Origin: a virus
IMG/VR virus record: IMGVR_UViG_3300029893_000005
Span: 1-64,000 of that record
Direction: 5' to 3' (one strand)
DNA: 64,000 nt
Positions within the stretch are counted from its first letter, which is position 1. The number at the start of each line of letters is the position of its first letter. A program made the translations under genes and the position numbers. Positions 1 to 64,000 of the stretch are shown here, piece after piece. The notes under the pieces are model-generated. The model worked only from the letters and a program-made list of their open reading frames with translations, searched no databases and had not been told where the DNA came from.

Positions 1-140
1 GCGCGGAAGCGACACTGCGGTTCTCAAACCGCAGTGCGATCCTGCGCGCCCTGGCGAGCATCGGCGTGCACCGCCCGGAGGATCTGGAGAAGGTCCTCAC
101 CCTGCCGGCCATGAAGGCGCTCCAGGCCGCGAACCAGTAG
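1..140 (+). CDS. 3' end of a protein cut by the window edge
   Basis: An open frame enters from the left edge (codons in phase with base 3) and ends at TAG 138-140. The visible 45 residues are Ala/Leu-rich and probably helical, ending LPAMKALQAANQ; the segment SIGVHRPEDLEKVLTL resembles a small helical-hairpin fold, but I do not recognise a family. Codon use is GC-rich like the rest of the genome. A strong terminator follows at 221-257, so this is probably the last gene of a rightward operon. Confidence 0.6.
   Translation, partial: AEATLRFSNRSAILRALASIGVHRPEDLEKVLTLPAMKALQAANQ
13..36. repeat. Perfect 10-bp inverted repeat with 4-base loop
   Basis: CACTGCGGTT is followed by CTCA and then its exact reverse complement AACCGCAGTG. 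It lies inside the coding sequence of the truncated first gene. It could form an mRNA hairpin or be a protein binding site; nothing else indicates its role. Confidence 0.7.
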
Positions 141-220
141 GACATCCGCCCTGTCCCCCAACCCCGAGACACAGGGGAGGGGATACGCACAGAGTACAGA
201 AGCACGCTCCAGACACGAGA

Positions 221-257
221 GGGATCCTGTGCCTACGGGCACGGGGTCCCTTTTTTT
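221..257 (+). terminator. Strong rho-independent terminator
   Basis: Stem arms 221-233 and 238-250 pair over 13 base pairs (three of them G-U) around the stable tetraloop TACG (UACG in RNA), followed directly by seven T. It would end transcription of the gene that stops at 140 and insulate the early operon at 811. Confidence 0.92.
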
Positions 258-466
258 GTGCCTTTTTGCCGCACCCTACCCCCACCAGGTAGGCGCCTTC
301 TGTACCGCGCAGAAGGGCGTGGCTGCGCCGCTTCTCGCCGACCCCACCGGGCCCCCCACCCCCCCTGCGCCCGCGAGCCCGAGGTGGGGGGACCCCGTAC
401 CCAGGGGCTTGTAAACAGGAGTGGCCCTCTGCCAGAAAATCCCCCCAGAAATTTCCATATTATCGG

Positions 467-495
467 TTGCGTGATACTACACAAACGAATATAAT
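467..495 (+). promoter_or_regulatory. Possible sigma70 promoter
   Basis: TTGCGT (467-472), 17 bases, then a perfect TATAAT (490-495) inside the AT-rich patch. No convincing gene lies directly downstream, so it may drive an untranslated transcript, or be chance in AT-rich DNA. Confidence 0.35.
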
Positions 496-761
496 GGGAC
501 CCCCTCAGTCAGCACTTGCCGCACACAGGAGTGCATTTCAGCCACATGTGCCATGCGCACCCCCCAACAGGAGTGGCACCCCAAAAACCCCCTTTCGTCA
601 GTTGCCGCATGCTGACTGCCAAAACAAGCCCCAGCCAGCGTTTGCCCCTACAGGGGAGGCACTCGACTCGAACGCGGGCTGCGCCCGCCTCCTTCGTCCC
701 TGCCGCCCCTGCGTCGGCCCCCAGACAGGGGGCGGGCTGGATATTCACCGCGGGTCGGGGT

Positions 762-790
762 TGTCCGAAACTTGCTGCGTCTTTCGGACA
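762..790. repeat. 9-bp perfect inverted repeat before the early promoter
   Basis: TGTCCGAAA (762-770) and TTTCGGACA (782-790) are exact reverse complements separated by 11 bases. The pair ends 20 bases before the -35 box at 811. It could be a regulator site or an RNA hairpin; there is no T-run, so it is not a standard terminator. Confidence 0.6.
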
Positions 791-810
791 GATCGGTACC
801 GCGATACTAC

Positions 811-839
811 TTGACAGGGTTGTGAAGATATACTATACT
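811..839 (+). promoter_or_regulatory. Early rightward promoter with operator in its spacer
   Basis: TTGACA (811-816), a 17-base spacer, then TATACT (834-839). The spacer contains GGGTTGTGAAGAT (817-829), a member of the repeated operator family with consensus ATCTTGTGAAGAT. A protein bound there would block RNA polymerase directly. The expected start of transcription is about 846-847, the first base of the ATG of the next gene, so the message is probably leaderless. Confidence 0.85.
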
Positions 840-846
840 GCTGGGT

Positions 847-993
847 ATGGATATTGTTGAGTACATCCCGCTGATTGACCCACTCTCGCTGGTCGGCTCG
901 AAGACGCTGGACGAAGCGGAGATACCCGTTCGGAGGGTGTCGCTGGAAGATATTCGGCGTAGTATCGCTGAATCGAAAGAAAGGGTCCTATAG
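847..993 (+). CDS. 48-residue early protein, leaderless start
   Basis: ATG at 847 lies 7 bases after the -10 box of the operator-controlled promoter and has no ribosome binding site, so it should be read from a leaderless mRNA. The product begins MDIVEYIPLIDPLSLVGSK and ends IRRSIAESKERVL: an apolar start and a charged helical tail. It matches no family I know. It heads a tightly packed operon of small early genes that runs to 2814; one base separates its stop from the next ATG. Its position first in the operon suggests an early host-takeover or control role, which is inference only. Confidence 0.65.
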   Translation: MDIVEYIPLIDPLSLVGSKTLDEAEIPVRRVSLEDIRRSIAESKERVL

Positions 994-994
994 T

Positions 995-1198
995 ATGTAC
1001 ATGGAGAACGAGGAGTATCCGGGGCAGGGCGCATTCCTGAGGGCGCTCGGGGAACTGAGCCGTAAGCACGGTTTCGTTATTGGAGGATGCGGGGACTGCG
1101 GCTCGCCGTGGGTGACGCCGCTGGACGCGGGCGAGACGGGCCCCGAGTATCGGTACTCGATGCGTCAGGGCTTCCTGAACTGGGAACGGGAGGAGTGA
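995..1198 (+). CDS. 67-residue early protein with a CxxC pair
   Basis: It starts at ATG 995, one base after the preceding stop; an alternative ATG lies at 1001. The preceding message GAAAGAAAGGGTCC supplies a plausible ribosome site. The sequence contains GGCGDCGSPW, a single CxxC that could take part in metal or redox binding, but there is no second pair. No family recognised. It belongs to the early operon starting at 847, and its last codons GGAGGAG double as the ribosome site of the next gene. Confidence 0.6.
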   Translation: MYMENEEYPGQGAFLRALGELSRKHGFVIGGCGDCGSPWVTPLDAGETGPEYRYSMRQGFLNWEREE

Positions 1199-1202
1199 TA
1201 TC

Positions 1203-1535
1203 GTGGAAGCGTTGAGTCGGGTGTTGGATACGCTGACGCCGATCCAGGCCGAGGCGCGGCGGTTGGCGAAGCAGCCGAAGGGTCGTCGCATCTACTCCTA
1301 CGGCAGGCCGCCGGGGTGGGTCCGCAAAGTGCGGAAGGCGCTGAAGACGGGTGGATACCGTACCGCGGTGGAGGTACTGGCCGCCGGCATGGTCGAGGTC
1401 AATCCGCTCTACAACCTGCTGCTGTCGAAGGCCTGTACCGCACACGATCCCCGTTTGCGACGGATGGACGGCCGGGGTCGCGGGTTCTGGTCGTGCTCGG
1501 CCTGTGGCTGGGAGCAGTGGCGGCAGGTATTCTGA
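1203..1535 (+). CDS. 110-residue early protein with C-terminal zinc-like pair
   Basis: GTG start at 1203, using GGAGGAG at the end of the previous gene as ribosome site across the junction TGATATCGTG. The protein is basic in its first half (KQPKGRRIYSYGRPPGWVRKVRKALKTGG), which suggests nucleic-acid contact. It ends with Cys-rich WSCSACGWEQW, resembling half of a zinc ribbon; an earlier Cys and His (ACTAHD) could complete the site. No named family recognised. It is the third gene of the early operon. Confidence 0.6.
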   Translation: MEALSRVLDTLTPIQAEARRLAKQPKGRRIYSYGRPPGWVRKVRKALKTGGYRTAVEVLAAGMVEVNPLYNLLLSKACTAHDPRLRRMDGRGRGFWSCSACGWEQWRQVF

Positions 1536-1553
1536 GGAAAGGGGACTGATATC

Positions 1554-2165
1554 ATGGAATTGACAAAAGTAGACGTGGATACGCTTCGACCGTTTCTGTC
1601 GGGGCTGAAGGTGCGCAACAGGTTCTCGGGGGAGGAGATCCCCCTCGTGCTCAACTCCGCTCAGGAGCGGGTGGTGCGCCGCGTGGAGGAAGCCTTCCGG
1701 GCGGAGGAGCCGTGTCGACTGCTCCTGCTTCGGGACCGGCAGGTCGGGCAGTCGACCATCTGCCTCGCCATCATGGCGTGGCTGAAGCAGGCACTGGTGG
1801 TGGCCTGCGACGGCGACACCCTCGACAACTACGCTGTGACGTTACGGAACATGCTGCCGCATCGCGCAACGGCTCATAACCGGGTGGGCGAGATCGAGAT
1901 GTTCGCGTCCAAGTATCTGGGGATCGGCCGCGAGCAGACCTACCGGGGAGCGTACCTCTCCGACGTCGACACTTTCTCGCGGGGCATGCTGTTCACGAAT
2001 TTGACCCTGGCCGCTGTGCCGCGGATCGCAGGCACTGTCGTCATCCTATCGGGGCGGTTGCGGGCGGAGATTCCGAAGTGGTTCCTGCGGCAGTGGGAGG
2101 ACTCCGAGATCCGTGCTACACTGGGCGCCGACTGGGTGCGGCTCTATCTCGACATGGGGGACTGA
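1554..2165 (+). CDS. Shortened terminase-like ATPase paralogue
   Basis: A 203-residue protein that parallels the ATPase half of this phage's own large terminase. Its segment LLLLRDRQVGQSTICLA (about residues 55-71) matches the terminase segment LVILKARQLGSSTLTEA, including the deviant Walker A core RQxGxST. ALVVACDGDTLDNY then matches ALIISHNKTSAEAI, and a Walker B-like strand follows (AYLSDVDTF against VHASEFAF). It ends where the terminase nuclease domain would begin, so that domain is absent. The Walker B region carries Asp in place of the catalytic Glu, which could weaken hydrolysis. It sits in the early, operator-controlled operon rather than with the packaging genes. Homology is inferred by eye; the role is unknown. 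Confidence 0.6.
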   Translation: MELTKVDVDTLRPFLSGLKVRNRFSGEEIPLVLNSAQERVVRRVEEAFRAEEPCRLLLLRDRQVGQSTICLAIMAWLKQALVVACDGDTLDNYAVTLRNMLPHRATAHNRVGEIEMFASKYLGIGREQTYRGAYLSDVDTFSRGMLFTNLTLAAVPRIAGTVVILSGRLRAEIPKWFLRQWEDSEIRATLGADWVRLYLDMGD

Positions 2166-2169
2166 TATC

Positions 2170-2295
2170 ATGGATCTGATTCTGATGTACGTGATATCCA
2201 TGCTGCTGGCGGTCGGGCAGTTCTTCGTCGCGGCGGGGGTCTGCGCGGGCGGGTACATCCTGCTCACCAAGGTTCTGGGGTGGTTCGCTCGATGA
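2170..2295 (+). CDS. 41-residue single-span membrane protein
   Basis: ATG at 2170 follows the junction GGGGGACTGATATCATG, with the ribosome site in the end of the previous gene. The product is almost wholly hydrophobic (LILMYVISMLLAVGQFFVA, then a Gly/Ala-rich stretch), enough for one or two membrane passes, and ends GWFAR. The next gene overlaps its stop as ATGA, so the two are translationally coupled. It is probably an inner-membrane early protein; the function is unknown. Confidence 0.65.
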   Translation: MDLILMYVISMLLAVGQFFVAAGVCAGGYILLTKVLGWFAR

Positions 2296-2582
2296 GACTG
2301 AACGAGGGGGAGAAGGAGTACGAGAGCGGGATTGCCTGCCGGAAGCAGAAGTGCGAAGAGTGTGGCTCGACCACCTCCACGATGTACTTCGCGATGGAGC
2401 ATGCGGACTTGTGCTTCGATTGCACGTATCGCGACTACGCGGTCCGCTGCGGGGTATGCAATGCGGTTGACGATCTTGTGACGTGGCGGTGTTACGGGCA
2501 CAGCCTCACCGTGTGCCCCCGTCATTGCGACCGCGGGCTGGAGGGGATTCGGGCGTGGAGGGCGGAGCACGTTGGATCCTGA
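2292..2582 (+). CDS. 96-residue Cys-rich zinc-ribbon protein
   Basis: ATG 2292 overlaps the stop of the membrane-protein gene (ATGA). The product has at least four Cys pairs: CRKQKCEECG, CFDCTY, CGVC and a C-terminal CPRHC. This suggests two zinc-binding knuckles. Small proteins of this type in phage early operons often bind nucleic acids or partner proteins, but no family is recognised. The following gene starts inside its last codons. Confidence 0.65.
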   Translation: MRLNEGEKEYESGIACRKQKCEECGSTTSTMYFAMEHADLCFDCTYRDYAVRCGVCNAVDDLVTWRCYGHSLTVCPRHCDRGLEGIRAWRAEHVGS

Positions 2583-2814
2583 AGTCAGGCACTGGCGGGA
2601 CCGCCGCACGGTGATCTTGCACTACACCAACTACAAGGGCGTCACCAAGTTCTACCGCATCATCCCGATGTCGGTGTGGTTCGGCAAGACACGGTGGCAC
2701 CCGGAGGCGCAGTGGATGCTGATGGCCCATGACCTGGAGCGGAAGAAGCGGCGGGACTTCGCCATGCGGGACATCGTGTCGTGGACGCCATACGACCCGG
2801 ACGAACTGCTGTAG
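2572..2814 (+). CDS. WYL-like small protein
   Basis: TTG start at 2572, overlapping the preceding gene by 11 bases; no better start is present. The 80-residue product contains a pattern I associate with small phage and mobile-element proteins related to WYL domains: beta strand ILHYTNYKGVTKFYRI, then WFGKTRWHPEAQWMLMAHDL, then RDFAMRDI. WYL domains are ligand- or nucleic-acid-sensing folds found in regulators. It is the last gene of the early rightward operon; a terminator follows at 2889. Family assignment is by memory of the motif. Confidence 0.55.
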   Translation: MDPEVRHWRDRRTVILHYTNYKGVTKFYRIIPMSVWFGKTRWHPEAQWMLMAHDLERKKRRDFAMRDIVSWTPYDPDELL

Positions 2815-2820
2815 GAAGAC

Positions 2821-2849
2821 TTGACGCCGAAGTAGCCTTCTGGTACACT
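2821..2849 (+). promoter_or_regulatory. Promoter for a very short transcript
   Basis: TTGACG (2821-2826), 17 bases, TACACT (2844-2849), just after the stop of the last early gene. It lacks the operator motif. Only about 85 bases separate its expected start (about 2856) from the end of the terminator at 2938, so it may make a small RNA; no good open frame with a ribosome site is present between them. Confidence 0.5.
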
Positions 2850-2888
2850 GAGGCTGTTGTTGCAGATCGAACGTCTCCCATAACACCC

Positions 2889-2938
2889 GAAGAGGCTGCG
2901 CCGGACACCCCCATACCCCCCACCCGCGCAGCCTCTTC
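2889..2938. terminator. Terminator between convergent operons
   Basis: GAAGAGGCTGCG (2889-2900) and CGCAGCCTCTTC (2927-2938) form a perfect 12-bp stem with a 26-base C-rich loop, followed by TCTTTCC. It lies between a rightward operon ending at 2814 and a leftward gene ending at 2957, so it could act on both strands, although the T-run is weak. Confidence 0.65.
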
Positions 2939-2956
2939 TCTTTCCGTCAGCCCGCT

Positions 2957-3496
2957 TCAGTCGAGCGGGTCGTGGCCGACCCATCCGGGGCGGATCAAGT
3001 CCTGGCCGTTGTAGGGCTGTACCTTGCCGACGAACTCCTCCCACCCTTCCTCCAGTTCACGCTCGGGGGCCGCCAGCAGGGCGTCGCGCATCTTCAGCGG
3101 CTTTCTCACGGCGTTCCGGCTGAGCCGCGTGAGGTAGAAGTTCCCCCCATCCATGTCGCGGCGGAACTCTTTGTCCGTCAACTTGCGCATCTGTCGCACC
3201 AGCGGCTTGCGGTCCTGTGCGTTGTTGGACTGGTTCACGCCGTACAGCCGCACCACCAGTCGCTTGATGTACTCCTCGAAGACGTCGATGGCGTACTCCA
3301 GCGAGCCTTCCTGGAAGTAGACCTCGCGAACCGGCGTGCCCAGTTCGATGCTCGGCAGGTCAGTGAATCCCTGGAGTTCGAGGCGCCACTCCTTCTCGTC
3401 GTCTCGGGGGATGAGGCGGTACGTGATCAGGTAGGGAGGATCGTCCACCAGGACGCACCAGCTTCCGTAGGTGGGCTGCAGCCCGTAGTCGTTCAC
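2957..3496 (-). CDS. 179-residue protein of unknown function
   Basis: GTG start at 3496 overlaps the stop of the upstream gene as GTGA, a translational-coupling arrangement; longer upstream reading has no supported start. The product is soluble, with a mixed beta start (WCVLVDDPPYLITYRLIPRD) and a helical, basic second half (NFYLTRLSRNAVRKPLKM). No family recognised. It is the second gene of a leftward two-gene island set among rightward genes and controlled by an operator promoter at 4151-4180. Confidence 0.65.
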   Translation of the reverse strand: MNDYGLQPTYGSWCVLVDDPPYLITYRLIPRDDEKEWRLELQGFTDLPSIELGTPVREVYFQEGSLEYAIDVFEEYIKRLVVRLYGVNQSNNAQDRKPLVRQMRKLTDKEFRRDMDGGNFYLTRLSRNAVRKPLKMRDALLAAPERELEEGWEEFVGKVQPYNGQDLIRPGWVGHDPLD

Positions 3497-4143
3497 GTCA
3501 GTTCGTCTCCTCTGTCGTCTGCGCTCATCAGCCGCTGCCGCACCGGCTCCGCCCGTCGCTTCGGCTGCGGCGGGTCCATGTCGTATATCTCGATTTTGCC
3601 GAAGGCGCCTTCGCGAGGCAGCCCCGTGAACGGGTCGTCGGGCACAAGTTGCTTCTTGAGTTTCTCTCGCATGCCGCCCACCCAGCCCCGCACAATCTGC
3701 TCCTGAGTGGGCGGTGACGGGTACCTCGCACCTTCGCGGAGGGCGTTGCGGACCTGCTGGCGGTACGCCGTCCAGTCCCCCTCGTCGACGGCTTTGTCCC
3801 AGCCCTGTACGACGGTCTTGTAATAGTTGTCGACGTCTACCGTCTCCGGCCTCCCCCACCCCTCGGCCCATCCCCAGGCGTCGCCCTCCAGCTTTCGGCG
3901 GACGTTGAGGACGATTGCCGTGGGGTCCACGCCGTATTGAAGGTCGGCGACCGACACGGCTCGCTCAAACTCCCTCGGGCCGCTTCTGTCCCCAAAGACG
4001 GTGAGCACGAACCGGACATGCGCGGGTGGCACGTTCTGGATGTAGCCGCGGGCCCACATGCCGTAGGGGCGGAGGCGGTCACGGAGTTCGGTGCTGATCT
4101 CGAATGGGCGTTGATCGCCGGTCGACTGTATAGAGAGGGGCAT
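3493..4143 (-). CDS. 216-residue protein of unknown function, near-leaderless start
   Basis: ATG 4143 is preferred: the promoter -10 box occupies 4151-4156, so transcription should begin at about 4144. Upstream in-frame Met codons (such as ATG 4152, which overlaps the -10) would not be transcribed. The product is soluble, with aromatic-rich stretches (DAWGWAEGWGRP, VDVDNYYKTVVQGWDKAV) and a basic C-terminus. I do not recognise a family. It is the first gene of the leftward pair and is under the phage operator, so it is likely an early gene. Confidence 0.6.
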   Translation of the reverse strand: MPLSIQSTGDQRPFEISTELRDRLRPYGMWARGYIQNVPPAHVRFVLTVFGDRSGPREFERAVSVADLQYGVDPTAIVLNVRRKLEGDAWGWAEGWGRPETVDVDNYYKTVVQGWDKAVDEGDWTAYRQQVRNALREGARYPSPPTQEQIVRGWVGGMREKLKKQLVPDDPFTGLPREGAFGKIEIYDMDPPQPKRRAEPVRQRLMSADDRGDELT

Positions 4144-4150
4144 GTCTCCC

Positions 4151-4180
4151 ATTATATCCTGTGAAGATAGCCCTTGTCCA
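4151..4180 (-). promoter_or_regulatory. Leftward promoter with operator in its spacer
   Basis: On the minus strand TGGACA (4180-4175), an 18-base spacer and a perfect TATAAT (4156-4151). The spacer carries ATCCTGTGAAGAT (4156-4168 on the plus strand), differing at one position from the operator consensus. It drives the two-gene island and is back to back with the rightward promoter at 4190. Confidence 0.85.
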
Positions 4181-4189
4181 GCCCCGAAG

Positions 4190-4239
4190 TTGACCTGCGC
4201 AGTCGCCCGTGGTAGGATAGGGGCAGACTTGTGAGGAAT
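4190..4239 (+). promoter_or_regulatory. Rightward promoter of the packaging block with operator-like site
   Basis: TTGACC (4190-4195), 17 bases, TAGGAT (4213-4218). A degenerate operator, ACTTGTGAGGAAT (4227-4239), overlaps the expected start of transcription. It is divergent from the leftward promoter at 4151-4180, so one regulator could act on both directions. Confidence 0.7.
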
Positions 4240-4249
4240 CCCCCTCCCC

Positions 4250-4612
4250 GTGAATCCTACGTTCGACGACATCTACTTCCTGGTCCGCGGCGTCGGAGTG
4301 CTCGTCCTGCTGGCCGCCTGCATTGGCTTTCTGGCCGGCTTCGTCGCATGTTACCTGACGGGCGGCAGGCAGGCGCCCCTGCCCCGCCCGCAGGTCCCCA
4401 AGCCGCCGGCACCAGTTGCGGACCCCTGGCCGGAGGATGCGGGGATGATGTTCCCGCCGCGGCCGGTGCGCGATGTCGGGGCGGCCCCGCCTCCGGAAGA
4501 GGTGGCCGAGCCGCTGCCCACCTTTGAGCGGCTGGCCGCTCTCGGGGATGCCTGGGAAGAGGAAAAGCGCCGCAAGGCGCTCGACGAGGAGATGCCGGTA
4601 TGGGCGCAGTAG
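4250..4612 (+). CDS. Membrane-anchored 120-residue protein
   Basis: GTG start at 4250. Residues about 10-38 form one hydrophobic segment (VLVLLAACIGFLAGFVACYL), followed by a Pro-rich linker and a charged helical tail (LAALGDAWEEEKRRKALDEE). This layout, a short N-terminal anchor and cytoplasmic helical tail, is common in small phage proteins. The gene overlaps the next by 13 bases and opens the packaging operon. No family recognised. Confidence 0.65.
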   Translation: MNPTFDDIYFLVRGVGVLVLLAACIGFLAGFVACYLTGGRQAPLPRPQVPKPPAPVADPWPEDAGMMFPPRPVRDVGAAPPPEEVAEPLPTFERLAALGDAWEEEKRRKALDEEMPVWAQ

Positions 4613-5319
4613 ACGACGTGCCGGAGATTCCCGAGGCCGACGAACTGCCCGACTTCGAGGCGTTGGCGAAGGTGGAGCGCGTCCCCGCCAAGCGGTACCA
4701 GTCGGAGATGAAGCGGCTGCGGCGGCAGCGGCAGGCGGAACGGGCCCGTCTCTTCGATCCGGTGCGCAACGCTCCCAAGCCTCCCAAGCGCAGCGGCATG
4801 ACGTCGAGCGAGTTCGCGGCCCTGGTGGCGGAGCAGCGCGAGTCCATCCGCGAGTACGTCCTGAGCCTGAGTCTGGACGACATCCTGGTGGAGGCCTATG
4901 ACCAGCTCCAGAAGCACCGCTGGCGCTATGAGGAGTACGAGAAGAATCTGCGGGAAGCCCAGGCATGGGACCGCAGCCAGAACCGGCCTCCCGGGCTGCA
5001 CACCGCCCACCTCAACGCCATGCGCGAGGAGGAGAAGTGGGGCACCGAGATGCTGCTGCGGGTCATCTTCCCCATCATGCAGGAGCGCGGCAAGCAGAAG
5101 TCCCTGCCCGGCGCCCGCGTGATGCAGCGGGACGGGCTGGAGGCGCAACTGGCGGGCAACCTCGTCGAGGAGCGCCCGGCCCTGCCCGAGGGGGACGACC
5201 TGCAGGATGACGCCCTGTCCCGCGCCGCCCGCGGTCCGGTGGCCTTCATGGACGAGGAGGAGGTCGAGGAGCAGTGGCCCGAGGAAAAGGCCGCCCGGGT
5301 GCCGGGGGTGCCTCGATGA
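4600..5319 (+). CDS. Candidate terminase small subunit
   Basis: 239 residues, strongly charged and helical. It has basic N-terminal helices (KRYQSEMKRLRRQRQAERAR) that could bind DNA, and a very acidic C-terminus (MDEEEVEEQWPEEKAA). It lies just before the large terminase, separated only by a 44-residue gene, which is the usual place of the DNA-recognising small subunit. No sequence motif proves this and small subunits are poorly conserved; a scaffold-like or accessory protein is possible. The last bases overlap the next start as ATGA. Confidence 0.4.
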   Translation: MGAVDDVPEIPEADELPDFEALAKVERVPAKRYQSEMKRLRRQRQAERARLFDPVRNAPKPPKRSGMTSSEFAALVAEQRESIREYVLSLSLDDILVEAYDQLQKHRWRYEEYEKNLREAQAWDRSQNRPPGLHTAHLNAMREEEKWGTEMLLRVIFPIMQERGKQKSLPGARVMQRDGLEAQLAGNLVEERPALPEGDDLQDDALSRAARGPVAFMDEEEVEEQWPEEKAARVPGVPR

Positions 5320-5450
5320 CTTACGAGGAGGCTGTGCAGGTTCTTCGGGAGGGGGAGATTGCATTGACGCTGGAGATTCTGGGGTTGATGGCGCGGGCAG
5401 AAGGACCGAAAGCGTCTCCCCTCTTCATGTCGGGCCTACGGGATGCCTGA
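5316..5450 (+). CDS. 44-residue coupling protein before terminase
   Basis: ATG at 5316 overlaps the previous stop (ATGA), and the stop at 5450 lies 8 bases inside the large terminase gene, so three genes are coupled. The product, MTYEEAVQVLREGEIALTLE onward, is a single amphipathic helical hairpin with an acidic face. It is too short to classify. Its conserved-looking overlaps on both sides argue that it is translated. Confidence 0.6.
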   Translation: MTYEEAVQVLREGEIALTLEILGLMARAEGPKASPLFMSGLRDA

Positions 5451-7410
5451 GCCGCAGCGTAAGCGGGGTCGCCCCCGTAAGGAGGCCGGCACCCCGTTTA
5501 ACACCCGGGCCCTGATCGACCTCGGTACCGAGGAGGCCGAAGACCAGGGCTTGTACCCAGAGAACCTCTTCTGCCAGTACCTCACGCCTGAAGAAGACGC
5601 GAAGTGGGTGGCCCGCTTCAAGGCCGAGCCGCGGGAATTCCACGAGCGGTACCTCAAGATCCGCCTGAAGGACTCCGATCGCGTCGCCCCCTTCTCGTAC
5701 AACGTCGGGCAGCAGCGCATCTACCGCATCATCCAGCGGCTGCGGGCTGAGGGGCGCCCCGTCCGCCTCGTCATCCTCAAGGCTCGGCAGTTGGGTAGTT
5801 CCACGTTGACCGAGGCCTTCGCTTTCTGGCGGGCCCGCTTCTGGAAGCACACCAACGCGCTGATCATTTCGCACAACAAGACCTCGGCCGAGGCCATCTT
5901 CGAGATGTCGAAGTTGTTTTACGAGGAACTGCCCGAGGCGGTGCGCCCCATGCGCTCCCGCTACGGGCGGGGCCTGATGCGCTTCGAGAACCCGGACGCC
6001 GATCTCCGCTTGAAGTATCCGGGCATGCGCTCCCAGATCCAGGTGGCCACGGCGCGTACCGTGGACGTGGGCCGCGGGCAGACCCTGCAGTTCGTCCACG
6101 CCTCGGAGTTCGCATTCTGGCCGGACCCCTACGGCACCTTCACCTCGGTGATGCAGTGCGTCCCCAACGAGCCCGATACCTTCGTGGTGATCGAGTCTAC
6201 CGCCAAGGGCGCTGACGATGCCTTCTACAAGTTGTGGCAGTTGGCGTGCTCGGATTCGCCCGATAACGTGTGGACCCCGGTCTTCCTGCCCTTCTGGATC
6301 GAGCCGTCCTACGAGAAGGACTTACCGATGTCGGTCCCCGAGTACGAGAAGACCCTCGACGAGTACGAGCGGGACCTGCTGCGCGAGTATCCGGGCTTCA
6401 TGAACCTGCGCAAGATCCAGTGGCGTCGCTACAAGATCGCCACGGACTGCAACAACTCCATCACGGACTTCAATCGCGAGGGCGCCCCCACCGCCGAGGA
6501 AGCCTTCGTGGCCCGCGGCGAGACCATCTTCGACGTCGAGGCGGTGCGCTGGTACATGGTGAACACTCGCCGCGAGGGGCGTCGTGGGCACCTGAAGATG
6601 GGGCCCCGCAACCGTCCCTACTTCGTGGCGGACGACGACGGACCGCTGACGGTGTGGGAGCCGCCCCAGGCCGGCGAGGACTACGTGGCCGGCATCGACG
6701 CATCGCAGGGCCTGGGGGACGACGAATCCGGTAAGGGCGTGGTGTCGCTCAAGGACGAGCCGGATTATTCGGCCGCGGTGGTGCTATCGGCGCACCGCAT
6801 CCAGGTTGCCGAGTTCCACTCGAACTCCATCGAGCCGGATGACTACGGCTCCTATCTATACATGCTGGGCATCTGGTACAACTGGGCGCTGCTGTTCCCC
6901 GAGGTCGGCAACCAGTACGGCGGCATGGGGGTGGTGCGCCGCCTCAAGGAACTGCACTACCCCCGCTTCGGCATGTGGGAGAAGTTCGACCACAAGACCA
7001 AGAAGTATACCGCCTTCATCGGCTTCGAGCCTACCACTCGCTCCATGGGGGTGCTGCTGCCCAAGATCCGCAAGGAGGTCCGTCGCGGGGCCGGGCGGGT
7101 GCCCCCCGACCTGCTGCTGCCGGACGAGCGCCGTCTGCCGCCGCTGGTCATCCGCTCCCGCAAGTTGCTCAACGAGATGACCACCTACACCGTGCAGGGC
7201 TCCGGGGCGGGCGCCAAGAGCGGCTCCCACGACGATCTGGTAGCGGCGCTCGGCATCGCTGTGCTGGGCCTGGAGCAGATTCCGGTACCTCGTGACCTGG
7301 ACAGGAAGGCGGCGGAGCCCGCGATGTGGTATACTGGGGAGGATGAACAGGAGTTGCCTCCTGTCCCGGGGAGCGGCCCCCCAGACGTAGAGCCGTGGAT
7401 GCTCCTGTAG
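5443..7410 (+). CDS. terL: Terminase large subunit
   Basis: The 655-residue motor that drives genome packaging by ATP hydrolysis and cuts DNA with an RNase H-fold nuclease. Visible are a deviant Walker A, KARQLGSST (about residues 111-119), a Walker B-type strand followed by HASEF (about 215-220) and a coupling segment, VVIESTAKG. In the nuclease half are the first metal-binding Asp in GIDASQG (about 417), a middle acidic strand FPEVGNQYGG (about 486) and the last acidic pair in SHDDLVAALG (about 595). Residues 1-20 are basic (RKRGRPRKE). It starts inside the preceding small gene. A promoter-like element lies within its last codons. Confidence 0.92.
   Translation: MPEPQRKRGRPRKEAGTPFNTRALIDLGTEEAEDQGLYPENLFCQYLTPEEDAKWVARFKAEPREFHERYLKIRLKDSDRVAPFSYNVGQQRIYRIIQRLRAEGRPVRLVILKARQLGSSTLTEAFAFWRARFWKHTNALIISHNKTSAEAIFEMSKLFYEELPEAVRPMRSRYGRGLMRFENPDADLRLKYPGMRSQIQVATARTVDVGRGQTLQFVHASEFAFWPDPYGTFTSVMQCVPNEPDTFVVIESTAKGADDAFYKLWQLACSDSPDNVWTPVFLPFWIEPSYEKDLPMSVPEYEKTLDEYERDLLREYPGFMNLRKIQWRRYKIATDCNNSITDFNREGAPTAEEAFVARGETIFDVEAVRWYMVNTRREGRRGHLKMGPRNRPYFVADDDGPLTVWEPPQAGEDYVAGIDASQGLGDDESGKGVVSLKDEPDYSAAVVLSAHRIQVAEFHSNSIEPDDYGSYLYMLGIWYNWALLFPEVGNQYGGMGVVRRLKELHYPRFGMWEKFDHKTKKYTAFIGFEPTTRSMGVLLPKIRKEVRRGAGRVPPDLLLPDERRLPPLVIRSRKLLNEMTTYTVQGSGAGAKSGSHDDLVAALGIAVLGLEQIPVPRDLDRKAAEPAMWYTGEDEQELPPVPGSGPPDVEPWMLL
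7326..7363 (+). promoter_or_regulatory. Late-type extended -10 with hairpin inside terL end
   Basis: TGTGGTATACTGGG (7326-7339) carries an extended -10 (TG-G-TATACT at 7330-7335) and is followed by CAGGAG-TTGC-CTCCTG (7348-7363), a perfect stem. The same combination recurs at 35578-35608 and, more loosely, at 26247-26276 and 44497-44526. It could serve the following large gene. It lies in coding sequence, so coincidence is possible. Confidence 0.5.
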
Positions 7411-7424
7411 GAGGTGTGTAGAAG

Positions 7425-7610
7425 ATGGCCGAGAGACAACCCCCGGGAGAGGCGCGTGGTGGCCACAAGGTGCGGAAACTACCGTTCGGGCTGAGGGGGC
7501 CCGACCGTATAGACGCCTCCTTCACGGTATCGGACGTAGACGCCCCCGCGTTGCCCCCCGCCCACTTCCCCCGCCCAGCCTTCTGGAGGCTTCTGTGCTG
7601 GAAGGCCTGA
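7425..7610 (+). CDS. 61-residue Pro-rich protein
   Basis: ATG 7425 has GGAGG 8 bases upstream. The product is basic and Pro-rich (MAERQPPGEARGGHKVRK...) with an aromatic end (FPRPAFWRLLCWKA). It overlaps the next gene by 16 bases. No family recognised; translation is supported only by the ribosome site and packing. Confidence 0.45.
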   Translation: MAERQPPGEARGGHKVRKLPFGLRGPDRIDASFTVSDVDAPALPPAHFPRPAFWRLLCWKA

Positions 7611-10600
7611 GTCCGGAAGCCCGTATCCTTTCCCAGGCCCTGACGGTGGCCACGCCCCCCGAGGCGCAGGCGTTGATGGCCGACATGCCGTGGGACCGCA
7701 AGATCGCCCTGGCGCAGCGCATCGTTGCCAACAACATGACCGGAGGGTCGGGCTTCCGGTCGGCCGCCAACCGGGAGGTCGTCGACCTGGGCCGCGGGCC
7801 GGGCGGCATGGAGGCCCTGCAGTTGGCTCGCGCGGGACGGCCCTCTGCGGGGCTGGTCGGCATCAACGAGGCGCTGCAGTCCCTGCTGCCGGGGCTCACC
7901 CAGTCGTTCGAGAACACCACGGACTTGATGAATGAGATCAAGTTCCGCGCCAACCAGGGGGACTCCACCGCTGCTGCGGTCTGGGAATACCTGCAGGCCC
8001 GCACGCCGCGAGCCTTCGAGATACTGCTGCGGACGGACAATATCGCAGCGGAGACGCTGCAGGCGGCCCTGGGGGAGGATACCTCTCTCTACGAGGAGTT
8101 GATGCGGGAGGACCGCACCCGCCGCGGTTCGGCGCTTCGCCGAACAGGGGACGGCCTGAACCCCGCTCTCCTGGAGGCGGCCGACATCCGGGCAGGGCAG
8201 ACGCCTCGTAGCAAGGGCGTGGTCGATGTGACCCCGCTGGAGGCGGGGCCCGCCCCGATCGGGATGGACCCGACGTTGGGGCGCCGTGTCACAGTACCGA
8301 ACCTGCCGAACAGATTCGGCACCGGGCTGCTTCCGGGCACCCCGCCGACGCCCGGGACGCGGCGCACTGCCGTACCGCCCGGGTTCCCCGACGCTTCCGA
8401 GGCGTTTCGGTTTGATCGCCCCTTCGCGCATCTGGAGACGCTGGAGGGGCAGACGCGCAGCGGACTTCCACGCATTCTGGCGGCGATTCGCAGTGCGGCG
8501 GGCCTGGAAGGCTTGAGTCCCTCCGACTTCTCCTTCTCGGAAGTCGCCCCAAGACTCCCCGACCCCGGCCAACTCCCTGGCGGCTATGCTCCGGAGTCCG
8601 CCGAACTGGCGGAGTCCCCGGAGGATCGAGCACGTCGACTGCAGCAGAAGGCCCTCGCGAAGCAGGCTGACGCCCTCACCACCGACAAGTACAAGGGCAG
8701 CACCAAGTACCTGAAGGGTAAGCAGCAGGGCCGGTACAAGATGCGGACCGGCAACCGCGGCGGGACCTCGGATACGCTGCGGGGGCTGACCTATCTCGAA
8801 CGCCTGGGGCGGCTGGGGCCCGAAGGGGCCGCCGCGATCGACGAGGCGTTGGCCATGTCGGAAACCATGCGTTCGGGTCGACGCCCGTTTACCGAGGGTA
8901 GACGCCCGGCGGTGCCGGAGTCGCTGCTGCGGGAGCGCGGCATCTTCGGGCCGGGCTTGTCCGAGAATACCCCGCTGTCGGCGTTGATCGCCCCTAAGCC
9001 CACCACACCGGCCAACGCACAGATGGCGGAGCCCGGGCTGCGCAGCCCGATTTCTCCGGAGACGAGTGCCTTGCGGGCGGCACTGGACGGCATGGACGTA
9101 CCGCCCCCGCCGTCGCCGCCGGATCCGTCCGAGGGGATCCGCAGAATCGAGCAGGCGGAGGACGCGCCTTCCCGCCGCACCGCACGGACGGGGCGGCCGG
9201 CTGCTCCGGTTGCGGAGGGCCCGGCGGCCGTCGTACCGGAGGTGGTTCCCCGTCTGTACTCGCCGTTCCCGTACACGTTTGCCGACGCGCATACACGGCT
9301 GGAGGTTCCGGTAACTGTGGGCTCCACCCGTCCGCAGTGGGCCATGGCGGAAGCGGCTGGTGGATCCCCTTACTCCGCGGTGATGGATGCCCCGTACCTG
9401 GAGACGCAGCGGCAGGTGCTGGGGCGGACTAGCGGCCCCCAGGAAATCCCGGTACGAGAGGCCCCTCCGCTGGCGGAGGGTAGCCCGCGGCATCCCGCCT
9501 ACGACCCGAATCGGGCGTGGTTCGCCCCAGAGCGCCCGGCGGGGCCGTTGATGGAGGCCGGCTTTACCGATGCGCTGGGGCGCGGGGCGCTTCCGGGGCA
9601 GTACAGCCCCGTCATTGGGCCGCGGATTGCTGCGAACCGAGCAAGGATGTCGGCAATCCGAGAGGCAATGCGGTCCCGCCCTGCGCCCCCTGTTTCGGTT
9701 GCGGAACGGGCTTTTGGTCGTGAGGTACGCCCGGGACCGCTTTACGACGGTGCGGCGATGCCGGGCGGGGCGGTTCAGTACGAAGGCCCCGCGGGACCTC
9801 GGCTACAGGGACTCGCAGGACTGCCTGCAGATCGCTTGGCCGCGACTTTGACGCGCACCGAGTTCGGTGCCGCCAGCCCCGTGGGTCCCCAGGCGCAAAT
9901 CATGGGCGGGAAGTTTCTCAATAACTTCCGCAAACCAGTTCCGCACGATCCTGCGGCTTACGGCAGTGTGTTCGCTCCTGGCCGTCAGTACGACATGGCC
10001 GCGGGGCCTGGGGGCAGCCCGTTGGAGGGTCTTTTTCCCAACGAGACAACCCCGCTTGGGCCGGAGGTGTCTGAGCCGCGGTTCCGCAGCGCCATGCGAA
10101 CCGCGGCAGGCCTGGACCCGGCGGCGGGCGAGGAGTACGGGCGGCTGTTCAATCCTCGTGACTGGGCCCGACAGGACCGTTTCAGTCAGTTCATGGACCC
10201 GTACCTCCCGAAGCGTGGCGGCATCCGTCCGGAGTTTGCCCAGCGGCTGGAACGGATCGCCAACCTCGGCTCGGGTACCAAGCCGTTTCCTATGACGGGA
10301 CCGGCTGCGCTGGGACTGCTGGGTGTTGCGGATATGCGGCAGCGCGGGGGCGACTGGCTGACATCACTCGGAGTACCGCTCGGACTGCTTGGCGGGTATG
10401 CGGCGCTCCAGGCGGCAAGTGGGCTGCAGGGTGGGCCGGGCGGTACACTGCCCCCGATCAGCCGTCCGCTCAACGCGCTGAAGGGCGGCACCGGCATGGC
10501 GGCCCGCGGGGCGCTTCGCGCCCTGGGCCCTGTTGGAGGGGCGCTCGCCGGGCAGGAGGCCTTCACCAACGTCTTCGGCGACAATCCCTACAGCCGTGGC

Positions 10601-11080
10601 GCCGGCCTCGTGGGCGGGGGTCTGCTCGGGCTGGTCCCCGGTGCGGGTGGGATCATGGCCGGCGGGCAGATGGCCAGCCACGGGTTGGTGGACCCGATTG
10701 CCGAGAAGTTGGCGGCCGGCGAGGGCGTGCTCTCTGCCGCGAACGTCTTCGAGCCTCCCAAGCGTATTGCCGCGGCAGACGTCGACCCACGACGGGATTC
10801 GGCTATTGCGTACATCCGCGAGCAGATGCGGGGGCTGGCTCCGCCGGCCCCGTTCGCCAACCCGGCCAATCCTCTCGTGGATCGGTACCGTCAGCGGGCC
10901 GTTGACACGGCTCGGCACCTGCAGGGACTAGGCTACTCTCCGGATATTGTGGCGAACCTCTTCCAGCAGGCTACGGGATACAAGGACGCCGGGGCGCAGG
11001 CTGAGATGGGGGGCGTGACCTCCCGCGGTTCGGGGTCTCTCCTGCAGCGGGCGCTCCGAGAGGCTGCCCTTAGCCAGTAA
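7595..11080 (+). CDS. Very large Pro/Gly-rich virion-associated protein
   Basis: GTG start at 7595 with GGAGG 5 bases upstream. The 1161 residues are rich in Pro, Gly, Ala and Arg. A helical N-terminal region (about 1-180) is followed by long low-complexity linkers, and a C-terminal region (about 870-1000) has Gly-zipper-like stretches such as GAGLVGGGLLGLVPGAGG that could insert in a membrane. Proteins of this size and texture near the terminase or late genes of short-tailed phages are often internal virion proteins released with the DNA. This is inference from composition and position; no catalytic motif is visible. Confidence 0.6.
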   Translation: MLEGLSPEARILSQALTVATPPEAQALMADMPWDRKIALAQRIVANNMTGGSGFRSAANREVVDLGRGPGGMEALQLARAGRPSAGLVGINEALQSLLPGLTQSFENTTDLMNEIKFRANQGDSTAAAVWEYLQARTPRAFEILLRTDNIAAETLQAALGEDTSLYEELMREDRTRRGSALRRTGDGLNPALLEAADIRAGQTPRSKGVVDVTPLEAGPAPIGMDPTLGRRVTVPNLPNRFGTGLLPGTPPTPGTRRTAVPPGFPDASEAFRFDRPFAHLETLEGQTRSGLPRILAAIRSAAGLEGLSPSDFSFSEVAPRLPDPGQLPGGYAPESAELAESPEDRARRLQQKALAKQADALTTDKYKGSTKYLKGKQQGRYKMRTGNRGGTSDTLRGLTYLERLGRLGPEGAAAIDEALAMSETMRSGRRPFTEGRRPAVPESLLRERGIFGPGLSENTPLSALIAPKPTTPANAQMAEPGLRSPISPETSALRAALDGMDVPPPPSPPDPSEGIRRIEQAEDAPSRRTARTGRPAAPVAEGPAAVVPEVVPRLYSPFPYTFADAHTRLEVPVTVGSTRPQWAMAEAAGGSPYSAVMDAPYLETQRQVLGRTSGPQEIPVREAPPLAEGSPRHPAYDPNRAWFAPERPAGPLMEAGFTDALGRGALPGQYSPVIGPRIAANRARMSAIREAMRSRPAPPVSVAERAFGREVRPGPLYDGAAMPGGAVQYEGPAGPRLQGLAGLPADRLAATLTRTEFGAASPVGPQAQIMGGKFLNNFRKPVPHDPAAYGSVFAPGRQYDMAAGPGGSPLEGLFPNETTPLGPEVSEPRFRSAMRTAAGLDPAAGEEYGRLFNPRDWARQDRFSQFMDPYLPKRGGIRPEFAQRLERIANLGSGTKPFPMTGPAALGLLGVADMRQRGGDWLTSLGVPLGLLGGYAALQAASGLQGGPGGTLPPISRPLNALKGGTGMAARGALRALGPVGGALAGQEAFTNVFGDNPYSRGAGLVGGGLLGLVPGAGGIMAGGQMASHGLVDPIAEKLAAGEGVLSAANVFEPPKRIAAADVDPRRDSAIAYIREQMRGLAPPAPFANPANPLVDRYRQRAVDTARHLQGLGYSPDIVANLFQQATGYKDAGAQAEMGGVTSRGSGSLLQRALREAALSQ

Positions 11081-11092
11081 TCTTCACAAACA
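11079..11092 (-). promoter_or_regulatory. Operator-like site between late genes
   Basis: AATCTTCACAAACA on the plus strand contains the reverse complement of TTTGTGAAGATT, matching the operator consensus in its core. No promoter boxes fit around it. It overlaps the 3' end of the large gene, in the gap before the HAD phosphatase. Confidence 0.5.
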
Positions 11093-11112
11093 AAGAAAGG
11101 GAACACCCTATC

Positions 11113-11733
11113 GTGAGACGCACCGTGATCCTGGACGCGGACGGCACCCTGTACGATCTGGTCGGGGGGCTGATTCGCTCGATCCGCAACCACTTCGCCT
11201 ACGTCATCCACCGCGAGGACGTCAGGAACCGGAATCTGCTGATGATGGCGCCGCCGGATCGCCCCGAGATCGGGGAGCACATCCTCAAGTGCCTGAAGGA
11301 CCCGAAGTTCTTCTACAATCTCCAACCCTTCCCCGGTGTCGCGGAGGCCTTGCTCCCTCTGGCGGAGTACGGTAAACTGGTGGTGGTGACCGCCCGCGAC
11401 CGCAGCATGGTGCGGGCCACCCAACTGGCCATGGCCAGAGATTTCCCCGGGGTCACCATCTCCGGGGTGGAGTGCCGCAAGGGAGACAACAAGGCATCCG
11501 TGATACGCCTGATTCCCGACGCCCGCGTCGCCTTCGAGGACGACACCGAGGCCGCCCTGGAGTACGCCCGCAAGGGGCTGCGTACCTTCCTGATCGGGCC
11601 GCCCCAGGCGCCCTACACCACCCTGCCCTATGGCAGAATGCGGAATCTACACATCGCCGGCTCGTTCCCCGAGGCGGTGGAGAAGTTCCAGGCAACCAGG
11701 ATTCCTGGGGTCGGCTCAGGAATCGCTTCCTGA
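11113..11733 (+). CDS. HAD-family phosphatase, 5'(3')-deoxyribonucleotidase-like
   Basis: GTG start at 11113 after GAAAGGG. The 206-residue protein has all four HAD motifs. Motif I is LDADGTL, with nucleophile Asp8 and acid Asp10. Motif II is VVVTARD. Motif III is a Lys in GDNKASVI. Motif IV is AFEDD. Enzymes of this type remove phosphate from small substrates, often deoxynucleoside monophosphates in phages, which would tune nucleotide pools. The cap region (about 20-70) is helical as in the nucleotidase group. The substrate is not shown by sequence. Its position among late genes is unusual for a nucleotide enzyme. Confidence 0.8.
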   Translation: MRRTVILDADGTLYDLVGGLIRSIRNHFAYVIHREDVRNRNLLMMAPPDRPEIGEHILKCLKDPKFFYNLQPFPGVAEALLPLAEYGKLVVVTARDRSMVRATQLAMARDFPGVTISGVECRKGDNKASVIRLIPDARVAFEDDTEAALEYARKGLRTFLIGPPQAPYTTLPYGRMRNLHIAGSFPEAVEKFQATRIPGVGSGIAS

Positions 11734-11758
11734 TGAAAACGAACGGAGGTAGTTCCTG

Positions 11759-12481
11759 ATGCCCACTGCCGAACCCCTGGAGCGGTACTTCCACGGTATC
11801 CCCGATCTCCTGTGCGTCGACCGTCTCAACACGGACCGCACCCCGACCGCGGCCGGGCACGTCCGCGTCAACGCCACCGGAGACGTCTTCCAGTGGTGGG
11901 GCGACACCGACAACGAGGTGAAGACGGCGCTGCATGTCGGCCGTGAGCAGACCAGCATCATCCGCCCCTTTCAACTGTCGGCTCTCGACATCGTGTCGAC
12001 GGCGGCCATGCCGGTCCTCACCCGCGCCGCTGCCGGACTCTGGTACTGGGAGCGCATCGCGACCGGTGCTGAGACCCTCTACTTCAGCGGACTGGTGCCG
12101 TACAAGATCGAGACGGCCAGCCGGGGCGCGAAACTGACCGGGCTGGAGATCGCCTACGAACTGGCCACGGCCAACCTGACCAGTCTCGACGTGCGGGTGG
12201 ACAGCGTGGTCTACGCCCAGGCGACCAACCCCGTGGTCACCAACAGCCACGGCGGCGCCATCGTGGACGGTGACTACGACGCCGCACACGACACTGCGGC
12301 CGAGCGCATCGACTCCACCGTGGCCAACGGCGAGCACCTGCTCACCCTGACCCTGAACACCCCGGCCTACTACGTCACCGCCAACGGCGAGGTCCGCTTC
12401 GAGATCGCCGTGGTGATGCAGAACACCGGCGTGTTCCGCCTGCGCACCGTCCACGGCATCTACACCGAGGCCCAGAACTAG
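11759..12481 (+). CDS. Beta-rich virion protein candidate
   Basis: 240 residues from ATG 11759, preceded by GGAGG at 11745-11749. The sequence is beta-rich with alternating apolar residues (LTGLEIAYELATANLTSLDV, EVRFEIAVVMQNTGVFRL) and no membrane segment or catalytic motif. It resembles decoration or head-fibre type proteins in texture only. It is grouped with the next gene, whose product has the same texture, between phosphatase and portal genes. Confidence 0.55.
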   Translation: MPTAEPLERYFHGIPDLLCVDRLNTDRTPTAAGHVRVNATGDVFQWWGDTDNEVKTALHVGREQTSIIRPFQLSALDIVSTAAMPVLTRAAAGLWYWERIATGAETLYFSGLVPYKIETASRGAKLTGLEIAYELATANLTSLDVRVDSVVYAQATNPVVTNSHGGAIVDGDYDAAHDTAAERIDSTVANGEHLLTLTLNTPAYYVTANGEVRFEIAVVMQNTGVFRLRTVHGIYTEAQN

Positions 12482-12491
12482 GCCCCGAGCA

Positions 12492-12507
12492 CAGAAGGAG
12501 GTTTCTG
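12492..12507 (+). promoter_or_regulatory. Ribosome site held in a small hairpin loop
   Basis: CAGAA-GGAGG-TTTCTG: the Shine-Dalgarno sequence GGAGG (12497-12501) sits between complementary arms CAGAA and TTCTG, before GTG 12511. The 5-bp stem is weak, but it could lower or time translation of the signal-peptide protein. Confidence 0.35.
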
Positions 12508-12510
12508 ATC

Positions 12511-13233
12511 GTGAAGATTCGCAATGCGTTCCTGCTCTCGCTGCTGCTGATCCTGTTCGGCATCGGCGGGCTGTTCCTCACCCTGCCGGCCACGCAGCCG
12601 GCCCAGGCCCAGACGACTCAGCAGTTCGGCTCGGCCAACATCGTGGACGGCTCCCTCGTCAACGCCGACATCAGCGCCTCGGCGGCTATCGCCTTCTCGA
12701 AACTGGCGGCTCTGACCAGCGGACAACTGCTGGTGGGCAACGGATCCAACGTGCCGACAGCGGTGGCCATGTCCGGAGACATTACCATCTCCAACGCAGG
12801 CGTGACCGCCATCGGGGCGGGCAAGGTCACCAGCGCCATGCTCGAAGAGTCGGTGCTGCGCAAGACCACGACGGCACTGACCGCCCAGAACATTCTGGAC
12901 ATGTACGGCGCTCCGGTGCAACTGATCGCCGCGCCCGCGGCGGGCAAGGCCATCGTGGTGGAGAGCGTGGTGTGGGACTTCGCCTACAACACGACGCAGT
13001 TTGCCGGCGGTGGCAACGTCAGCGTGGAGTATGCGGACGGCACCGACGTGTGCGCCGTGATCGAGACGGCCAACGTGACCTCGGCTGTGGACTCCCTGGT
13101 GGTGCGTCCGGGTACGGGAGTGGCCATCGACGAGGCCGCGGCCATCCAGATCACCAACGCCACCGCCCCCTTCACCACGGGAAACAGCACGGCCAACGTG
13201 ACCATCTGGTATCACGTCTACACGTTGCCGTAA
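12511..13233 (+). CDS. Secreted-type, fibre-like protein with signal peptide
   Basis: GTG start at 12511. Residues 1-32 look like a Sec signal peptide: Lys/Arg near the start, a hydrophobic core (LLSLLLILFGIGGLFL) and a likely cleavage site after QPAQAQ. The mature part has the repetitive Ala/Gly/Ser/Val texture of phage fibres (DGSLVNADISASAAIAFSKL, GQLLVGNGSNVPTAVAMSGD) and a beta-rich C-terminal domain. A signal peptide on a virion-like protein is odd, since virions assemble in the cytoplasm; it may be displayed on or exported by the infected cell. Confidence 0.6.
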   Translation: MKIRNAFLLSLLLILFGIGGLFLTLPATQPAQAQTTQQFGSANIVDGSLVNADISASAAIAFSKLAALTSGQLLVGNGSNVPTAVAMSGDITISNAGVTAIGAGKVTSAMLEESVLRKTTTALTAQNILDMYGAPVQLIAAPAAGKAIVVESVVWDFAYNTTQFAGGGNVSVEYADGTDVCAVIETANVTSAVDSLVVRPGTGVAIDEAAAIQITNATAPFTTGNSTANVTIWYHVYTLP

Positions 13234-13244
13234 GGAGCACCACA

Positions 13245-13763
13245 GTGCCCACCTACGAGTTCAAGTGCGGCGGGGGTCACTACCTGGAGTACACCTGCCC
13301 TATGTCACAGAAGCCTGCTTCTGTGGAGTGCGAGTGTGGGGAGGAGGCCACCCAGGTCTTCGTGACCCCTCCCTACATCGATCGCACCCCCTGCCGCGAG
13401 TTCAGCGGCTTCGACGTCGGCCTCGGCCGCTCGTTCTCTTCCATGCGGGAGCGCAAGCAGTTCCTCAAGGAGAACGGGCTGCATGAATGGGGCCCGGAGC
13501 AGAGCGAGACCTACGACCGCAGGCTGCGTGATGAGCAGCAGAAGAAGAAGGATCTGGAGCGGTCGACCTACACGGACGGCACCATCAAGAAGCCCATGGG
13601 CCCGCTGCAGTTCGGCAACTTCCGCCTGGGGGCCATCAAGCCCGCCAAGCGGGACATCATGCCGGTCGAGGACCAGGGTAAGACCATTCGTCTCGACGAG
13701 CAGCCCCCGAAGGGGCAGCATCACCCGGCGCTGAAGCCGCGGGTGGCGAAGGCGATCAAGTAG
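13245..13763 (+). CDS. FmdB-type zinc-ribbon protein
   Basis: GTG 13245 lies after TAAGGAGCACCACA. The start PTYEFKCGGGHYLEY, later ECECGEEATQVF, follows the FmdB regulatory zinc-ribbon pattern (PxYEFxCxxxH...CxCGxxA), with Cys/His ligands at about residues 8, 12, 30 and 32. The remaining 130 residues are charged and helical (RRLRDEQQKKKDLER) and end basic. The FmdB family is widespread but poorly understood. In phages, such proteins occur near structural genes. An open frame running further upstream overlaps the previous gene and is not needed. Confidence 0.65.
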   Translation: MPTYEFKCGGGHYLEYTCPMSQKPASVECECGEEATQVFVTPPYIDRTPCREFSGFDVGLGRSFSSMRERKQFLKENGLHEWGPEQSETYDRRLRDEQQKKKDLERSTYTDGTIKKPMGPLQFGNFRLGAIKPAKRDIMPVEDQGKTIRLDEQPPKGQHHPALKPRVAKAIK

Positions 13764-13803
13764 CACGGCGGCGGCGCTCGACATAGGAAAGGGGGCTATA
13801 CCC

Positions 13804-14320
13804 GTGGCGATACTGGTGCGGAATGCTCGTTACGTTGTGCCCGATCCTGTGTCTGGGTGCTGGAACTGGACCAGAAGCCTCAACGACCAGGGTTACGGAC
13901 AGTTCACTTACGCTGGTAAGACGTATCGCGCCCACAGGGCGCTGTACGCCTACTACACAGGCGAGGACGTTCGGGGAAAAGTGCTCTGTCATCGTTGCGA
14001 CAACAGGGCTTGCTGCAATCCCGGGCATATCATTGCGGGCACACAGGCCGACAACCTTCGAGACATGGTGTCCAAGGGCCGCCACTGGACGGTCAACAAT
14101 CCCGACAAGCGCCCACGGGGGGACGCGCACTGGACGAAGCGCACCCCCATCTCGGAACCATACGGGTTCTCGGAAGAAGCGGCTGACGGCGGAGCAGGTG
14201 CAGCAGGTAGAGGAGCGCATGGCGGAGGGGGCGTCTACTCTTCGCACACTGGCGGAAGAGTTCTCAGTGAGCATGTCCACCATTAACCGTATTCGCCGCA
14301 AGGCGGGGGCATACGCCTGA
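13804..14320 (+). pseudogene. HNH endonuclease gene with a +1 frameshift
   Basis: The frame from GTG 13804 encodes an HNH nuclease: CWNWTRSLNDQGYGQF, AHRALYAYYTG, then LCHRCDNRACCNPGHI (about residues 60-75) and QADNLRDMVSKGR. After the C5 run at 14144-14148 this frame turns to Gly/Ala nonsense. The frame shifted by one base continues with the expected C-terminal helix-turn-helix (RLTAEQVQQVEERMAEG, LAEEFSVSMSTINRIRRKAG) and stops at 14320, overlapping the portal start as TGATG. Removing one C joins the two halves. This may be a sequencing or assembly indel, a true mutation or programmed slippage. Such stand-alone HNH genes are usually selfish homing elements. Confidence 0.75.
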
Positions 14321-16311
14321 TGGCTGCCGCGTTGGATTATCTGGGCTACGTGAAGCAGAAGGGCCAGAACCAACTGGTCTCCCCTGTGACACGCCCGCAC
14401 GATGCCGATGGGTCGGGCGCCTACCTTTCCGATACCGCCCGCTTCGTCCTCGAACTGCTCGACGAAGCCACGCGCTACCGCAAGCCCTTCTCCGACCAGT
14501 GGAGCAAGTACTACAGCCGGTACCGCGGCAACACCTGGAAGCCCACCGACCTGCCTCGGGCGCAGCGGTGGAAGGCCTACCTGACGGTCAACTACTCCCA
14601 GTCCATCATCGAGACCATCCTGGCGGTGCTGTTCGGCAGCCCGCCCAAGATCGTCTTCAGTGCCACGGCACGGGAGCAACACCCCTACGTCGAGACCATT
14701 CAGGCGGCGATGGACAGCGTGTGGCGCCGCGCCAAGGGCTCCCGCCACACCCTCAATGCCTTCAAGAACGCTTGTATCTACGGTACCGGGTACCTGAAAA
14801 TCTGGTGGGACGAGACGGCTGAGGACGGCAAAGGCGGTATCCGCTTCGATCTGGTGCCCACCGAGAACATCTGGGTGGACCCGATGGCGGACAACCTGGA
14901 CCGGGCCGAATACGTCATCGAGGTCAAGCGGGTCCCGCTCTCCTACATCCGCCGCAACTACCCGGAGCGCGGCAAGTACGTGCGCACGGGTACCGCGAAG
15001 GAGCAGGCCTCCTACGCCGAGATGAAGGCGACCGGCATGTTCAGCCGCGACCCGCAGGGCCCAGCCACCCTGGTGTCGGCCACCTACGGGGTGCAGCCCC
15101 TCATCAACTACGGCGAAGCCTTCGGCACCGCTACACCCTCGGTGGGCCAGTCGCAGGAGCAGTGGTGCGATCTCTACGAGGTGTGGTACCGGGATCACTC
15201 GATGGTGACCGAGACCCTGCCTATCCAGATCGGCGTCGACCCGAACACCGGGCAGCCGCAGGTGATCATGCATACGGTCACCCGCAAGCGGTACCCCAAC
15301 GGGCGGGTGTTCCACTATGCCGGCGGGGTGTGCCTCGACGACGGCCCGGCTCCGTACACCAAGTGGCCCTACGTCAAGTTCACCTTCAACCCGATGCCGG
15401 GTGAGTTCTACGGCCAGGGCGCTATGGAGATCCTGCGGGACCTCCAGATCGAACTCGACAAGCGGCGCTCCGACATCGTGAACCACGCCAACCTGATGAG
15501 CAACGCGGTCTGGATCGTCGATCGCGGCTCCCAGGTGGACCGTCGCATGCTGACCAACGAGCCCGGCCTCGTCATCGAGAAGAACCAGGGCACCGAGGTG
15601 CGCCGCGAGTCCCCCATGCAGCTCCCCAACTGGATGCTGCAGGCGGTGGACATGACCATCCGCGACCTGCGCGAGGTCATCGGGGTGCCGGCCACGGCTT
15701 CCGGCCAGCCCCCTCGTGGCGTGCGCAGCGGCAGCGGCTTCGAGGCGGCCCAGCAGATCGCCAACACCCGCATCCACCTGCTCGGACTGTTGATGAAGGA
15801 CTCCCTGGAGGACCTCGCGGGTATCTGCGTGGCCCTGATGCAGCAGAAGTACACCCGTCCCCGCATCGTGCGGCTGGTGGGCAGTAACGGCACGCCCTAC
15901 TGGGTGCCATTCGACCAGCACGCCGCCCGCGGTGACTGGGACATCGAAGTCGAGGTCGACTCCATGAGCGCGTTCCTGCGGGCGGCCCGCGCCCAGCAGG
16001 CCATCCAGCTCTACCAGTTGCAACTGCTCGACAAGCGGGGCGCCCTGGAGGGAGTGCAGTGGCCCAATCGTGAGGCGGTGCTGCGGCGCATGGGCGACAT
16101 GAGCGGCAGCGGGATCGAGGATTACGATGGAAGTCCTGGAGTGCCCAACCGCGATCGCTCTGATCAGTCCGGGTACGCTCTGTCTGTTCGGAAGGCTGCT
16201 CCTGCAGGTCCCGGAGCCGCACCTCCGAGTCCTGCTGGAGCCATGCCTGCTTCGATTCCTCCCATCGGCGGAACCCCGGGTGGTTATCCTCCTCCGCCCG
16301 GTGGCGGATAA
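14320..16311 (+). CDS. Portal protein
   Basis: 663 residues. It forms the ring at one head vertex through which DNA enters and leaves. The N-terminal part has the wing/clip-type pattern seen in short-tailed phage portals (RFVLELLDEATRYRKPFSDQ, RAQRWKAYLTVNYSQSIIET), then a region of anti-parallel strands (VPTENIWVDPMADNLDRAEY). A helical stem/crown region follows (EILRDLQIELDKRRSDIVNH, RSGSGFEAAQQIANTRIHLL) and a Pro/Gly-rich tail. Size fits podovirus portals (600-750). It starts at ATG 14320 within the stop of the HNH gene. It is followed by a Met/Pro/Gly-rich small gene and the scaffold-like gene. Confidence 0.82.
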   Translation: MAAALDYLGYVKQKGQNQLVSPVTRPHDADGSGAYLSDTARFVLELLDEATRYRKPFSDQWSKYYSRYRGNTWKPTDLPRAQRWKAYLTVNYSQSIIETILAVLFGSPPKIVFSATAREQHPYVETIQAAMDSVWRRAKGSRHTLNAFKNACIYGTGYLKIWWDETAEDGKGGIRFDLVPTENIWVDPMADNLDRAEYVIEVKRVPLSYIRRNYPERGKYVRTGTAKEQASYAEMKATGMFSRDPQGPATLVSATYGVQPLINYGEAFGTATPSVGQSQEQWCDLYEVWYRDHSMVTETLPIQIGVDPNTGQPQVIMHTVTRKRYPNGRVFHYAGGVCLDDGPAPYTKWPYVKFTFNPMPGEFYGQGAMEILRDLQIELDKRRSDIVNHANLMSNAVWIVDRGSQVDRRMLTNEPGLVIEKNQGTEVRRESPMQLPNWMLQAVDMTIRDLREVIGVPATASGQPPRGVRSGSGFEAAQQIANTRIHLLGLLMKDSLEDLAGICVALMQQKYTRPRIVRLVGSNGTPYWVPFDQHAARGDWDIEVEVDSMSAFLRAARAQQAIQLYQLQLLDKRGALEGVQWPNREAVLRRMGDMSGSGIEDYDGSPGVPNRDRSDQSGYALSVRKAAPAGPGAAPPSPAGAMPASIPPIGGTPGGYPPPPGGG

Positions 16312-16333
16312 TCGGTGGAGCGAGAATTAGGGA

Positions 16334-16347
16334 GGTTGTGAAGATAT
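16334..16347 (+). promoter_or_regulatory. Operator-like site overlapping a start codon
   Basis: AGGTTGTGAAGATA (plus strand) matches the operator core TTGTGAAGAT and lies between the ribosome site GGGAGG and ATG 16346. A bound protein, or the resulting RNA sequence, could affect expression of the following gene. Confidence 0.55.
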
Positions 16348-16828
16348 GATGCCTGGAATGGGGATGCCCCCGCAGGGGGGCCCTCCCGGACAGCCCGACC
16401 CGCAGAAGATGATGGCGCTGATGGCGGCCATGCAGCAAATGCGCGGTGGCGGAGGCCCTCCCGGTGTGCCGGGCATGGGGGCTCCGCCCATGCCGCCCAA
16501 CGCCCAGGGCCCCCCACCGATGGGGATGCCGGTGCCGAGCATGGGGGCTCCGATGGGGCCGCCGCCCGGTCCGCCCATCACCCGCCCCGGCATGTCGGAC
16601 GGCCTCAACAAGGGGCTGCTGATGATGGTCAACATCGGTCAGCAGATCCTGCGGCAGATGGACCCCGCCTCGGAGCCCGCCGACCGGCTGGCTTCGGTGC
16701 TGCGCGACCTCGACGAGATTCTGGCCCGGATGAATTCCTCTTCGATGGGGTCGTTCGGGCCGGACGGACCGCTGCCGGACCGCGGGCTCCCCCGCGAGCC
16801 CGACCAGCCGGCCATGAGTCCGCGATAG
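16346..16828 (+). CDS. Met/Pro/Gly-rich low-complexity protein
   Basis: 160 residues from ATG 16346. The first 90 are low complexity (repeats of GMPPQGGPPG, MGAPP, PPMGMPVPSMGAP), probably disordered. The last 70 are helical and acidic (NKGLLMMVNIGQQILRQMDP, RLASVLRDLDEILARM). It is placed between portal and scaffold genes, where short helical assembly helpers occur. No family recognised. Confidence 0.6.
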   Translation: MMPGMGMPPQGGPPGQPDPQKMMALMAAMQQMRGGGGPPGVPGMGAPPMPPNAQGPPPMGMPVPSMGAPMGPPPGPPITRPGMSDGLNKGLLMMVNIGQQILRQMDPASEPADRLASVLRDLDEILARMNSSSMGSFGPDGPLPDRGLPREPDQPAMSPR

Positions 16829-16837
16829 GAGATACGC

Positions 16838-17236
16838 ATGCGGCTTATCTTCGAGCATCACGACGGACACGGCCTGAACGACGCCATCACTATCACCTGC
16901 GACGAGCAGGATCCGAACGGCGGCGGGGCATCGCATGCATACCGGGCGACAATCCAAGTGCATTCGGGTATCCCATTTGTAGAAGCGGCAGCAGAGCCGG
17001 TGTTGGACATTCAGTTCCAGCATGGCCCACGCCACGTCGAGGGCTCGAAACCCGGCGTCACCGAGGCGGTGCTGTACGCGATCCTCCTCGACCGCCTGAA
17101 GGCGTTCCAGGCCGGGCCGTTTCCACATCCCGAGAACGAGCGACAGATCGCGGCTCTGGAGGAGTGTCTCGCGTCCACCAAGCGCCGGGCAGACGAGCGG
17201 GCAGCCCGCGGCGTGCTCGGCAAGAACCTGAGATAA
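16838..17236 (+). CDS. Candidate Tad1/Acb2-like anti-defence (cyclic nucleotide sponge) protein
   Basis: 132 residues from ATG 16838 with GGAGA upstream. The C-terminal half shows the pattern I associate with the Acb2/Tad1 hairpin domain: beta strand LDIQFQHGP, a short loop, then VTEAVLYAILLDRLKAFQAG, PFPHPENERQIAALEEC and RADERAARGVLG. In that family, phage proteins bind cyclic signalling nucleotides and blunt CBASS or Thoeris immunity. The N-terminal half (NDAITITCDEQDPNGGGASH) is also typical of such proteins. Family recognition is from memory. The usual motif GPIxExGVNG is altered here (GPRHVEGSKPG), so activity is uncertain. Its place between portal and scaffold genes is unusual for an anti-defence gene. 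Confidence 0.5.
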   Translation: MRLIFEHHDGHGLNDAITITCDEQDPNGGGASHAYRATIQVHSGIPFVEAAAEPVLDIQFQHGPRHVEGSKPGVTEAVLYAILLDRLKAFQAGPFPHPENERQIAALEECLASTKRRADERAARGVLGKNLR

Positions 17237-17342
17237 GTCGTGAAGAAAAGAATCAGGAGACGGCTCCTGCTCCTGAGAAGGAAAAGAGGAGCGTACTATA
17301 CAATATGCTGCCCGTGTGGTAGTATAGGTCCGGAGGCAAAAG
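17235..17342 (+). promoter_or_regulatory. Control region before scaffold/capsid genes
   Basis: Contains, in order, a degenerate operator AAGTCGTGAAGAAA (17235-17248), the hairpin CAGGAG-ACGG-CTCCTG (17254-17269), and an extended -10 of the late type, TGTGGTAGTAT (17315-17325), followed by ribosome site GGAGGC before ATG 17343. No good -35 is visible. It probably boosts expression of the capsid genes. Confidence 0.5.
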
Positions 17343-18503
17343 ATGGGACTCATTGATCCGATCACGGGCGTGACCACCGTACAGGGCGTCACCCAGCCCG
17401 ACACCAGCAGCATGGGGGGCGCCAGCGCCGTCCCCGCCTCGGTCTCCGCGGGTAACGCGGGCGCCGGGTCGGTGATGTATCCGGGCGCTACGCCGGCCTC
17501 TCCCTCCCCGAGCCCCGAAGTGGCCGCCCACCTGGGTTCGTCCCAGGGTTCCATGCTCTACGGGCAGAACGCCCCGCCCCAGGGCGAGCCCGCCGTCAGC
17601 GGGGTGCAGATCCCGCACTCGAACGTCGAACAGACGCCGGCTTCTGGCTACCACCAGCCGCCCCCGCAGCAGGTGCCGGAGTCGCAGGTGCAGGGCGTGC
17701 AGTTCCAGCAGCCCTACGCCCAGCAGCCGCTGTACGGCCTGGACCCCTGGCAGGCGCAGATGGAAATCTACGCCCTGCAGCAGGCGGTCGACCAGTACGA
17801 GAACTACTTCCGCCAGTACGGCGAGATCGACCGCATCCTGCGCTCCGACCCGAGCAAGATGCAGCGGGTCATGGAGGTCATCCGCGGCGGCGGTACCCCC
17901 GAGCAGGTGCAGGCCGCGGCGGCGGAGGAGGCGGCCAAGCCGCCCAGCCCCGAGGCTCAGGCCGCAGGCACCGCCCCGCCCGTCAACTTCGCTCGGACCC
18001 CCGAGTATCAGGCGCTGCAGCGGGAGATCCAGAGTCTCAAGCAGGAGACCGCTGCGGCCCGCCATCAGGCCGAGGTGCTGCGGTACCGCAACCAGATGGA
18101 CGACATGCAGGCTCGTTACGGCCCCGCCTTCGATCGTCGTGCCGTGGCGGCTCACGCCATGCGCATCGGGACCGACGATCTCGAACAGGCTTTCGCCAGC
18201 CTCATCGGACAGACCGTGATCTCCGAGGGGATGAAGAGACGGCAGCAGGCTTGGGCACAGGCCCGGCAGCCGCAGTACGCCCCTCCCGCCGCTCCGGGAC
18301 CCAACGTCATTCCCCATCCCGCCATGGTCGCCCAGCAGGCGCCGGCTCCTGCCGCCCCTCCCGGGGTCAGGGTCGAGCCTCCGGGTGCTCGTGCCGGGGT
18401 GGCGCCTGCGGCTCCCGAGCCCGCCCCCCAGCGGTCGCGGGACTGGACGCAGGTGACCAACCGAGTGGCCGCCGGTCTTCGGGCCGGCTTCGGCGGCGCC
18501 TAG
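17343..18503 (+). CDS. Scaffold-like capsid assembly protein
   Basis: 386 residues immediately before the major capsid gene, the normal place of a scaffold. The first 130 residues are Pro/Gly/Ser/Gln-rich and probably disordered. The centre is helical and coiled-coil-like (QAQMEIYALQQAVDQYENYF, LQREIQSLKQETAAARHQAE). Another helical stretch follows (FDRRAVAAHAMRIGTDDLEQ), then a Pro/Ala tail ending basic (RDWTQVTNRVAAGLRAGF). A basic C-terminal helix is typical of scaffolds that dock on capsid protein. No protease motif is visible. Confidence 0.65.
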   Translation: MGLIDPITGVTTVQGVTQPDTSSMGGASAVPASVSAGNAGAGSVMYPGATPASPSPSPEVAAHLGSSQGSMLYGQNAPPQGEPAVSGVQIPHSNVEQTPASGYHQPPPQQVPESQVQGVQFQQPYAQQPLYGLDPWQAQMEIYALQQAVDQYENYFRQYGEIDRILRSDPSKMQRVMEVIRGGGTPEQVQAAAAEEAAKPPSPEAQAAGTAPPVNFARTPEYQALQREIQSLKQETAAARHQAEVLRYRNQMDDMQARYGPAFDRRAVAAHAMRIGTDDLEQAFASLIGQTVISEGMKRRQQAWAQARQPQYAPPAAPGPNVIPHPAMVAQQAPAPAAPPGVRVEPPGARAGVAPAAPEPAPQRSRDWTQVTNRVAAGLRAGFGGA

Positions 18504-18539
18504 CGTAGGCGACTCTAGCAGAAACAAAGGAGCACGGAT

Positions 18540-19490
18540 ATGTCTCTCGATACCCTCTCGTCGGTGACCTACCGGGAGATTCTCCCCTACGTCGTCGATC
18601 AGGTTCTCCTGAGCAACCCGACGCTGGCGCTGATGTTCCAGAACACCGTCTTCCTCGACGGCGGAACGCACATCTCGCAGCCCATCGTCATCAACAAGAA
18701 CTCCACCCCGGCCTCGTACAGCGGTGCGGATCCGCTGAACATGGCCTTCGACGACGAACTCACCTCGTTCGAGTTCAACTGGGCTCAGTATTACGCGACC
18801 ATCGCGTACACGGGCCTGGACGATCTGCGCAACGGCGGCGAGAACGCGGTGGCCAACCTGCTCAAGATCCGCTCCCAGATCGCGGAGTACAGCCTCCGCG
18901 AGACCATGGGCTCGGACCTGCAGGGCGACGGCACCGGCAACTCCAACAAGGCCATGACGGGCCTGTCGGCCGCGATCGACGACTCCACCAACGTGGCGAC
19001 CTACGGCAACGTGTCGCGCACCACGGTCACCGCGATCCGCGCCCAGTACAGCGCCAACGGCGGCGTGGGCCGCGGGCTCACCATCCCGCTGCTCATCACC
19101 AACTACCAGAACTGCAGCAAGGACAACGACCGGCCGACGCACCACGTCACCACGCCCGGCATGTTCAGCCGGTACGTCCAACTGCTGACGCCCACCATCC
19201 GCACGGGCGACGACGCCACGGCCAACATGGGGCACCCCAACGTGCTGTTCATGATGCGTCCGGTGATCGCCGACGATCAGGTGGCGACCACGCCCAACCA
19301 CCGCTGGTGGATGATCAACATGCGGCACTGGACCTTCTACGTCCACCGCGCCCGCAACTTCATGTTCGTGCCCTTCGCTCGCGTGACGGGCCAGGACGTG
19401 GCGCTGGCGCACATCCTGTTCGCGGGTCAGCCGATCTGCGACCAGCCCCGCCTGCAGGGCCAGATCCGCGATCTGGACCCGAACGCCTAG
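18540..19490 (+). CDS. Major capsid protein
   Basis: 316 residues from ATG 18540 with GGAG upstream. It shows the features of HK97-fold coat proteins of podovirus type: an N-terminal arm (DTLSSVTYREILPYVVDQVL), an extended loop region (GTHISQPIVINKNSTPASY), a spine helix (AVANLLKIRSQIAEYSLRET) and a conserved-looking C-terminal P/A-domain (RARNFMFVPFARVTGQDVAL, HILFAGQPICDQPRLQGQIR). It lies after the scaffold-like gene with a strong ribosome site. Family is assigned by texture, length and position. Confidence 0.8.
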   Translation: MSLDTLSSVTYREILPYVVDQVLLSNPTLALMFQNTVFLDGGTHISQPIVINKNSTPASYSGADPLNMAFDDELTSFEFNWAQYYATIAYTGLDDLRNGGENAVANLLKIRSQIAEYSLRETMGSDLQGDGTGNSNKAMTGLSAAIDDSTNVATYGNVSRTTVTAIRAQYSANGGVGRGLTIPLLITNYQNCSKDNDRPTHHVTTPGMFSRYVQLLTPTIRTGDDATANMGHPNVLFMMRPVIADDQVATTPNHRWWMINMRHWTFYVHRARNFMFVPFARVTGQDVALAHILFAGQPICDQPRLQGQIRDLDPNA

Positions 19491-19516
19491 TCTCGTAACG
19501 GAAGGACGGTCCTGAC

Positions 19517-19759
19517 ATGCACGGTTCACATCACGGTGAGATCAGCGGCCTGTCCTTCTCCTTCGGGCTGATGGGTCTCGGGGGTGACGAGGAGCGCATG
19601 ACGCCTCCCGGCACCCCTGGGATGCCAGCCCACCTGTGCATGAACGAATGCGGGGAAGACCTGCGGCAGGGCATGTACGGCAACCGAGTTCCAGGCCCGC
19701 AGGAGGGCATGTTCCGCCCCAACGGAATCTGGCACGGGACCGACCCCGAATACGTGTAG
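19517..19759 (+). CDS. 80-residue Gly/Met-rich small protein
   Basis: ATG 19517 follows GGAAGGACGG. The product is Gly, Met, Pro and His rich (MHGSHHGEISGLSFSFGLMG) with two Cys (CMNECGE). No fold can be assigned. It is the first of two short genes between the major capsid and decoration-like proteins; such genes can encode small head components. Confidence 0.5.
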   Translation: MHGSHHGEISGLSFSFGLMGLGGDEERMTPPGTPGMPAHLCMNECGEDLRQGMYGNRVPGPQEGMFRPNGIWHGTDPEYV

Positions 19760-19771
19760 GAGGAAACGACA

Positions 19772-20020
19772 ATGGGATTCGAAGCAGTTCCCGGCGAGGT
19801 CAACTGGAACGGCAGCATGCCGCCCCCCGGCCTCTGGGACCCGCAGCGCCTGACGCAGGACTACGAGGCGAAGATGCACACCGCGGGCGGCTCCCTCGGC
19901 AACATGCACTTCGAGGACGGCTACAGCCACCCCGGCAAGGGGCCGCTGCCGGCCGGCTGGACCCAGACCACCGGCGTCAAGAACGACCCCAACGGCCTCG
20001 GCCACCTCTGTGGCGGCTAG
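19772..20020 (+). CDS. 82-residue small protein after capsid gene
   Basis: ATG 19772, GGAGG 8 bases upstream. The sequence is rich in Gly, Pro, Trp and His (PPPGLWDPQRLTQDYEAKMH, YSHPGKGPLPAGWTQTTG) without clear helices. It is not recognised. Its spacing and ribosome site resemble those of the surrounding head genes, so it is probably expressed late as a minor structural or assembly protein. Confidence 0.5.
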   Translation: MGFEAVPGEVNWNGSMPPPGLWDPQRLTQDYEAKMHTAGGSLGNMHFEDGYSHPGKGPLPAGWTQTTGVKNDPNGLGHLCGG

Positions 20021-20062
20021 GGTCAGAAGTCTTCACCTGAAGTAAAGGAGCGATTCTGAGAG

Positions 20063-20593
20063 ATGGCCTACTCCGATATTCTGGGGATGAACCCCGCGTT
20101 CGTCACCAAGACGACGTACAACGACAGCCGCTCGCTCACGGCCCTCCCCCGTCTGGAGGAGGACACCCTCGGGCTGCTCCGCTGGCAGATCGACCCGAGT
20201 CTGGGCATCCGCTGCCTGCGCTTCGTCGGGGTGGCGGCAAGTTCGACTGCCGACGTGGCGGACGGCGACGCCCTGGCGTTCGACGACAAGTACAAGCGGA
20301 GCGTCACCAACGACGTCTCCGACGCCGATCGCAACCAGCCGGCAGGCGTGGGCATCGGCGCCATCACCATCGGCAACAAGGGCTGGATCCAGTGCTACGG
20401 CTACCACGACGCCATCAAGACCAGCGGTGGCGACAACATCGTGGACGGCGATTCCCTGATCCTGTCGGCCACCGACAGGACGGTGGAGCGTGTGGCCAGC
20501 GGCACGGCCCCCACCCACAAGATCATCGGCGTGGCGGTCACGGACGACGTGGACGCGGCCAACACCGTCGAGGGCTTCATCGAGTGCCTGTAA
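20063..20593 (+). CDS. Capsid decoration-like protein
   Basis: 176 residues from ATG 20063. It is beta-rich with frequent Asp/Gly turns (SLGIRCLRFVGVAASSTADV, AGVGIGAITIGNKGWIQCYG, THKIIGVAVTDDVDAANTVE), a texture seen in trimeric head decoration proteins, and it lies just after the capsid gene. No motif is diagnostic. The leader (20021-20062) carries the palindrome CTTCA-CC-TGAAG and a degenerate operator. Confidence 0.55.
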   Translation: MAYSDILGMNPAFVTKTTYNDSRSLTALPRLEEDTLGLLRWQIDPSLGIRCLRFVGVAASSTADVADGDALAFDDKYKRSVTNDVSDADRNQPAGVGIGAITIGNKGWIQCYGYHDAIKTSGGDNIVDGDSLILSATDRTVERVASGTAPTHKIIGVAVTDDVDAANTVEGFIECL

Positions 20594-20639
20594 GGGCGCT
20601 CTGACCTACACAGAAAAATAACGTCCGGGAGAGTACAAC

Positions 20640-21260
20640 ATGCCAGTCACGGTATCCAAGGAAATCGAAGAGGCGGCACAGGACATCGTGTCCGTGGTCA
20701 ACGTCGGGAACAGGACGATTCGGGAACGCTACAACGGCCGACCCTACGTCTTCCCCGGCAAGGACAACCCCGACTACCCCAACGGCTCCGTCATGCACAT
20801 CCCCGCGGGGCGTGCGTGGCTCTGGTTCGGCAACCCTGCCGAGCGAGACAATCCGAAGGACTGGAACAACGCCTGTCGGATGCTGGAGAACCGCGTGGGG
20901 CGAGACCACTGGGAGTACCTGCAGAGCGGAGACTTCTACGTCCGCGAGTGGGCCGAGGCCTACGGCAAGGGCAAGGACTTCTACCGCGGGGCGCTCCCGG
21001 ACGAGTCGGAGATCGAAGTCACCGCAACCCCTCTCGATGAGGACTTCGTGGCAGGCGGGCTCTCCTTGGAGGACGCGCTGCGGCTGGCGGAGGCCGACAG
21101 CCAGCCGGTGACGGCGGACGACCTGCTCAACCAGCGCGTGCGGACCAAGGGCGTGGCCAAGCCGGCCAACGTCAAGGGCCCCGACCTGAACGACGCCGCG
21201 GACATCGCCGTGGCCAAGGCCGCCGGCATGGCGGAACTGGCCTCGGGCAAGCACAGGTAG
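20640..21260 (+). CDS. 206-residue head-region protein
   Basis: Starts at ATG 20640 with GGGAGAG upstream. The first 130 residues are beta/aromatic-rich (YVFPGKDNPDYPNGSVMHIP, WLWFGNPAERDNPKDWNNAC), followed by an acidic helical stretch (EDALRLAEADSQPVTADDLL) and an Ala-rich end. No family recognised. It lies between the decoration-like and adaptor genes, and so is probably a minor head or connector component. Confidence 0.55.
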   Translation: MPVTVSKEIEEAAQDIVSVVNVGNRTIRERYNGRPYVFPGKDNPDYPNGSVMHIPAGRAWLWFGNPAERDNPKDWNNACRMLENRVGRDHWEYLQSGDFYVREWAEAYGKGKDFYRGALPDESEIEVTATPLDEDFVAGGLSLEDALRLAEADSQPVTADDLLNQRVRTKGVAKPANVKGPDLNDAADIAVAKAAGMAELASGKHR

Positions 21261-21276
21261 AGAGGAGCACAGCGGT

Positions 21277-21399
21277 ATGGTCAAGGGCGGTTTCGTCCCC
21301 TTCGGTAAGGGCGACCCCAAGAAGGACGCCAAGAAGAAGGACAAGAAGGACGCCAAGAAGTCGGCGCGGACGGCTGTCAAGAAGTCGTACCGCAAGTAG
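21277..21399 (+). CDS. 40-residue Lys-rich basic peptide
   Basis: ATG 21277 has GAGGAG 9 bases upstream. The product MVKGGFVPFGKGDPKKDAKK continues as repeated Lys-Lys-Asp-Ala units and ends KKSYRK, with 16 Lys in 40 residues. Such a histone-tail-like peptide could bind packaged DNA or a negatively charged protein surface; short Lys-rich head proteins are known in several phages, but this one is not recognised. A terminator-like hairpin follows. Confidence 0.6.
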   Translation: MVKGGFVPFGKGDPKKDAKKKDKKDAKKSARTAVKKSYRK

Positions 21400-21446
21400 C
21401 GCCCGAGAGACACCGAAGCCTCGCGACGGTATCTCGGCAACCGGAG

Positions 21447-21469
21447 GGCGGCTCGCGAGGGCCGCCTTT
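21447..21469 (+). terminator. Weak intrinsic terminator
   Basis: GGCGGC (21447-21452), loop TCGCGAGG, GCCGCC (21461-21466), then TTT. A short GC-only stem with few T, probably partial, between the head genes and the adaptor/tail genes. Confidence 0.55.
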
Positions 21470-21492
21470 CGCTATCTCCGCGGAGGAAGTAG

Positions 21493-22152
21493 ATGCCCGC
21501 AGCCCCCCAGCCGATTCGCCTCGTCGACCTGCGCCAGCGGGCGCTGGCGTTCATCAACGAGTCCGACACCGACAGCCACTACGCGGCGTCGGTCGTCAAC
21601 GGCTACCTCAACGACGCCTACCAGGAGATGATTGCCACCAATCCCAACACCGCCATCGAGGATATCTGGACGTTCAAGACGCAGGTGGGGAAGCGGGAAT
21701 ACCCCCTGCCCACGGGCTTCTTGAAGATGGGGCGGCTGTTCTACGACGGGCATCGGGTGCAGCCGGGCAGCACGCGGGACATGACCTTCTGGACGTCGAC
21801 CAACGGCTGGGTGACGCTGTACGACATCTGGGGAGGGAACCTGCTGCTGGGCCCCTCCCCTCCCTCGGAGGCCAGGACGGTCACGGCCTACATCTTCCGC
21901 GAGCCGGCCTTGATGACCGACGATGATGACGAGCCCGAGGGCGTCCCTAACTTCTTGCGGCCGGGGCTGTACTACTACGCCATCGCCATGCTGGTGTCAC
22001 ACGAGGGGGACCCCACCGGCACCGACACCAAGATGATGGCTCGCTTCAAGGAGTACACCAAGCGGTACGTGGAGTGGCGCCTCTACAGCGGGCGGGACGA
22101 GTACGCCGTGGTGCGGGACGTCCGCGACGTCAACGAGGACTGGTTCCTGTAG
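21493..22152 (+). CDS. Head-tail adaptor protein
   Basis: 219 residues from ATG 21493, GGAGG 8 bases upstream. The pattern fits gp4-like adaptors that form a ring under the portal in podoviruses. It has an N-terminal helical hairpin (LVDLRQRALAFINESDTDSH, VVNGYLNDAYQEMIATNPNT), then a beta part (WTFKTQVGKREYPLPTGFLK, GNLLLGPSPPSEARTVTAYI), then C-terminal helices (YYYAIAMLVSHEGDPTGTDT, FKEYTKRYVEWRLYSGRDEY). It is followed directly by the nozzle gene, the same order as in P22-like phages. Confidence 0.72.
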   Translation: MPAAPQPIRLVDLRQRALAFINESDTDSHYAASVVNGYLNDAYQEMIATNPNTAIEDIWTFKTQVGKREYPLPTGFLKMGRLFYDGHRVQPGSTRDMTFWTSTNGWVTLYDIWGGNLLLGPSPPSEARTVTAYIFREPALMTDDDDEPEGVPNFLRPGLYYYAIAMLVSHEGDPTGTDTKMMARFKEYTKRYVEWRLYSGRDEYAVVRDVRDVNEDWFL

Positions 22153-24507
22153 ATGAGGGGCGCATTCCGCGGGCCGCATCAACTCTGGGCTCTCTCGAAC
22201 TTCACGGGCGGGGAGACTTTCTTGCAGCGCGAGGATCGGGAAGCCGAGATCATGGTCAACTTCGAGTTGATGCGGGACGGCTACCTCACCAACCGCCTGG
22301 GTACCACGCGGCTCAACGCCAATGATATCGGCGCCGAGATGATCGTGGGCATGGATTTGGTAGGGCAGACCAAGGTGCTGATCGCCAAGTCCGGCACCAC
22401 CTTCTACTACGGAGACATCAACCCCACCATCACGTTCTCCTCGTTTACCGTGCCCAAGTCCCCAGGTAGCGATCCCGTGCGTTTCGCCAGCGCAGGCGAT
22501 GCCCGAGCCTACTACATGGTGAACAAGAACTTCACCGGCGTAGTCAAGTGGGACGGAGCCAGTGGCTCCGCTTCGGTGGTTTCCGGCTCTCCTGTGGGGG
22601 AGTACATCTCGCATTACAACAAAGTCATGTACGTTGCGGGGGACCCTGCGCATCCGAACCGCCTGTACCACAGCGACGCCGCTGCCTACGATTCGTGGCC
22701 GGCCCTCAATTACATCGACATCTCTCCGCGGCACGGCTTCATCACTGGCATGGTCAATCAGCCGGGCCAACTCATCGTTTTCTGTGAGCGGGCCATCCTG
22801 ACGCTGCGGGGGCAGCCGCCTCTGCGCTACAACCTCGACGCGGTACATGAGTATGTCGGGTGCGACCATCCCGCCAGCCTCAGTTCCTTCGGCTCGGTCT
22901 CGGTGTTCCGCTTTCGTGGCAACCTGATTCAGTTATCCTCCACGGTGGAGGTTCTTTCCGATCAGGTCCGCGGGTACAGTCCGCACATCGCCGGGTCGAC
23001 GGACGTGAATCGTTCCTGGGGAGTGCTGACGCCGAACTACTACGTCCTGGCGCAGTCCACCAATCCGGGGAGTACGCGGTACGCTCCGTCTTCGACAAAC
23101 CCGTTGCGGTTGTTCATCTACGACCGCACGCGGTACCAATGCTTCTACCGTTGGGCGTATCCGCCCGAATCCGCGGTAGGCCACTACGTCGGAGCGCAGG
23201 CGGTAGTGGCCGCTCCCGAGGGGCATGCCTTCTACATCGCAGGCGGGGACGGCAACGTGTATCGCCAGAGTCTGCGCCAGTGGTCCGCGGACTACAGTTA
23301 CACTACTTCTTCGGTATCTTTTACCAAGGACCGTGATATCTGGCTTGACGCATCCCAGGACGGTACCGGCCAGGGACCCACCCCGACTACGGAGGCGGCC
23401 TATACCGGGATTCTCGACGCTGACGAGTTGGTGGGGTTCACCATTACGACCGAGAATCGTTCGTGGTATGACCGCACCAACACGGGGCACGTCACCAGCG
23501 TGACATTCAAGAAGACGGCCCCGAATGTCTGGGCCTACACCATCAACGGCATCGCCGCGGCCGGTGCCTGGGACGGCACCGTACCTTCGGCCAACGACAC
23601 GGGTACCATCACCTTCACCGCGGGGGTGGTTTCGGATGTCAACGGCGGAGGAGCCGTGGCTTTCGACCTAGTGATCGGAGATGATACGGCGGGGGACCAG
23701 ACGGTCAGCGTGGATTTCACGGCCCTGACACAGCCCAGCGCCGGTGGTACCGGCGACAGTACGGTGGACGCCGCGGATGCCACGTCCGCAGATGGGTCCG
23801 GCGCGATTTCGTTGGGGTTGACCACCGAGGCAGATTGGACCGGGGTGCTGGACTCCTCGGCCGCGGTGGCGGCTACCGCCGTGCAGTCGCTGGCTTGGTG
23901 GGATCGCAGCGGAGTATCCCACCGTGTTGTCTTGACGTTGACCAAGACGGTGAACAACGCAGGGTTGGACGACACCTGGACCTACGCCATCACCGGGTTC
24001 ACCGGGGGCGTATGGGTCGGCCTGACGTCGGGGGCGAGCACGGGTACGCTGACCTTCAACGCAGCGGGCGCCCAGACGTCTCCGGTCACTACCACCCTGG
24101 TGATCGATGACGGGACCACGGGAGGGCAGAGCATCGACGTAGACTTGACCGGGATCACCAGCGTTGCGGGTGGCGGGGAAGACGTCATGGGGCAGTGGAG
24201 GTCGAGACGGCTGGATATGGGCAGTCCGTTAATCCAGAAGACCTATCGTCGCGTCCTGGTAGCGGGACAGGGTACGGCTACGCTGGCGACGCGGCAATAT
24301 GGGGTTGACGGCACGCAGCGGCTCAACACCCTGTTCACCAACCAGAGCCTACCGCGGGACACGCGGCAGCCCGCCTTCAGCGGCGCCAGCGGATACCCCC
24401 GCTTCTCGGAAATCCAACTCGAACTGACCGGGACGGACTTGTGGGTGAAGGCCCTGGCCATGGAGTGGCGAGCCATTCGCTTGTCGGGAGGTAACGCACC
24501 GGCATGA
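22153..24507 (+). CDS. Tail nozzle/hub protein with two flagellar-hook-like inserts
   Basis: 784 residues. ATG 22153 follows the preceding stop directly. The main chain resembles beta-propeller nozzle proteins that plug the tail of podoviruses: EIMVNFELMRDGYLTNRLGT, VLIAKSGTTFYYGDINPTIT, KVMYVAGDPAHPNRLYHSDA, FCERAILTLRGQPPLRYNLD. Between about residues 415 and 672 lie two copies of a beta module (SVTFKKTAPNVWAYTING, then TGTITFTAG, then VSVDFTALTQ; and VLTLTKTVNNAGLDDTWTYA, then GTLTFNAAG, then IDVDLTGIT). These resemble the D2 domain of flagellar hook protein FlgE. The C-terminal 100 residues return to a propeller-like texture. Confidence 0.68.
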   Translation: MRGAFRGPHQLWALSNFTGGETFLQREDREAEIMVNFELMRDGYLTNRLGTTRLNANDIGAEMIVGMDLVGQTKVLIAKSGTTFYYGDINPTITFSSFTVPKSPGSDPVRFASAGDARAYYMVNKNFTGVVKWDGASGSASVVSGSPVGEYISHYNKVMYVAGDPAHPNRLYHSDAAAYDSWPALNYIDISPRHGFITGMVNQPGQLIVFCERAILTLRGQPPLRYNLDAVHEYVGCDHPASLSSFGSVSVFRFRGNLIQLSSTVEVLSDQVRGYSPHIAGSTDVNRSWGVLTPNYYVLAQSTNPGSTRYAPSSTNPLRLFIYDRTRYQCFYRWAYPPESAVGHYVGAQAVVAAPEGHAFYIAGGDGNVYRQSLRQWSADYSYTTSSVSFTKDRDIWLDASQDGTGQGPTPTTEAAYTGILDADELVGFTITTENRSWYDRTNTGHVTSVTFKKTAPNVWAYTINGIAAAGAWDGTVPSANDTGTITFTAGVVSDVNGGGAVAFDLVIGDDTAGDQTVSVDFTALTQPSAGGTGDSTVDAADATSADGSGAISLGLTTEADWTGVLDSSAAVAATAVQSLAWWDRSGVSHRVVLTLTKTVNNAGLDDTWTYAITGFTGGVWVGLTSGASTGTLTFNAAGAQTSPVTTTLVIDDGTTGGQSIDVDLTGITSVAGGGEDVMGQWRSRRLDMGSPLIQKTYRRVLVAGQGTATLATRQYGVDGTQRLNTLFTNQSLPRDTRQPAFSGASGYPRFSEIQLELTGTDLWVKALAMEWRAIRLSGGNAPA

Positions 24508-24944
24508 GCAGCGGGCTGTATCCCCTTTTTAACCCCGGTCCCGGAGATTCCGATAAGGTGCGCATTGAGGGGTGCGAGCGGAATATCCTGGACCTCTACA
24601 AGATCCTGGCAGGGCTATCCTTCGTTTCGATGGGAGAGGACGCCGAGTTCACCGCCCTTATGCAGGGCTCGGGGGCCGCTACTCGGGCGATGGTCACTTC
24701 TGCTGTTTCCGCGGTGGGAGACGCCTCGGCGATGGAGGCGCGGGGGGTCAGTCGCACTGAGGTACAACGGATGCTCGACGACCTGCGTAATGAAATTTCT
24801 CAGCAGGCCCGTGGAATCTCCCGCGCTGAAGCGCAGCGGATGGTTGAGGAGGCCGTTCAGGCGGCCTCTATGGTACAGGGGATCAGTCGCTCGGAGGTTC
24901 GTAAGATGATCGACGACGCCATGACCAGCGTCATCATGGATTGA
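24504..24944 (+). CDS. Coiled-coil protein with three SR-E repeats
   Basis: 146 residues; ATG overlaps the previous stop (ATGA). The second half contains three near-identical 22-23-residue helical units: RGVSRTEVQRMLDDLRNEIS, RGISRAEAQRMVEEAVQAAS and QGISRSEVRKMIDDAMTSVI. Regular repeats of this kind form trimeric coiled coils in fibre or tail-tip proteins. The first half (FNPGPGDSDKVRIEGCERNI) has no recognised fold. It lies directly after the nozzle gene, fitting a tail accessory or fibre-anchoring protein. Confidence 0.6.
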   Translation: MSSGLYPLFNPGPGDSDKVRIEGCERNILDLYKILAGLSFVSMGEDAEFTALMQGSGAATRAMVTSAVSAVGDASAMEARGVSRTEVQRMLDDLRNEISQQARGISRAEAQRMVEEAVQAASMVQGISRSEVRKMIDDAMTSVIMD

Positions 24945-24954
24945 AGGAGGCAGC

Positions 24955-25281
24955 ATGGCCAACAGCCCGTATCTCGCATACGAAGGGTTTCTCCCCAACC
25001 CGGAGGCCAACATCGGCAGTGCGCTGCCGGCGGGATCTATCTACATCCTCAAGGAGATCGCCGTCAAGAACGACGGAGACGGCGTCAATCAGGCGGAGAT
25101 CGGCACGAATACGCTGGCTACTCAGCCGTTAGTGGATGAGAGCCTGCCCCCCGCCGGTAGCGCCGGGAACTGGCAGGTGTACCCCTTCTCGACTGTCATG
25201 GCGGCGGGCACCCAGTTCCGCGGGTTAGCCACGACTGCGGCGGAGGTCTACGTCAGAATCTCGATGCAGCGGATCACGTAG
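24955..25281 (+). CDS. 108-residue beta-type structural protein
   Basis: ATG 24955 after AAGGAGGCAGC, an excellent ribosome site. The sequence has the compact beta texture of small phage decoration or tail proteins (GSALPAGSIYILKEIAVKND, YPFSTVMAAGTQFRGLATTA, EVYVRISMQRIT). No family recognised. Four bases separate it from the next gene, suggesting joint expression. Confidence 0.55.
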   Translation: MANSPYLAYEGFLPNPEANIGSALPAGSIYILKEIAVKNDGDGVNQAEIGTNTLATQPLVDESLPPAGSAGNWQVYPFSTVMAAGTQFRGLATTAAEVYVRISMQRIT

Positions 25282-25284
25282 ACC

Positions 25285-25932
25285 ATGGGCGCTTCCCCGC
25301 TGCAGCGGGCTTCTGTTGTCCTGGCGCAATGGCTGCATAACGCAGACCTCTGGTGGAGGTCGGGCACGAACTTCACCGGCAAGGCCGTTCACAACATCAC
25401 CGCGGATCGAACCTGGACCTTCCAGAATCGTGACGGGACGATTGCCGATGATACGGATCTGGCTCTGAAGGCAGACGCTGTGGACAACGTAGTCCAGCGG
25501 GTCTTCAACTCCTTCGCGACCGTGGACACTGGCTCGACATTGATGGTGCAGGACAACACCATCCCGCAGAACGTCGAGGGCGACGAGTACTGTACGCTCT
25601 CCATCACGCCCACGAGCGTCACGAACCGCCTGCGGATCCGAGCCAAATTCCATGTTTCGAGTTCGGTTACTAATAATATTATCATGGCGCTGTTCCAGGA
25701 CAGCACGGCGAATGCGCTCGATGCGTCCTGGATCTCGCTTCCTTCAGACAATTCCTACGCCACACTGATTCTTGAGTACACCATGGTGGCTGGAACCACG
25801 TCGGCCACGACGTTCAAGATCCGCATCGGAGGTGTACTGGCAGGAACCACTACGATCAATGGCTTCTCGTCGGCGCAGAAACTCGGCGGAACCCTGCTCT
25901 CGACCCTAGAGATCCTGGAGGAAGCCGTATGA
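25285..25932 (+). CDS. Tail fibre/appendage-like protein
   Basis: 215 residues from ATG 25285. The N-terminal 60 residues carry NADLWWRSGTNFTGKAVHNI followed by WTFQNRDGTIADDTDLALKA, a short repetitive motif common at the start of phage fibres. A beta-sandwich-like domain follows (TLMVQDNTIPQNVEGDEYCT, LRIRAKFHVSSSVTNNIIMA, TTFKIRIGGVLAGTTTINGF), as in receptor-binding or collar proteins. It overlaps the next gene by four bases. Confidence 0.55.
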   Translation: MGASPLQRASVVLAQWLHNADLWWRSGTNFTGKAVHNITADRTWTFQNRDGTIADDTDLALKADAVDNVVQRVFNSFATVDTGSTLMVQDNTIPQNVEGDEYCTLSITPTSVTNRLRIRAKFHVSSSVTNNIIMALFQDSTANALDASWISLPSDNSYATLILEYTMVAGTTSATTFKIRIGGVLAGTTTINGFSSAQKLGGTLLSTLEILEEAV

Positions 25933-26216
25933 TCCCCTGGGGCAAGCGCGTCAACATCCCCAAGATTGCTGAAGAACTCCGTGCGGTCGGGATCACGGGC
26001 CGCATGAACGAGGAGGGATACCTCGCCCATCCGCACGGGCGCGACCTGACCCCGCAGGAGCGACAGGCCCTGCAAGCGGTTGTGGCCGCCCACGACCCCA
26101 CGCCGCCTCCGGACAAGTGGAAGCAGCATCACGACCGCATCGACACTTACGGCCTGCCGGAAGTGAAGGCTCTCCTGAGGGAACTGCTGCGAGAGCGACT
26201 CCCTCCGCAGGAGTAG
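25929..26216 (+). CDS. 95-residue helical protein
   Basis: ATGA overlap with the fibre-like gene. The product begins MIPWGKRVNIPKIAEELRAV and is mostly helical and charged (GRDLTPQERQALQAVVAAHD, PEVKALLRELLRERLPPQE). The start looks like a small domain with beta and helix parts. Some phage fibres are followed by small chaperones, but nothing identifies this one as such. A promoter and leader hairpin follow at 26223. Confidence 0.5.
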   Translation: MIPWGKRVNIPKIAEELRAVGITGRMNEEGYLAHPHGRDLTPQERQALQAVVAAHDPTPPPDKWKQHHDRIDTYGLPEVKALLRELLRERLPPQE

Positions 26217-26222
26217 GGTTCC

Positions 26223-26276
26223 TCGACAGGGGGGCCGAAGCAGTGCTATACTGTAGCGGGCAGGAGACGGCTTCTG
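26223..26276 (+). promoter_or_regulatory. Late promoter with 5' leader hairpin
   Basis: TCGACA (26223-26228), 18 bases, TATACT (26247-26252). The transcript should start at about 26259-26261, and the hairpin CAGGAG-ACGG-CTTCTG occupies 26261-26276, so the message would begin with this stem. It has no operator motif. It drives the internal-protein genes from 26304. Confidence 0.75.
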
Positions 26277-26303
26277 CGCCCGCGGAGGAGTAGGTCGACG
26301 AAG

Positions 26304-26963
26304 ATGGACAATCTGGCGGCGATGTACCAGAACCCCCTGCTGTACCTGATGCGGCAGCAACTCACGAACCAGGAGGGCATGGAGGGCCTCCTGCAGCGCC
26401 TGCTTTCCGAGCAGTTTCAGCAGGGGGGCGGGGGCTACCAGGAGGCCGTACCGCAGGTCACTTACAACACCTTCGAGGGCGCCACCTACAACTCCCAAGT
26501 CACCAACCAGATGCCCGAGATCAAGTTCCCCGAGTTCCAGATGCCGGACTTCTCCAAGTTCCTGGCCAACATCCCGGCCCCCCAGGTCAACCTGACCTAT
26601 GGTGCGAACAACCCGTCTCCGTCCGGGTACATCCCGCCGGTCACGGATCCGCGCACGGGGGCCCCGATGGGCAACCCCCCCTGGTCCGGAGGAGGGGGCC
26701 ACCAGCAGGGCGGCGGAGGGGGAGGGGGAGGCCGGTCCTCTTACGGCGGTTGGAATCCCCCACAAGGGGGTCAGGGGGTGACGACCGAGCACGGGTTCGG
26801 GGGGTCTTCCTTCAATACGACGTCTCCCGTCAACGCCAAGGGCAGGTGGGCCCAGCCTTCGGGGTCAACCTTACCATCGTGGCAGCAGTCTTATTACGGG
26901 AAGCCCGTGACCCAGAACAAGCAGGGCAAGTACTGGGATCCGCGGACGGGGCAGTGGAGTTAG
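26304..26963 (+). CDS. Gly/Gln-rich virion-associated protein
   Basis: 219 residues. The N-terminal 45 are helical (NPLLYLMRQQLTNQEGMEGL, LLQRLLSEQFQQ). The rest is low complexity, with Gly/Gln/Pro-rich stretches (GGGHQQGGGGGGGGRSSYGG) and a C-terminal WDPRTGQWS motif. Such sequences are typical of flexible internal or tail proteins. It is the first gene after the promoter at 26247 and is followed by other Gln-rich proteins of the same texture. No family recognised. Confidence 0.55.
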   Translation: MDNLAAMYQNPLLYLMRQQLTNQEGMEGLLQRLLSEQFQQGGGGYQEAVPQVTYNTFEGATYNSQVTNQMPEIKFPEFQMPDFSKFLANIPAPQVNLTYGANNPSPSGYIPPVTDPRTGAPMGNPPWSGGGGHQQGGGGGGGGRSSYGGWNPPQGGQGVTTEHGFGGSSFNTTSPVNAKGRWAQPSGSTLPSWQQSYYGKPVTQNKQGKYWDPRTGQWS

Positions 26964-26977
26964 GAGCGTAGCACAAG

Positions 26978-28249
26978 ATGCCGATGCAGATCATGCCGCA
27001 GGGGGTTGACCCCACGGTTTACTCGCAGAGCCCGTCGTGGCAGGGGTACAGCGACCCGCTGAGGCCCCTGATTGAATACCTGGGCGGCGACGCCGCGGGC
27101 GGGTTGCGGGGCAGCATCCTGGACACCCTGATGGGGCGCAACCAGTTCGACGCTGCCGGAGCCTTTGACGACGCGCACGATGCATGGTGGGCCGCCCAGC
27201 AGGACATCATCAACCAGATCGGCAGCATGCGGGATCAGGCCTTGGACCCGAATGGCGTCTATGCGGGCTGGTTCAGAGACGTGCGGGACCGTACCTCCGG
27301 CATCATGGACCAGACCATCGGGGCATGGCAGGACTACATGGGATCCATCATGGGAGGGCTTGGCAACTACGGCGGCCTTGACTTTTCGGTGCCTGGGCAG
27401 ATTGCTCGCGCTGGTGGGCAGCAGGCCTTCGACGACATCACCAACCGGAACGTCGCGCAGATGGAGCAGAAACTGGCCCCCTATCTCGGCAACATCCGAG
27501 CAGGGTTGCTGGGGTCTGCTGGAGGCTCGGAATCGGCGCCATCGTCGGGGAGCGTCTCGCAGCAACTGAAGGCGGCGATGGCCCAGATCGGTGCCCCCAT
27601 CATTGCCAACACGGTGGCCCAGGGCCAGGGCTTCCTGCCCAACGTGGTGGGCACCGGGCTGGCCGCCGACTACGGGGCCCGCAACAGCATTCTCGGCGCC
27701 ATGCTTGGGCTGGGCCAGTTCGGCGCCCAGGCCGCGGCTAATATGTTCGGGCAGAAGGCTGGCGTCATGGGCGCCCTGGCGCAGCAAGAGGGTGCCTTCG
27801 CCCCCCAGGTGTTTGGAGCGGAGGCGGCGTTGATGGGGAACGCGCTCAACACGAACTCGCGGGACAACTTGCTCAACAACATGGTGAATTCCTACCTCGC
27901 CAGTCAGGCTCCGCTGCAGCGGTTGGCGGCGCAATACGCTGCTACCATGTTCCAGCCTGACGCCCTCGTGCAGGTCGCGGGGACCGGCCGCGGCGGGACG
28001 AACTACGGCCCCACGATGGGCGGGGAGTACAAGAACCCGCCAACGGGGATGGGCAAGAAGGACGAGAAAGAGGCGCCGGCAGGACCCCCGAAGCCCCCGG
28101 GGGGTTCTCCGCCGGGATATGACCCTGGCAGCAGCAACAATACGGCGGCGCTGGCTGCTGCGGACCAGATGCTTTACGATAGCATGGGGAGCGCAAGTTA
28201 CACGGGTCCTGGGATGGTGGTCACGGACGCCTGGGGCCCAGGCTGGTAA
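26978..28249 (+). CDS. Internal virion protein candidate
   Basis: 423 residues from ATG 26978. It is helical with many Gln, Ala, Gly and Met (AQIGAPIIANTVAQGQGFLP, YGARNSILGAMLGLGQFGAQ, QKAGVMGALAQQEGAFAPQV) and has a disordered Gly/Pro/Ser C-terminus (GPPKPPGGSPPGYDPGSSNN). Weakly hydrophobic, Gly-spaced helices suggest membrane interaction during DNA ejection, as for podovirus internal proteins. Its place in a run of large, Gln-rich late genes before the 1713-residue protein supports this. Not proven. Confidence 0.55.
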   Translation: MPMQIMPQGVDPTVYSQSPSWQGYSDPLRPLIEYLGGDAAGGLRGSILDTLMGRNQFDAAGAFDDAHDAWWAAQQDIINQIGSMRDQALDPNGVYAGWFRDVRDRTSGIMDQTIGAWQDYMGSIMGGLGNYGGLDFSVPGQIARAGGQQAFDDITNRNVAQMEQKLAPYLGNIRAGLLGSAGGSESAPSSGSVSQQLKAAMAQIGAPIIANTVAQGQGFLPNVVGTGLAADYGARNSILGAMLGLGQFGAQAAANMFGQKAGVMGALAQQEGAFAPQVFGAEAALMGNALNTNSRDNLLNNMVNSYLASQAPLQRLAAQYAATMFQPDALVQVAGTGRGGTNYGPTMGGEYKNPPTGMGKKDEKEAPAGPPKPPGGSPPGYDPGSSNNTAALAAADQMLYDSMGSASYTGPGMVVTDAWGPGW

Positions 28250-28269
28250 CACGGAAAGGATTGCGGAAG

Positions 28270-28932
28270 ATGACTGAGGCAGAGCGCCAGCAGTTTTTGC
28301 AGGCCTACGGGGTACTGAATAACCCCGTACCGATCAATCCGGCGGGGCAGCGCCGTCTCTTCTTTGCGGCGCCGTCTGCTGCTCCACAGCAGCCCCAGGC
28401 GCAGCGGCCGGCCAGCGCTCCGCAGGCCCAGCCCACGCCTACGGTTCCTGCGGCAGACCCCCGCGTCAGCGCCAACAACCCGGTCAACCTGGGGCAGTTG
28501 TACTATGCCGGGCTGGAGGACCTCTACAAGGCGCAGGTGGCCGCCCAGCAGTTCGCACTGCAGCAGATGATCGAGCAGGCGGCAGCGGGTAACCCGAACC
28601 TGATGAACATGCTTGGGCTGCTGCAATACAGCCTGAACGAGGACCAGTTGCCGCAGCCGGAGCGACAGGCCCTGGCCGCGCAGCGGGAGCGGAACCTTCA
28701 GGCGTCCTTCGGTGACATGACACCGGCGCAGAAGGCACAGATGTCCACCCTCTCTTCGGCGCAGATTCCGCAGCAGATGCGGGCCTACGAGCAGCAGGAG
28801 CGAGAGCAGAACAAGTACGCCCAGCAGTGGGCTGCCAACCGACAGAACCGTCAGATGCTGGAGGCCCGCCCCAACACGATGGCGCAGGGCCGCGTTGGCG
28901 GCTCCTACAACATGGACAACTACAAGAAGTAG
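28270..28932 (+). CDS. Gln-rich helical virion protein
   Basis: ATG 28270 is preferred, with GGAAAGGA 9 bases upstream; TTG 28261 would leave no spacer. The 220 residues are helical and very Gln/Ala-rich (FAAPSAAPQQPQAQRPASAP; EDLYKAQVAAQQFALQQMIE; YEQQEREQNKYAQQWAANRQ). The start TEAERQQFLQAYGVL and later FGDMTPAQKAQMSTLSSAQI resemble assembly or ejection proteins. No family recognised. Confidence 0.55.
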   Translation: MTEAERQQFLQAYGVLNNPVPINPAGQRRLFFAAPSAAPQQPQAQRPASAPQAQPTPTVPAADPRVSANNPVNLGQLYYAGLEDLYKAQVAAQQFALQQMIEQAAAGNPNLMNMLGLLQYSLNEDQLPQPERQALAAQRERNLQASFGDMTPAQKAQMSTLSSAQIPQQMRAYEQQEREQNKYAQQWAANRQNRQMLEARPNTMAQGRVGGSYNMDNYKK

Positions 28933-28941
28933 GGACCTGAC

Positions 28942-30417
28942 ATGGACGCCCTCGTAAAGGCTACCCAGACCCTGGCGGACACTACCTCGGCTATTCAGCG
29001 CCAGCAGCGCATGGCGCAGCAGGAGGCTGCCCAGCGCCGCCGCGAGGCTGACGTCGATCGCCGCATCGAACTGCAGGAGTGGAATGCGCTGCAATCGGCA
29101 CGGCGGCAGCAGTTCAGCCAGGGCGTGCAACTCTATCAGTTGCGGCGGCAGGCGGAGCAGGACTACGAGAGCCAACTCCAGCAGGCCGTTCAGTTGATCC
29201 TGGGACGGCTGGACAAGGCCAATGCCGCGGGGATGGACGTCTCCCGTATGCGACAGCAGGCGCTGGAGAAGTTGATCCCCTCCGTACAGCAGGCGGAGCA
29301 GAACCGTCGAATCAGCGCCGCATTGACCGAGGCGGCGGCGGCTTTCGACTACCGATACGGTGACGAGTCGTTCCTCGCGTCGGATCCGGCAGGCGCCCAG
29401 AAGTTCCAGCACTTCATCAATTATGGGGCCAACCCGAAGACCAACAACAATGTTGCGGACCTGAAGGAATCGCTGGGCCCCTATGCGGTCTACTTTGACC
29501 GCTTCATACGGGACTACGCCGCCCTGCCCGCGGCTTCGCGCTCGGGGGCAGTACAGGCGTTCATGGACAAAAACGGCGTCCAGGAGGCGTTGAACCCCGC
29601 TCAGATTCAGCCGCTGCTGCAGGAGATCGCATCGATCCAACTCCCCGGGGAGGACCCTCGCGAGAAAGCGTTGTTGGCCCAGGCCACGAGCGTCTTTCAA
29701 TATCCCAGCAAGGACGCCTACGTGCAGGAGAAACTGGGTCCCTACGCCCAGTACGCAGGCGGAGCCCCGTCCGGCGGGGGCGTCCCCGCGGGGGGAGGTG
29801 CTGCGCCTCCGCAGCCGTCCCCCGGGCACCAGCAGTACCCGCTGACGCAGGAGACCAGCGGTGAGATCACCGGCCCGGTCATGAAGACGGGCGAGGGGAC
29901 CTACACCAACATCCTGTCGGGGCCGGTCGAGGGCGTCAACCAGAAGTACCTGGAGAAGTACCAGTCCCTGGTCGACCTGACCAACAAGTTGCAGGGCGCG
30001 GAACCGGCCGCAGCCCCCGCGCCGCAACCCACCACTGTCGGCAAGTTCGACCCGGACAACACCGCGGCACCTCGGGGCGGCCTCGGCCTGGGCGGGCGCG
30101 ACATCGGGTCGGTCGACGTCACGGGCACGGGGGCGCCCCCGCCTGCGGATTACTCTTCGAAGTTGGCGACCTGGACGCAGACGCCCGGCTTCAAGAACGT
30201 CATGCTCGACGTGCTGACCGGCGCCGTCGATGCGAATGACGTCATGGAGCGGGTCTACGCAGCGGCTGAAGCGGTCTACAAGGCCAGCGGCCAGCCCATG
30301 GACCCGTCCGCGGTCAAGAACACGGCCTCGCTCATGTTCTCGGCGGTTAAGAATACCGGACTCCTCAACGAGCGCGGCTTCCCCAACCCGCAGCGGAACC
30401 TGATGAGGGCGCCGTAG
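28942..30417 (+). CDS. Long helical internal protein candidate
   Basis: 491 residues. The first 200 are a long charged helix region, probably coiled coil (QQRMAQQEAAQRRREADVDR, RRQFSQGVQLYQLRRQAEQD). A mid-region is enriched in Pro/Gly, and a C-terminal helical region follows (TDDVMERVY-type helices near 430). Long Gln/Arg helical proteins encoded before the largest late gene are typical of internal core proteins of short-tailed phages. The stop overlaps the next GTG (TAGTG), so the pair is coupled. Confidence 0.55.
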   Translation: MDALVKATQTLADTTSAIQRQQRMAQQEAAQRRREADVDRRIELQEWNALQSARRQQFSQGVQLYQLRRQAEQDYESQLQQAVQLILGRLDKANAAGMDVSRMRQQALEKLIPSVQQAEQNRRISAALTEAAAAFDYRYGDESFLASDPAGAQKFQHFINYGANPKTNNNVADLKESLGPYAVYFDRFIRDYAALPAASRSGAVQAFMDKNGVQEALNPAQIQPLLQEIASIQLPGEDPREKALLAQATSVFQYPSKDAYVQEKLGPYAQYAGGAPSGGGVPAGGGAAPPQPSPGHQQYPLTQETSGEITGPVMKTGEGTYTNILSGPVEGVNQKYLEKYQSLVDLTNKLQGAEPAAAPAPQPTTVGKFDPDNTAAPRGGLGLGGRDIGSVDVTGTGAPPPADYSSKLATWTQTPGFKNVMLDVLTGAVDANDVMERVYAAAEAVYKASGQPMDPSAVKNTASLMFSAVKNTGLLNERGFPNPQRNLMRAP

Positions 30418-33400
30418 TGGCGCCCCGCCTCCCCGCCCTCGACGACTTCTCGTATTTCGAGGACGCAGTTCGCTCGGTGGTGCGCACGCCGGGGATTGGC
30501 CCTGCGTCCAATACTTTGGCTGTACAGCCAAACCCACCACCAAACGAGTTCGAAGGGTTTGAGGCCGCGGTGCGGGGGCTTCCCTTTGCGCAGCAGCCCG
30601 TCGAGCAGCCGTCTGCGACGCTCCCCGAGTTTGCCCCCTTTGAACAGGCGGCTCGTGAGGGTATCCAGTCCCTGCGGCGGGCCCGCCTCGAACGCGGCGA
30701 GCAGGAGGCCGCGGCTGCCTACGACTCCTCGCGAGATATCTTCGCGGCCGGGCGCCCGCTGCTGGAGACTCCGATGCGGGCCTGGAACGCGCTGAAGGGC
30801 GCTGATCTCGTGGGCGGCTACGTCCGCGACATGCAGGACGAGAGCGTGCCGTTGTGGGCCCGTGCGCTGCAGGGTACCTTCGGCGTGCCGCATGGAACCG
30901 CGATCAAGTTGGCCACTTCGGGCATCGGTATCCGGCCCACCCCGCATGCGGATGAACTGGCGGAACGGGTGGCCCGCTTCGGCCCCGCGGGCGAGGGGGG
31001 CGCCGTCTTCGGCGGAGTGCCCGGCGCCTTCTACGACTTCTTGTTCGCCCTGGCGTCGGACCCGCTGATACTGGCTAGCGCCCCGGAGAAGGGTGTCGCC
31101 AAGATCGGACGGCAGATGGCCCGCGAGGGGATCGAGACCGGCGGCGGTACGGCCCTGGCGGGAGTGCGCCCCGGCATCGAACTCCGCGGCTACCGCAAGG
31201 GGCCCGGCGTGAGCATCCCCGACATGATGCGGGGCAAGTTCGTGCCCGACGAGTATGTGGACCGGGTACTGGCCCCCGAGATGCTGCGCCGCGAGATCGA
31301 GAAGGCCGCCGCCCAGGCGGACCCCGCCGTCTTCGAGCCGAAGGGGCTGCGGGAGGCGCTGGGGCTGGGCACCTTCGACGCGGACAGGTCCGTGCTGGCC
31401 GCCACGGGGGCGCTGCCTCCGCCCGTGGCTGCGCTACGGGAAACTCTGGAGAACGTGCAGGGACGAGGGCCGGCCTTCCCGGACTACGTGCGGGCGCGAG
31501 ACGAGTTCCGCAAGATGCCCTACGAATCAACCGAGCAGTTGGTCCCTCGCAGCATCCGCCAGTCCCCGTTGGGGCAGCGGCTGGGCTTCCAGCAGAATAT
31601 CCTGTCGGACCTGGAAAAGGGCCCCACCGCGGCCAACACCAAGTACCGCACCCTCAACCCGTTGTGGGACCCGGACGTCCCCCTGGCGGAGCGGGCTCGC
31701 CTCTACGCCATGGAGGAGGCCAAGATCGCCCGCGGCATCAAGGAAGGCGGCCCGAAACTACGCTTCGCCGGTATCAAGACGCCGCTGACCTCCCCCGTTC
31801 CCGTGGCCGCCAGTCTCGTGGGCCGCGCCTTCGGCAACTGGCTCGATAAGGGGCAGGAACTGCGGGTTCCGTTGGCCGAGCGGGTGGTGACGCCCGCGGG
31901 CGAGTCGGGGCACGCCTACGTGGCGGGGCGGCAGTGGACCGACCCGGCCAGCGGAACGACCCGTGACTGGAGCACAGCAGCGCCCGCACCCTTTGCCGGG
32001 GGCTCGGCGCTCGACGTGGCCAAGGACGTGATGCCCGGCCTGATCTCCGATACCACGGATCTGTCCAACCTGGAGAAGGCGGTTCGCATCTACCAGACCG
32101 GCGCAGCCGCCCTGGCTCGCGGCTTCGAGCGGACCTACCGCTCGGCCGCCAGCGCTATTCACCGTGGGGGCATCCTGACCGCAGCCAGCCGGGCACCGGG
32201 CGAGGCCTCGGTGTCCAAGCCCATCTTCCGGGACTGGCTGACGCGCACCCTGAAGTCCTACTCACAGGCGGAGCGGGGCGTGAAGTTCGACCAGTGGCGC
32301 AGCATCTACCAGTTGCTGCACGACGTCAAGGCGGCCAACCCCGAGTTGAAGTTGTCGGTGGAACTGCCGGACCTGAAGGAGACCCTCGACGAGTTCGACC
32401 GGCTGGCGAGGGACGAGAAATTCTGGCAGCCGCTGGTGCCGGATACGGTGGGCCCGATGCCCGTCCGCGCCTTCCAGCAGGAACTGTGGGCCCGCGTTAA
32501 CACCTTCCAGGAGCGCATGGCGACGCTGATGGATCGCCCGCTGGACGAGATGTCCATCGATGCATCGAGCCCCAACGTGGTCGGACAACTCGACCGCATG
32601 ACGCAGAACGCAGCGAAGTTCTTCGACAGCCCCGAAGGAAAGGACGAGATCGCGGGGCTGTTCGGGGCGCTCGACGAGTGGCTGCAGGCCATGGTACCGG
32701 CTGATGTGGCGGCCACCAACTACAATCAGGTCCATCAGGCCGTCGAGGTTGCGGGACGGCGGGCTGCGGAATCCGCCCGCATGCAGTCGGTGTTCGAGAG
32801 CATGCTGGACGCCTCGCTGCGCCAGCCCATGAGCGGGCTGGAGTTGACCGCCAAGTTGCTGGCCGGGCAGAGGTGGAACAACCCGGTGCGCCGGGCGCTG
32901 CGCGAGATGGTCAAGACCCAGCGGAAGACCGTCCCCGAACTGGACCTGAGCGCCATCACGCCCGAGGAGGTGGCGGCGCAGAAGGACGCCATGATCGAGG
33001 CCATCGACAAGGCGCAGACCGCGGGGCGCCTCACCGATCCGGAAGTCTCCAACCTCGTGGGCTTCCTCGACGAGGTAAGCGCGAACACCGCCGCCTGGGG
33101 CGGCTACATGCGGCTGATGAAGAACGTCTCCGACCTGACCAACTACGAGATGGCGGTGGCTTCGGTCACCAAGCGTGTGTTCGAGCCGCTCAAGCGGGTG
33201 TACCAGCGGGCGGACAACGCCGCCCGGGAGTTGTCCCGCAAGACCATGAACGACCTCGTGCAGCAGTTGTCGTCGGAGCAGGTGATCTACCAGCCCCACG
33301 GGCCCGGCAAGTGGGCATGGGTGAAGGCAGCCCTCAACCGCCTCGACGATACCCAGGCCCAGATCATGCGCTTCGCGGGCGTGCCCGAGGCCTTGGCTCG

Positions 33401-35558
33401 TACCGTCCGAGAGAACGATGACGCCCTGCTCTACGCCGACCGAGAGGCGGAGGGGTGGGTGCTGCGCGACTTCCTGCGGGATGAAGTGGAGGCCTCCATC
33501 CAGGAAGTGAAGGGCTTGCCCAGAGAGGCCCTCATTTCGCGGCGGGAACTGACCGACCTCAATGAAGGCTACATGAAGATCGCTGCCAACGAAGGAGCGG
33601 ACGCCTTCACCCATGCCGACCCCGCCGTGCAGACGTGGGTGCGACAGCGGGGCGCGGACCGCATCGCCGAAGGATGGCGGCTGCTGGAAGCCCACTTCGG
33701 CGACCGTGCCGGTGCCGAGACGTGGTTCCGGAACATGCAGGCCCGCTTGAACCGCGTCAACGAGGAGATGTTCAACTTCGAGCGCGAGATGGGCATGGTG
33801 GACGTGCGCCGCAAGAACTACGTCCCCCACCTGCTCTCGGGCTCCTACGCCGACCAGGATCGTTTCTGGCGGTGGATGGCGGGCAAAGAGGTAGACGAGT
33901 GGGCGCTGGGGCAGCGCCCCCTGGTGAGCGAGAAGTTCGCCCCGGGCCTGACCCGCGACATGAAGACCATGGCGGAGTTGGAGTATTACCTGGGGGTGCT
34001 GAAGGAAAACCTCAAAGGCAGCCAGCCTCTCGACCTCGACACCGCCTACCACCTGACCGCGGCCATGGGGCACCGCCGCCTGCTGCACAACCGTGCGGTC
34101 GGGGTGCGCAAGTTCGTCACCCAGTTGCAGTCGGTGATGCCCGGCCACCTGCTCCCAATGGGGCTGGCGCGGCCGGACTCGAAGATGGCGCAGGCCTTCG
34201 CCAAGGCGCAGTTCCGCAACCTCGGAGACCTGATTCCCTCGCTGCGGGACTGGTGGGCGCATCAGGACATCTACACCTTCCTGGAGTCGCGAGTGGCCAA
34301 GAACGCCACCATGCTCGACTTCGAGGGCGAGGTGTTCGGGCCGTGGCGTTTCCTCCGCGAACTGCAGCGATCGCTGAAGTGGCTCAACACCACCTTCGAC
34401 ATCTACCACATCAAGAACATCATCGCCCTGGGCCTGTTCTCGGACACCGACCTGGGCCGTGCCGTGAACATCATGAGCCGCGCCTGGAAGAACCGCGGCA
34501 CCGGGCTGGGGGCGGCGCACGAGCGGCGGCTGGCTCCCATCGAAGCCTGGGTGGAGGGCCTGGAGAAGGACCCGATGTATCAACTCGGGCTCAAGCACGG
34601 CCTCACCCCGTTCCGCGGTCACGAGTATCAGGTCCCCCTGGTGGACCGCATCATGTCCGAGATGCGCCCCATCGAAGGCAACCGGCAGGCAGCCGCCGCC
34701 ATCGTGCGGGACTACCGCCTGCGGGGTGGGCCGGGCTCGAAGGTCACCTTCGACATCATGGACCAAGCGGTGAAGCAGGCCAAGTTCGAGGAGATGCTGG
34801 AGCAGGGCATCCCCGCCCACCACGCCGCGGATCTGGCCAACCACTATCTCATCGACTACTCGCTGCGGTGGATGAACCCGAACCTGCGCAACACCGCCTA
34901 CGCCATCTTCCCCTTCTTCGCCTGGAAGATCGGCAACTGGGCCGTCCACCCCACCCAGTTCCTGGAGCGGCCGGGGCGGTACATGGTGTGGAACCATCTG
35001 CGTGAGGCAGTCACGAATTTCTTCACAGGAGACCAGTCCGGGGAATACTACGACGCCCTGACCGAGATGGCGGCCGGCGGCATGATCATCCCGCTGGAGG
35101 ACCCGGTGACCGGCAACCAGATGGTCTTCGATCTGGCCCTGCCTTCGGATTCCATCTTCGCTCCCTTCCGCCGCATGTCGCAGGAACACCCGTTCGAGTG
35201 GCCGGTGGAGTTCACACGGTACTTCATGGGCAACATCTGGGACATGCCGTACAGGTGGCTGGCCCAGACCGACAACCAACGCCGCTATGAGATCACCCAG
35301 CAGATCGCCCAGCAGGGCTGGCAGGAGTGGCTCAAGACCGGCGTCTTCGGCACCCCCGAGCAGGAGGGCTGGGCGTCCAGCCTGACCTGGGGCATCCAGC
35401 CCTGGAAGGACCTCGGGGGGCTGATGATCGACCCCAGCAAATGGCAGAACTGGGACTTCTACATCTGGAAGTTCACCATGGAGAACTTCGGCAACACCAC
35501 GCAGATGGTGCCCAGCAGTATCACGGGCAAGCCCAGGAGAGCGCCTCTGTCCCCGTAG
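30417..35558 (+). CDS. Giant internal (DNA-ejection) virion protein
   Basis: 1713 residues, GTG start overlapping the preceding stop. It is mostly helical. Near the C-terminus (about 1475-1520) is a conserved-looking segment found in very large podovirus internal proteins: DYSLRWMNPNLRNTAYAIFP, then FFAWKIGNWAVHPTQFLERP. The rest shows no lysozyme, polymerase or protease motif that I can identify. In short-tailed phages, giant proteins of this kind are packed inside the head and injected to form a channel or aid genome entry. It occupies the last position before the extended -10 promoter at 35578. Confidence 0.65.
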   Translation: MAPRLPALDDFSYFEDAVRSVVRTPGIGPASNTLAVQPNPPPNEFEGFEAAVRGLPFAQQPVEQPSATLPEFAPFEQAAREGIQSLRRARLERGEQEAAAAYDSSRDIFAAGRPLLETPMRAWNALKGADLVGGYVRDMQDESVPLWARALQGTFGVPHGTAIKLATSGIGIRPTPHADELAERVARFGPAGEGGAVFGGVPGAFYDFLFALASDPLILASAPEKGVAKIGRQMAREGIETGGGTALAGVRPGIELRGYRKGPGVSIPDMMRGKFVPDEYVDRVLAPEMLRREIEKAAAQADPAVFEPKGLREALGLGTFDADRSVLAATGALPPPVAALRETLENVQGRGPAFPDYVRARDEFRKMPYESTEQLVPRSIRQSPLGQRLGFQQNILSDLEKGPTAANTKYRTLNPLWDPDVPLAERARLYAMEEAKIARGIKEGGPKLRFAGIKTPLTSPVPVAASLVGRAFGNWLDKGQELRVPLAERVVTPAGESGHAYVAGRQWTDPASGTTRDWSTAAPAPFAGGSALDVAKDVMPGLISDTTDLSNLEKAVRIYQTGAAALARGFERTYRSAASAIHRGGILTAASRAPGEASVSKPIFRDWLTRTLKSYSQAERGVKFDQWRSIYQLLHDVKAANPELKLSVELPDLKETLDEFDRLARDEKFWQPLVPDTVGPMPVRAFQQELWARVNTFQERMATLMDRPLDEMSIDASSPNVVGQLDRMTQNAAKFFDSPEGKDEIAGLFGALDEWLQAMVPADVAATNYNQVHQAVEVAGRRAAESARMQSVFESMLDASLRQPMSGLELTAKLLAGQRWNNPVRRALREMVKTQRKTVPELDLSAITPEEVAAQKDAMIEAIDKAQTAGRLTDPEVSNLVGFLDEVSANTAAWGGYMRLMKNVSDLTNYEMAVASVTKRVFEPLKRVYQRADNAARELSRKTMNDLVQQLSSEQVIYQPHGPGKWAWVKAALNRLDDTQAQIMRFAGVPEALARTVRENDDALLYADREAEGWVLRDFLRDEVEASIQEVKGLPREALISRRELTDLNEGYMKIAANEGADAFTHADPAVQTWVRQRGADRIAEGWRLLEAHFGDRAGAETWFRNMQARLNRVNEEMFNFEREMGMVDVRRKNYVPHLLSGSYADQDRFWRWMAGKEVDEWALGQRPLVSEKFAPGLTRDMKTMAELEYYLGVLKENLKGSQPLDLDTAYHLTAAMGHRRLLHNRAVGVRKFVTQLQSVMPGHLLPMGLARPDSKMAQAFAKAQFRNLGDLIPSLRDWWAHQDIYTFLESRVAKNATMLDFEGEVFGPWRFLRELQRSLKWLNTTFDIYHIKNIIALGLFSDTDLGRAVNIMSRAWKNRGTGLGAAHERRLAPIEAWVEGLEKDPMYQLGLKHGLTPFRGHEYQVPLVDRIMSEMRPIEGNRQAAAAIVRDYRLRGGPGSKVTFDIMDQAVKQAKFEEMLEQGIPAHHAADLANHYLIDYSLRWMNPNLRNTAYAIFPFFAWKIGNWAVHPTQFLERPGRYMVWNHLREAVTNFFTGDQSGEYYDALTEMAAGGMIIPLEDPVTGNQMVFDLALPSDSIFAPFRRMSQEHPFEWPVEFTRYFMGNIWDMPYRWLAQTDNQRRYEITQQIAQQGWQEWLKTGVFGTPEQEGWASSLTWGIQPWKDLGGLMIDPSKWQNWDFYIWKFTMENFGNTTQMVPSSITGKPRRAPLSP

Positions 35559-35577
35559 GGAGGCGTCCGGCGGGGGC

Positions 35578-35608
35578 TTGTGGTATACTGGGCAGGAGAA
35601 GACTTCTG
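35578..35608 (+). promoter_or_regulatory. Late promoter with 5' leader hairpin
   Basis: An extended -10 (TTGTGGTATACTGGG, TATACT at 35584-35589) with only a weak -35. The hairpin CAGGAG-AAGA-CTTCTG (35593-35608) falls at the expected transcript start. Sequence and layout copy those at 7326-7363. GGAGG of the next gene follows at once. Confidence 0.7.
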
Positions 35609-35618
35609 GAGGTAGGCC

Positions 35619-36329
35619 ATGGAGCCCTACGGCCTGGACAACGCAGCCCTGCAGACTCTATTCAACGAGTACATGGCGCAAGACCCCGGCAGGCTGCTTC
35701 GCGATGAGAACGCACTGCGGGGCCATCTGGTGGCCGCAGCCCAGGCAGGAGGAATGCCGGCGGTCTACGCGATTTCCAACCGCCTGGAGCCGCTGCTGGG
35801 GAGGGAGCGCCTTCTGGAACTGCTGGAGAAGTCCCTCGGGATCAGGAACCCGGCTCCGTCCGTTGCGGCCCGTGGCGCTCCTGCGCGGGCGGCCACGAAC
35901 ACCTCCGCATTCGCCTTCTCCGCTCCGCCCGCCGATGATCAGGCCAAGCAGTGGGACCTACTGGGGCGGAACGGACTGCTTCCCGGGCGGCAGCAGACCC
36001 TGTTCGACAGCGTGAGCGGCACCATAGAGTACCCCAGCGGTCTCGAGGGCGGATTGCCGGGAGAGCGGGCAGTGTTCCGTAAGCCCCGGTACGAGCCCGC
36101 CATCCAGGTCTTCGATTTCCTCGGTCCGGAGATCGCGGCTTACGGTCCCGGGTCTCCGGAGGCGGAGGCGCTGCAACAAGGGCGCCTGCAGCGCAACTCG
36201 CTGTACGAGAACGTCCTGGGGCCGGGCGGGGCTCCCACGCCTGGAGGCCTCAACCACGGGTACCCGACGCGGCAGTCCCCAAAAGGACTGCCTGGGGGGC
36301 GGGTCTCCGCCTCGTACTATCAGCCGTAG
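35619..36329 (+). CDS. 236-residue late protein
   Basis: ATG 35619 with GGAGGTAGGCC upstream. The N-terminal 80 residues are helical (DNAALQTLFNEYMAQDPGRL, NRLEPLLGRERLLELLEKSL); the rest is Gly/Pro-rich and probably extended (PSGLEGGLPGERAVFRKPRY, QSPKGLPGGRVSASYYQP). No family recognised. It opens the late group that ends in the M23 peptidase and the 1285-residue protein. Confidence 0.5.
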   Translation: MEPYGLDNAALQTLFNEYMAQDPGRLLRDENALRGHLVAAAQAGGMPAVYAISNRLEPLLGRERLLELLEKSLGIRNPAPSVAARGAPARAATNTSAFAFSAPPADDQAKQWDLLGRNGLLPGRQQTLFDSVSGTIEYPSGLEGGLPGERAVFRKPRYEPAIQVFDFLGPEIAAYGPGSPEAEALQQGRLQRNSLYENVLGPGGAPTPGGLNHGYPTRQSPKGLPGGRVSASYYQP

Positions 36330-36338
36330 GAGATCAGC

Positions 36339-36737
36339 ATGAGCCTCACGACCCTTACAGTCGGTCCCAGCAGCGGCGGCTTCGGCACCATGACCTTCGA
36401 GGCGTTCCTCGACTTCAAAAGCGCCAGCCAGGGCAACCAGGGCTTCGTCCTGCCCAAGTGCTCATGCGCCTTCAGCCGCTTCAGCCAGCAGCGAGTCGAC
36501 CTCGTGAACGGAGCCAACACCACCGACGTCCCCGCCAACTCGGCGGGGCTGTGGTTCCAGCCCCCCACCGACAACACCACGGTCACGCTGACCATGAAGG
36601 GCGTGACCGGGGACACAGGGACTCGTATCAGCAAGACGGCTCCACTCATCGTCTTCTGGGACACAGCGTCGGTCCCGTCTGAGATCACCATCACAGCCAG
36701 TGGGGCTCTTAACGGGTGCCTGCTGACATGGCTGTAG
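36339..36737 (+). CDS. 132-residue beta-rich structural protein
   Basis: ATG 36339, GGAG upstream. It is beta-rich with many Thr, Ser and Val (LTTLTVGPSSGGFGTMTFEA; LWFQPPTDNTTVTLTMKGVT; SEITITASGALNGCLLTWL). The texture matches small fibre or decoration proteins. The neighbouring genes are low complexity, so this may be a distinct virion surface protein. No family recognised. Confidence 0.55.
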   Translation: MSLTTLTVGPSSGGFGTMTFEAFLDFKSASQGNQGFVLPKCSCAFSRFSQQRVDLVNGANTTDVPANSAGLWFQPPTDNTTVTLTMKGVTGDTGTRISKTAPLIVFWDTASVPSEITITASGALNGCLLTWL

Positions 36738-36747
36738 GAGGCCTGAG

Positions 36748-37431
36748 ATGAGTTTCAGAAGGCCGAACCCGGGGGAACGGGGCTATGAGCGGTACCTGGA
36801 GTGGGAACGGCAGAACAGGGATATAGCCCTGCAGGAGCGGGAGAGGAGAAAGCGGGGCGAGGGCCGCCCTGGCCCCAGTCCGTACACAGGCCTGAACCCG
36901 GAGCAGGCCGAGCGGATGCGTCAGATCCTGGAGAACGGGGGGGTTCAAGCCACAAGCGGGGGTAACACAGGCTCCAGCACGGACGCTCTGCGGGAAGCGG
37001 TAGAACTCTACACAGGCGGACAGGGGCTGCCGAACCGCCCGAGCGGGGAGTTGCCGCCCTTCCGCCCCACGAACCGCCCCGCGAACAGCAACTACTACAC
37101 CAACCCGGCGACCGGGCAGACCATGTACAAGCCCGGTGGGATGAACTCGCCCTATCAAGTCGAGCCCACGTCGCAGCAGACACAGACGTACCGGCAAGCG
37201 CCCCAGCAACAGACCCAGATGTACCAGCCAACAGGAAGCAGCGGAGGAGCCACTTACTGGGGAGGGGGCGAGGGTACCAGCGATCTGCAGCAACAGCAGA
37301 TGCGGCAGCGCCAGCAGAAGCCGGCGGCAGGGGGCCAGGGCTTTGCTGCAGCGGGTAGCAACCTGTACGGAGACAACGCCGGCTACAGCCAGTCGTCAGC
37401 CCCGGATCTCGCCGCGTGGGGGGTGCTCTGA
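36748..37431 (+). CDS. Gln/Gly-rich low-complexity late protein
   Basis: 227 residues from ATG 36748. A charged N-terminal helix (YERYLEWERQNRDIALQERE) is followed by long Gln/Thr/Asn/Gly-rich disorder (SQQTQTYRQAPQQQTQMYQP, DLQQQQMRQRQQKPAAGGQG). No fold or family. The stop overlaps the start of the peptidase gene (TGATG), so the two are expressed together. Confidence 0.5.
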   Translation: MSFRRPNPGERGYERYLEWERQNRDIALQERERRKRGEGRPGPSPYTGLNPEQAERMRQILENGGVQATSGGNTGSSTDALREAVELYTGGQGLPNRPSGELPPFRPTNRPANSNYYTNPATGQTMYKPGGMNSPYQVEPTSQQTQTYRQAPQQQTQMYQPTGSSGGATYWGGGEGTSDLQQQQMRQRQQKPAAGGQGFAAAGSNLYGDNAGYSQSSAPDLAAWGVL

Positions 37432-38105
37432 TGTTGGTCAACCCCATCCAGGGCAGCACCCGGCAGAAGAACAACATGGCGTACTCCGCCGATAGCGGGG
37501 CGGATATCGGCTGCGCCGTAGGCACGCCGGTGGTGGCCGCTGCTCCGGGGACCGTCCTCTACAGCGAGTGGGGCCACACGATCTGGGGCACCACCAAGAA
37601 TCCCGGCGTCGACACTCCTTTCAGCATCCTGATCGAACTGGACCGCCCCCTGGTCGTAAACGGGAAGTCGTACTACTACCACTGGTACACGCACCTGAAG
37701 GCGCTGCGCTTCAGCGTGCCCGACGACGGGCGTACCGGGCCGCACGTCGAGGCCGGCACCCTGCTGGGGTACAGCGGCGTCGGCAACCGGGTGCCCCACC
37801 TTCATTTCGGCATCCTCAGCGACCGCAGACAGAGGGGGCCTTCTGACTGGCTGGCGCCGGCGAAGGTCGTCGATCTGTTGTGGCCGGACAAGCCGACCGG
37901 CGAGGCGGACGTCGGGCTGCACGAGAACGCCGAGGTCCACGGGCCGCCGGTCCTGCTGACCGGCAAGATATTCCAGCGGGGGAAGAAACTCACCGTCATC
38001 CTGGACGGGCGGACCTACGTCTGCGTGGGCGTCAAGGAACGCCACCCGGACGGCTCGCTGCGCCCTTGGGATGGTTCCGAGATCATCTTCCGCTACAGGC
38101 CGTGA
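37431..38105 (+). CDS. M23-type peptidoglycan endopeptidase
   Basis: 224 residues from ATG 37431, overlapping the previous stop; an upstream GTG at 37416 is possible. The N-terminal 135 residues show the LytM/M23 metallopeptidase pattern: ADIGCAVGTPVVAAAPGTVL (metal-ligand Asp in the first strand), YYYHWYTHLKAL, then VPHLHFG (HxH pair at about 122-124). These enzymes cut peptide cross-links of peptidoglycan. The first motif usually has HxxxD, and here the His is not obvious. No signal peptide is present, so it is either a virion-borne wall hydrolase or the lysin. The C-terminal 75 residues may bind wall or virion. Confidence 0.72.
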   Translation: MLVNPIQGSTRQKNNMAYSADSGADIGCAVGTPVVAAAPGTVLYSEWGHTIWGTTKNPGVDTPFSILIELDRPLVVNGKSYYYHWYTHLKALRFSVPDDGRTGPHVEAGTLLGYSGVGNRVPHLHFGILSDRRQRGPSDWLAPAKVVDLLWPDKPTGEADVGLHENAEVHGPPVLLTGKIFQRGKKLTVILDGRTYVCVGVKERHPDGSLRPWDGSEIIFRYRP

Positions 38106-38116
38106 GGTAGCGGGAG

Positions 38117-41100
38117 ATGACCCTGAACGACGTCCTTGCAGAGTGGATCCGTCAGAATTTAATCGCGGAGGGGGTACAGGAACACTTCGCCGCGTGGTAC
38201 GCTCATGATCTGGCGTTCGGCGGCGAGGAGGCTGTTTCCCTCTGGGATGATCTGCCGCCCGAGCAGCAAGTCGTCGCGGAGCGTTACGCAGGCATCTTGA
38301 ACGGTGTGTACGCCGGGAAGGACATGACGACTGCAGCCCAGGCCGTTCCCATTCCTCCGCAGGCCGTTGGGCTTGACTGGGAGGGGCTACAGGCGTCAGT
38401 GTTAGGACTTGACGACCCTCCCGACTTCCTAGAGTTCGATGACGTCACCGACGAGCAGGTTGGCAAGATAAACGCGCTTGCCCAGGCGGCTGAGGTCGGG
38501 CCCTTTGCGGCTATCGTGGGTACGCCAGTTCCTGCGGGGAGCCTGTCGGCACCCGCCAGCACGGAGGCGCTGCTGGCTGCAGTTCCCGATCAGGATCTGC
38601 AGATGCTGCACTACAAGGCCCTGGTTCTCGCCAACGGCGGGGCCATGCCGGCCCCCTACATCAGCGGCAAGAACTACAGCAAAGAAATCCTCGCCCTCAG
38701 TCAGAAGTACCAGAGTCAAGGAATCGGAGATGCCTCGGACAACTTCAGCGACCTGTACGGCAAAATTTTGCAAACGATCATCGGCCACACCCCGTTTACC
38801 CCGGACCACAATTATTTCGACGACTATTACGATCACGTCAAGATGCTGGCGGATCAGATCACTACGGGTATCGTGTACCCAGATACAGCCCTCGCCGAGG
38901 TAAATGGAGAAATTGCGCTGCAAGAACTCGAAGGCTGGAACGCGCCTGCCGCGCAGTTGGTGAAAGACCTCGTGTTCCAGTGGGGGGAAGACCACGGAGT
39001 CGCAACCCCGCTCAGCGTCGCCCCCTCTGCAGAAGATCATCTGGAGGTCGCCGTCAAGAATATTGTATTGCAAGACGTCGGACTGGGGAACGCGGCTACA
39101 ATCGTTGGCGATATCATGGATGCTGTCATTTACGGTGACGGAAGTTGGCATCAGGCGACTGAAAGCCTCAGCCCGCAAGCAAAACTGGCTCTGCACAAAG
39201 TCGTACAGGACTACGGTGCGGGGGCCTACGAGCCGGCAGCCCTGACGCAGAAAGTCACGTCCCCCACACCCGCGTTTCAGAATCCTCTGTCGGAAGCAGC
39301 CGGCCTCCCGAGGCCGTCCCGTATCCAGGAGGCGCTGTCGGACTACAGCGATTTGGACCTGACGCAGCGCATCCTGGATCCCCAGGCCCTCAGCCTGTTG
39401 TACGAGGAGGGGTACGTGGACGAGACGGAGCCGACTCCGCGGAATCGGCTGCCCTACCTCCCCACAGCCACGCTGGAGTACGCCCGTAAAGGGGCGCTCA
39501 ATGAGCCCTCGAAGTACAAGGACGAGGGGCTCAATCTGCTCAACCGTATCCTCACCGGGCAGGGGGGTCGTGCGACTCCGCCGCAGATCCCGTGGGAGAC
39601 GGTGCGATCCGGCATCGAGAAAGAAGCCGACAAGTTCCATATCCCCGCCTATCAGGCCCTCTTCGCTGACCTGGATGCGCTGCAGGAACAACACCCCGGC
39701 ATTCACGAGGCATTCCTCCTGCGGGACATGGAGAAAGCCTATCCCGCTCGTCTCGCCCAGTTGCGGGCACGGGGCGTCAAGAACCCCGAACGGTTCGTCC
39801 ACCCCGTCAACTTCAACCGGACGCTGCGGGACCTGACGACCCCCGGTGGCAGTCACGACTACGACACGATGGCGCGATACCTGCGGCTACACCACCCCGA
39901 GTTCATGGCGGCCCCGCACTGGGTCTTCGTCGACTCGGGGTACAGCGGCACCATCCCTAGCCGCATCATGGAGATGAACGAGGCGTTGAACCTCGGCAAA
40001 AACATCGACGTGCGGATGTTGAGCAGCAGCAGTGCGCCGTGGCAGGCGCCTTCGGTGCTCGACATTGGGATTCCCCGCGACGACATCGTAGAGAAGATCG
40101 AACACACCGCTCACCGCCGCGGCACCATCGAGGGGCTGGATCCGGCTACGCTGCAGCCCTACGCACCGCCGGTCACGCCTCCGGAAGAGGCCATGGTCAG
40201 TTACATGGAGCGGTACATCCGCAACGCATTCGAGGGGGAGCCCTTCCGCTACACCCCCCGCGTGTTCGCGGAACCGAGAAGTCTTGTCGGCCAGTTGGCG
40301 GCGTTGGCGGAGGCTATGAACCTCTCGCGGCAGTCGCCGGAGTGGGCCCCCGGATTCCCCGACCTGCTCATGTACGACACGGAGCATGGGCCCTACGGCT
40401 GGTACGACCTGGACGGCGGGAGGAACGCGGTCGACGTCAGCCGCTGGGAACCGCATCCCGACTACACGGCTCCGCATTCGAACGAGAATCCCGCCATCGT
40501 GTTGCAGCACCCCGAGACGGGGCAGCCCTTCTTCGTCAAGAGCACTCGTAACCCGATGATCGAGGCACTGGGCAGCAATCTGTACCGTGCGACGGGGCTG
40601 CCCTCCCCGGAGATCGCCCTGGCAAAGGGGATGCCGGGAGCCCGTCATCAGCAGCAACTCATCACCCCGTACCTACCGGGTATGAAGACGCTGAAGGAAG
40701 TGGCGAAGCGCGGTTCCGGCGACTGGCGGAACGTCCCTGCCATGGACCACCTGTCGACCATCGGGGCGGATTCCTGGCTGCTCAACCAGAGCCAGCACGG
40801 GAAGCAGTTCCTGCTGCCCGAGAATTTCGACTCGCTCGCGGGACTCGAAGGCCCAGGTTACAACAGCCTGATGCCGGGCAGGCAGGTAACCCCAACCCAC
40901 ATCGACTTCGGGGAGACGTTCTCCACCCGCCTGCCGTGGGCCAGCGAGACATGGTGGGAGCAGCAGCCATTCCACCCCGGTAATCCGGCCAGTCGGAACC
41001 TGTATGACCAGATGCTTGGGCGCACAGGAGGGTTGTTAGATCCGAAACTCACCCGCTCCGACTTCCTGAAAACAGGGCGCCTCCATATTATCCCCGAACT

Positions 41101-41974
41101 TAGTACAGACGAGGGGCGTACTAAGTTCGCCGAAAGCCTGGAACGCCCGTCGACCATCCCCGCCCCGCTGATTCACAGTCTTGTGAAGAATCACGGCTTC
41201 TCCCCCGAGATGGCGCAGCAACTGGTACGTCGAGCCCAGGCCATGGCAGGGACCGCCCAACGGATCCGCCAGAACGCACTGCCCGGATTCAGCGGACAGG
41301 TCATCCCCGGAATGGCCGGCGGGCTGGCGGCGCTGGCGCTCCTGGGCCTGCCCGCAGAAGCCGCGACGCCCGAGGATGCCGCACTGGCGGAAGCGGCCGG
41401 CGGGCCGAACCCCCTGCTGTACGGAGCGGGCGCGGCTCTCTTCGCCCTCGACCCAAAGGATTGGCGGGGCGGGGTCCCGGCGGTACAGCCCGCTCCGCTG
41501 GAGGACCAACTCCGCATGTACCGTGCGGGGGCGACGAAGTTGCCGGCTACGCCGGGTGCCGCGGGCGGCGGCTTCCGTCCTGACCCGAACATGGTGCGCA
41601 TCAACCCGGCCCCCACCTTCCGCGAAGGGCTGGGCAACCTGTTCCGCGGCGCTGCATCTCGCCTGGGCGGCGGCACAGGCCCGCACGGACTCAACGCCGG
41701 GCTGGCTGGGCTCGACCTCGCGCTCAACCCCCAGCACTACCAGGAAGCCCTGGAGCAGACCCCGCTGATCGGGTCGATCATCCGCGGGGGTCGGGAGTGG
41801 GGCGAGGCCGTGGACCGTGCGCGGGCCGAGGCACGTGAGGACGACCTGCGGCGGGCCGCCCTGTCGGAGGCCGCCTATCAGCGGTACCACGCTCGTAAGT
41901 ACCCGGGGCTCCGTGGGGGCTATACCCCCGAGGGTGTCTTCGACTACGCCGGCAGTAGCGGGGGCTCGTGGTGA
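38117..41974 (+). CDS. 1285-residue multi-domain protein with kinase-fold segment
   Basis: ATG 38117. Four parts are visible. Residues 1-390 are helical, with less GC-rich codon use than neighbouring genes. Residues 400-730 are unknown, including WVFVDSGYSGTIPSRI. Residues about 795-945 resemble the HipA/PI4-kinase-like fold: a strand with FFVKSTRNPMIEALGSNLYR (candidate ATP-binding Lys at about 807), LPSPEIAL, then ADSWLLNQSQHGKQFLL, where a catalytic loop with NxDRH would be expected, and HIDFGETF as the metal-binding motif. The C-terminus (about 1050 on) has one hydrophobic stretch (GGLAALALLGLPAEAA) and Ala/Gly/Pro tails. It is probably injected or membrane-associated. The altered loop suggests a pseudokinase or divergent enzyme. 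Confidence 0.55.
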   Translation: MTLNDVLAEWIRQNLIAEGVQEHFAAWYAHDLAFGGEEAVSLWDDLPPEQQVVAERYAGILNGVYAGKDMTTAAQAVPIPPQAVGLDWEGLQASVLGLDDPPDFLEFDDVTDEQVGKINALAQAAEVGPFAAIVGTPVPAGSLSAPASTEALLAAVPDQDLQMLHYKALVLANGGAMPAPYISGKNYSKEILALSQKYQSQGIGDASDNFSDLYGKILQTIIGHTPFTPDHNYFDDYYDHVKMLADQITTGIVYPDTALAEVNGEIALQELEGWNAPAAQLVKDLVFQWGEDHGVATPLSVAPSAEDHLEVAVKNIVLQDVGLGNAATIVGDIMDAVIYGDGSWHQATESLSPQAKLALHKVVQDYGAGAYEPAALTQKVTSPTPAFQNPLSEAAGLPRPSRIQEALSDYSDLDLTQRILDPQALSLLYEEGYVDETEPTPRNRLPYLPTATLEYARKGALNEPSKYKDEGLNLLNRILTGQGGRATPPQIPWETVRSGIEKEADKFHIPAYQALFADLDALQEQHPGIHEAFLLRDMEKAYPARLAQLRARGVKNPERFVHPVNFNRTLRDLTTPGGSHDYDTMARYLRLHHPEFMAAPHWVFVDSGYSGTIPSRIMEMNEALNLGKNIDVRMLSSSSAPWQAPSVLDIGIPRDDIVEKIEHTAHRRGTIEGLDPATLQPYAPPVTPPEEAMVSYMERYIRNAFEGEPFRYTPRVFAEPRSLVGQLAALAEAMNLSRQSPEWAPGFPDLLMYDTEHGPYGWYDLDGGRNAVDVSRWEPHPDYTAPHSNENPAIVLQHPETGQPFFVKSTRNPMIEALGSNLYRATGLPSPEIALAKGMPGARHQQQLITPYLPGMKTLKEVAKRGSGDWRNVPAMDHLSTIGADSWLLNQSQHGKQFLLPENFDSLAGLEGPGYNSLMPGRQVTPTHIDFGETFSTRLPWASETWWEQQPFHPGNPASRNLYDQMLGRTGGLLDPKLTRSDFLKTGRLHIIPELSTDEGRTKFAESLERPSTIPAPLIHSLVKNHGFSPEMAQQLVRRAQAMAGTAQRIRQNALPGFSGQVIPGMAGGLAALALLGLPAEAATPEDAALAEAAGGPNPLLYGAGAALFALDPKDWRGGVPAVQPAPLEDQLRMYRAGATKLPATPGAAGGGFRPDPNMVRINPAPTFREGLGNLFRGAASRLGGGTGPHGLNAGLAGLDLALNPQHYQEALEQTPLIGSIIRGGREWGEAVDRARAEAREDDLRRAALSEAAYQRYHARKYPGLRGGYTPEGVFDYAGSSGGSW

Positions 41975-42339
41975 ACGAGGAGGCGCAGGCGGCGCGGGAC
42001 CGTTTCGACACCCGCAAGCAGGCAGAAGACCACTTCTTGGCGAGACCGCTGCGCCCGGCCCCGCCCATCGACTTCACTCGCGTGAGCGAGCGGGAGTACA
42101 AGAAAGCGATGAAGGGGGTGAGCAAGAGCATGGCAACCTTCAAGATCCTGGGCTCCGAACCGGCCGACGAGCCGAACGCGGTGGACGTCACGATCCGCAT
42201 CGGCAACCTGAAGGGCAAGGACGCCCGCAAGGCCCTGATGGGCTTCCGGATCATCGAGCAGGTGCTGGCGGACGACAGAGTGACGTTCGACGAGTACTTC
42301 CTGCTGGGGTCGGCGGTCGCGTCCATCACCCGAGCGTAG
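41968..42339 (+). CDS. 123-residue late protein
   Basis: GTG 41968 (or 41971) overlaps the preceding stop. It is a small charged protein: an N-terminal helical part (NEEAQAARDRFDTRKQAEDH), a compact beta part (DEPNAVDVTIRIGNLKGKDA) and a C-terminal helix (LMGFRIIEQVLADDRVTFDE). No family recognised. It is the penultimate gene of the main late block. Confidence 0.5.
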   Translation: MVNEEAQAARDRFDTRKQAEDHFLARPLRPAPPIDFTRVSEREYKKAMKGVSKSMATFKILGSEPADEPNAVDVTIRIGNLKGKDARKALMGFRIIEQVLADDRVTFDEYFLLGSAVASITRA

Positions 42340-42354
42340 AGGAGGCGAAGTCCC

Positions 42355-42453
42355 GTGAACGAGGTGCTCTACGGCTGGCGCTACGGTCACCGCATCGTGG
42401 TCGTCCACCCGGAAGGCGACAAGTGGCGCTGCACCTACTTCTCGAACCAGTAG
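42355..42453 (+). CDS. 32-residue peptide at the end of the late block
   Basis: GTG 42355 with GAGGAGG about 8 bases upstream, stop at 42453. The product MNEVLYGWRYGHRIVVVHPE continues GDKWRCTYFSNQ: a compact beta-hairpin-like basic peptide. The good ribosome site and a position 5 bases before the terminator argue that it is real. No family recognised. Confidence 0.55.
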   Translation: MNEVLYGWRYGHRIVVVHPEGDKWRCTYFSNQ

Positions 42454-42458
42454 AAAGC

Positions 42459-42493
42459 AAGAAGCCCGCACTCCCGAGAGAGGCGGGCTTCTT
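42459..42493. terminator. Bidirectional terminator
   Basis: AAGAAGCCCGC (42459-42469) and GCGGGCTTCTT (42483-42493) form a perfect 11-bp stem. It can end the rightward late block, which stops at 42453, and the leftward RNA from 42692. U-rich ends are present on both strands as CTTCTT, though not as pure T-runs. Confidence 0.85.
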
Positions 42494-42692
42494 CACGCCA
42501 TCCGCGTTCACCGCTACCCGCCAGTTTCCTGGTTTCACGGTCAGGGCTGCGCCACCCTGGGTATGCTACTCGCGGCTGTAGGGGCGAGGCTTCGTACCTA
42601 CCAAGCACGGTCGACCGGCAGAGCCGGCGTTCCTATACCCTCGCCCAACCCACTGAGTCTCTGCAGCGACACTCGGTGCTAGGGTTACTACG
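42459..42692 (-). ncRNA. Putative structured non-coding RNA (about 230 nt)
   Basis: Leftward transcript with its own promoter (-10 at 42704-42699) and terminator (42493-42459), containing no supported gene. Reading from the promoter, the RNA can form a 5' stem-loop (AACC..CAC.GAGT / ACTC.GTG..GGTT), an 8-bp helix (GGGCGAGG with CCTCGCCC) enclosing the hairpin CCGGC-TCT-GCCGG, the hairpin CTAC..GTAG, CAGGG..CCCTG, CCAG-GAAA-CTGG with a GNRA tetraloop, and the terminator stem. It is not a tRNA, tmRNA, SRP RNA or RNase P RNA by any signature I can see. Transcription is inferred, not shown. Confidence 0.6.
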
Positions 42693-42698
42693 CAGGAT

Positions 42699-42745
42699 AT
42701 CTTACACCGACTCCTCGGACTTGTCAACCCCTTCTTGTGAAGAAG
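42699..42745 (-). promoter_or_regulatory. Leftward promoter of the structured RNA, with palindromic operator
   Basis: On the minus strand, TTGACA (42727-42722), 17 bases, TAAGAT (42704-42699). Just upstream is CTTCTTGTGAAGAAG (42731-42745), a perfect-armed member of the operator family. The promoter lies inside the 3' end of the gene at 42702-43067, and its only downstream target is the RNA at 42459-42692. Confidence 0.75.
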
Positions 42746-43067
42746 TTCGGGGGATGGGCATGGAGTCCACCTTTCCCCCGGGCGTGAGGCGGAAACGAGC
42801 CTCGGCCCCCTTCTCCTCGTCGAAGAACCAGATTTCCCCGGGGGGCACGTTCTTGCTGCGCCGCACCACGGTCCCGCCCAGGGCGGACAGGAACTGGCTG
42901 GCGGTGCAGCAAGGGATGGTGTCGGCGAAGTCCCAGATCGACTCGGCCGGGATCTGACTCCAGCATCGGTAGTGGGCCACCCCCTTCGGGATGACCACCA
43001 TCTGGGTCTCCGCAGGGTCCTCGGGACCTCCGCACACGCAGCAGGGACGGGGGAAGCCGACCGACAT
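42702..43067 (-). CDS. 121-residue small zinc-type protein
   Basis: ATG 43067. The N-terminus has CCVCGGP, and later HYRCW and CCTAS; the spacing is compatible with a zinc site. The remainder (IWFFDEEKGAEARFRLTPGG) is a short beta region with a disordered acidic tail. No family recognised. It is the last gene of a leftward run of small genes, and its 3' end holds the promoter and operator of the non-coding RNA. Confidence 0.55.
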   Translation of the reverse strand: MSVGFPRPCCVCGGPEDPAETQMVVIPKGVAHYRCWSQIPAESIWDFADTIPCCTASQFLSALGGTVVRRSKNVPPGEIWFFDEEKGAEARFRLTPGGKVDSMPIPRTSSQEGVDKSEESV

Positions 43068-43068
43068 G

Positions 43069-43302
43069 CTACAGTCCTCTCTTCTCGAACTTCAGCGGCC
43101 CGCCGCCATGGGCTTGGCGCTTCATGGTGACAAAGGCCTCCATTTGCTGCTCGATGATCTTGCGGCACTTCTGGCACACCAGGATCTCCAGGTGCGCCAG
43201 GGTGATGATGCCGAGCAGGGAGGGGGCGGCCTTGTAGTCGGCGCAGCAGGTGCGGCACTTCGTGCCCTCCCACGGTTTCTCGTCAACAGGGATGATGCTC
43301 AT
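43069..43302 (-). CDS. 77-residue zinc-finger-like protein
   Basis: ATG 43302 overlaps the upstream stop (ATGA). Two Cys pairs, CRTCC and CQKC, separated by 24 residues, form a likely zinc ribbon, followed by a helical, basic C-terminus (IIEQQMEAFVTMKRQAHGGG). Small zinc proteins of this type are frequent in phage early operons; the target is unknown. One base separates its stop from the next start. Confidence 0.55.
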   Translation of the reverse strand: MSIIPVDEKPWEGTKCRTCCADYKAAPSLLGIITLAHLEILVCQKCRKIIEQQMEAFVTMKRQAHGGGPLKFEKRGL

Positions 43303-43664
43303 GTTACCACCGCCACCTCGTAGTTGTGGGGCAGGTTCCCGCGAATTCCGAGGGTCTCTCGCTCCATGCGAACGAGAAGTTGATCCCCGACCCCCGCGAT
43401 TTCCTTGATGCGCCCGTACTGAAAGCACGGGAAGTCGAGTTGGTTGGTGATGGGCCATGTGAACGGGTCGTCCATCTCTGAGTACCGCAGCCCGTGGTCG
43501 AGGGCGACACCCGGCCAGTCCCAGCCATCCGGGCCCGCTCGTTCCTTCGCCTCGGTCATGTTCTGGATGTGGGCCCCGTCCTGTTCGTAGTAGGGCTGCC
43601 GCGGGCTCCTGCTGCCGTTGCACGACGGGACGGGGAAGTAGTTGACGGGGCGGGGGTCTTTCAT
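43299..43664 (-). CDS. 121-residue protein of unknown function
   Basis: ATG 43664 overlaps the upstream stop, while a longer reading back to 43835 enters the neighbouring gene and is unlikely. The product begins MKDPRPVNYFPVPSCNGSRS and has an aromatic centre (WDWPGVALDHGLRYSEMDDP) with a beta-like end (DQLLVRMERETLGI). No family recognised. It is part of the leftward small-gene run. Confidence 0.5.
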   Translation of the reverse strand: MKDPRPVNYFPVPSCNGSRSPRQPYYEQDGAHIQNMTEAKERAGPDGWDWPGVALDHGLRYSEMDDPFTWPITNQLDFPCFQYGRIKEIAGVGDQLLVRMERETLGIRGNLPHNYEVAVVT

Positions 43665-43906
43665 CTCAGCACGTCCTTTGCGATTCGGGTATGGTCTTCT
43701 TCCAGTGATGTCCGCTTGCGGGCTGGGCGGGCACCGTTGGCGTAGGTCTTCAACTGCTGCTCCACCTGCCGGTACATGCGCGTGTTGCCGGCCTCCTTGT
43801 AGAGGCGCATCCACTCCCGCGCTAACTTGACCCACTCGATCTGCTCGGAACGAGACAGACCGTAGCCGTTCTTCAGCCGCTGCAGGTACCGTTGATATTT
43901 GTTCAT
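43661..43906 (-). CDS. 81-residue basic helical protein
   Basis: ATG 43906. Highly basic and helical (MNKYQRYLQRLKNGYGLSRS, EQIEWVKLAREWMRLYKEAG, RKRTSLEEDHTRIAKDVLR). It could bind nucleic acids or act as an adaptor; no helix-turn-helix pattern is clear. Its 3' end overlaps the next start as ATGA. Confidence 0.5.
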   Translation of the reverse strand: MNKYQRYLQRLKNGYGLSRSEQIEWVKLAREWMRLYKEAGNTRMYRQVEQQLKTYANGARPARKRTSLEEDHTRIAKDVLR

Positions 43907-43919
43907 GTCGCCGCCCACG

Positions 43920-44099
43920 TCACGGCTCCTTCGGGGAGAGAAGTACGACCTCTGACGTAAGCCCGTTGGCCCGACACATGCACTGAAACCCCAGCGCACC
44001 GTGTTCTCGGGCGCTGGAGATGTCCTCCTCGGACAGGATGTGGTCCCTACGGCAGGAGACACATCGGTACAAGCCGGGCACCAAGTCCTCGATCTTCAT
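43920..44099 (-). CDS. 59-residue zinc-ribbon protein
   Basis: ATG 44099 overlaps the upstream stop as ATGA. Two Cys pairs, YRCVSCRRD near the start and FQCMCRANG later, make one zinc ribbon of about 40 residues. No family name. The layout is like that of the other small zinc proteins of this phage. Confidence 0.55.
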   Translation of the reverse strand: MKIEDLVPGLYRCVSCRRDHILSEEDISSAREHGALGFQCMCRANGLTSEVVLLSPKEP

Positions 44100-44386
44100 A
44101 GGGCTCCACCACCGTGCTCGGTCTCCTGTTGTTCCCGCTTGTAGTCGGCCACCTTCAGCCACAACTCGAAGGCCTCGCGCAAGATGTCGGGCCGCGAGAT
44201 GTTGAGGTAGCGCACGTACCCTTCGATGCGGTCGAGTGTCTTCTTCGGCACCACCACGATGACCTTGACACCGTTCTTGATCTGGCGGCAGCGCAGGCAC
44301 ATGCAGGTGGTCTTGTGGTCGTACTGCTTGCCGCGGCTGGCAACGCAGGAAACGCACTTGCAGTCGGGGCGGGGCAGGTGGCTCAT
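44096..44386 (-). CDS. Zinc-ribbon plus ribbon-helix-helix regulator candidate
   Basis: 96 residues. The N-terminal 35 carry Cys pairs CKCVSC and CMCLRC, a zinc ribbon. Residues about 40-82 follow the ribbon-helix-helix pattern: strand KVIVVVPKKTLDRIEGYV, helix, turn NISRPDILREAFELWL, helix. Such domains bind palindromic DNA as dimers, which suits the palindromic operators of this window. It is first in the leftward small-gene operon. The fusion of the two modules is unusual. DNA binding is inferred only. Confidence 0.6.
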   Translation of the reverse strand: MSHLPRPDCKCVSCVASRGKQYDHKTTCMCLRCRQIKNGVKVIVVVPKKTLDRIEGYVRYLNISRPDILREAFELWLKVADYKREQQETEHGGGAL

Positions 44387-44473
44387 GGGGGCTCAACTCC
44401 TCTGGGGCTGAAGGCTAGTTAGTCCTATTCAGCAACAGGTTCAGAAGTTCCTTCCTGATCGTACGAAAAGGCC

Positions 44474-44537
44474 TGGACAGGCCGTTCCGGGCGTGCTATG
44501 GTGTTGGCAGAAACCGGCTCCTGAGAGGTTCACAAGA
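44474..44537 (+). promoter_or_regulatory. Rightward promoter with leader hairpin relative and operator-like site
   Basis: TGGACA (44474-44479), 17 bases, TATGGT (44497-44502). The leader contains CAGAAACCGGCTCCTG, 13 of 16 identical to the hairpin element at 17254, and GGTTCACAAGAA (44527-44538), the reverse complement of an operator core, abutting the ATG at 44538. Both signal types therefore meet here. Confidence 0.6.
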
Positions 44538-45494
44538 ATGGCTGCCTCGACTGCCAACGACAAGTTCAGCCACCTGAGCCCCACCACCGTCTACGCCCTG
44601 CAAAGTGCCGCGGACGCCAACGGGAACGGCAACGCCCTGGACGTAGGGGGCACCCCCTACGTCGGTGTTCAAGTGGTGGGCGACGCCTTCAACGGCACCG
44701 TCAACTTCGAGGGCTCGATCGACGGGGACAACTGGGTGTCAGTCCAGGCCCTCAATGTGGCGACAGGCGCCGTGGTTACCACGACCACAGCAGACGGGGT
44801 GTTCAACATCCCCACCGGCGTGCTGTCGAAGGTGCGAGCCCGCATCTCGGGGTATGTTGCCGGCACGGTTACCGTCACGGCCCGGGCCGCGGTTCACGGC
44901 AGCCGCGACATCGCGTCAGTTGGCGGCGGTACGGTTGACACGGAGTTGGGGGCGGCGATTGCCGCAGCCGACAACATGGCCAACCCCACGGCGCCTCAAG
45001 TGCTCGCGCACGAGATGGTCTGGGACGGCGCCACCTGGGACCGGCAAACGCAGCCGCTGACCGACGCTCAGTTACGGGCCGCGGATGTCCCGGTCACAGC
45101 ATCTCAGGCGACGCATGACGGCCTGAACGCCAACGCCAACCTCCAGGTGGCCGATGCGGATGTGTCGAACACGAACCCCGTCCCCACGAAGGGTACTACT
45201 GTCGCTACGCTCAACACGCAGAAGACGGTCACGGTGGACACCACGGCCAACGGCATTGAGATCCTGGCGGCCAATGCCGACCGCAAGGGGTTCATCATCA
45301 CGAACAACGGCGCCACCGATTGCTACCTCGGGGACACCACCCTCACCTCCGGGGCGGCGCCCGCTGCTAATGGCGGTATCATCTGCAAGGCCGGTGGCGG
45401 TGCCGTTTCGGGCAGCCAGATGGACGGCTACACAGGCGCCATTCACGGTATCACAGAGGCGGGAAGTACGGTAGTGGGGGTGTGGGAATGGTAG
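44538..45494 (+). CDS. Beta-rich virion protein
   Basis: ATG 44538. The 318 residues are beta-rich and Thr/Ala/Gly/Asn-rich: PYVGVQVVGDAFNGTVNFEG, SKVRARISGYVAGTVTVTAR, and a C-terminal jelly-roll-like part with ANGIEILAANADRKGFIITN, NGATDCYLGDTTLTS. The end is often seen in phage structural proteins that attach to virions. It opens a rightward island between leftward blocks, under a promoter with late-type leader features. No precise role. Confidence 0.6.
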   Translation: MAASTANDKFSHLSPTTVYALQSAADANGNGNALDVGGTPYVGVQVVGDAFNGTVNFEGSIDGDNWVSVQALNVATGAVVTTTTADGVFNIPTGVLSKVRARISGYVAGTVTVTARAAVHGSRDIASVGGGTVDTELGAAIAAADNMANPTAPQVLAHEMVWDGATWDRQTQPLTDAQLRAADVPVTASQATHDGLNANANLQVADADVSNTNPVPTKGTTVATLNTQKTVTVDTTANGIEILAANADRKGFIITNNGATDCYLGDTTLTSGAAPAANGGIICKAGGGAVSGSQMDGYTGAIHGITEAGSTVVGVWEW

Positions 45495-45775
45495 TTTCCA
45501 ACCCAAGCGGAGGAGCCGCAGCCGTTTATCCCTGGGTCATTGACGTCAATCCGGTTCTGACGCCCTCAGCGAACACGAACTGGAGCACGCTGAACCTCCC
45601 ATCCGTCTACGGCAACGACTCGGCCGGCAATGCCCTGTTGTACGCCGCTATTGACAGTGCGGGTACTCAGAACGACGACTACTCTCTGGTAACGCTACGG
45701 ATGGCGTCCAAGAACGCCTCAGCATCGTCGTATCAGGGCACGCTACAGTGGATACGCTTCCGGAGGACTGCGTAG
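45488..45775 (+). CDS. 95-residue small structural protein
   Basis: ATG 45488 overlaps the previous stop by a few bases. The texture is beta-rich with Asn/Ser/Thr (AVYPWVIDVNPVLTPSANTN, YSLVTLRMASKNASASSYQG). It may form a domain of, or a partner to, the preceding virion protein. No family recognised. Confidence 0.5.
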   Translation: MVVSNPSGGAAAVYPWVIDVNPVLTPSANTNWSTLNLPSVYGNDSAGNALLYAAIDSAGTQNDDYSLVTLRMASKNASASSYQGTLQWIRFRRTA

Positions 45776-45777
45776 GG

Positions 45778-45999
45778 ATGAACTTCGACATCAAATGGCT
45801 GGACTATGGGGCCCTGGGAGCCGCCTTCGGGGTGCTGGCTTACGCTCTCCACATGCTGAACAAGGTCATCCGCATGCACGAACAGTACATGGACCGGCTG
45901 ATCGGAGTCGTCGACAAGAACGCTACGGCCAACACCAAACTCTCGGTCGGGGTGAACAATCTGGTTGAGGCGCATCTGCGCCAGGACCGGGAGGAGTGA
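45778..45999 (+). CDS. Holin-like small membrane protein
   Basis: 73 residues from ATG 45778, GGAGG 11 bases upstream. A short N-terminal part is followed by one membrane segment (YGALGAAFGVLAYALHMLNK) and a helical soluble tail (VIRMHEQYMDRLIGVVDKNA...). One-span proteins with a coiled tail, encoded near lysis functions, can act as holins or lysis regulators, but the M23 peptidase lies 8 kb away. Membrane location is well supported; the holin role is a guess. Confidence 0.5.
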   Translation: MNFDIKWLDYGALGAAFGVLAYALHMLNKVIRMHEQYMDRLIGVVDKNATANTKLSVGVNNLVEAHLRQDREE

Positions 46000-46005
46000 T
46001 ACGTC

Positions 46006-46185
46006 ATGCTGCGGCTATTCTTGAACGGGGGCAGCAAGCGGCTGGAGGAGGCTCTGGAGCGGTACGAGAAATCTACCGAGGAGAAGGAGGACGTCTGCCG
46101 CCGGGTTCAGGCCTGCGTACGGGTGCGTGCTCCTCGACGCAAGAAGGAGGCACCCCATGACACAGCAGCCCCTGACCGACGCTGA
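46006..46185 (+). CDS. 59-residue basic helical protein
   Basis: ATG 46006 follows GGAGGAGTGATACGTC, a junction like those in the early operon. The product is MLRLFLNGGSKRLEEALERY, then a long charged helix with Cys (VCRRVQACVRVRAPRRKK) and a disordered tail. It overlaps the next gene by 29 bases in another frame. Translation is plausible but not proven. Confidence 0.45.
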   Translation: MLRLFLNGGSKRLEEALERYEKSTEEKEDVCRRVQACVRVRAPRRKKEAPHDTAAPDRR

Positions 46186-46786
46186 GATATCCCTGCTCCT
46201 GGCGAAGGAGAGCCTGGAGAGCCCGGCCGCAGCCAAGATCGGCCCCACCTCTGACCTGCGGCAGAGCGTGACCGACGCCTTCACAGCCGCCGCGGACATG
46301 CTGAAGGACTGCCCCATCACGGTCCGTGGTCGGGACGAATTCCACAGCAAGGAACTCGTCTACCACCCGCACACCGGGCTCCAGGTCTGCGAGCGCAACG
46401 GCGGGGGCGTACCCTGGCAGAAGACCCCCGAGACGGTGCTGGCCGCATGTATGCCGCTGCTGGAGCGCCTCAAGCGGATGCATGCGGAACTGGTCCCCAA
46501 GCATCAGACTCAGGTGCTGGTCAACATCTCCCAGGCGGTGATCGATACCGCGGCGCTGGACGCCAAGCCGGCCGAGCCGGTGCTGGAGGAGCCGAAGGAG
46601 GAGCCCGCCCCCAAGAAGGTGGCGGTGGAGGCTCCCAAGGAGGACGACGTGCCAGAGGTTCCGGAAGTCCTCACCCTCGACGACGCCCTGTCGAAGGCAG
46701 CCAAGACCCAGACCACCGGCCGCGCCGCTGTCGGCAAGAAGCCGAAGGCCCCCCGAGGCGGGGGTGCGAAGGGCGGTCGTCGCTAG
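46157..46786 (+). CDS. 209-residue protein with Lys/Pro/Glu-rich tail
   Basis: ATG 46157 with GGAGG 7 bases upstream is preferred over an upstream start. The first 130 residues appear folded and helical (LTDAEISLLLAKESLESPAA, ETVLAACMPLLERLKRMHAE). The tail (130-209) is Pro/Glu/Lys-rich and disordered, ending in a basic Gly/Arg stretch (KPKAPRGGGAKGGRR). It is the last gene of the rightward island; a strong terminator follows. No family recognised. Confidence 0.5.
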   Translation: MTQQPLTDAEISLLLAKESLESPAAAKIGPTSDLRQSVTDAFTAAADMLKDCPITVRGRDEFHSKELVYHPHTGLQVCERNGGGVPWQKTPETVLAACMPLLERLKRMHAELVPKHQTQVLVNISQAVIDTAALDAKPAEPVLEEPKEEPAPKKVAVEAPKEDDVPEVPEVLTLDDALSKAAKTQTTGRAAVGKKPKAPRGGGAKGGRR

Positions 46787-46823
46787 AAACCTTTCCCCGG
46801 ACCCAATCACAGATCACGGGAAG

Positions 46824-47066
46824 TCAGCCCTCTCCTGGAAACGGGAGGGGGTTCTTTTTCTCCTGGGTGAAGCGGATGTTCAAGTCCTGGATGGCGCTCA
46901 TCGTGCTGCGTAGTGCGTCCTGCATGTCCCACAGGTCCTGCTGTGTGATGTCGAGCCCGACGCGGGCCTCGTACTCCTCTGGACCGTCCTCGGGGACGCC
47001 CCCGAGTTCGGTATAGCACTCCCGGCAGAACAGCATCTTGCTGGTGCCGTGCTCACAGGTCCTCAC
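46824..47066 (-). CDS. 80-residue zinc-type protein
   Basis: ATG 47066, overlapping the end of the preceding leftward gene. Cys at MRTCEH and CRECY near the start could bind zinc with a His (CEHG...CREC). The rest is acidic and helical (EYEARVGLDITQQDLWDMQD, ALRSTMSAIQDLNIRFTQEK). No family recognised. It is the end of the leftward block from 47399, its last codons lying in the terminator of the opposite strand. Confidence 0.5.
   Translation of the reverse strand: MRTCEHGTSKMLFCRECYTELGGVPEDGPEEYEARVGLDITQQDLWDMQDALRSTMSAIQDLNIRFTQEKKNPLPFPGEG
46828..46859 (+). terminator. Intrinsic terminator of the rightward island
   Basis: CCCTCTCCTG (46828-46837), loop GAAA, CGGGAGGGGG (46842-46851): a 10-bp stem with a GNRA tetraloop, then TTCTTTTT. 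It overlaps the 3' end of the leftward gene at 46824-47066. Confidence 0.88.
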
Positions 47067-47365
47067 TTCCGCTTGGTCGCCTTCTTCTTGGTGGGGGCGG
47101 CTCTGCGCTTCGGCTTGGCCACCACCTTCGGGGCTTGGGCAGCTCTCGACGACCGCTTGCGGGGGGCGGGCCTGGGGGCGCCTTCGTCTACGACGAGCTG
47201 CTCGGTGGGGTTGGCCTTCATGTAGGCGACGCCCAGGCTATTGACGAAGCGCGACAGCGACAGCCCGCGGGCACGGGCATCCATCTTCAGCCGTGCGTGT
47301 ACCTCCGCGTCCAGGAAGACGGTGGCGCACACGCCCTTGTTCGAGTAGATCGGACCACGACCCAT
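47063..47365 (-). CDS. Ribbon-helix-helix protein with basic tail
   Basis: ATG 47365, preceded by GGAGG. Residues about 12-52 follow the ribbon-helix-helix pattern: strand VCATVFLDAEVHARL, helix KMDARARGL, turn and helix SLSRFVNSLGVAYMKAN. The C-terminal 40 residues are Lys/Arg/Ala/Pro-rich (APRKRSSRAAQAPKVV, RRAAPTKKKATKRK), like a histone H1 tail. The gene is under an operator-containing promoter and could be an autoregulator or DNA-coating protein. It is a second candidate for binding the ATCTTGTGAAGAT sites. Confidence 0.6.
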   Translation of the reverse strand: MGRGPIYSNKGVCATVFLDAEVHARLKMDARARGLSLSRFVNSLGVAYMKANPTEQLVVDEGAPRPAPRKRSSRAAQAPKVVAKPKRRAAPTKKKATKRK

Positions 47366-47398
47366 TCCTTATGAACCTCCGGGATTCCCCACCCGCCT

Positions 47399-47428
47399 AG
47401 TATACCACGATTGTGAAGAAACCGTCAA
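47399..47428 (-). promoter_or_regulatory. Leftward promoter with operator in its spacer
   Basis: On the minus strand, TTGACG (47428-47423), 18 bases, TATACT (47404-47399). The spacer contains CGATTGTGAAGAA (47408-47420, plus strand), an operator member. The -35 overlaps the stop of the RusA gene, so it drives the ribbon-helix-helix gene. Confidence 0.85.
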
Positions 47429-47925
47429 ACGACTTTCTTCGCCCGCGCCCGCTTTCGTGGTTTCTCACAGCCTGGGTAGAGGTCCAGTCGAACCCGAATC
47501 CCGGGCGTGTCGGAGTACCCCTTACGGGCGACCAGTTCCACGATCTGGCGGTCGTCCTTGAAAACCACCTTGTTCAGGGCGTCGGTCACCAGCTTGGCGT
47601 AGTTGTCGACGTCCCCGCGGCCGGGTTCCTTGCCTTCCCACCAGTCCTTTGGCTTGTCAATCAGTGCCGTGACCTCGGCGGTAAGGGGGCCGTCCCATGG
47701 CTGGCTCATCCCGTTGCGCTGCATCCACCGCATAGCGGTAGCGCGGATGACCGCCTCCTCGTCCTGGGTACGCTTCGGGGTGTAAGCATGGCCGGTGGCC
47801 TTGGCGAATCGGGGGCGGGCCTTCGGCTTTGCCTCTCCGGGGACGAAGAACTCCATGGTAAACTCCGCGCATACCAACCCGCTCCAGCAGCGGCGGGTCA
47901 GAAGGGCGCTCATGTCCACCTTCAT
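47425..47925 (-). CDS. rusA: RusA-type Holliday junction resolvase
   Basis: 166 residues from ATG 47925, which overlaps the upstream stop and has GAGGAG 9 bases before it. An internal ATG (47856, 143 aa) would give a length nearer the family norm. It cuts four-way DNA junctions made in recombination and replication before packaging. Visible are the N-terminal PGEAKPKARPRFAK and the catalytic acidic cluster GRGDVDNYAKLVTDALNK (Asp105, Asp107, Asp115), then DDRQIVEL. It sits with the SbcC/SbcD-like genes as a recombination group. The C-terminus is basic. Confidence 0.88.
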   Translation of the reverse strand: MKVDMSALLTRRCWSGLVCAEFTMEFFVPGEAKPKARPRFAKATGHAYTPKRTQDEEAVIRATAMRWMQRNGMSQPWDGPLTAEVTALIDKPKDWWEGKEPGRGDVDNYAKLVTDALNKVVFKDDRQIVELVARKGYSDTPGIRVRLDLYPGCEKPRKRARAKKVV

Positions 47926-49676
47926 GCCCCGTAACTCCTCAACTCCGAGAATCCCTCGGCGTCCTTGACCGCCAGCAGCGCCCGGTCGTAAGGCACCGCC
48001 ACCTCCTGCGGCAGGGTGACGAAGACCTGATCGAACTCCTCGGACAGGGCGCGGATGGTCTCCACGATGTTCTCCACCCCTACTTCGTCCACGCTGCCCG
48101 AGCAGGGGTCGTCGAGCACCAGGAAGTTCAATGGGGTGGTGCGGGTGTACTGTAAGGTTTTGCGCAGCGCCATCAGCACCGCGATGTTGGCCCGCCACAC
48201 CTCGCCCTTGCTGAAGCACTCCACGCTGACCGGGCCGTCCTCCGTCTCCAGCACGATGGCGAAACCGCTCTTGCTGGGCGGGAAGGTCACGCGGAAGGCG
48301 TGGCCCACCAGCCGCAGCATGTACTGGTTGACGTGGTGCTGCATCATGACCCGCACCCGGTCGAGCATAATGGTACGCAACCCCTTGCTGCCAAAGGCCT
48401 CCACCATGAAGGTGTAGTCCTCGACATCCTGCTTGGCCGCCTTCAGGCCGTCCTCCGCTACGGCTTGCCCTGCCTGAACTACGCACAGGTTCTTGCGGGC
48501 TTCCGCCACCGTAGCCCGGAGGGCTTCGCGGGTGATGTCGGCAGGAGGCTCGTTCAGCCCCTCGTACTCCGTCTTTAGGCTCTTGATCTGCCTACGCAGG
48601 GACTCGACAGTGAACTCCGCCCGCTCTGCTTCACGACGCTCGGCTCGGGCTGCCTGCAGCTTCTGACCGGTCTCTCGCCATCGCTTCTCTGCCTCGTTGA
48701 GTTCCTTGCGGATCTTCTTCAGGTCCCGGATGGCCGCCTTCAGGCCGTCCTCCGCTACGGCTTGCCCACATGTGGGGCACGGCTGCCCGGCCCTCAGTTC
48801 CGACAGCCGACGCAACGTAGCCTGCTCCGCTTCAGCCACCGCCATCTTGCGCTGCCAGGACGCCTCCTGGTGTTCGAGGGACTTGACCTCCTCCGCAGCG
48901 TCGTTAGCCTTCGCCGCCAGAGCCTTGGCCGAGGCCAGTTGCTGGCGCAGGTCCTGCAGCGTCGTCTCGATCTCCTGACGGCGGGTGGCCCGCTTCTGCT
49001 CCGCGGCGGCCACGCGCTCGTCGTACTCCGCCAGGGCGGCTGCCGCCCGCTCGTACCGGGCCTGCTCCCGCTCCTTCTGCGCCATGAGCGAGTCAATCTC
49101 GGCCGTGTGCTTCGCCCGCCGTTCCTTTGCCTCGGTGAGGGTGTCGCTGGCGATCTTGCGGGTGCGGGCGAACAGGTCCGCCGCCAGCAATCCTTCGAGG
49201 ATTTCCATGCGTTGGGCGTCCTCGGCAAAGAGGAACTGGACGGTCTTGCTCTCCCCGTCAATCCACAGGCTGTTGTAGAACAGGGCGTTGTCTATTCCCA
49301 GGATACGGGACAACTCCCGCTGCACCTCGGCGAGGTCGCCTTTCCCCTCGTCGGCCCCCGCCCTGAAGTACAGGGACTCGGGGTAGCCCCGCTTCTTACT
49401 GCGCCGCACCAGCAGCCGGTCGAAGGCGACCTCCACGAAGCACTCGTCGGACTGGCGGTTGATCACCTCGTCCTTCTTCACCTTCATGGGCAGCCGCCCG
49501 GTCAGGCACCAGCACAGCGCCATGAACACCGTGCTCTTGCCGGCCGCGTTGCTGCGGAACTTCTCCGGGTCCTTTTCGTTCTTGCCGAACAGGAATAGCG
49601 GCCCCTTGTCGAACTCCAGCGAAAATTCATCGAAGAATGAGCGGAAGCCTCGCAAGGTCAGGCTCTGCAGGTTCAT
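47922..49676 (-). CDS. SbcC/Rad50-like ATPase (phage recombination nuclease subunit)
   Basis: 584 residues. With the SbcD-like protein, it should form an Mre11-Rad50-type nuclease that processes DNA ends (T4 gp46/gp47 kind). Walker A is interrupted, as in T4-type proteins (FLFGKNEKDPEKF then NAAGKST, about 29-49). A coiled coil (170-280) leads to the zinc hook CPTCG (about 298). Then comes a return coil, signature-like FSKGEVWRANIAVLMAL, and Walker B LVLDDPCSG, in which Asp stands in place of the usual Glu. A 37-bp exact repeat codes for GQAVAEDGLKAA twice. ATG 49676 overlaps the upstream stop. Confidence 0.85.
   Translation of the reverse strand: MNLQSLTLRGFRSFFDEFSLEFDKGPLFLFGKNEKDPEKFRSNAAGKSTVFMALCWCLTGRLPMKVKKDEVINRQSDECFVEVAFDRLLVRRSKKRGYPESLYFRAGADEGKGDLAEVQRELSRILGIDNALFYNSLWIDGESKTVQFLFAEDAQRMEILEGLLAADLFARTRKIASDTLTEAKERRAKHTAEIDSLMAQKEREQARYERAAAALAEYDERVAAAEQKRATRRQEIETTLQDLRQQLASAKALAAKANDAAEEVKSLEHQEASWQRKMAVAEAEQATLRRLSELRAGQPCPTCGQAVAEDGLKAAIRDLKKIRKELNEAEKRWRETGQKLQAARAERREAERAEFTVESLRRQIKSLKTEYEGLNEPPADITREALRATVAEARKNLCVVQAGQAVAEDGLKAAKQDVEDYTFMVEAFGSKGLRTIMLDRVRVMMQHHVNQYMLRLVGHAFRVTFPPSKSGFAIVLETEDGPVSVECFSKGEVWRANIAVLMALRKTLQYTRTTPLNFLVLDDPCSGSVDEVGVENIVETIRALSEEFDQVFVTLPQEVAVPYDRALLAVKDAEGFSELRSYGA
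48434..48470. repeat. 37-bp direct repeat, copy 1 (in the SbcC-like gene)
   Basis: Identical over 37 bases to 48731-48767. The two copies are 297 bases apart start to start, exactly 99 codons, and encode GQAVAEDGLKAA in the same frame. Confidence 0.9.
48731..48767. repeat. 37-bp direct repeat, copy 2 (next to the zinc hook)
   Basis: Second copy of the repeat at 48434-48470. It directly follows the codons of the zinc-hook CPTC. Recombination between copies would remove 99 codons in frame, including part of the return coil. Confidence 0.9.
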
Positions 49677-49843
49677 ACGATCCCCGTTCCCTTGCAGTCA
49701 CGACAGCGGGTATGGCGGTCTTGAGGTTCCCCGAGGTAGCCACGGCCCTCGCAGGGCGCACAGGGGCGTGTCCGGCACATCCAAGCAACCCAGGCGTAAG
49801 TGACTACCAGCACCAATCCGATCAACGCCAGCACGAGCGACAT
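49673..49843 (-). CDS. 56-residue membrane-anchored zinc protein
   Basis: ATG 49843, stop overlapping the SbcC-like start. The first 22 residues are one membrane segment (MSLVLALIGLVLVVTYAWVA). They are followed by two DnaJ-type knuckles, CAPCEGRGY and CRDCKGTG. Such a layout could anchor a DNA- or protein-binding zinc module at the membrane. It is placed between the two nuclease subunits, so it may act with them. It was found by reading the gap between larger genes; overlaps on both sides support it. Confidence 0.6.
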   Translation of the reverse strand: MSLVLALIGLVLVVTYAWVAWMCRTRPCAPCEGRGYLGEPQDRHTRCRDCKGTGIV

Positions 49844-49844
49844 G

Positions 49845-50906
49845 CTACGACTCCCTCGCCTTCTTTAGCAGCGCCAGCCCGATGGACTTCAGGCGGCTCT
49901 TGGACTTCTTGTCGACCTTCTTCAGGTCCAGGTACTTCTCGATCAGCGCCGGGTAGTCGTCGATCAGATCCTCCGAGATTCGCTCGTCGCTGTCGGCGAT
50001 CTGCACGGAGGTGCGGATGGGCAGTACCTCAGCCTCCGGGTACATGCGCCGCACCCGCTCGTACAGTTCGGGGGCGCACTCGATCTTGGTGTAGTTGTCC
50101 TTCTTGTATGGCACCGTGATGCCAGCCGCGGAGTCGATGACGAAACGGTCGAACTTCGGGAACCTGTCGCCGATGCGGATAGGAGAGATGTGGCCGCCGT
50201 TCGGGTCGCACTGTAGTACCCAGAAGCCGACGTTCCCTTCGTCTCCGAAGGTGTGGGGGATGGGGGCGCCCAGGTACATGGCGTTGTCCGCCACCCTCTG
50301 GTGCATGTGGTAATCGCCCATCAGCACCAGATCCCACAGGTCCGGCTCGATGTCGGTGACGGACACTCGTTGCGGGGGCTGGAAGTTCGACAGGCTGGGC
50401 TTGCCTTCGCTCAGACCGACATGGGTTAGCAGGATGACCCGTTGCCCGCTGTCCCTCTCCTTGCGGGCGATCTGCTTGACTTCGGCCAGCCGCTCCTTGT
50501 ACGTGTCAGCCTCGTACCAAGGCAGGAAGAAAAGAGAGGCCTGCGCTTCCCGCAGAGGGGTTATCCGCGGAGTGCTGATGATCTGAGCGAGGCCGCTGTT
50601 GAAGATGCGCAACAGGCTGTGGTTCTCTTCCCCCGGACGGAAGACGTCATGGTTCCCCAGCAGGATGACCACTCGCAACTTCTTCTCGCGGGCCCGTTCC
50701 AGAAACTCGTACACCATCAGCACGACTTCGGGAGACGGGTGCTTGGCGTGCCACACATCCCCGAGCAGAATGATGTGGGAGCACTGGTGCGTCTCCGCCT
50801 CCTCGATCAGGGCGTCGAACAGGCGGCGGCAAACCGGCTGCCGGGGCTTGCCCAGGATCGTGCCGTCGCGGGCGTGGAGGTCACTCCCCAGGAGGGCTCG
50901 GAACAT
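49845..50906 (-). CDS. SbcD/Mre11-like nuclease subunit
   Basis: 353 residues from ATG 50906, with GGAGG 8 bases upstream; a longer form from 50939 is less likely. All metallophosphoesterase motifs are present: SDLHARDG (Asp9, His11), GDVWH (about 49-53), LLGNHDVF, LTHVGL and MGDYHMH. These bind two metal ions and give end-cutting activity when paired with the SbcC-like ATPase. The C-terminal 80 residues are helical and basic (KYLDLKKVDKKSKSRLKSIG), probably binding the partner's coil. The pair would act in recombination-dependent replication. Confidence 0.88.
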   Translation of the reverse strand: MFRALLGSDLHARDGTILGKPRQPVCRRLFDALIEEAETHQCSHIILLGDVWHAKHPSPEVVLMVYEFLERAREKKLRVVILLGNHDVFRPGEENHSLLRIFNSGLAQIISTPRITPLREAQASLFFLPWYEADTYKERLAEVKQIARKERDSGQRVILLTHVGLSEGKPSLSNFQPPQRVSVTDIEPDLWDLVLMGDYHMHQRVADNAMYLGAPIPHTFGDEGNVGFWVLQCDPNGGHISPIRIGDRFPKFDRFVIDSAAGITVPYKKDNYTKIECAPELYERVRRMYPEAEVLPIRTSVQIADSDERISEDLIDDYPALIEKYLDLKKVDKKSKSRLKSIGLALLKKARES

Positions 50907-51087
50907 CCCGTGCCTCCAACGCGGCGATACGAGCCTCAAGCCCCGCCACTCGATCGACCATCTTGTTGTGGGCTCGGGCCAGCGGCTTGTGCCGCTGTTC
51001 CACCCAGTCCTCGAACTCCCCGCAAGTGAGTTTCATTACGCGCTTGGCCGTGCCCATCAACTTGTTCACGAAGTCGTCTTTGTTCAT
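50881..51087 (-). CDS. 68-residue coiled-coil early protein
   Basis: ATG 51087, nine bases after the -10 box, so near-leaderless. The product MNKDDFVNKLMGTAKRVMKL continues with a helix and ends with a coiled-coil segment (VDRVAGLEARIAALEARD). It overlaps the SbcD-like gene by 26 bases. It is the first gene after an operator promoter. No family recognised. Confidence 0.55.
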   Translation of the reverse strand: MNKDDFVNKLMGTAKRVMKLTCGEFEDWVEQRHKPLARAHNKMVDRVAGLEARIAALEARDVPSPPGE

Positions 51088-51125
51088 TGTGAATCTATTC
51101 TACACAATCTTGTGAAGATTGTCAA
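51085..51125 (-). promoter_or_regulatory. Leftward promoter with perfect operator in its spacer
   Basis: On the minus strand, TTGACA (51125-51120), 17 bases, TAGAAT (51102-51097). The spacer holds AATCTTGTGAAGATT (51106-51120), the best palindrome of the family. A second, weaker copy, ATTGTGAATC, overlaps the start codon at 51085-51096. It should drive the coiled-coil protein and the SbcD/SbcC/RusA genes. Confidence 0.9.
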
Positions 51126-52024
51126 CGCTTCTTCTGAAGTGCCCAGAAATAGGAATGAAAACGCCGCAGGTGCTGCTGCTTGCTGTGGTTGTGCCCGGTG
51201 ATTCGCCGCTTGGCGGCCAGGATAGCGAGATCCTTAGCGTAGTAATCGAGGCTGATTACAGCGTGGTACCACACATGGCAGTGGGTCCACACCTGCTTGC
51301 CGCTTTCCACGATATCCTGACACTTGAAAACCAGGATACCCCCGGGTGTAAGAATTCGCTTGAACTCCCGCAGAGCGCCCCAGTACAATTCCTGCAACTC
51401 CTTCTGGCTGGGATAGGAGTCGAAGCGGTTACCGATAATGGAGTCCTTCCCGCCGGCGTGGATGAATGGGAGGTCGCACAGTATACTGGATTCGGAATCA
51501 TCCAGGAGCGGCAGGTCACGACAGTCGGCCTTGATCACCCCCTCAGCCCGGGGGCTGATATCGAACTTCCACTTCGGTTGCGGAATCTTCCCGCTCTTGT
51601 AGAAACCCCCCGTGCTGTACGTTGGGTCAACGCCCCACCGTTCGATCTTGTGAACTTTCATCAAAGCCAGCAACAAGTCGTCCTGGCTATGGAAAATCGT
51701 GGGCTCGGGCTTCGACTCTGGGAGGTTGTCCCAGGGTGCCTCACCGGGCGTGGGCGGGTCGTTGACGCGAGCGGCGCGAAGGCAGGCCCACATCTCTACT
51801 CCGTCATGCTCTGTGATGGGCTCGCGGCACCACGGACAGTCAGCGGTGATCTCGCGCAGTCCTTTTTCCAGCGCGAGATACGCACGGGCGAGGACGGGGT
51901 ACGACTGCTGCAACACTCGCCACTTGTCCATGTCGGCAAACGAACGAGCGCCGCCTCGCTCCTCGAAGGCGAGTACCTCCTCCGCGATTGCGCGGGCGTC
52001 AGTGGGGGTGGTGGGGTCAGTCAT
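51122..52024 (-). CDS. DNA methyltransferase (N4/N6 type) fused to an Ead-like N-terminus
   Basis: 300 residues. Residues 1-60 resemble the start of the neighbouring Ead/Ea22-like protein (TPTDARAIAEEVLAFEERGG), then a zinc-like CPWCREPITEHDGVEMWAC. Residues about 150-300 look like a site-specific methyltransferase: VIKADCRDLPLLDDSES, motif IV-like DLPFIHAGG, then LREFKRILTPGGILVFKCQD. The usual motif IV is DPPY/F; here Leu replaces the first Pro. It may protect phage DNA from host restriction. It overlaps the upstream gene by 8 bases. Confidence 0.68.
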   Translation of the reverse strand: MTDPTTPTDARAIAEEVLAFEERGGARSFADMDKWRVLQQSYPVLARAYLALEKGLREITADCPWCREPITEHDGVEMWACLRAARVNDPPTPGEAPWDNLPESKPEPTIFHSQDDLLLALMKVHKIERWGVDPTYSTGGFYKSGKIPQPKWKFDISPRAEGVIKADCRDLPLLDDSESSILCDLPFIHAGGKDSIIGNRFDSYPSQKELQELYWGALREFKRILTPGGILVFKCQDIVESGKQVWTHCHVWYHAVISLDYYAKDLAILAAKRRITGHNHSKQQHLRRFHSYFWALQKKR

Positions 52025-52679
52025 GGGGGGCCTCCTTGGTGGGGTAGACGCTACCTCGATAGGCGTCGAGGTGTCGGAGGGCGGCGAGAAGGGCGGCGTT
52101 CAGGTCCTCCGCTTTGCCCAACACATACTCCAGCAGGGCATGCTCTGCTTCGAGCGCCCCCTCCAACGCCGCGATCCGCCTGTCCTGGGCATTGGCACGA
52201 GCCTCCACAAGCGGCACGTCGCGAGCCGCCACGAGCGCAGAACCGAACGACTCGTACCCCAGGGCGTTGATCAACTGAATCAGGCGCACCTCGAACTCAC
52301 GCTTCTCTCTCGTCAGGCGCTCGTTCTCCGACTGCAACGCCGCGATGGTGGCGAGGAGGCGGGGGATGTCGGTGCGGGCGTGGGCAATGAAGGCGGCGTC
52401 GGGCTCGTCTATCACCGCGCTGTGGTAGGCCAGGAGGTCGTCCGTTGGGTCGATCCCGTGGACGGTCGTCACGACGGGCGCCGGGCCCCTCAATTGGCCG
52501 TGCTCCCAAGCGGTGTGAATGCCCCGTGCGCACCGCATGAGCAAGCCGTCGCCACGGTGGCACACTCGCTGCTGGCCGTCGCGCCAGACCCACCATTCGA
52601 CTTGCCACGGTCCCGGCGTAGCAGCCTCCGCCCGCGCCGCAACCTCGCGGAGTTCGTCGGGGGTCAGGGGGTCAGTCAT
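52017..52679 (-). CDS. Ead/Ea22-like protein
   Basis: 220 residues from ATG 52679, GGAGG 8 bases upstream. The sequence LREVAARAEAATPGPWQVEW and later DAAFIAHARTDIPRLLATIA are typical of Ead/Ea22-like proteins. These are common accessory proteins of temperate and lytic phages with unknown function, often built as a shared N-terminal module plus a variable tail. Here a coiled-coil tail follows (RRIAALEGALEAEHALLEYV). Family recognised from the motif. Confidence 0.65.
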   Translation of the reverse strand: MTDPLTPDELREVAARAEAATPGPWQVEWWVWRDGQQRVCHRGDGLLMRCARGIHTAWEHGQLRGPAPVVTTVHGIDPTDDLLAYHSAVIDEPDAAFIAHARTDIPRLLATIAALQSENERLTREKREFEVRLIQLINALGYESFGSALVAARDVPLVEARANAQDRRIAALEGALEAEHALLEYVLGKAEDLNAALLAALRHLDAYRGSVYPTKEAPHD

Positions 52680-53011
52680 CGATTCTTCCTCCTTACGACA
52701 CGGCGGTCTCCGGTATCCGTCAGCCGCGGTGTCCACTGGTTCCGTACCCGCCCGCGACGAGCCGTGTCCTGGTTATTCTGCTTTCGAGTACCCTCTGCGA
52801 GGTGCTGTCCGTTTTCACAACGACGGTAGCTGCAGACGACGTGACGGGCAACGTATCCTCGACGAATTCTGCGCCCCAGTCGTTTCTCCAGCGCACGACG
52901 ATGCGCCAACACTTTCTTCTTCTCGTCCGGGCAGTACATCGTGGGATACCCGCTCTCATTGACCGGGTGCGACAGATCGACGATGCAGTCAGGAAGCGGC
53001 TGAACTTCCAC
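52676..53011 (-). CDS. Stand-alone HNH-type endonuclease
   Basis: 111 residues from GTG 53011 with AAGGAG upstream; longer readings overlap the next gene. The pattern fits small HNH homing nucleases: GYPTMYCPDEKKKVLAHRRA, LEKRLGRRIRRGYVARHVVC, CENGQHLAEGT, QNNQDTARRGR. The first His and Asn/His loop are present; a second zinc-like Cys pair is partial. It is inserted between the Ead-like and a zinc-rich gene, as expected for a mobile nuclease. Confidence 0.68.
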   Translation of the reverse strand: MEVQPLPDCIVDLSHPVNESGYPTMYCPDEKKKVLAHRRALEKRLGRRIRRGYVARHVVCSYRRCENGQHLAEGTRKQNNQDTARRGRVRNQWTPRLTDTGDRRVVRRKNR

Positions 53012-53195
53012 TCTCTTGCTCCTTCTTCGTCCCCCAGAACGCCGACTTAGGGGCGCAGGCCCACCCTGGGCTGTGCCATTCTTCGCACACGTCGCAGAGC
53101 CGCATAGTAGACAACTCCTTACGGCAGAAATAGCAGCCGCACGCGGCGCAGAGGCGGCACTTACAGGTCTTGCTGTGCCCAAACGAAGGAGTCAT
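52989..53195 (-). CDS. 68-residue Cys-rich zinc protein
   Basis: ATG 53195 overlaps the thyX stop (ATGA). It contains CKCRLCAACGCYFC, CDVC and a later Cys, about eight Cys in all, with a His (EEWHSPGW): likely two zinc sites. No family name. Its C-terminal codons overlap the HNH gene start by 23 bases, consistent with later insertion of that gene. Confidence 0.6.
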   Translation of the reverse strand: MTPSFGHSKTCKCRLCAACGCYFCRKELSTMRLCDVCEEWHSPGWACAPKSAFWGTKKEQESGSSAAS

Positions 53196-54040
53196 TCGTC
53201 CGCCTTCGTTGGGGGCCATTCGTAACCGCGACACTCCCCCGGCAACGTCTTTCGGTACTGCTCCCAGCCGTAAAAGTTCCCGGAGAAAAAGTTCCCGGAG
53301 AAAAATCTGCTGGGCCGTGCCTGATGCTCGAACGGGCTCATGTGCCCAGACGCCAGGAGACGATCATGAAGTTCGAGGTCCTTTAGGACGTCGGGAGCGG
53401 TTCCGTCGTGGTTATTGTAGGACACCCGAGCGCATCGAGCCACGGAGCATCTTACGGCTTCGTTATCTGTCAGATCCACGTTCGGTTGTCCCGGGAAGTC
53501 CACCAGTGGTACGTGCCACTGCCCCCAGGCCTTGGCCTCGGGAGTAGAAGCATAGTACGCATCTCGCATCATCTCTGCGATATGCCGCATCTCGGGCTGG
53601 GCGTCCGGATGACAGCGCAGTGCAAAGAAGTTTCCCCACGAAGTTGCGGTAATAATGCCGGTAACGTAGGTGAACGGCTCCAGAATGCGGTTAGCGAGTT
53701 GCTTGTGGACGCCCAGATCCGCCAACTCTTTGGCCCAGTAAATTGCATCTTGTATGGCATTTACCCACACTGACTCTGCCGCCTTTGGGTCATCCGCTTC
53801 TTCTGTCGCCTGCATCCCAGGTCGGTTTTTCCCGAACGCCATGGGAATCACCGGGTCTTGACGGACCATCTCAATGCGCCTGCTTACCGGAATGGCTCGC
53901 GAGGATGCGTAGTTGCGGCTGAACATGCGATGTGTATTCATCTCTGCCAGAATGAAGCGGGGAAACTCGACCTCCATGGTAGTCAGGCGAACGTCAATAG
54001 GGCTGATACTATCGGCCAAGATCCTTACTCGATACGGCAT
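53192..54040 (-). CDS. thyX: Flavin-dependent thymidylate synthase
   Basis: 282 residues. It makes dTMP from dUMP with FAD and methylene-folate, feeding phage DNA synthesis. The ThyX signature is present as THRMFSRNYASSR (residues 36-48); the classical RHRxxSxN motif has Thr for the first Arg, a phage variant. HQARPSRFF follows the conserved SPFEHQA (about 240). Near the C-terminus a 15-bp tandem repeat doubles FFSGN before FYGWEQYRKTLPGECRG. Overlaps on both sides place it in one operon with the primase. Confidence 0.9.
   Translation of the reverse strand: MPYRVRILADSISPIDVRLTTMEVEFPRFILAEMNTHRMFSRNYASSRAIPVSRRIEMVRQDPVIPMAFGKNRPGMQATEEADDPKAAESVWVNAIQDAIYWAKELADLGVHKQLANRILEPFTYVTGIITATSWGNFFALRCHPDAQPEMRHIAEMMRDAYYASTPEAKAWGQWHVPLVDFPGQPNVDLTDNEAVRCSVARCARVSYNNHDGTAPDVLKDLELHDRLLASGHMSPFEHQARPSRFFSGNFFSGNFYGWEQYRKTLPGECRGYEWPPTKADE
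53276..53305. repeat. 15-bp tandem duplication in thyX
   Basis: GTTCCCGGAGAAAAA occurs twice in a row (53276-53290, 53291-53305). It adds five residues in frame, giving FFSGN twice. It is recent-looking, since both copies are identical. Confidence 0.9.
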
Positions 54041-54041
54041 A

Positions 54042-54854
54042 TTACATCATCTCCCTCGACACCCACTGATGGGCCTGTTCCAAGAACCTGCAACCACACT
54101 CGCTCGGCTCCACGTACCGGGGCTCGAACGGAGGAGCGGCTGGTCTGCGGCACTCGTGACGGATGATGCGGGTGCGGCAGCCCGCCCCCCGCAGGATGTG
54201 CTCGATCTCGCCCTCGGCCTTTCGCCCGGCCAGATCCGCGTCCAGGAAGATCGCCACGTTCGTCCAGCCGCGGCGCAGGATGCCGGTGACGTGGGCCTGC
54301 GACATCTGCGTCCCTAACAGCGAGACCGCTCCGTGCCCGATGCACATGGCGTCCCACACGCCCTCCACCAGGATGACGCGGGGCCCCGGCCACAGCACCG
54401 GCTCGTACCAGTACGACGCCTTGTTGGTGCCGGGCAGCACCACCCAGCCGCCGTCCCGAATGCTGCGGCGGTGCCAGGACGGGTGGTACCCCGCCAGCGG
54501 GGATGTGATCCGCACGTATAACATCTGCTGGCTCGGGGCGTAGCGGATATCCGGGTGATCGACGGGCACGCCCTTCTGCTCCAGGAACTCCTCCGCCTCC
54601 GGGTACAGACTGGGTTCGTATAGGTCGGGGATCTGCGCCAGGATGCCGGGCTGCTTCTTCGGCCTGAAGGTCAGGTCCAACTTGTCGAACTCCCGAGAGC
54701 CGGCGCGGATTTTGTGGTGGCAAAAGAAGCACCACGCCGCCTTCTTGTCAGGGTTGCAGTGGAACTTCTCGTGCCCGCACCTGGGGCACGGCACCACGAT
54801 CTCGGTGCCACCCTCCACCAGTTTCCCGCGGCGCAGGAGATTCTTAATCCCCAT
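54042..54854 (-). CDS. Zinc/TOPRIM DNA primase
   Basis: 270 residues. It makes RNA primers for lagging-strand synthesis. An N-terminal zinc module (CPRCGHEKFHC, WCFFCHH; Cys23, 26, 33, 42, 45) recognises template. A TOPRIM core follows, with VEGVWDAM (catalytic Glu at about 165) and FLDADLAG (acidic pair). A region between (90-150) may be the palm-like part. It is shorter than DnaG (about 580) and has no fused helicase; the DnaB-like gene supplies that. It lies in the operon with thyX. Confidence 0.82.
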   Translation of the reverse strand: MGIKNLLRRGKLVEGGTEIVVPCPRCGHEKFHCNPDKKAAWCFFCHHKIRAGSREFDKLDLTFRPKKQPGILAQIPDLYEPSLYPEAEEFLEQKGVPVDHPDIRYAPSQQMLYVRITSPLAGYHPSWHRRSIRDGGWVVLPGTNKASYWYEPVLWPGPRVILVEGVWDAMCIGHGAVSLLGTQMSQAHVTGILRRGWTNVAIFLDADLAGRKAEGEIEHILRGAGCRTRIIRHECRRPAAPPFEPRYVEPSECGCRFLEQAHQWVSREMM

Positions 54855-55053
54855 CTTGCGGCTCCTCGCTTTCGTGAGTCAGGCGGGCCCCTTTAAGCCA
54901 CCGACTCGTAACCTCCGATGGATAGAAGTAGACGACATAGCACTGAGGGCAATACCACAGGATTGGGCCCAGGAAGGGGGCGGTCTCCCGTACTACAATA
55001 TCGCAGCGGGCACACTTCAGTCCGATGGCTTCCGCCAGTTTGTCACTGTTCAC
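54844..55053 (-). CDS. 69-residue zinc-ribbon protein
   Basis: GTG 55053 overlaps the upstream stop; the stop lies 11 bases inside the primase gene. Two Cys pairs, CARC and CPQC, separated by about 19 residues make a typical zinc ribbon (LKCARCDIVVRETAPFLGPI, WYCPQCYVVYFYP). The tail is charged. Such a small zinc ribbon next to the primase might aid template recognition, but no family is known. Confidence 0.6.
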   Translation of the reverse strand: MNSDKLAEAIGLKCARCDIVVRETAPFLGPILWYCPQCYVVYFYPSEVTSRWLKGARLTHESEEPQDGD

Positions 55054-55265
55054 ACCATCACCTCGGGGATATACATCGTCCCGCAGCGCGTGCAGGCGTA
55101 GACACCCAGGCCGTTCAGCCAACCGAACAACTGCGTGCTCGGCCGGCAACATATCTGGCACTTGAACTCCCCAGTCCAGCCGCGCCCCAGGCATGGCTGA
55201 CAGAGACGGGCGGAGTTCCCGTCGTACCGGCTGCCGTTGCAGGCTTCGCACTTCTCGATGCTCAC
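55050..55265 (-). CDS. 71-residue double zinc-ribbon protein
   Basis: GTG 55265 overlaps the stop of the methyltransferase gene (GTGA). Four Cys pairs, CEAC, CQPC, CQIC and CTRC, with Gly-rich spacers (NGSRYDGNSARL, LGRGWTGEF) give a DnaJ-like double zinc finger. It could bind protein or DNA. It is one of several such small proteins in this operon. Confidence 0.62.
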   Translation of the reverse strand: MSIEKCEACNGSRYDGNSARLCQPCLGRGWTGEFKCQICCRPSTQLFGWLNGLGVYACTRCGTMYIPEVMV

Positions 55266-55879
55266 GCCGCACCCTCCAGCGCCGCGTAGAAGTCGTCGTG
55301 GGCTCGAAGGAATTCCCGCATCCGCTCCTCCGTTGCGGGGATCATCAGCGACCCCGGCCACGCCGGCGACAGTTCCCAGCGCACCGCCTTCGCTGCCCAG
55401 TCATCTCCGAAGTAGAGCAGCATGGTCGGGAATGGGGCGCTGCCCTTCGGGTCCGGCTCCCCGCCGGGCTTGATGAAGCGGATGCGTCTCTTCATAAAGA
55501 CGGTGAAGCCGGCCCGCACCAACCCGTGCTCGTGCTGGTACTTGGCCTCGGTACGAGCCGGCACGATGGCCCAGATGCGGGCACCCGCGTCAGCCTCCTC
55601 GGACATCTTCTGCATGAATTTCGACAGTAGATCCCCGTACGGGGGATTCACCCATACCAGCGGGACCGTGCGGGTCATGACCCCCGTCCACGGTAGTGCG
55701 AGACCGTCGTGCTCGGGGTAAGTGTAGTGGACATCCGCAGGGATGTTCTTCTCCGAGCAGCAGGGGTCCAGGTCGAACTCCGTCCGGCCCTCGAACTCCA
55801 GCAGAGCGTTGACGAGTTCGGGCGGGGTCATCCAATCATCGCGTTCGGACGAATATAGCCCCGGGTTTATCTTACTCAC
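55262..55879 (-). CDS. Phage N6-adenine methyltransferase
   Basis: 205 residues from GTG 55879 with AGGAG 6 bases upstream; a longer reading extends into the neighbour and is not supported. The pattern is that of the small phage DNA N-6-adenine methyltransferase family: DDWMTPPELVNALL, FDLDPCCSEKN, then WVNPPYGDLLSKF, which holds the catalytic NPPY. It probably methylates adenine in short sites and guards against restriction. C-terminal parts (PTMLLYFGDDW) match the family layout. Confidence 0.82.
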   Translation of the reverse strand: MSKINPGLYSSERDDWMTPPELVNALLEFEGRTEFDLDPCCSEKNIPADVHYTYPEHDGLALPWTGVMTRTVPLVWVNPPYGDLLSKFMQKMSEEADAGARIWAIVPARTEAKYQHEHGLVRAGFTVFMKRRIRFIKPGGEPDPKGSAPFPTMLLYFGDDWAAKAVRWELSPAWPGSLMIPATEERMREFLRAHDDFYAALEGAA

Positions 55880-55917
55880 GTCTTTGCTCCTCTGCTGGAA
55901 TCCGATCAGGACCTTGG

Positions 55918-56232
55918 TCACGACTTCACGGGCCCGCCGTCGAATGCGTGAAAGCACATCATCTGCCCACTCAGGGGGTGGATCATGGTGAAGGTGTTGA
56001 CGTGCTTGGTCAGGGGTACGTGAACGTCCACCTCCAGCCCATCCGGAATCATGTAGATGCGGTGCGGCTTGCGATCCCGCTCGGGCACCGGGTTGACCGC
56101 GGCCCACGCCACGATGTAGTGCGTCATCGGCAGTACATCGACGTGCAGTATCTTGAGTACCCGGTCCATCAGCAGGTCGCAGAAGTGTCCCTCCGGGTCC
56201 GGTGGGGGGAGTTGATACTTCATGATCTTCAC
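55918..56232 (-). CDS. 104-residue beta-rich protein
   Basis: ATG 56232, overlapping the upstream gene by 4 bases. A helical start (EGHFCDLLMDRVLKILHVDV) precedes several strands (YIVAWAAVNPVPERDRKPHR, VDVHVPLTKHVNTFTMIHPL). No family recognised. A 38-base gap separates it from the methyltransferase gene, the first gap in this stretch of overlaps. Confidence 0.5.
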   Translation of the reverse strand: MKIMKYQLPPPDPEGHFCDLLMDRVLKILHVDVLPMTHYIVAWAAVNPVPERDRKPHRIYMIPDGLEVDVHVPLTKHVNTFTMIHPLSGQMMCFHAFDGGPVKS

Positions 56233-56588
56233 GTCAGGCCGGCCTCCTTCAGGGTCTCGTAGGCCTCCTGCTGGTCCTGGACGTCGGCAGCCTCCAGGAC
56301 GTGGCCGAGCAGCAGCAGGCTGTAGAGGATGACGTCCCGCAGCCGGTCCTCGATCGCCTCGCTCTCCGTCTGCCCCTGCCGGCAGTAGTTGAGGATGGCG
56401 TCCCAGTGCTTGTTGGCGTACACGGCCCAGACCTGCTGAGGCGTCAGGCCGAGCGAGGTTGCCGTGCGCTTGAAGTTGGCGAAGGCGTCGTCCTCCCCCC
56501 GCCGGTAGTCCGCACCCTTCGTCTTGTTCAGGACGCGGATGCGCTCGAACTCCTCTTCGAGCAGGGCTCGGAATTCTGCGACTTTCAC
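56229..56588 (-). CDS. Nmad1/DUF1599-like helical protein
   Basis: 119 residues from GTG 56588, GGAG 8 bases upstream; a longer form has no supported start. The pattern KTKGADYRRGEDDAFANFKR, then SLGLTPQQVWAVYANKHWDA, then SEAIEDRLRDVILYSLLLLG resembles the DUF1599/Nmad1 family, an all-helical group linked to nucleotide modification or pyrophosphohydrolase-like folds. Function in this phage may be nucleotide pool control. Assignment is from motif memory and is moderate. Confidence 0.5.
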   Translation of the reverse strand: MKVAEFRALLEEEFERIRVLNKTKGADYRRGEDDAFANFKRTATSLGLTPQQVWAVYANKHWDAILNYCRQGQTESEAIEDRLRDVILYSLLLLGHVLEAADVQDQQEAYETLKEAGLT

Positions 56589-56592
56589 AGGC

Positions 56593-56808
56593 TCACTCCT
56601 CGTACACGTTGTCGTAGCACTCCTCGGCCAGCGACACCAGGGTAGGGTACCAGTCGGGGTTGCTGATGCTCCAAACCTTCTCACCGGGACCCCAGTCCCG
56701 GTCCTCGGGTGGAATCTCCTTCAGGCCCTCCACGAACTGCTTGTTGAAGTCAGACCTGATCTCGAACGTCCCGTCCGGGTTGCTGAAGAAGCGGGCTGTG
56801 CTACTCAT
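56593..56808 (-). CDS. 71-residue small protein
   Basis: ATG 56808 overlaps the next upstream gene by 8 bases. The sequence has a beta start (MSSTARFFSNPDGTFEIRSD) and a helix (FNKQFVEGLKEIPPEDRDWG), then an aromatic and acidic end (WYPTLVSLAEECYDNVYEE). No family recognised. Ribosome site and packing support translation. Confidence 0.5.
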   Translation of the reverse strand: MSSTARFFSNPDGTFEIRSDFNKQFVEGLKEIPPEDRDWGPGEKVWSISNPDWYPTLVSLAEECYDNVYEE

Positions 56809-57481
56809 CGGCGATCGCCCTCATGATGGTGCTGTCCGCGGGCGGGCGCTGCGGGACCTCGACGCTCGGGGGAGGATAGTCGTCCGGCAGGCCCTCCGCC
56901 TCATAGGCTTCGTCAGGTACGTCCTTCAAAGCCTCGGCGGCAGCCTCCCGCTCGGCCTGCATCTTGGCGGCCAGGGCCGCCCCGCGCTCGCTGTTGTTGC
57001 TGCCCTGCGGCTCGCCGGTGTTGGGGTCGAACCACTCCATGTCGACCCGGGTGCCGGGCATGCGGAACTGGGCGGGGATCTGCTGCAGCGCCTGGGCGTA
57101 CTGCTGGGCGTAGTGCTCGGCGCCGGCGATCATGTACTCCAGCACCACCTGCACCACCGACGCTGCGAAGGCGATCTCCAGGTGCGGGATGTTGTCCGGC
57201 TGCAGCGGAGCGAAGCCACGAGACACCCCCAGTTTGGCGACAAGCCCGTTGATCTGACCGACCGCGACTTCGTAGTCGGGGGTGCCCGGCTCCAGCCCCT
57301 CGAACAGCGCCCGCATCGCCGAGGCGTACAGGCGCTGCGTCAGGTCGTGCGCCGACTTCAGGGCGCCCAGGTGGGGGTAGAGTTCCTCCAGCGTGGTGCC
57401 GCGGGGGACGGTGCCGAACACGCCCACCAGTCTCCGCAGTCTCTCGATCGTGGCCGCATCCGGCTGTGTCGTCTGTTCCAT
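56801..57481 (-). CDS. 226-residue helical protein in the replication operon
   Basis: ATG 57481 with weak ribosome signals (AAGGAGTAGT). Helices fill most of the sequence (SAHDLTQRLYASAMRALFEG, HLEIAFAASVVQVVLEYMIA, YAQQYAQALQQIPAQFRMPG), with a Pro/Glu-rich C-terminal 50. No known family. It lies between the helicase and the modification genes. Confidence 0.55.
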   Translation of the reverse strand: MEQTTQPDAATIERLRRLVGVFGTVPRGTTLEELYPHLGALKSAHDLTQRLYASAMRALFEGLEPGTPDYEVAVGQINGLVAKLGVSRGFAPLQPDNIPHLEIAFAASVVQVVLEYMIAGAEHYAQQYAQALQQIPAQFRMPGTRVDMEWFDPNTGEPQGSNNSERGAALAAKMQAEREAAAEALKDVPDEAYEAEGLPDDYPPPSVEVPQRPPADSTIMRAIADE

Positions 57482-57490
57482 TGTATGATA

Positions 57491-57859
57491 CTACTCCTTC
57501 GAACGGGGTGAGGTGGTCGGGGGATGCTCCTGTCCGCAGACCGGGCAGGGCCCCTGCCCGTCGTACTCGACGAGCCGAAGCATGTCCTTGATGGTGGCCG
57601 CGCACAGCAGGTAGACCGCGGCGTTGCGCACGTTGGTGGTACGGGTCCACTCCTCCAGCATGGTAGCCAGTTTCTGGGCTGCGTCCCTGGCCTCTCGCTG
57701 CACGCTCTCGACAGTGCGCTCTTTGCCCGACATCTCGGCATCATAGGCCACGAGCGCCTGGGCCGACGCGAGGCACCATTCGCGGATGCTCTGCATCTGG
57801 GCGTAACTCTGCACCACCTTCTCGTGTACGAGGTGAAACAGCAGTTCATCCTTGTCCAT
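57491..57859 (-). CDS. 122-residue helical protein with zinc pair
   Basis: ATG 57859 overlaps the helicase stop. It is largely helical (DELLFHLVHEKVVQSYAQMQ, REARDAAQKLATMLEEWTRT), with a short C-terminal Cys pair, PCPVCGQEH. Its promoter, with the operator motif, lies within the end of the helicase gene at 57930-57959. It might be a helicase partner or regulator; this is not shown. Confidence 0.5.
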   Translation of the reverse strand: MDKDELLFHLVHEKVVQSYAQMQSIREWCLASAQALVAYDAEMSGKERTVESVQREARDAAQKLATMLEEWTRTTNVRNAAVYLLCAATIKDMLRLVEYDGQGPCPVCGQEHPPTTSPRSKE

Positions 57860-59361
57860 TATTCTGGCGCCTCCGGTGGCGCGTCCCCGTCAGCGGGGTA
57901 CGCTTGATATTTTCTCTGGGGCCTGTCCCATTCTACCGCACTCTTCCTGCCCGAGTCAATATCTTGTGAAGATTTCTTTCCGTTGTTGCGACGGCGGGAC
58001 TCGCGATCCTCACGGACTTCCTTCTCCCGCTCCAACTGCTCGGCCAGGACCTTGGCGATGTTGCGCTGCCGCCCCTCGGGGTCCTCCCGCAGGTCGGCGT
58101 TTCCCCAGTCAGCAATGAAGGGGAGTTCAACTCCCACCCGTCCTCGCTTGTTCTTGAGGGCCGCCAGCCGGCAGCGGGGGGGCTCCATGGCCATCTCGGT
58201 CGGGGTCTGACACAGCGCCAGCCAGAGCGCCGCCGGCCACGTCTTGATGTAGCCCTCAGCCACCTTCTTCAGGGACAGGATCTCCTGCTCCAGGCCGTCC
58301 CGGTTGGTCTGGGTGGCGGTCAGGACCAGGGCGTTGTGAAGTTTGCCCATACGCCTCAGACCCTCGAAGACGTCGCCCAGCCGCAGGTGGTGCTTCTCCT
58401 GGGGGTTGGAGGCCTCCAGCAGGTCCCCGTAGTCCACCACGATGACGTCGACCGGGCCGCCGTCCCGCTCCATCATCCCGACGTAGCCGCGGATGGTACC
58501 CACCGTCAGCCGCTCCGCCACCAGGGAGGTGAGCACGAGGTTGTTCGGGTTGATGTTGCGCTCCCTCATCCACTCCAGCAGCGCCTCGTGGCGCTCCTGC
58601 TTGGTGTAGGGACGGTCGAGCCCGACACGAGAGGCTCGCCCCAGGAAGCGGCGATCCACTTCGGTCTGGGTGTCGTCGAGGGTGAAATACGCCACTCGCA
58701 AGCCCTGCTCCACGAAGTTGGCCGTGAAGTTGAGGAGGATGTGGGACTTGCCCGCATTGGTGGGGGCCATCACCACCATCAACTCGCCTCGCCCCATACC
58801 GCGGTTGCGCAGCAGGGAGTCGATGGACGGGTACCCAGTGGAGATGACCTCCTCGTCGTCGTCCACCTCCAGGAGTTTCTCCAGGTACTCCGTGCGCAGG
58901 GGGTAGATCAACTTGGTGGCGTCTCGCGCCGACACCAGAGGCTCGATGCGGTCCACCACCGAGCGGGCCTGCTCCAGCAGCCCTACCACGTCGCCTTCGC
59001 CGGCCGACACCGTGTCCGCCAGCCCGGTCAACTCCCGCAGGGCGACGTACTCGGCCACTTCCAGGTAGGACGCCTCGGTCACGTCGAGGGTGTAGAGGTG
59101 ATCGACGGCTGCCGTGACGCCGGCCAGGGTCTCTACCGGCTCCCCCACCGGCAGGCGGGAGGACACCAGCGCCAGCAGTTCGTCCCGAGTAGGGGGGCGC
59201 TTCAGTTTCTTGTAGAGGGGGCGGGCCAGCCGGTAGATGACGGCATAGAAGGGGTGCTCGATGTAGTCCGGCTTCAGGACGTCGAGCAGAGCCCCGAAGG
59301 CGTCGGCGTCCCGCAGGACGTATGCCAGCGCACGCTCCTCTCGCGTGACGGTCTCGATCAT
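57859..59361 (-). CDS. DnaB-like replicative helicase
   Basis: 500 residues. A ring helicase that unwinds DNA ahead of the polymerase. It has an N-terminal helical domain (EERALAYVLRDADAFGALLD), a linker, and a RecA-like motor with Walker A APTNAGKSH (about 199-207), a sensor region (YFTLDDTQTEVDRRFLGRAS), Walker B VDVIVVDYGDLLE (about 302-314) and a Gln/Thr switch (VLTATQTNRDG). The tail (460-500) is charged and disordered and overlaps an internal promoter. It is located with the primase, RecA and SSB genes. Confidence 0.88.
   Translation of the reverse strand: MIETVTREERALAYVLRDADAFGALLDVLKPDYIEHPFYAVIYRLARPLYKKLKRPPTRDELLALVSSRLPVGEPVETLAGVTAAVDHLYTLDVTEASYLEVAEYVALRELTGLADTVSAGEGDVVGLLEQARSVVDRIEPLVSARDATKLIYPLRTEYLEKLLEVDDDEEVISTGYPSIDSLLRNRGMGRGELMVVMAPTNAGKSHILLNFTANFVEQGLRVAYFTLDDTQTEVDRRFLGRASRVGLDRPYTKQERHEALLEWMRERNINPNNLVLTSLVAERLTVGTIRGYVGMMERDGGPVDVIVVDYGDLLEASNPQEKHHLRLGDVFEGLRRMGKLHNALVLTATQTNRDGLEQEILSLKKVAEGYIKTWPAALWLALCQTPTEMAMEPPRCRLAALKNKRGRVGVELPFIADWGNADLREDPEGRQRNIAKVLAEQLEREKEVREDRESRRRNNGKKSSQDIDSGRKSAVEWDRPQRKYQAYPADGDAPPEAPE
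57930..57973 (-). promoter_or_regulatory. Leftward promoter with operator directly upstream
   Basis: On the minus strand, TTGACT (57959-57954), 18 bases, TAGAAT (57935-57930). The consensus operator ATCTTGTGAAGAT (57961-57973) lies immediately upstream of the -35. It is inside the helicase gene and should transcribe the genes from 57859 leftward. Confidence 0.8.
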
Positions 59362-59370
59362 GGGGCGGGC

Positions 59371-60393
59371 CTAACTCTCTTTGAAGTAGGCTTCGCGGGC
59401 CTTGGCTCGGACAGCCTCGTACAGCGCCGCATCTCCCCGCATGGCGGTGCGCAGCGCGGCCCGGGTGTACTTCTTGCCGTCCCACTCCACCGTCTGGTCA
59501 GTGGGCTTCTTCAGCACCTTCTGCTGCTCCAGGAAGTAGATGAGGCCGAGGGCGTTGTCGATGCCTGTCTTGAAGAAGATAGGAAAGTCGGCGGTCAGGT
59601 ACGGCGTGGCCACCTTGTTTTTCACCGCCTTCGACACGAGGAAGGCCCCCGCCGGCTTGGCCCCTTCCTTCGCCGGCTTCATCATCTTCAGGCGGGCGAT
59701 CTTGATGCGCACACTGGAATAGAAGCGGAGGGAACGCCCGCCTGGGGTGGTCTCGTCGTCGCCGTACCCGAAGCCGCCGATCTTGGAGCGGACCTGATTG
59801 ATGAACAGCAGGGTCACCATGCTGCCGTTGATGCGTCGCAGCACCCCCCGCTTGAAGAACCAGGACAGCAGGCCCGCCTCTCCGCCGATGCGGGGCACAT
59901 CTTTCACCATGGTCTTCTTGCCGTCCATGCCGCTCTCGGCCGCCACGCTGGCCGCCACGCTGTCGAGCACGATGAGGGTAGGCACCGGGAGGTTGGCGCT
60001 ACCGGCCGCCACGGTCTCGATGCTGTCGAGCGCCTCCTCCATGGAGTCGGGCTGGCGTGGGATGAAGTGCTTGGTCTCCTCTTCGGGCAGCCCCAGGTCC
60101 TTGCACCGCTGTGGCGTCAGTGCCGGCTCGGTGTCGAAGTACCAGACGAACCCTCCTGCCCGCAGGCACTGCTTGGCGGCCGACAGGGCGATCAGGGACT
60201 TGCCTGTGCTCTCGCCCCCGTACATCTCGGTGAGCCGCCCGCCGGGCAGCCCCCCTCCGATGCTCCAGTCCAGTAGGTCGCAGCCGGTGGGCATCCAGTA
60301 CGAGACGGGAAACATCCCCTTCCCTCGGGAGAGGATGCGATCGACTTGATCTACGAGATCGAGTTCGTCGAGGTTGACTTTTCTGCGCGCCAC
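59371..60393 (-). CDS. recA: RecA/UvsX-type recombinase
   Basis: 340 residues from GTG 60393. It coats single strands and carries out strand exchange. Walker A is GGESTGKS (59-66), close to GPESSGKT of RecA. Further motifs are FDTEPALTPQRC (the catalytic Glu region), Walker B PTLIVLDSVAA (about 144), a loop-1 region (PRIGGEAGLLSWFF) and NQVRSKIG. The C-terminal part is shorter than in E. coli RecA and ends REAYFKES. A long inverted repeat precedes the gene. Confidence 0.88.
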   Translation of the reverse strand: MARRKVNLDELDLVDQVDRILSRGKGMFPVSYWMPTGCDLLDWSIGGGLPGGRLTEMYGGESTGKSLIALSAAKQCLRAGGFVWYFDTEPALTPQRCKDLGLPEEETKHFIPRQPDSMEEALDSIETVAAGSANLPVPTLIVLDSVAASVAAESGMDGKKTMVKDVPRIGGEAGLLSWFFKRGVLRRINGSMVTLLFINQVRSKIGGFGYGDDETTPGGRSLRFYSSVRIKIARLKMMKPAKEGAKPAGAFLVSKAVKNKVATPYLTADFPIFFKTGIDNALGLIYFLEQQKVLKKPTDQTVEWDGKKYTRAALRTAMRGDAALYEAVRAKAREAYFKES

Positions 60394-60418
60394 GACAGGG
60401 GTACCTCCGAAGGAAAGT

Positions 60419-60483
60419 CGGGGCTCGGCTGCGGTTTTTCGCGGACGGAGGGTGTTGTGATGGTTACCCGCAGCCGAGCCCCG
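60419..60483. repeat. 16-bp perfect inverted repeat between SSB and recA
   Basis: CGGGGCTCGGCTGCGG (60419-60434) and its exact reverse complement CCGCAGCCGAGCCCCG (60468-60483), separated by 33 bases. In the leftward mRNA this forms a very stable stem after the SSB gene and before recA. It may act as a partial terminator or an mRNA-stability element; the U-run is minimal. Confidence 0.9.
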
Positions 60484-60492
60484 AACGGTTAT

Positions 60493-61455
60493 CTAGTCGT
60501 CGCCCCAGGGCGACTCGTCATCGTCGTCCTCGTCGACCACGCGCTGCTTCTTCGAGGCCGTGGCCTTCGCGGGGACCGGCTTGGCCTTCTTCTTGGGCGG
60601 CGGGGGCTCGTCGTCCTCATCCTCGTCCTCGATCTCCGCCACCTCGTCGTCCTCGTCTTCGTCGTCCTCTTCCCCGAGGCCGGCGTCGTCGAGGTCCTCC
60701 CAGTTGACGATCTTGCTCCACCAGCACCCCTGAAGCAGTTCGAGTAGGTCCTCCCCGTCCATCTTCTTGGTGTTCTTGAACAGCATCTCGTCGAGTTTCG
60801 GGTACTTCTCGGCGGTGTAGAGGTCGGGGGTGCCGAGCGGCCTGGGTGCTCCGGGCTCGGAGAAGGAGTAGCCGTTGTTGCCCTCCTTCTCCAACTTCAG
60901 GTAGCGGCCTTCCTCGACATCGGACAGGTCGGGGTACTTCTCGAACTTCGCGAGGATGTTCGACATGATGCCGTCCGCCTGGACGATGAGCAGGATGCCC
61001 TTCTCCACCGACTTGTCCGGCACCCACTGCGGGTACTTGGCCGAGCCCTTCGGGTCCGGCTGGGCGCCGATGGCGATCGGGAAGTAGTACCGCTCCCAGG
61101 GGTTCATGATCTTGAGCGCATCCTTCTTCGGGTCGCTCAGTTCGTCGAGCCGCGGCTCCATCATCAGCAGGAGCCGGCAGATCAGGCACTCCTTCCCGTT
61201 GCACTGCACCCGCATCGGGTCCTTACCCATCTTGATCTCGACGCTGTGGGTGACGACGCGCACGGGGATGCGCTTGGCGTGTCCGGGGAACGGGGGGAGG
61301 AAGCGGATGCGGTACACGCCGGGGCTGAGTTGGGAGGTCTTGACGAACTGGAATTCGTACTTACCCTTCCCCTTGCCGTAGGTCTGTCGCAGGCTCTTGA
61401 GCCTGTCGTCCGCCAGGGACGCCTTCACGGTTGCGGCGTCGAACAACTTGGCCAT
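60493..61455 (-). CDS. Single-stranded DNA-binding protein, gp32-like
   Basis: 320 residues. It coats ssDNA during replication and recombination. The N-terminal part is basic (TYGKGKGKYEFQFVKTSQ). The core has zinc-like ligands, His70 and CNGKECLIC (Cys85, 90, 93), and an OB-fold-like set of strands (YRIRFLPPFPGHAKRIPVRV; ILLIVQADGIMSNILAKF). The C-terminus is very acidic (long Asp/Glu runs, ending ESPWGDD), the usual docking tail. It lies just before recA. Confidence 0.8.
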   Translation of the reverse strand: MAKLFDAATVKASLADDRLKSLRQTYGKGKGKYEFQFVKTSQLSPGVYRIRFLPPFPGHAKRIPVRVVTHSVEIKMGKDPMRVQCNGKECLICRLLLMMEPRLDELSDPKKDALKIMNPWERYYFPIAIGAQPDPKGSAKYPQWVPDKSVEKGILLIVQADGIMSNILAKFEKYPDLSDVEEGRYLKLEKEGNNGYSFSEPGAPRPLGTPDLYTAEKYPKLDEMLFKNTKKMDGEDLLELLQGCWWSKIVNWEDLDDAGLGEEDDEDEDDEVAEIEDEDEDDEPPPPKKKAKPVPAKATASKKQRVVDEDDDDESPWGDD

Positions 61456-61515
61456 AGGGCCGTCCTCGCTTTCTTGTCCCCGGCCAGGGGACGTTAGTTC
61501 GCCCCGAGGGGCTTC

Positions 61516-61944
61516 TTACTTGGAGAGGCGGCGCTCCGTCGCCAGCGCGGTCGCCAGCGAGTTCACGCACCGCTCCATGATCCGGAGGGCTTCGAGGCGG
61601 CCCTGCTGGACAACCTCCGCCAACTCCAGACGGTTCACTTCTGCGCAGGCCTCCTGGTACCCTTCGTCGGACTTGATCTTGGCCGAGATAGTGTCCTCGG
61701 TCAGGGTCTTGTCCCCTTCGTCCTTTTGCCGCCGGTACTCCAGGTACAGGTCGACGCGGATCCTCTCGGCATCCTTGTCCGCATCGTTGCGCATCTGCGC
61801 CAGTCCGGCCTTGCGCTGCACCTGCCGCATGAACTCGGCGGGCAGGGTGCGCAGTTTCTCTTCGACGGTGCTCGGATCCCCGTCGATCTCCAGGTACTGT
61901 GCGAACCGCTCACGCTCGTTGTCCTTCCCGTTCTTCGAAGCCAT
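61516..61944 (-). CDS. 142-residue helical protein, possible recombination mediator
   Basis: ATG 61944 with AGGAGGAG 5 bases upstream. Wholly helical: YLEIDGDPSTVEEKLRTLPA, RIRVDLYLEYRRQKDEGDKT, TEDTISAKIKSDEGYQEACA, and a C-terminal helical pair (VVQQGRLEALRIMERCVNSL). Its layout and its place next to SSB and RecA resemble small mediator proteins (UvsY-type) that load recombinase. The sequence does not prove this. It is the first gene after the double-operator promoter. Confidence 0.5.
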   Translation of the reverse strand: MASKNGKDNERERFAQYLEIDGDPSTVEEKLRTLPAEFMRQVQRKAGLAQMRNDADKDAERIRVDLYLEYRRQKDEGDKTLTEDTISAKIKSDEGYQEACAEVNRLELAEVVQQGRLEALRIMERCVNSLATALATERRLSK

Positions 61945-61957
61945 GTCGCTCCTCCTT

Positions 61958-62000
61958 TTCTTGTGAACTAAATTATATCTTGTGAAGATTTGGCCGTCAA
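61958..62000 (-). promoter_or_regulatory. Main leftward early promoter with two operators
   Basis: On the minus strand, TTGACG (62000-61995), 17 bases, TATAAT (61977-61972). Operator ATCTTGTGAAGAT (61977-61989) fills the spacer. A second copy, TTCTTGTGAACTA (61958-61970), lies at the transcription start. AGGAGGAG and ATG 61944 follow. It should drive the mediator-like, SSB, RecA and helicase genes. Confidence 0.92.
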
Positions 62001-62003
62001 CCC

Positions 62004-62270
62004 CTACGAGAGGTCCTTCACCTTCACGATGAACTTCTCGCCGAGGGCTTCGACGATGGCGTTGACCTGGGCGCGGGTCACCCGCTTGAACTCGGGTACC
62101 TCCAGGCTGGGCCGATAGACCCAGCGCCCGTCGTGGCTGTCGAGCGGCCACAGGAACTGGAGCACCGCTCCCTTCCGCCGCTTCAGGCTGCGCTCGGTGC
62201 AGAAGTCGACATACTGTCCCTGCCGCACCTCGATCTTCTGGCTGTTGATCTTCAGGATCGCCTGTCTCAC
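62004..62270 (-). CDS. 88-residue small protein downstream of the polymerase
   Basis: GTG 62270 overlaps the polymerase stop (GTGA). The sequence is beta-rich with a basic centre (VRQAILKINSQKIEVRQGQY, RSLKRRKGAVLQFLWPLDSH) and a C-terminal helix/strand (AQVNAIVEALGEKFIVKVKD). No family recognised. Being coupled to the polymerase suggests a replication accessory role. Confidence 0.55.
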   Translation of the reverse strand: MRQAILKINSQKIEVRQGQYVDFCTERSLKRRKGAVLQFLWPLDSHDGRWVYRPSLEVPEFKRVTRAQVNAIVEALGEKFIVKVKDLS

Positions 62271-64000
62271 GCTGCTTCCTCCCTCATGGTGTCGAGCCAC
62301 TCACGGTAGCCCATGTGGTACACGCCCTGCTTGTCGGTGTATCCGTTGGGCCCCATCAACTCTCCGAGGCTGGGCCCCAGCATCCCCTCGACGTCGAGGG
62401 GCACGGGGATCTTGAAGGGGTAGTCCATCTCCCGCATCAGGGCCTCCTGCTTCTCGGCCACGACCTCGGCCACGCCCAGCGGGATTTCCGCCCAGATAGC
62501 GTCGTGAACCACGTTGACCGGGATGAGGCGCTGGTTGTCGCGAAAGGTGCGGATCAACTTCCACAGGGTGCAGTCGCTGGCCGTGCTCTGCACGGGGAAG
62601 TTAGCCACCTGATTCTCAACGTGCCAGTCCGCCCGTCCCGTGAACTCGAAGGACCGCTGCCGCCCCCAGGGAGTGGTGATGAGGTCACCGCGGTAGGCCG
62701 CCTCGATCAGCGACTCCTGCCACGCCTTCAGTTCGGGGAACCGCCTGTGGAACTTCTTGTGGAAGTCCTCGGCTTCATGCAGCGACAACTTGTTGCGGCT
62801 GGCAAAGGTCTTCGGGGTCTCGCGATAGATCATCGCCAGCACTCCGACCTTCATCATTTCACGCTTCTTGGTGCCCTTCTTGCACTCTTCCAGCGGCAGC
62901 CCCCACAGGTCGGAGGCCATCACCTGATAGATGTCGCCGGCGAGGCAGGCCTTGATGAGGTTGCGGCTGTCGCACAGCCACGCCGCGATGCGCACCTCCA
63001 CCTGGGCGAAGTCGAACTCGGCGAAGGCGTAGCCCGGCTGGGCTTGGAAGAGTTTACGGAAGGTGGGGTCCTTCTTCAGGTTCTGGATATTGGGGCGGGT
63101 GGACGACAGGCGGCCGGTGACGGCGCCCTCCTCCCCGCTGTCCCCCTCACCGCGGTCCGTCTTGCACAACTGGTACTCGGTGTGGATCCGTCCGTCCACG
63201 ATGTGGTGCTGCAACGGGGTGAGGAACTTGTTGCCGAGGTTGTCCCACTCCTTGAAGGCGACGAGGTACTTCCAGGCCTTGTGCCCGGCTGCCAGTTCGG
63301 GCAAGACCTCCTTCTTGTCGAGTTGCGGCTTGCCCGTCTTGGTGCGGCGGTGGACGATGGCGCCCGTGGTCTTGACCAGGGCGTACTGGCAGATGGGGGA
63401 GTTGGGGGAGAACACCCCGCCGAACCGCTTAGGCAGGTCCCGCTCCACCGCCTTCACCTCGGGCATCCGCCGCATCTTCTGCAGGATCTCCCCGGCCCAT
63501 CGCTTGCTGGCGGTCTCCAGCGCACGGCAGTAGTGAGCGTCTGCCGGCAGCCCGTTGAGGGTGGTCTGCCCCAGCGCCACGATGGCGTCCCGCAGCAGCG
63601 TCTCGTAGACCGGCGGGGCCTGGACGTGCTTGATAGCATACTCCCGCAGCAGCATGGTGTTCCACACATCCCGCCCGTTCATGTCCGCTACCAGTTGAAT
63701 GGGGACGTCCGCCAGCGAGGCGACGGGCTTCTGCTTGAGGGATCGCAGTCGCTCGTTCTCGGCCTCCACTGCTTCCCAGGCTGCGCCCTTCCAATTCTCG
63801 ATGCCGAGCAGGTGATCGCACAGGGACTCCAGGCTGTTGCCGATCTTACCCAGGTCGAGCGAGGCGAAGGTCATCATGGTGTCGTGGACGCCCTTGAGCA
63901 TCCAGTACAGGTTGGGCTCGAAGTAGTGGGCGAGGCAGGAGACGTCGACGTGGACGTTGTGCCCGTCGAGGATCTTGCCCTTCAGGCACGACAGGAACTC
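62267..64000 (-). CDS. polA: DNA polymerase I-type (family A) replicative polymerase, 5' part beyond window
   Basis: At least 577 residues; the frame runs through the right edge (HNVHVDVSCLAHYFEPNLYW before the first in-window Met). The visible N-terminal part matches the 3'-5' exonuclease region, and the rest is the polymerase. Motif A is FDFAQVEVR. Motif B is KREMMKVGVLAMIY, with Arg, Lys and Tyr kept and Leu at the position of E. coli Phe762. Motif C is VHDAIW, where Ala replaces the usual Glu after the catalytic Asp. It copies the phage genome together with the helicase and primase. Confidence 0.9.
   Translation of the reverse strand, partial: EFLSCLKGKILDGHNVHVDVSCLAHYFEPNLYWMLKGVHDTMMTFASLDLGKIGNSLESLCDHLLGIENWKGAAWEAVEAENERLRSLKQKPVASLADVPIQLVADMNGRDVWNTMLLREYAIKHVQAPPVYETLLRDAIVALGQTTLNGLPADAHYCRALETASKRWAGEILQKMRRMPEVKAVERDLPKRFGGVFSPNSPICQYALVKTTGAIVHRRTKTGKPQLDKKEVLPELAAGHKAWKYLVAFKEWDNLGNKFLTPLQHHIVDGRIHTEYQLCKTDRGEGDSGEEGAVTGRLSSTRPNIQNLKKDPTFRKLFQAQPGYAFAEFDFAQVEVRIAAWLCDSRNLIKACLAGDIYQVMASDLWGLPLEECKKGTKKREMMKVGVLAMIYRETPKTFASRNKLSLHEAEDFHKKFHRRFPELKAWQESLIEAAYRGDLITTPWGRQRSFEFTGRADWHVENQVANFPVQSTASDCTLWKLIRTFRDNQRLIPVNVVHDAIWAEIPLGVAEVVAEKQEALMREMDYPFKIPVPLDVEGMLGPSLGELMGPNGYTDKQGVYHMGYREWLDTMREEAA

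Follow-up and report, generated by a model that had tools for sequence, protein, structure and literature searches.

The window analyzed here is the first 64 kb of a 79,468-bp IMG/VR virus record, which represents an unclassified phage. The terminase, portal, and major capsid proteins of the record match phage families, and the closest GenBank counterparts of its terminase and capsid proteins are less than 30% identical. Genes called with a codon model fall into two groups: late, structural genes, which occupy the plus strand as far as position 42453, and replication and early genes, most of which are on the minus strand between 79049 and 42702; the exception is a plus-strand block at 44538-46786. 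The RNA locus is a 248-bp convergent gap (42454-42701). The first late gene toward it, on the plus strand, has its 3' end at 42453, beyond the terminator stem, and the gene on the other side, 42702-43067, is the last one in a small minus-strand cluster (44386-42702). The 121-aa protein encoded by 42702-43067 has no Pfam or PHROG match and no relative in the collections searched. There is no tRNA in the 64-kb window, and there are no CRISPR-like direct repeats in the RNA region. The features of the locus, all on the minus strand, are as follows.

42702..43067, minus strand: upstream gene encoding 121 aa with paired cysteines (codon model)
42731..42745, minus strand: palindromic operator CTTCTTCACAAGAAG (from the sequence)
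42733-42743, minus strand: operator core TCTTCACAAGA, one of 7 exact copies in the genome
42699..42727, minus strand: sigma70-like promoter TTGACA-N17-TAAGAT with 10/12 consensus bases (promoter scan)
42459..42692, minus strand: predicted untranslated transcript of ~233 nt, its ends predicted from promoter and terminator
42646-42639/42589-42582, minus strand: 8-bp helix GGGCGAGG/CCTCGCCC (from the sequence)
42627-42615, minus strand: hairpin CCGGC-TCT-GCCGG (from the sequence)
42582..42646, minus strand: possible three-way junction, the 8-bp helix closing around hairpins 42627-42615 and 42609-42593 (pair probabilities mostly 0.9-1.0)
42521..42532, minus strand: hairpin CCAG-GAAA-CTGG with a GNRA loop (from the sequence; pair probabilities 0.94-0.99)
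42459..42493, minus strand: intrinsic terminator with an 11-bp stem, 42493-42483/42469-42459 (-24.4 kcal/mol)

The promoter, the palindrome, the 8-bp stem, the two hairpins, and the 11-bp terminator had been picked out in an earlier note on this DNA, and all of them lie at the positions given there. The operator ties the locus to the rest of the genome. Its core, TCTTCACAAGA, occurs in 7 exact copies in 79 kb, compared with ~0.015 expected from the dinucleotide content, all of them on the minus strand (41179, 42733, 51108, 57962, 61978, 66159, and 74059). Promoters are located at 6 of these 7 copies, and the operator or a near copy is present in 9 of the 11 best sigma70-like promoters of the promoter scan; the eleven are our selection of scan matches with 9 to 12 consensus bases, weaker intragenic matches having been set aside. 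The operator usually lies within the -35/-10 spacer, a position in which a protein bound to it would obstruct RNA polymerase. For the promoters at 42727 and 57959, it is instead just upstream of the -35 element. Compared with the commonest form, the operator at 42733 has both outer bases changed; the changes are complementary, and the symmetry is kept. The operator-bearing promoters mostly precede replication and early genes, and because its members include the promoters of such genes we call the regulon early. Early control of the RNA, which had been proposed before, can fairly be inferred from the genes of this regulon.

The seventh exact copy of the operator (41179-41189, minus strand) is inside the late gene 38117-41974 and has no promoter nearby. 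Polymerases reading leftward past the end of the RNA gene would meet this site, which may serve as a roadblock. Another locus, 47063-47365 on the minus strand, encodes a ribbon-helix-helix-like protein with a basic tail and has a promoter that contains an imperfect copy of the operator, which makes this protein a candidate for the regulator of the operator regulon. Its match to a ribbon-helix-helix Pfam family is below the cut-off, and its predicted structure has the strand-helix-helix order at low confidence (mean pLDDT, 62). For a second ribbon-helix-helix candidate, 44096-44386, the predicted structure is unusable (mean pLDDT, 46).

The promoter of the RNA locus has no gene to serve. Its pattern has 2 matches in 64 kb, where 0.01 is expected, and it overlaps the last codons and the stop of 42702-43067, with the operator also embedded in the last codons. 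Each of the other ten listed promoters has a gene start at a distance of -8 to 158 nt from its predicted transcription start, and the promoter at 42727 is the only listed one that lacks a gene start within 160 nt; the nearest minus-strand gene ahead of it is 38 kb off. At 847-993 (plus strand), 4152 (minus strand), and 51087 (minus strand), start codons lie nearly on the predicted transcription starts, and such near-zero leaders suggest leaderless or very short-leader mRNAs and a host able to translate them.

The predicted transcript overlaps no gene, and coding signal is absent from all six frames of the gap at 42454-42701. The two best small open reading frames, on the minus strand and of 24 and 57 codons, score below the 5th percentile of true frames, and neither has a Shine-Dalgarno sequence; the shorter starts with GTG at 42672, and the longer runs through the terminator. 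A search of the window and of the rest of the record against Rfam 15 returned nothing above the gathering threshold, in agreement with the earlier remark that no common RNA family fits. A relaxed search of the RNA stretch gave sub-threshold matches only, the best of which on the minus strand was mostly due to the terminator hairpin.

The terminator stem, AAGAAGCCCGC/GCGGGCTTCTT, is followed by GCTTTCTACT on the minus strand, and by our criteria it is among the few hairpin-plus-T-tail sites in the genome. Because the tail is T-rich on the minus strand only (the plus strand side reads CACGCCATCC), the terminator more likely serves the RNA and the upstream gene cluster than the late operon. Termination may be partial, as the T-tail is interrupted (TTCTTGCTTTC). 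The operator common to at least 8 other promoters, the promoter without a gene, and the direction of the T-tail all uphold the view that the RNA stands alone, with an operator-controlled promoter and a terminator of its own. We regard the unit as a candidate for a well-bounded small RNA (sRNA) gene, and the case for operator control is stronger than the earlier note stated.

The description of this RNA as structured fared less well, as it matches shuffled sequence both in stability and in the number of stems. The MFE z-score is -1.79 with the terminator included; once the terminator is removed, it is -0.33 to -0.44, the same as the average of 398 genome windows (-0.40). There are 17 stems of at least 5 bp versus 15 expected from shuffles, a stem of at least 8 bp turns up in 22% of the shuffles, and the ensemble diversity of the RNA without the terminator is ordinary and the same as that of shuffled sequence. 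Taken as a whole and without its terminator, the RNA is neither more stable nor better defined in its fold than shuffled sequence. High-probability helices are usual at a G+C content of 63%. Only the sub-domain at 42582-42646 looks mildly unusual, with a z-score of -2.35, and it was chosen after the fact. Since a functional fold can have ordinary energy, these data do not disprove a structure; they remove the evidence for it. The promoter pattern and the operator are beyond chance, and the internal stems are not.

By blastn, no homologue of the RNA was found in GenBank phages or plasmids, and no copy was found in 29 distantly related viral records, which gave three chance matches of 14-20 nt. 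These 29 records came from a TerL-alignment scan, in which the best identity was 37% among the matches listed and an MCP relative (22-30% identity) was present in only 2 of the records. A GTDB genome scan with a TerL segment gave three weak matches. Viral-contig scans with the 121-aa neighbor, a 1285-aa late protein, TerL, MCP, and a DNA-polymerase motif concatenate returned no relatives; the single-protein scans could detect only close relatives because they used exact 8-residue patterns. A degenerate DNA-polymerase pattern led to one contig, of 47.5% G+C, which was rejected, the polymerase being the sole match in the part examined. The operator-promoter pattern had 14 matches in viral contigs, which we judged to be due to chance because there was a single site per contig, most contigs were of low or medium G+C content, and the lone gene match, to a helicase, was weak. 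Near relatives of the phage may be missing from the collections searched. As no homologue was found in phages, plasmids, or the 29 viral records, the body of the RNA carries no sign of selection.

Other regions of the record also contain regulatory signals. The 539-bp gap at 68166-68704 has a perfect 12/12 sigma70 promoter at 68358 without an operator, a strong terminator at 68620, a perfect DnaA box at 68413, and a near one at 68402, and is a possible replication origin. The large gap at the left end (1-994) has a strong plus-strand terminator at 217, a TTGCGT-N17-TATAAT site near 467, and an operator promoter at 811, together with a second repeated motif, GATACTAC, at ~472 and ~802 and inverted at ~959; this gap may hold another untranslated RNA and the sites of a second regulator. 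Near the right end, outside the called genes, 79105-79301 is a tandem repeat rich in GCAGCATCGG / GCAGCCCAGG.

What, then, is the function of this locus? We favor, with moderate confidence, the explanation that it is a gene for a small untranslated RNA in the operator-controlled early regulon of the phage and that this sRNA probably acts in trans. According to this model, a phage DNA-binding protein, probably a dimer because its site is a palindrome, would bind TCTTCACAAGA beside the promoter, and the same protein would set both the RNA unit and the promoters of the replication and early genes. With the operator unoccupied, host RNA polymerase would start near 42692, stop at the hairpin at 42459, and free an RNA of ~233 nt. 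We infer that the RNA is transcribed and that the protein is a repressor, not an activator. Like other phage sRNAs, the RNA would probably act in trans during infection, either base-pairing with a host mRNA or attaching to a protein; its trans action and its target are guesses. Pairing of the RNA with phage translation starts is no better than that of shuffled RNA, which makes a host mRNA or a protein the likelier target. The roles in packaging, RNA polymerase control, or defense evasion that had been put forward for the RNA are guesses.

A sharper form of this explanation, not an alternative to it, would be a new structured class of phage RNA that needs the fold of the three-way junction and the GNRA hairpin for its job. 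The high pair probabilities of the local helices (mostly 0.9-1.0), the z-score of -2.35 for 42582-42646, and the lack of an Rfam match are consistent with such a class. However, the whole RNA cannot be told from its shuffles by energy, number of stems, or ensemble diversity, stems of this kind are common at 63% G+C, and no homologue was found, hence no covariation, and we find this version rather doubtful. It is less likely still that a new class of folded RNA, turned on with the replication genes via a newly recognized operator, hits a host factor in a lineage that has no close relatives in the collections.

The chief rival explanation of function holds that the act of transcription itself matters and not the RNA, with leftward polymerases at the convergent junction blocking or opposing transcription of the late operon, or running on antisense to late genes while the early promoters are on. 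The promoter at 42727 indeed faces the 3' end of the late operon, and the promoter-less operator copy at 41179 lies farther along the same leftward path, but any polymerase leaving the promoter would meet a hairpin with a minus-strand T-tail before it reached the first late gene, and only a leaky terminator would let the RNA unit overlap a late gene. We consider this rival improbable. The same grade applies to the locus being a relic, in which the promoter and operator of a lost gene have outlived it and the stretch is now functionless: neither structure nor coding signal nor a homologue was detected, but operator, promoter, and terminator are intact, paired changes have kept the operator symmetric, and gaps in phage genomes are mostly short. 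The promoter could also serve a very short protein overlooked by the codon model, for which the 24-codon GTG frame at 42672 is available and which recalls the start codons near the predicted starts at 847 (plus strand), 4152 (minus strand), and 51087 (minus strand). The low score of the 24-codon frame (below the 5th percentile of true frames), its lack of a Shine-Dalgarno sequence, and the passage of the 57-codon frame through the terminator make such a protein very unlikely.

In metagenomic phages, non-coding RNAs readily escape notice because gene callers search for proteins. Our analysis provides a workable rule, namely, to find the repeated operator of a phage, list its promoters, and pick the one without a gene. 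Applied to this little-annotated lineage, the rule yields a candidate RNA gene with sharp boundaries and an operator regulon that comprises at least 9 promoters. Should the proposed sRNA prove functional, it would join the small set of phage sRNAs linked to early lytic control.

The candidate RNA resembles the OOP and 6S RNAs of phage lambda in being a short unit that runs from a promoter to an intrinsic terminator. OOP runs antisense to a gene, and 6S forms the leader of the late operon. We rejected an OOP-type antisense RNA because no gene on the opposite strand overlaps (the nearest plus-strand gene ends at 42453), and a 6S-type late leader because no same-strand operon follows the terminator, the next minus-strand gene being 38 kb away. 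With the help of Hfq, the phage sRNAs VpdS (phage VP882) and PreS (lambda) act in trans on known host targets (PMC12197685). They serve as the model for the proposed trans action; the use of Hfq and the known targets are theirs.

The stoperators of Cluster A mycobacteriophages are many genome-wide copies of one repressor site, mostly in one orientation relative to transcription (PMC6550527). The operator described here is likewise one site repeated genome-wide and mostly oriented one way; unlike stoperators, 6 of its 7 exact copies are at promoters, and the site is nearly palindromic. In phages L5, D29, and StarStuff, the repressor-controlled early promoter Pleft gives rise to a non-coding RNA that is abundant and stable, and the region of this RNA is toxic to Mycobacterium smegmatis (PMC5712189). 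In L5 and D29 the RNA, detected by RNA-seq and Northern blotting, derives from a transcribed region of ~500 bp at the extreme right end of the genome (PMC5712189), whereas the candidate RNA, of ~233 nt, lies at a convergent junction in the middle of the record, is predicted from the sequence only, and has no sequence match in GenBank phages, so that neither the extreme-end position nor homology is shared. The Pleft RNA of L5 and D29 is nevertheless the closest functional parallel, an untranslated RNA from an operator-controlled early promoter in a high-G+C phage: here, too, the promoter carries the repeated operator of the phage, and the predicted transcript contains no translated frame.
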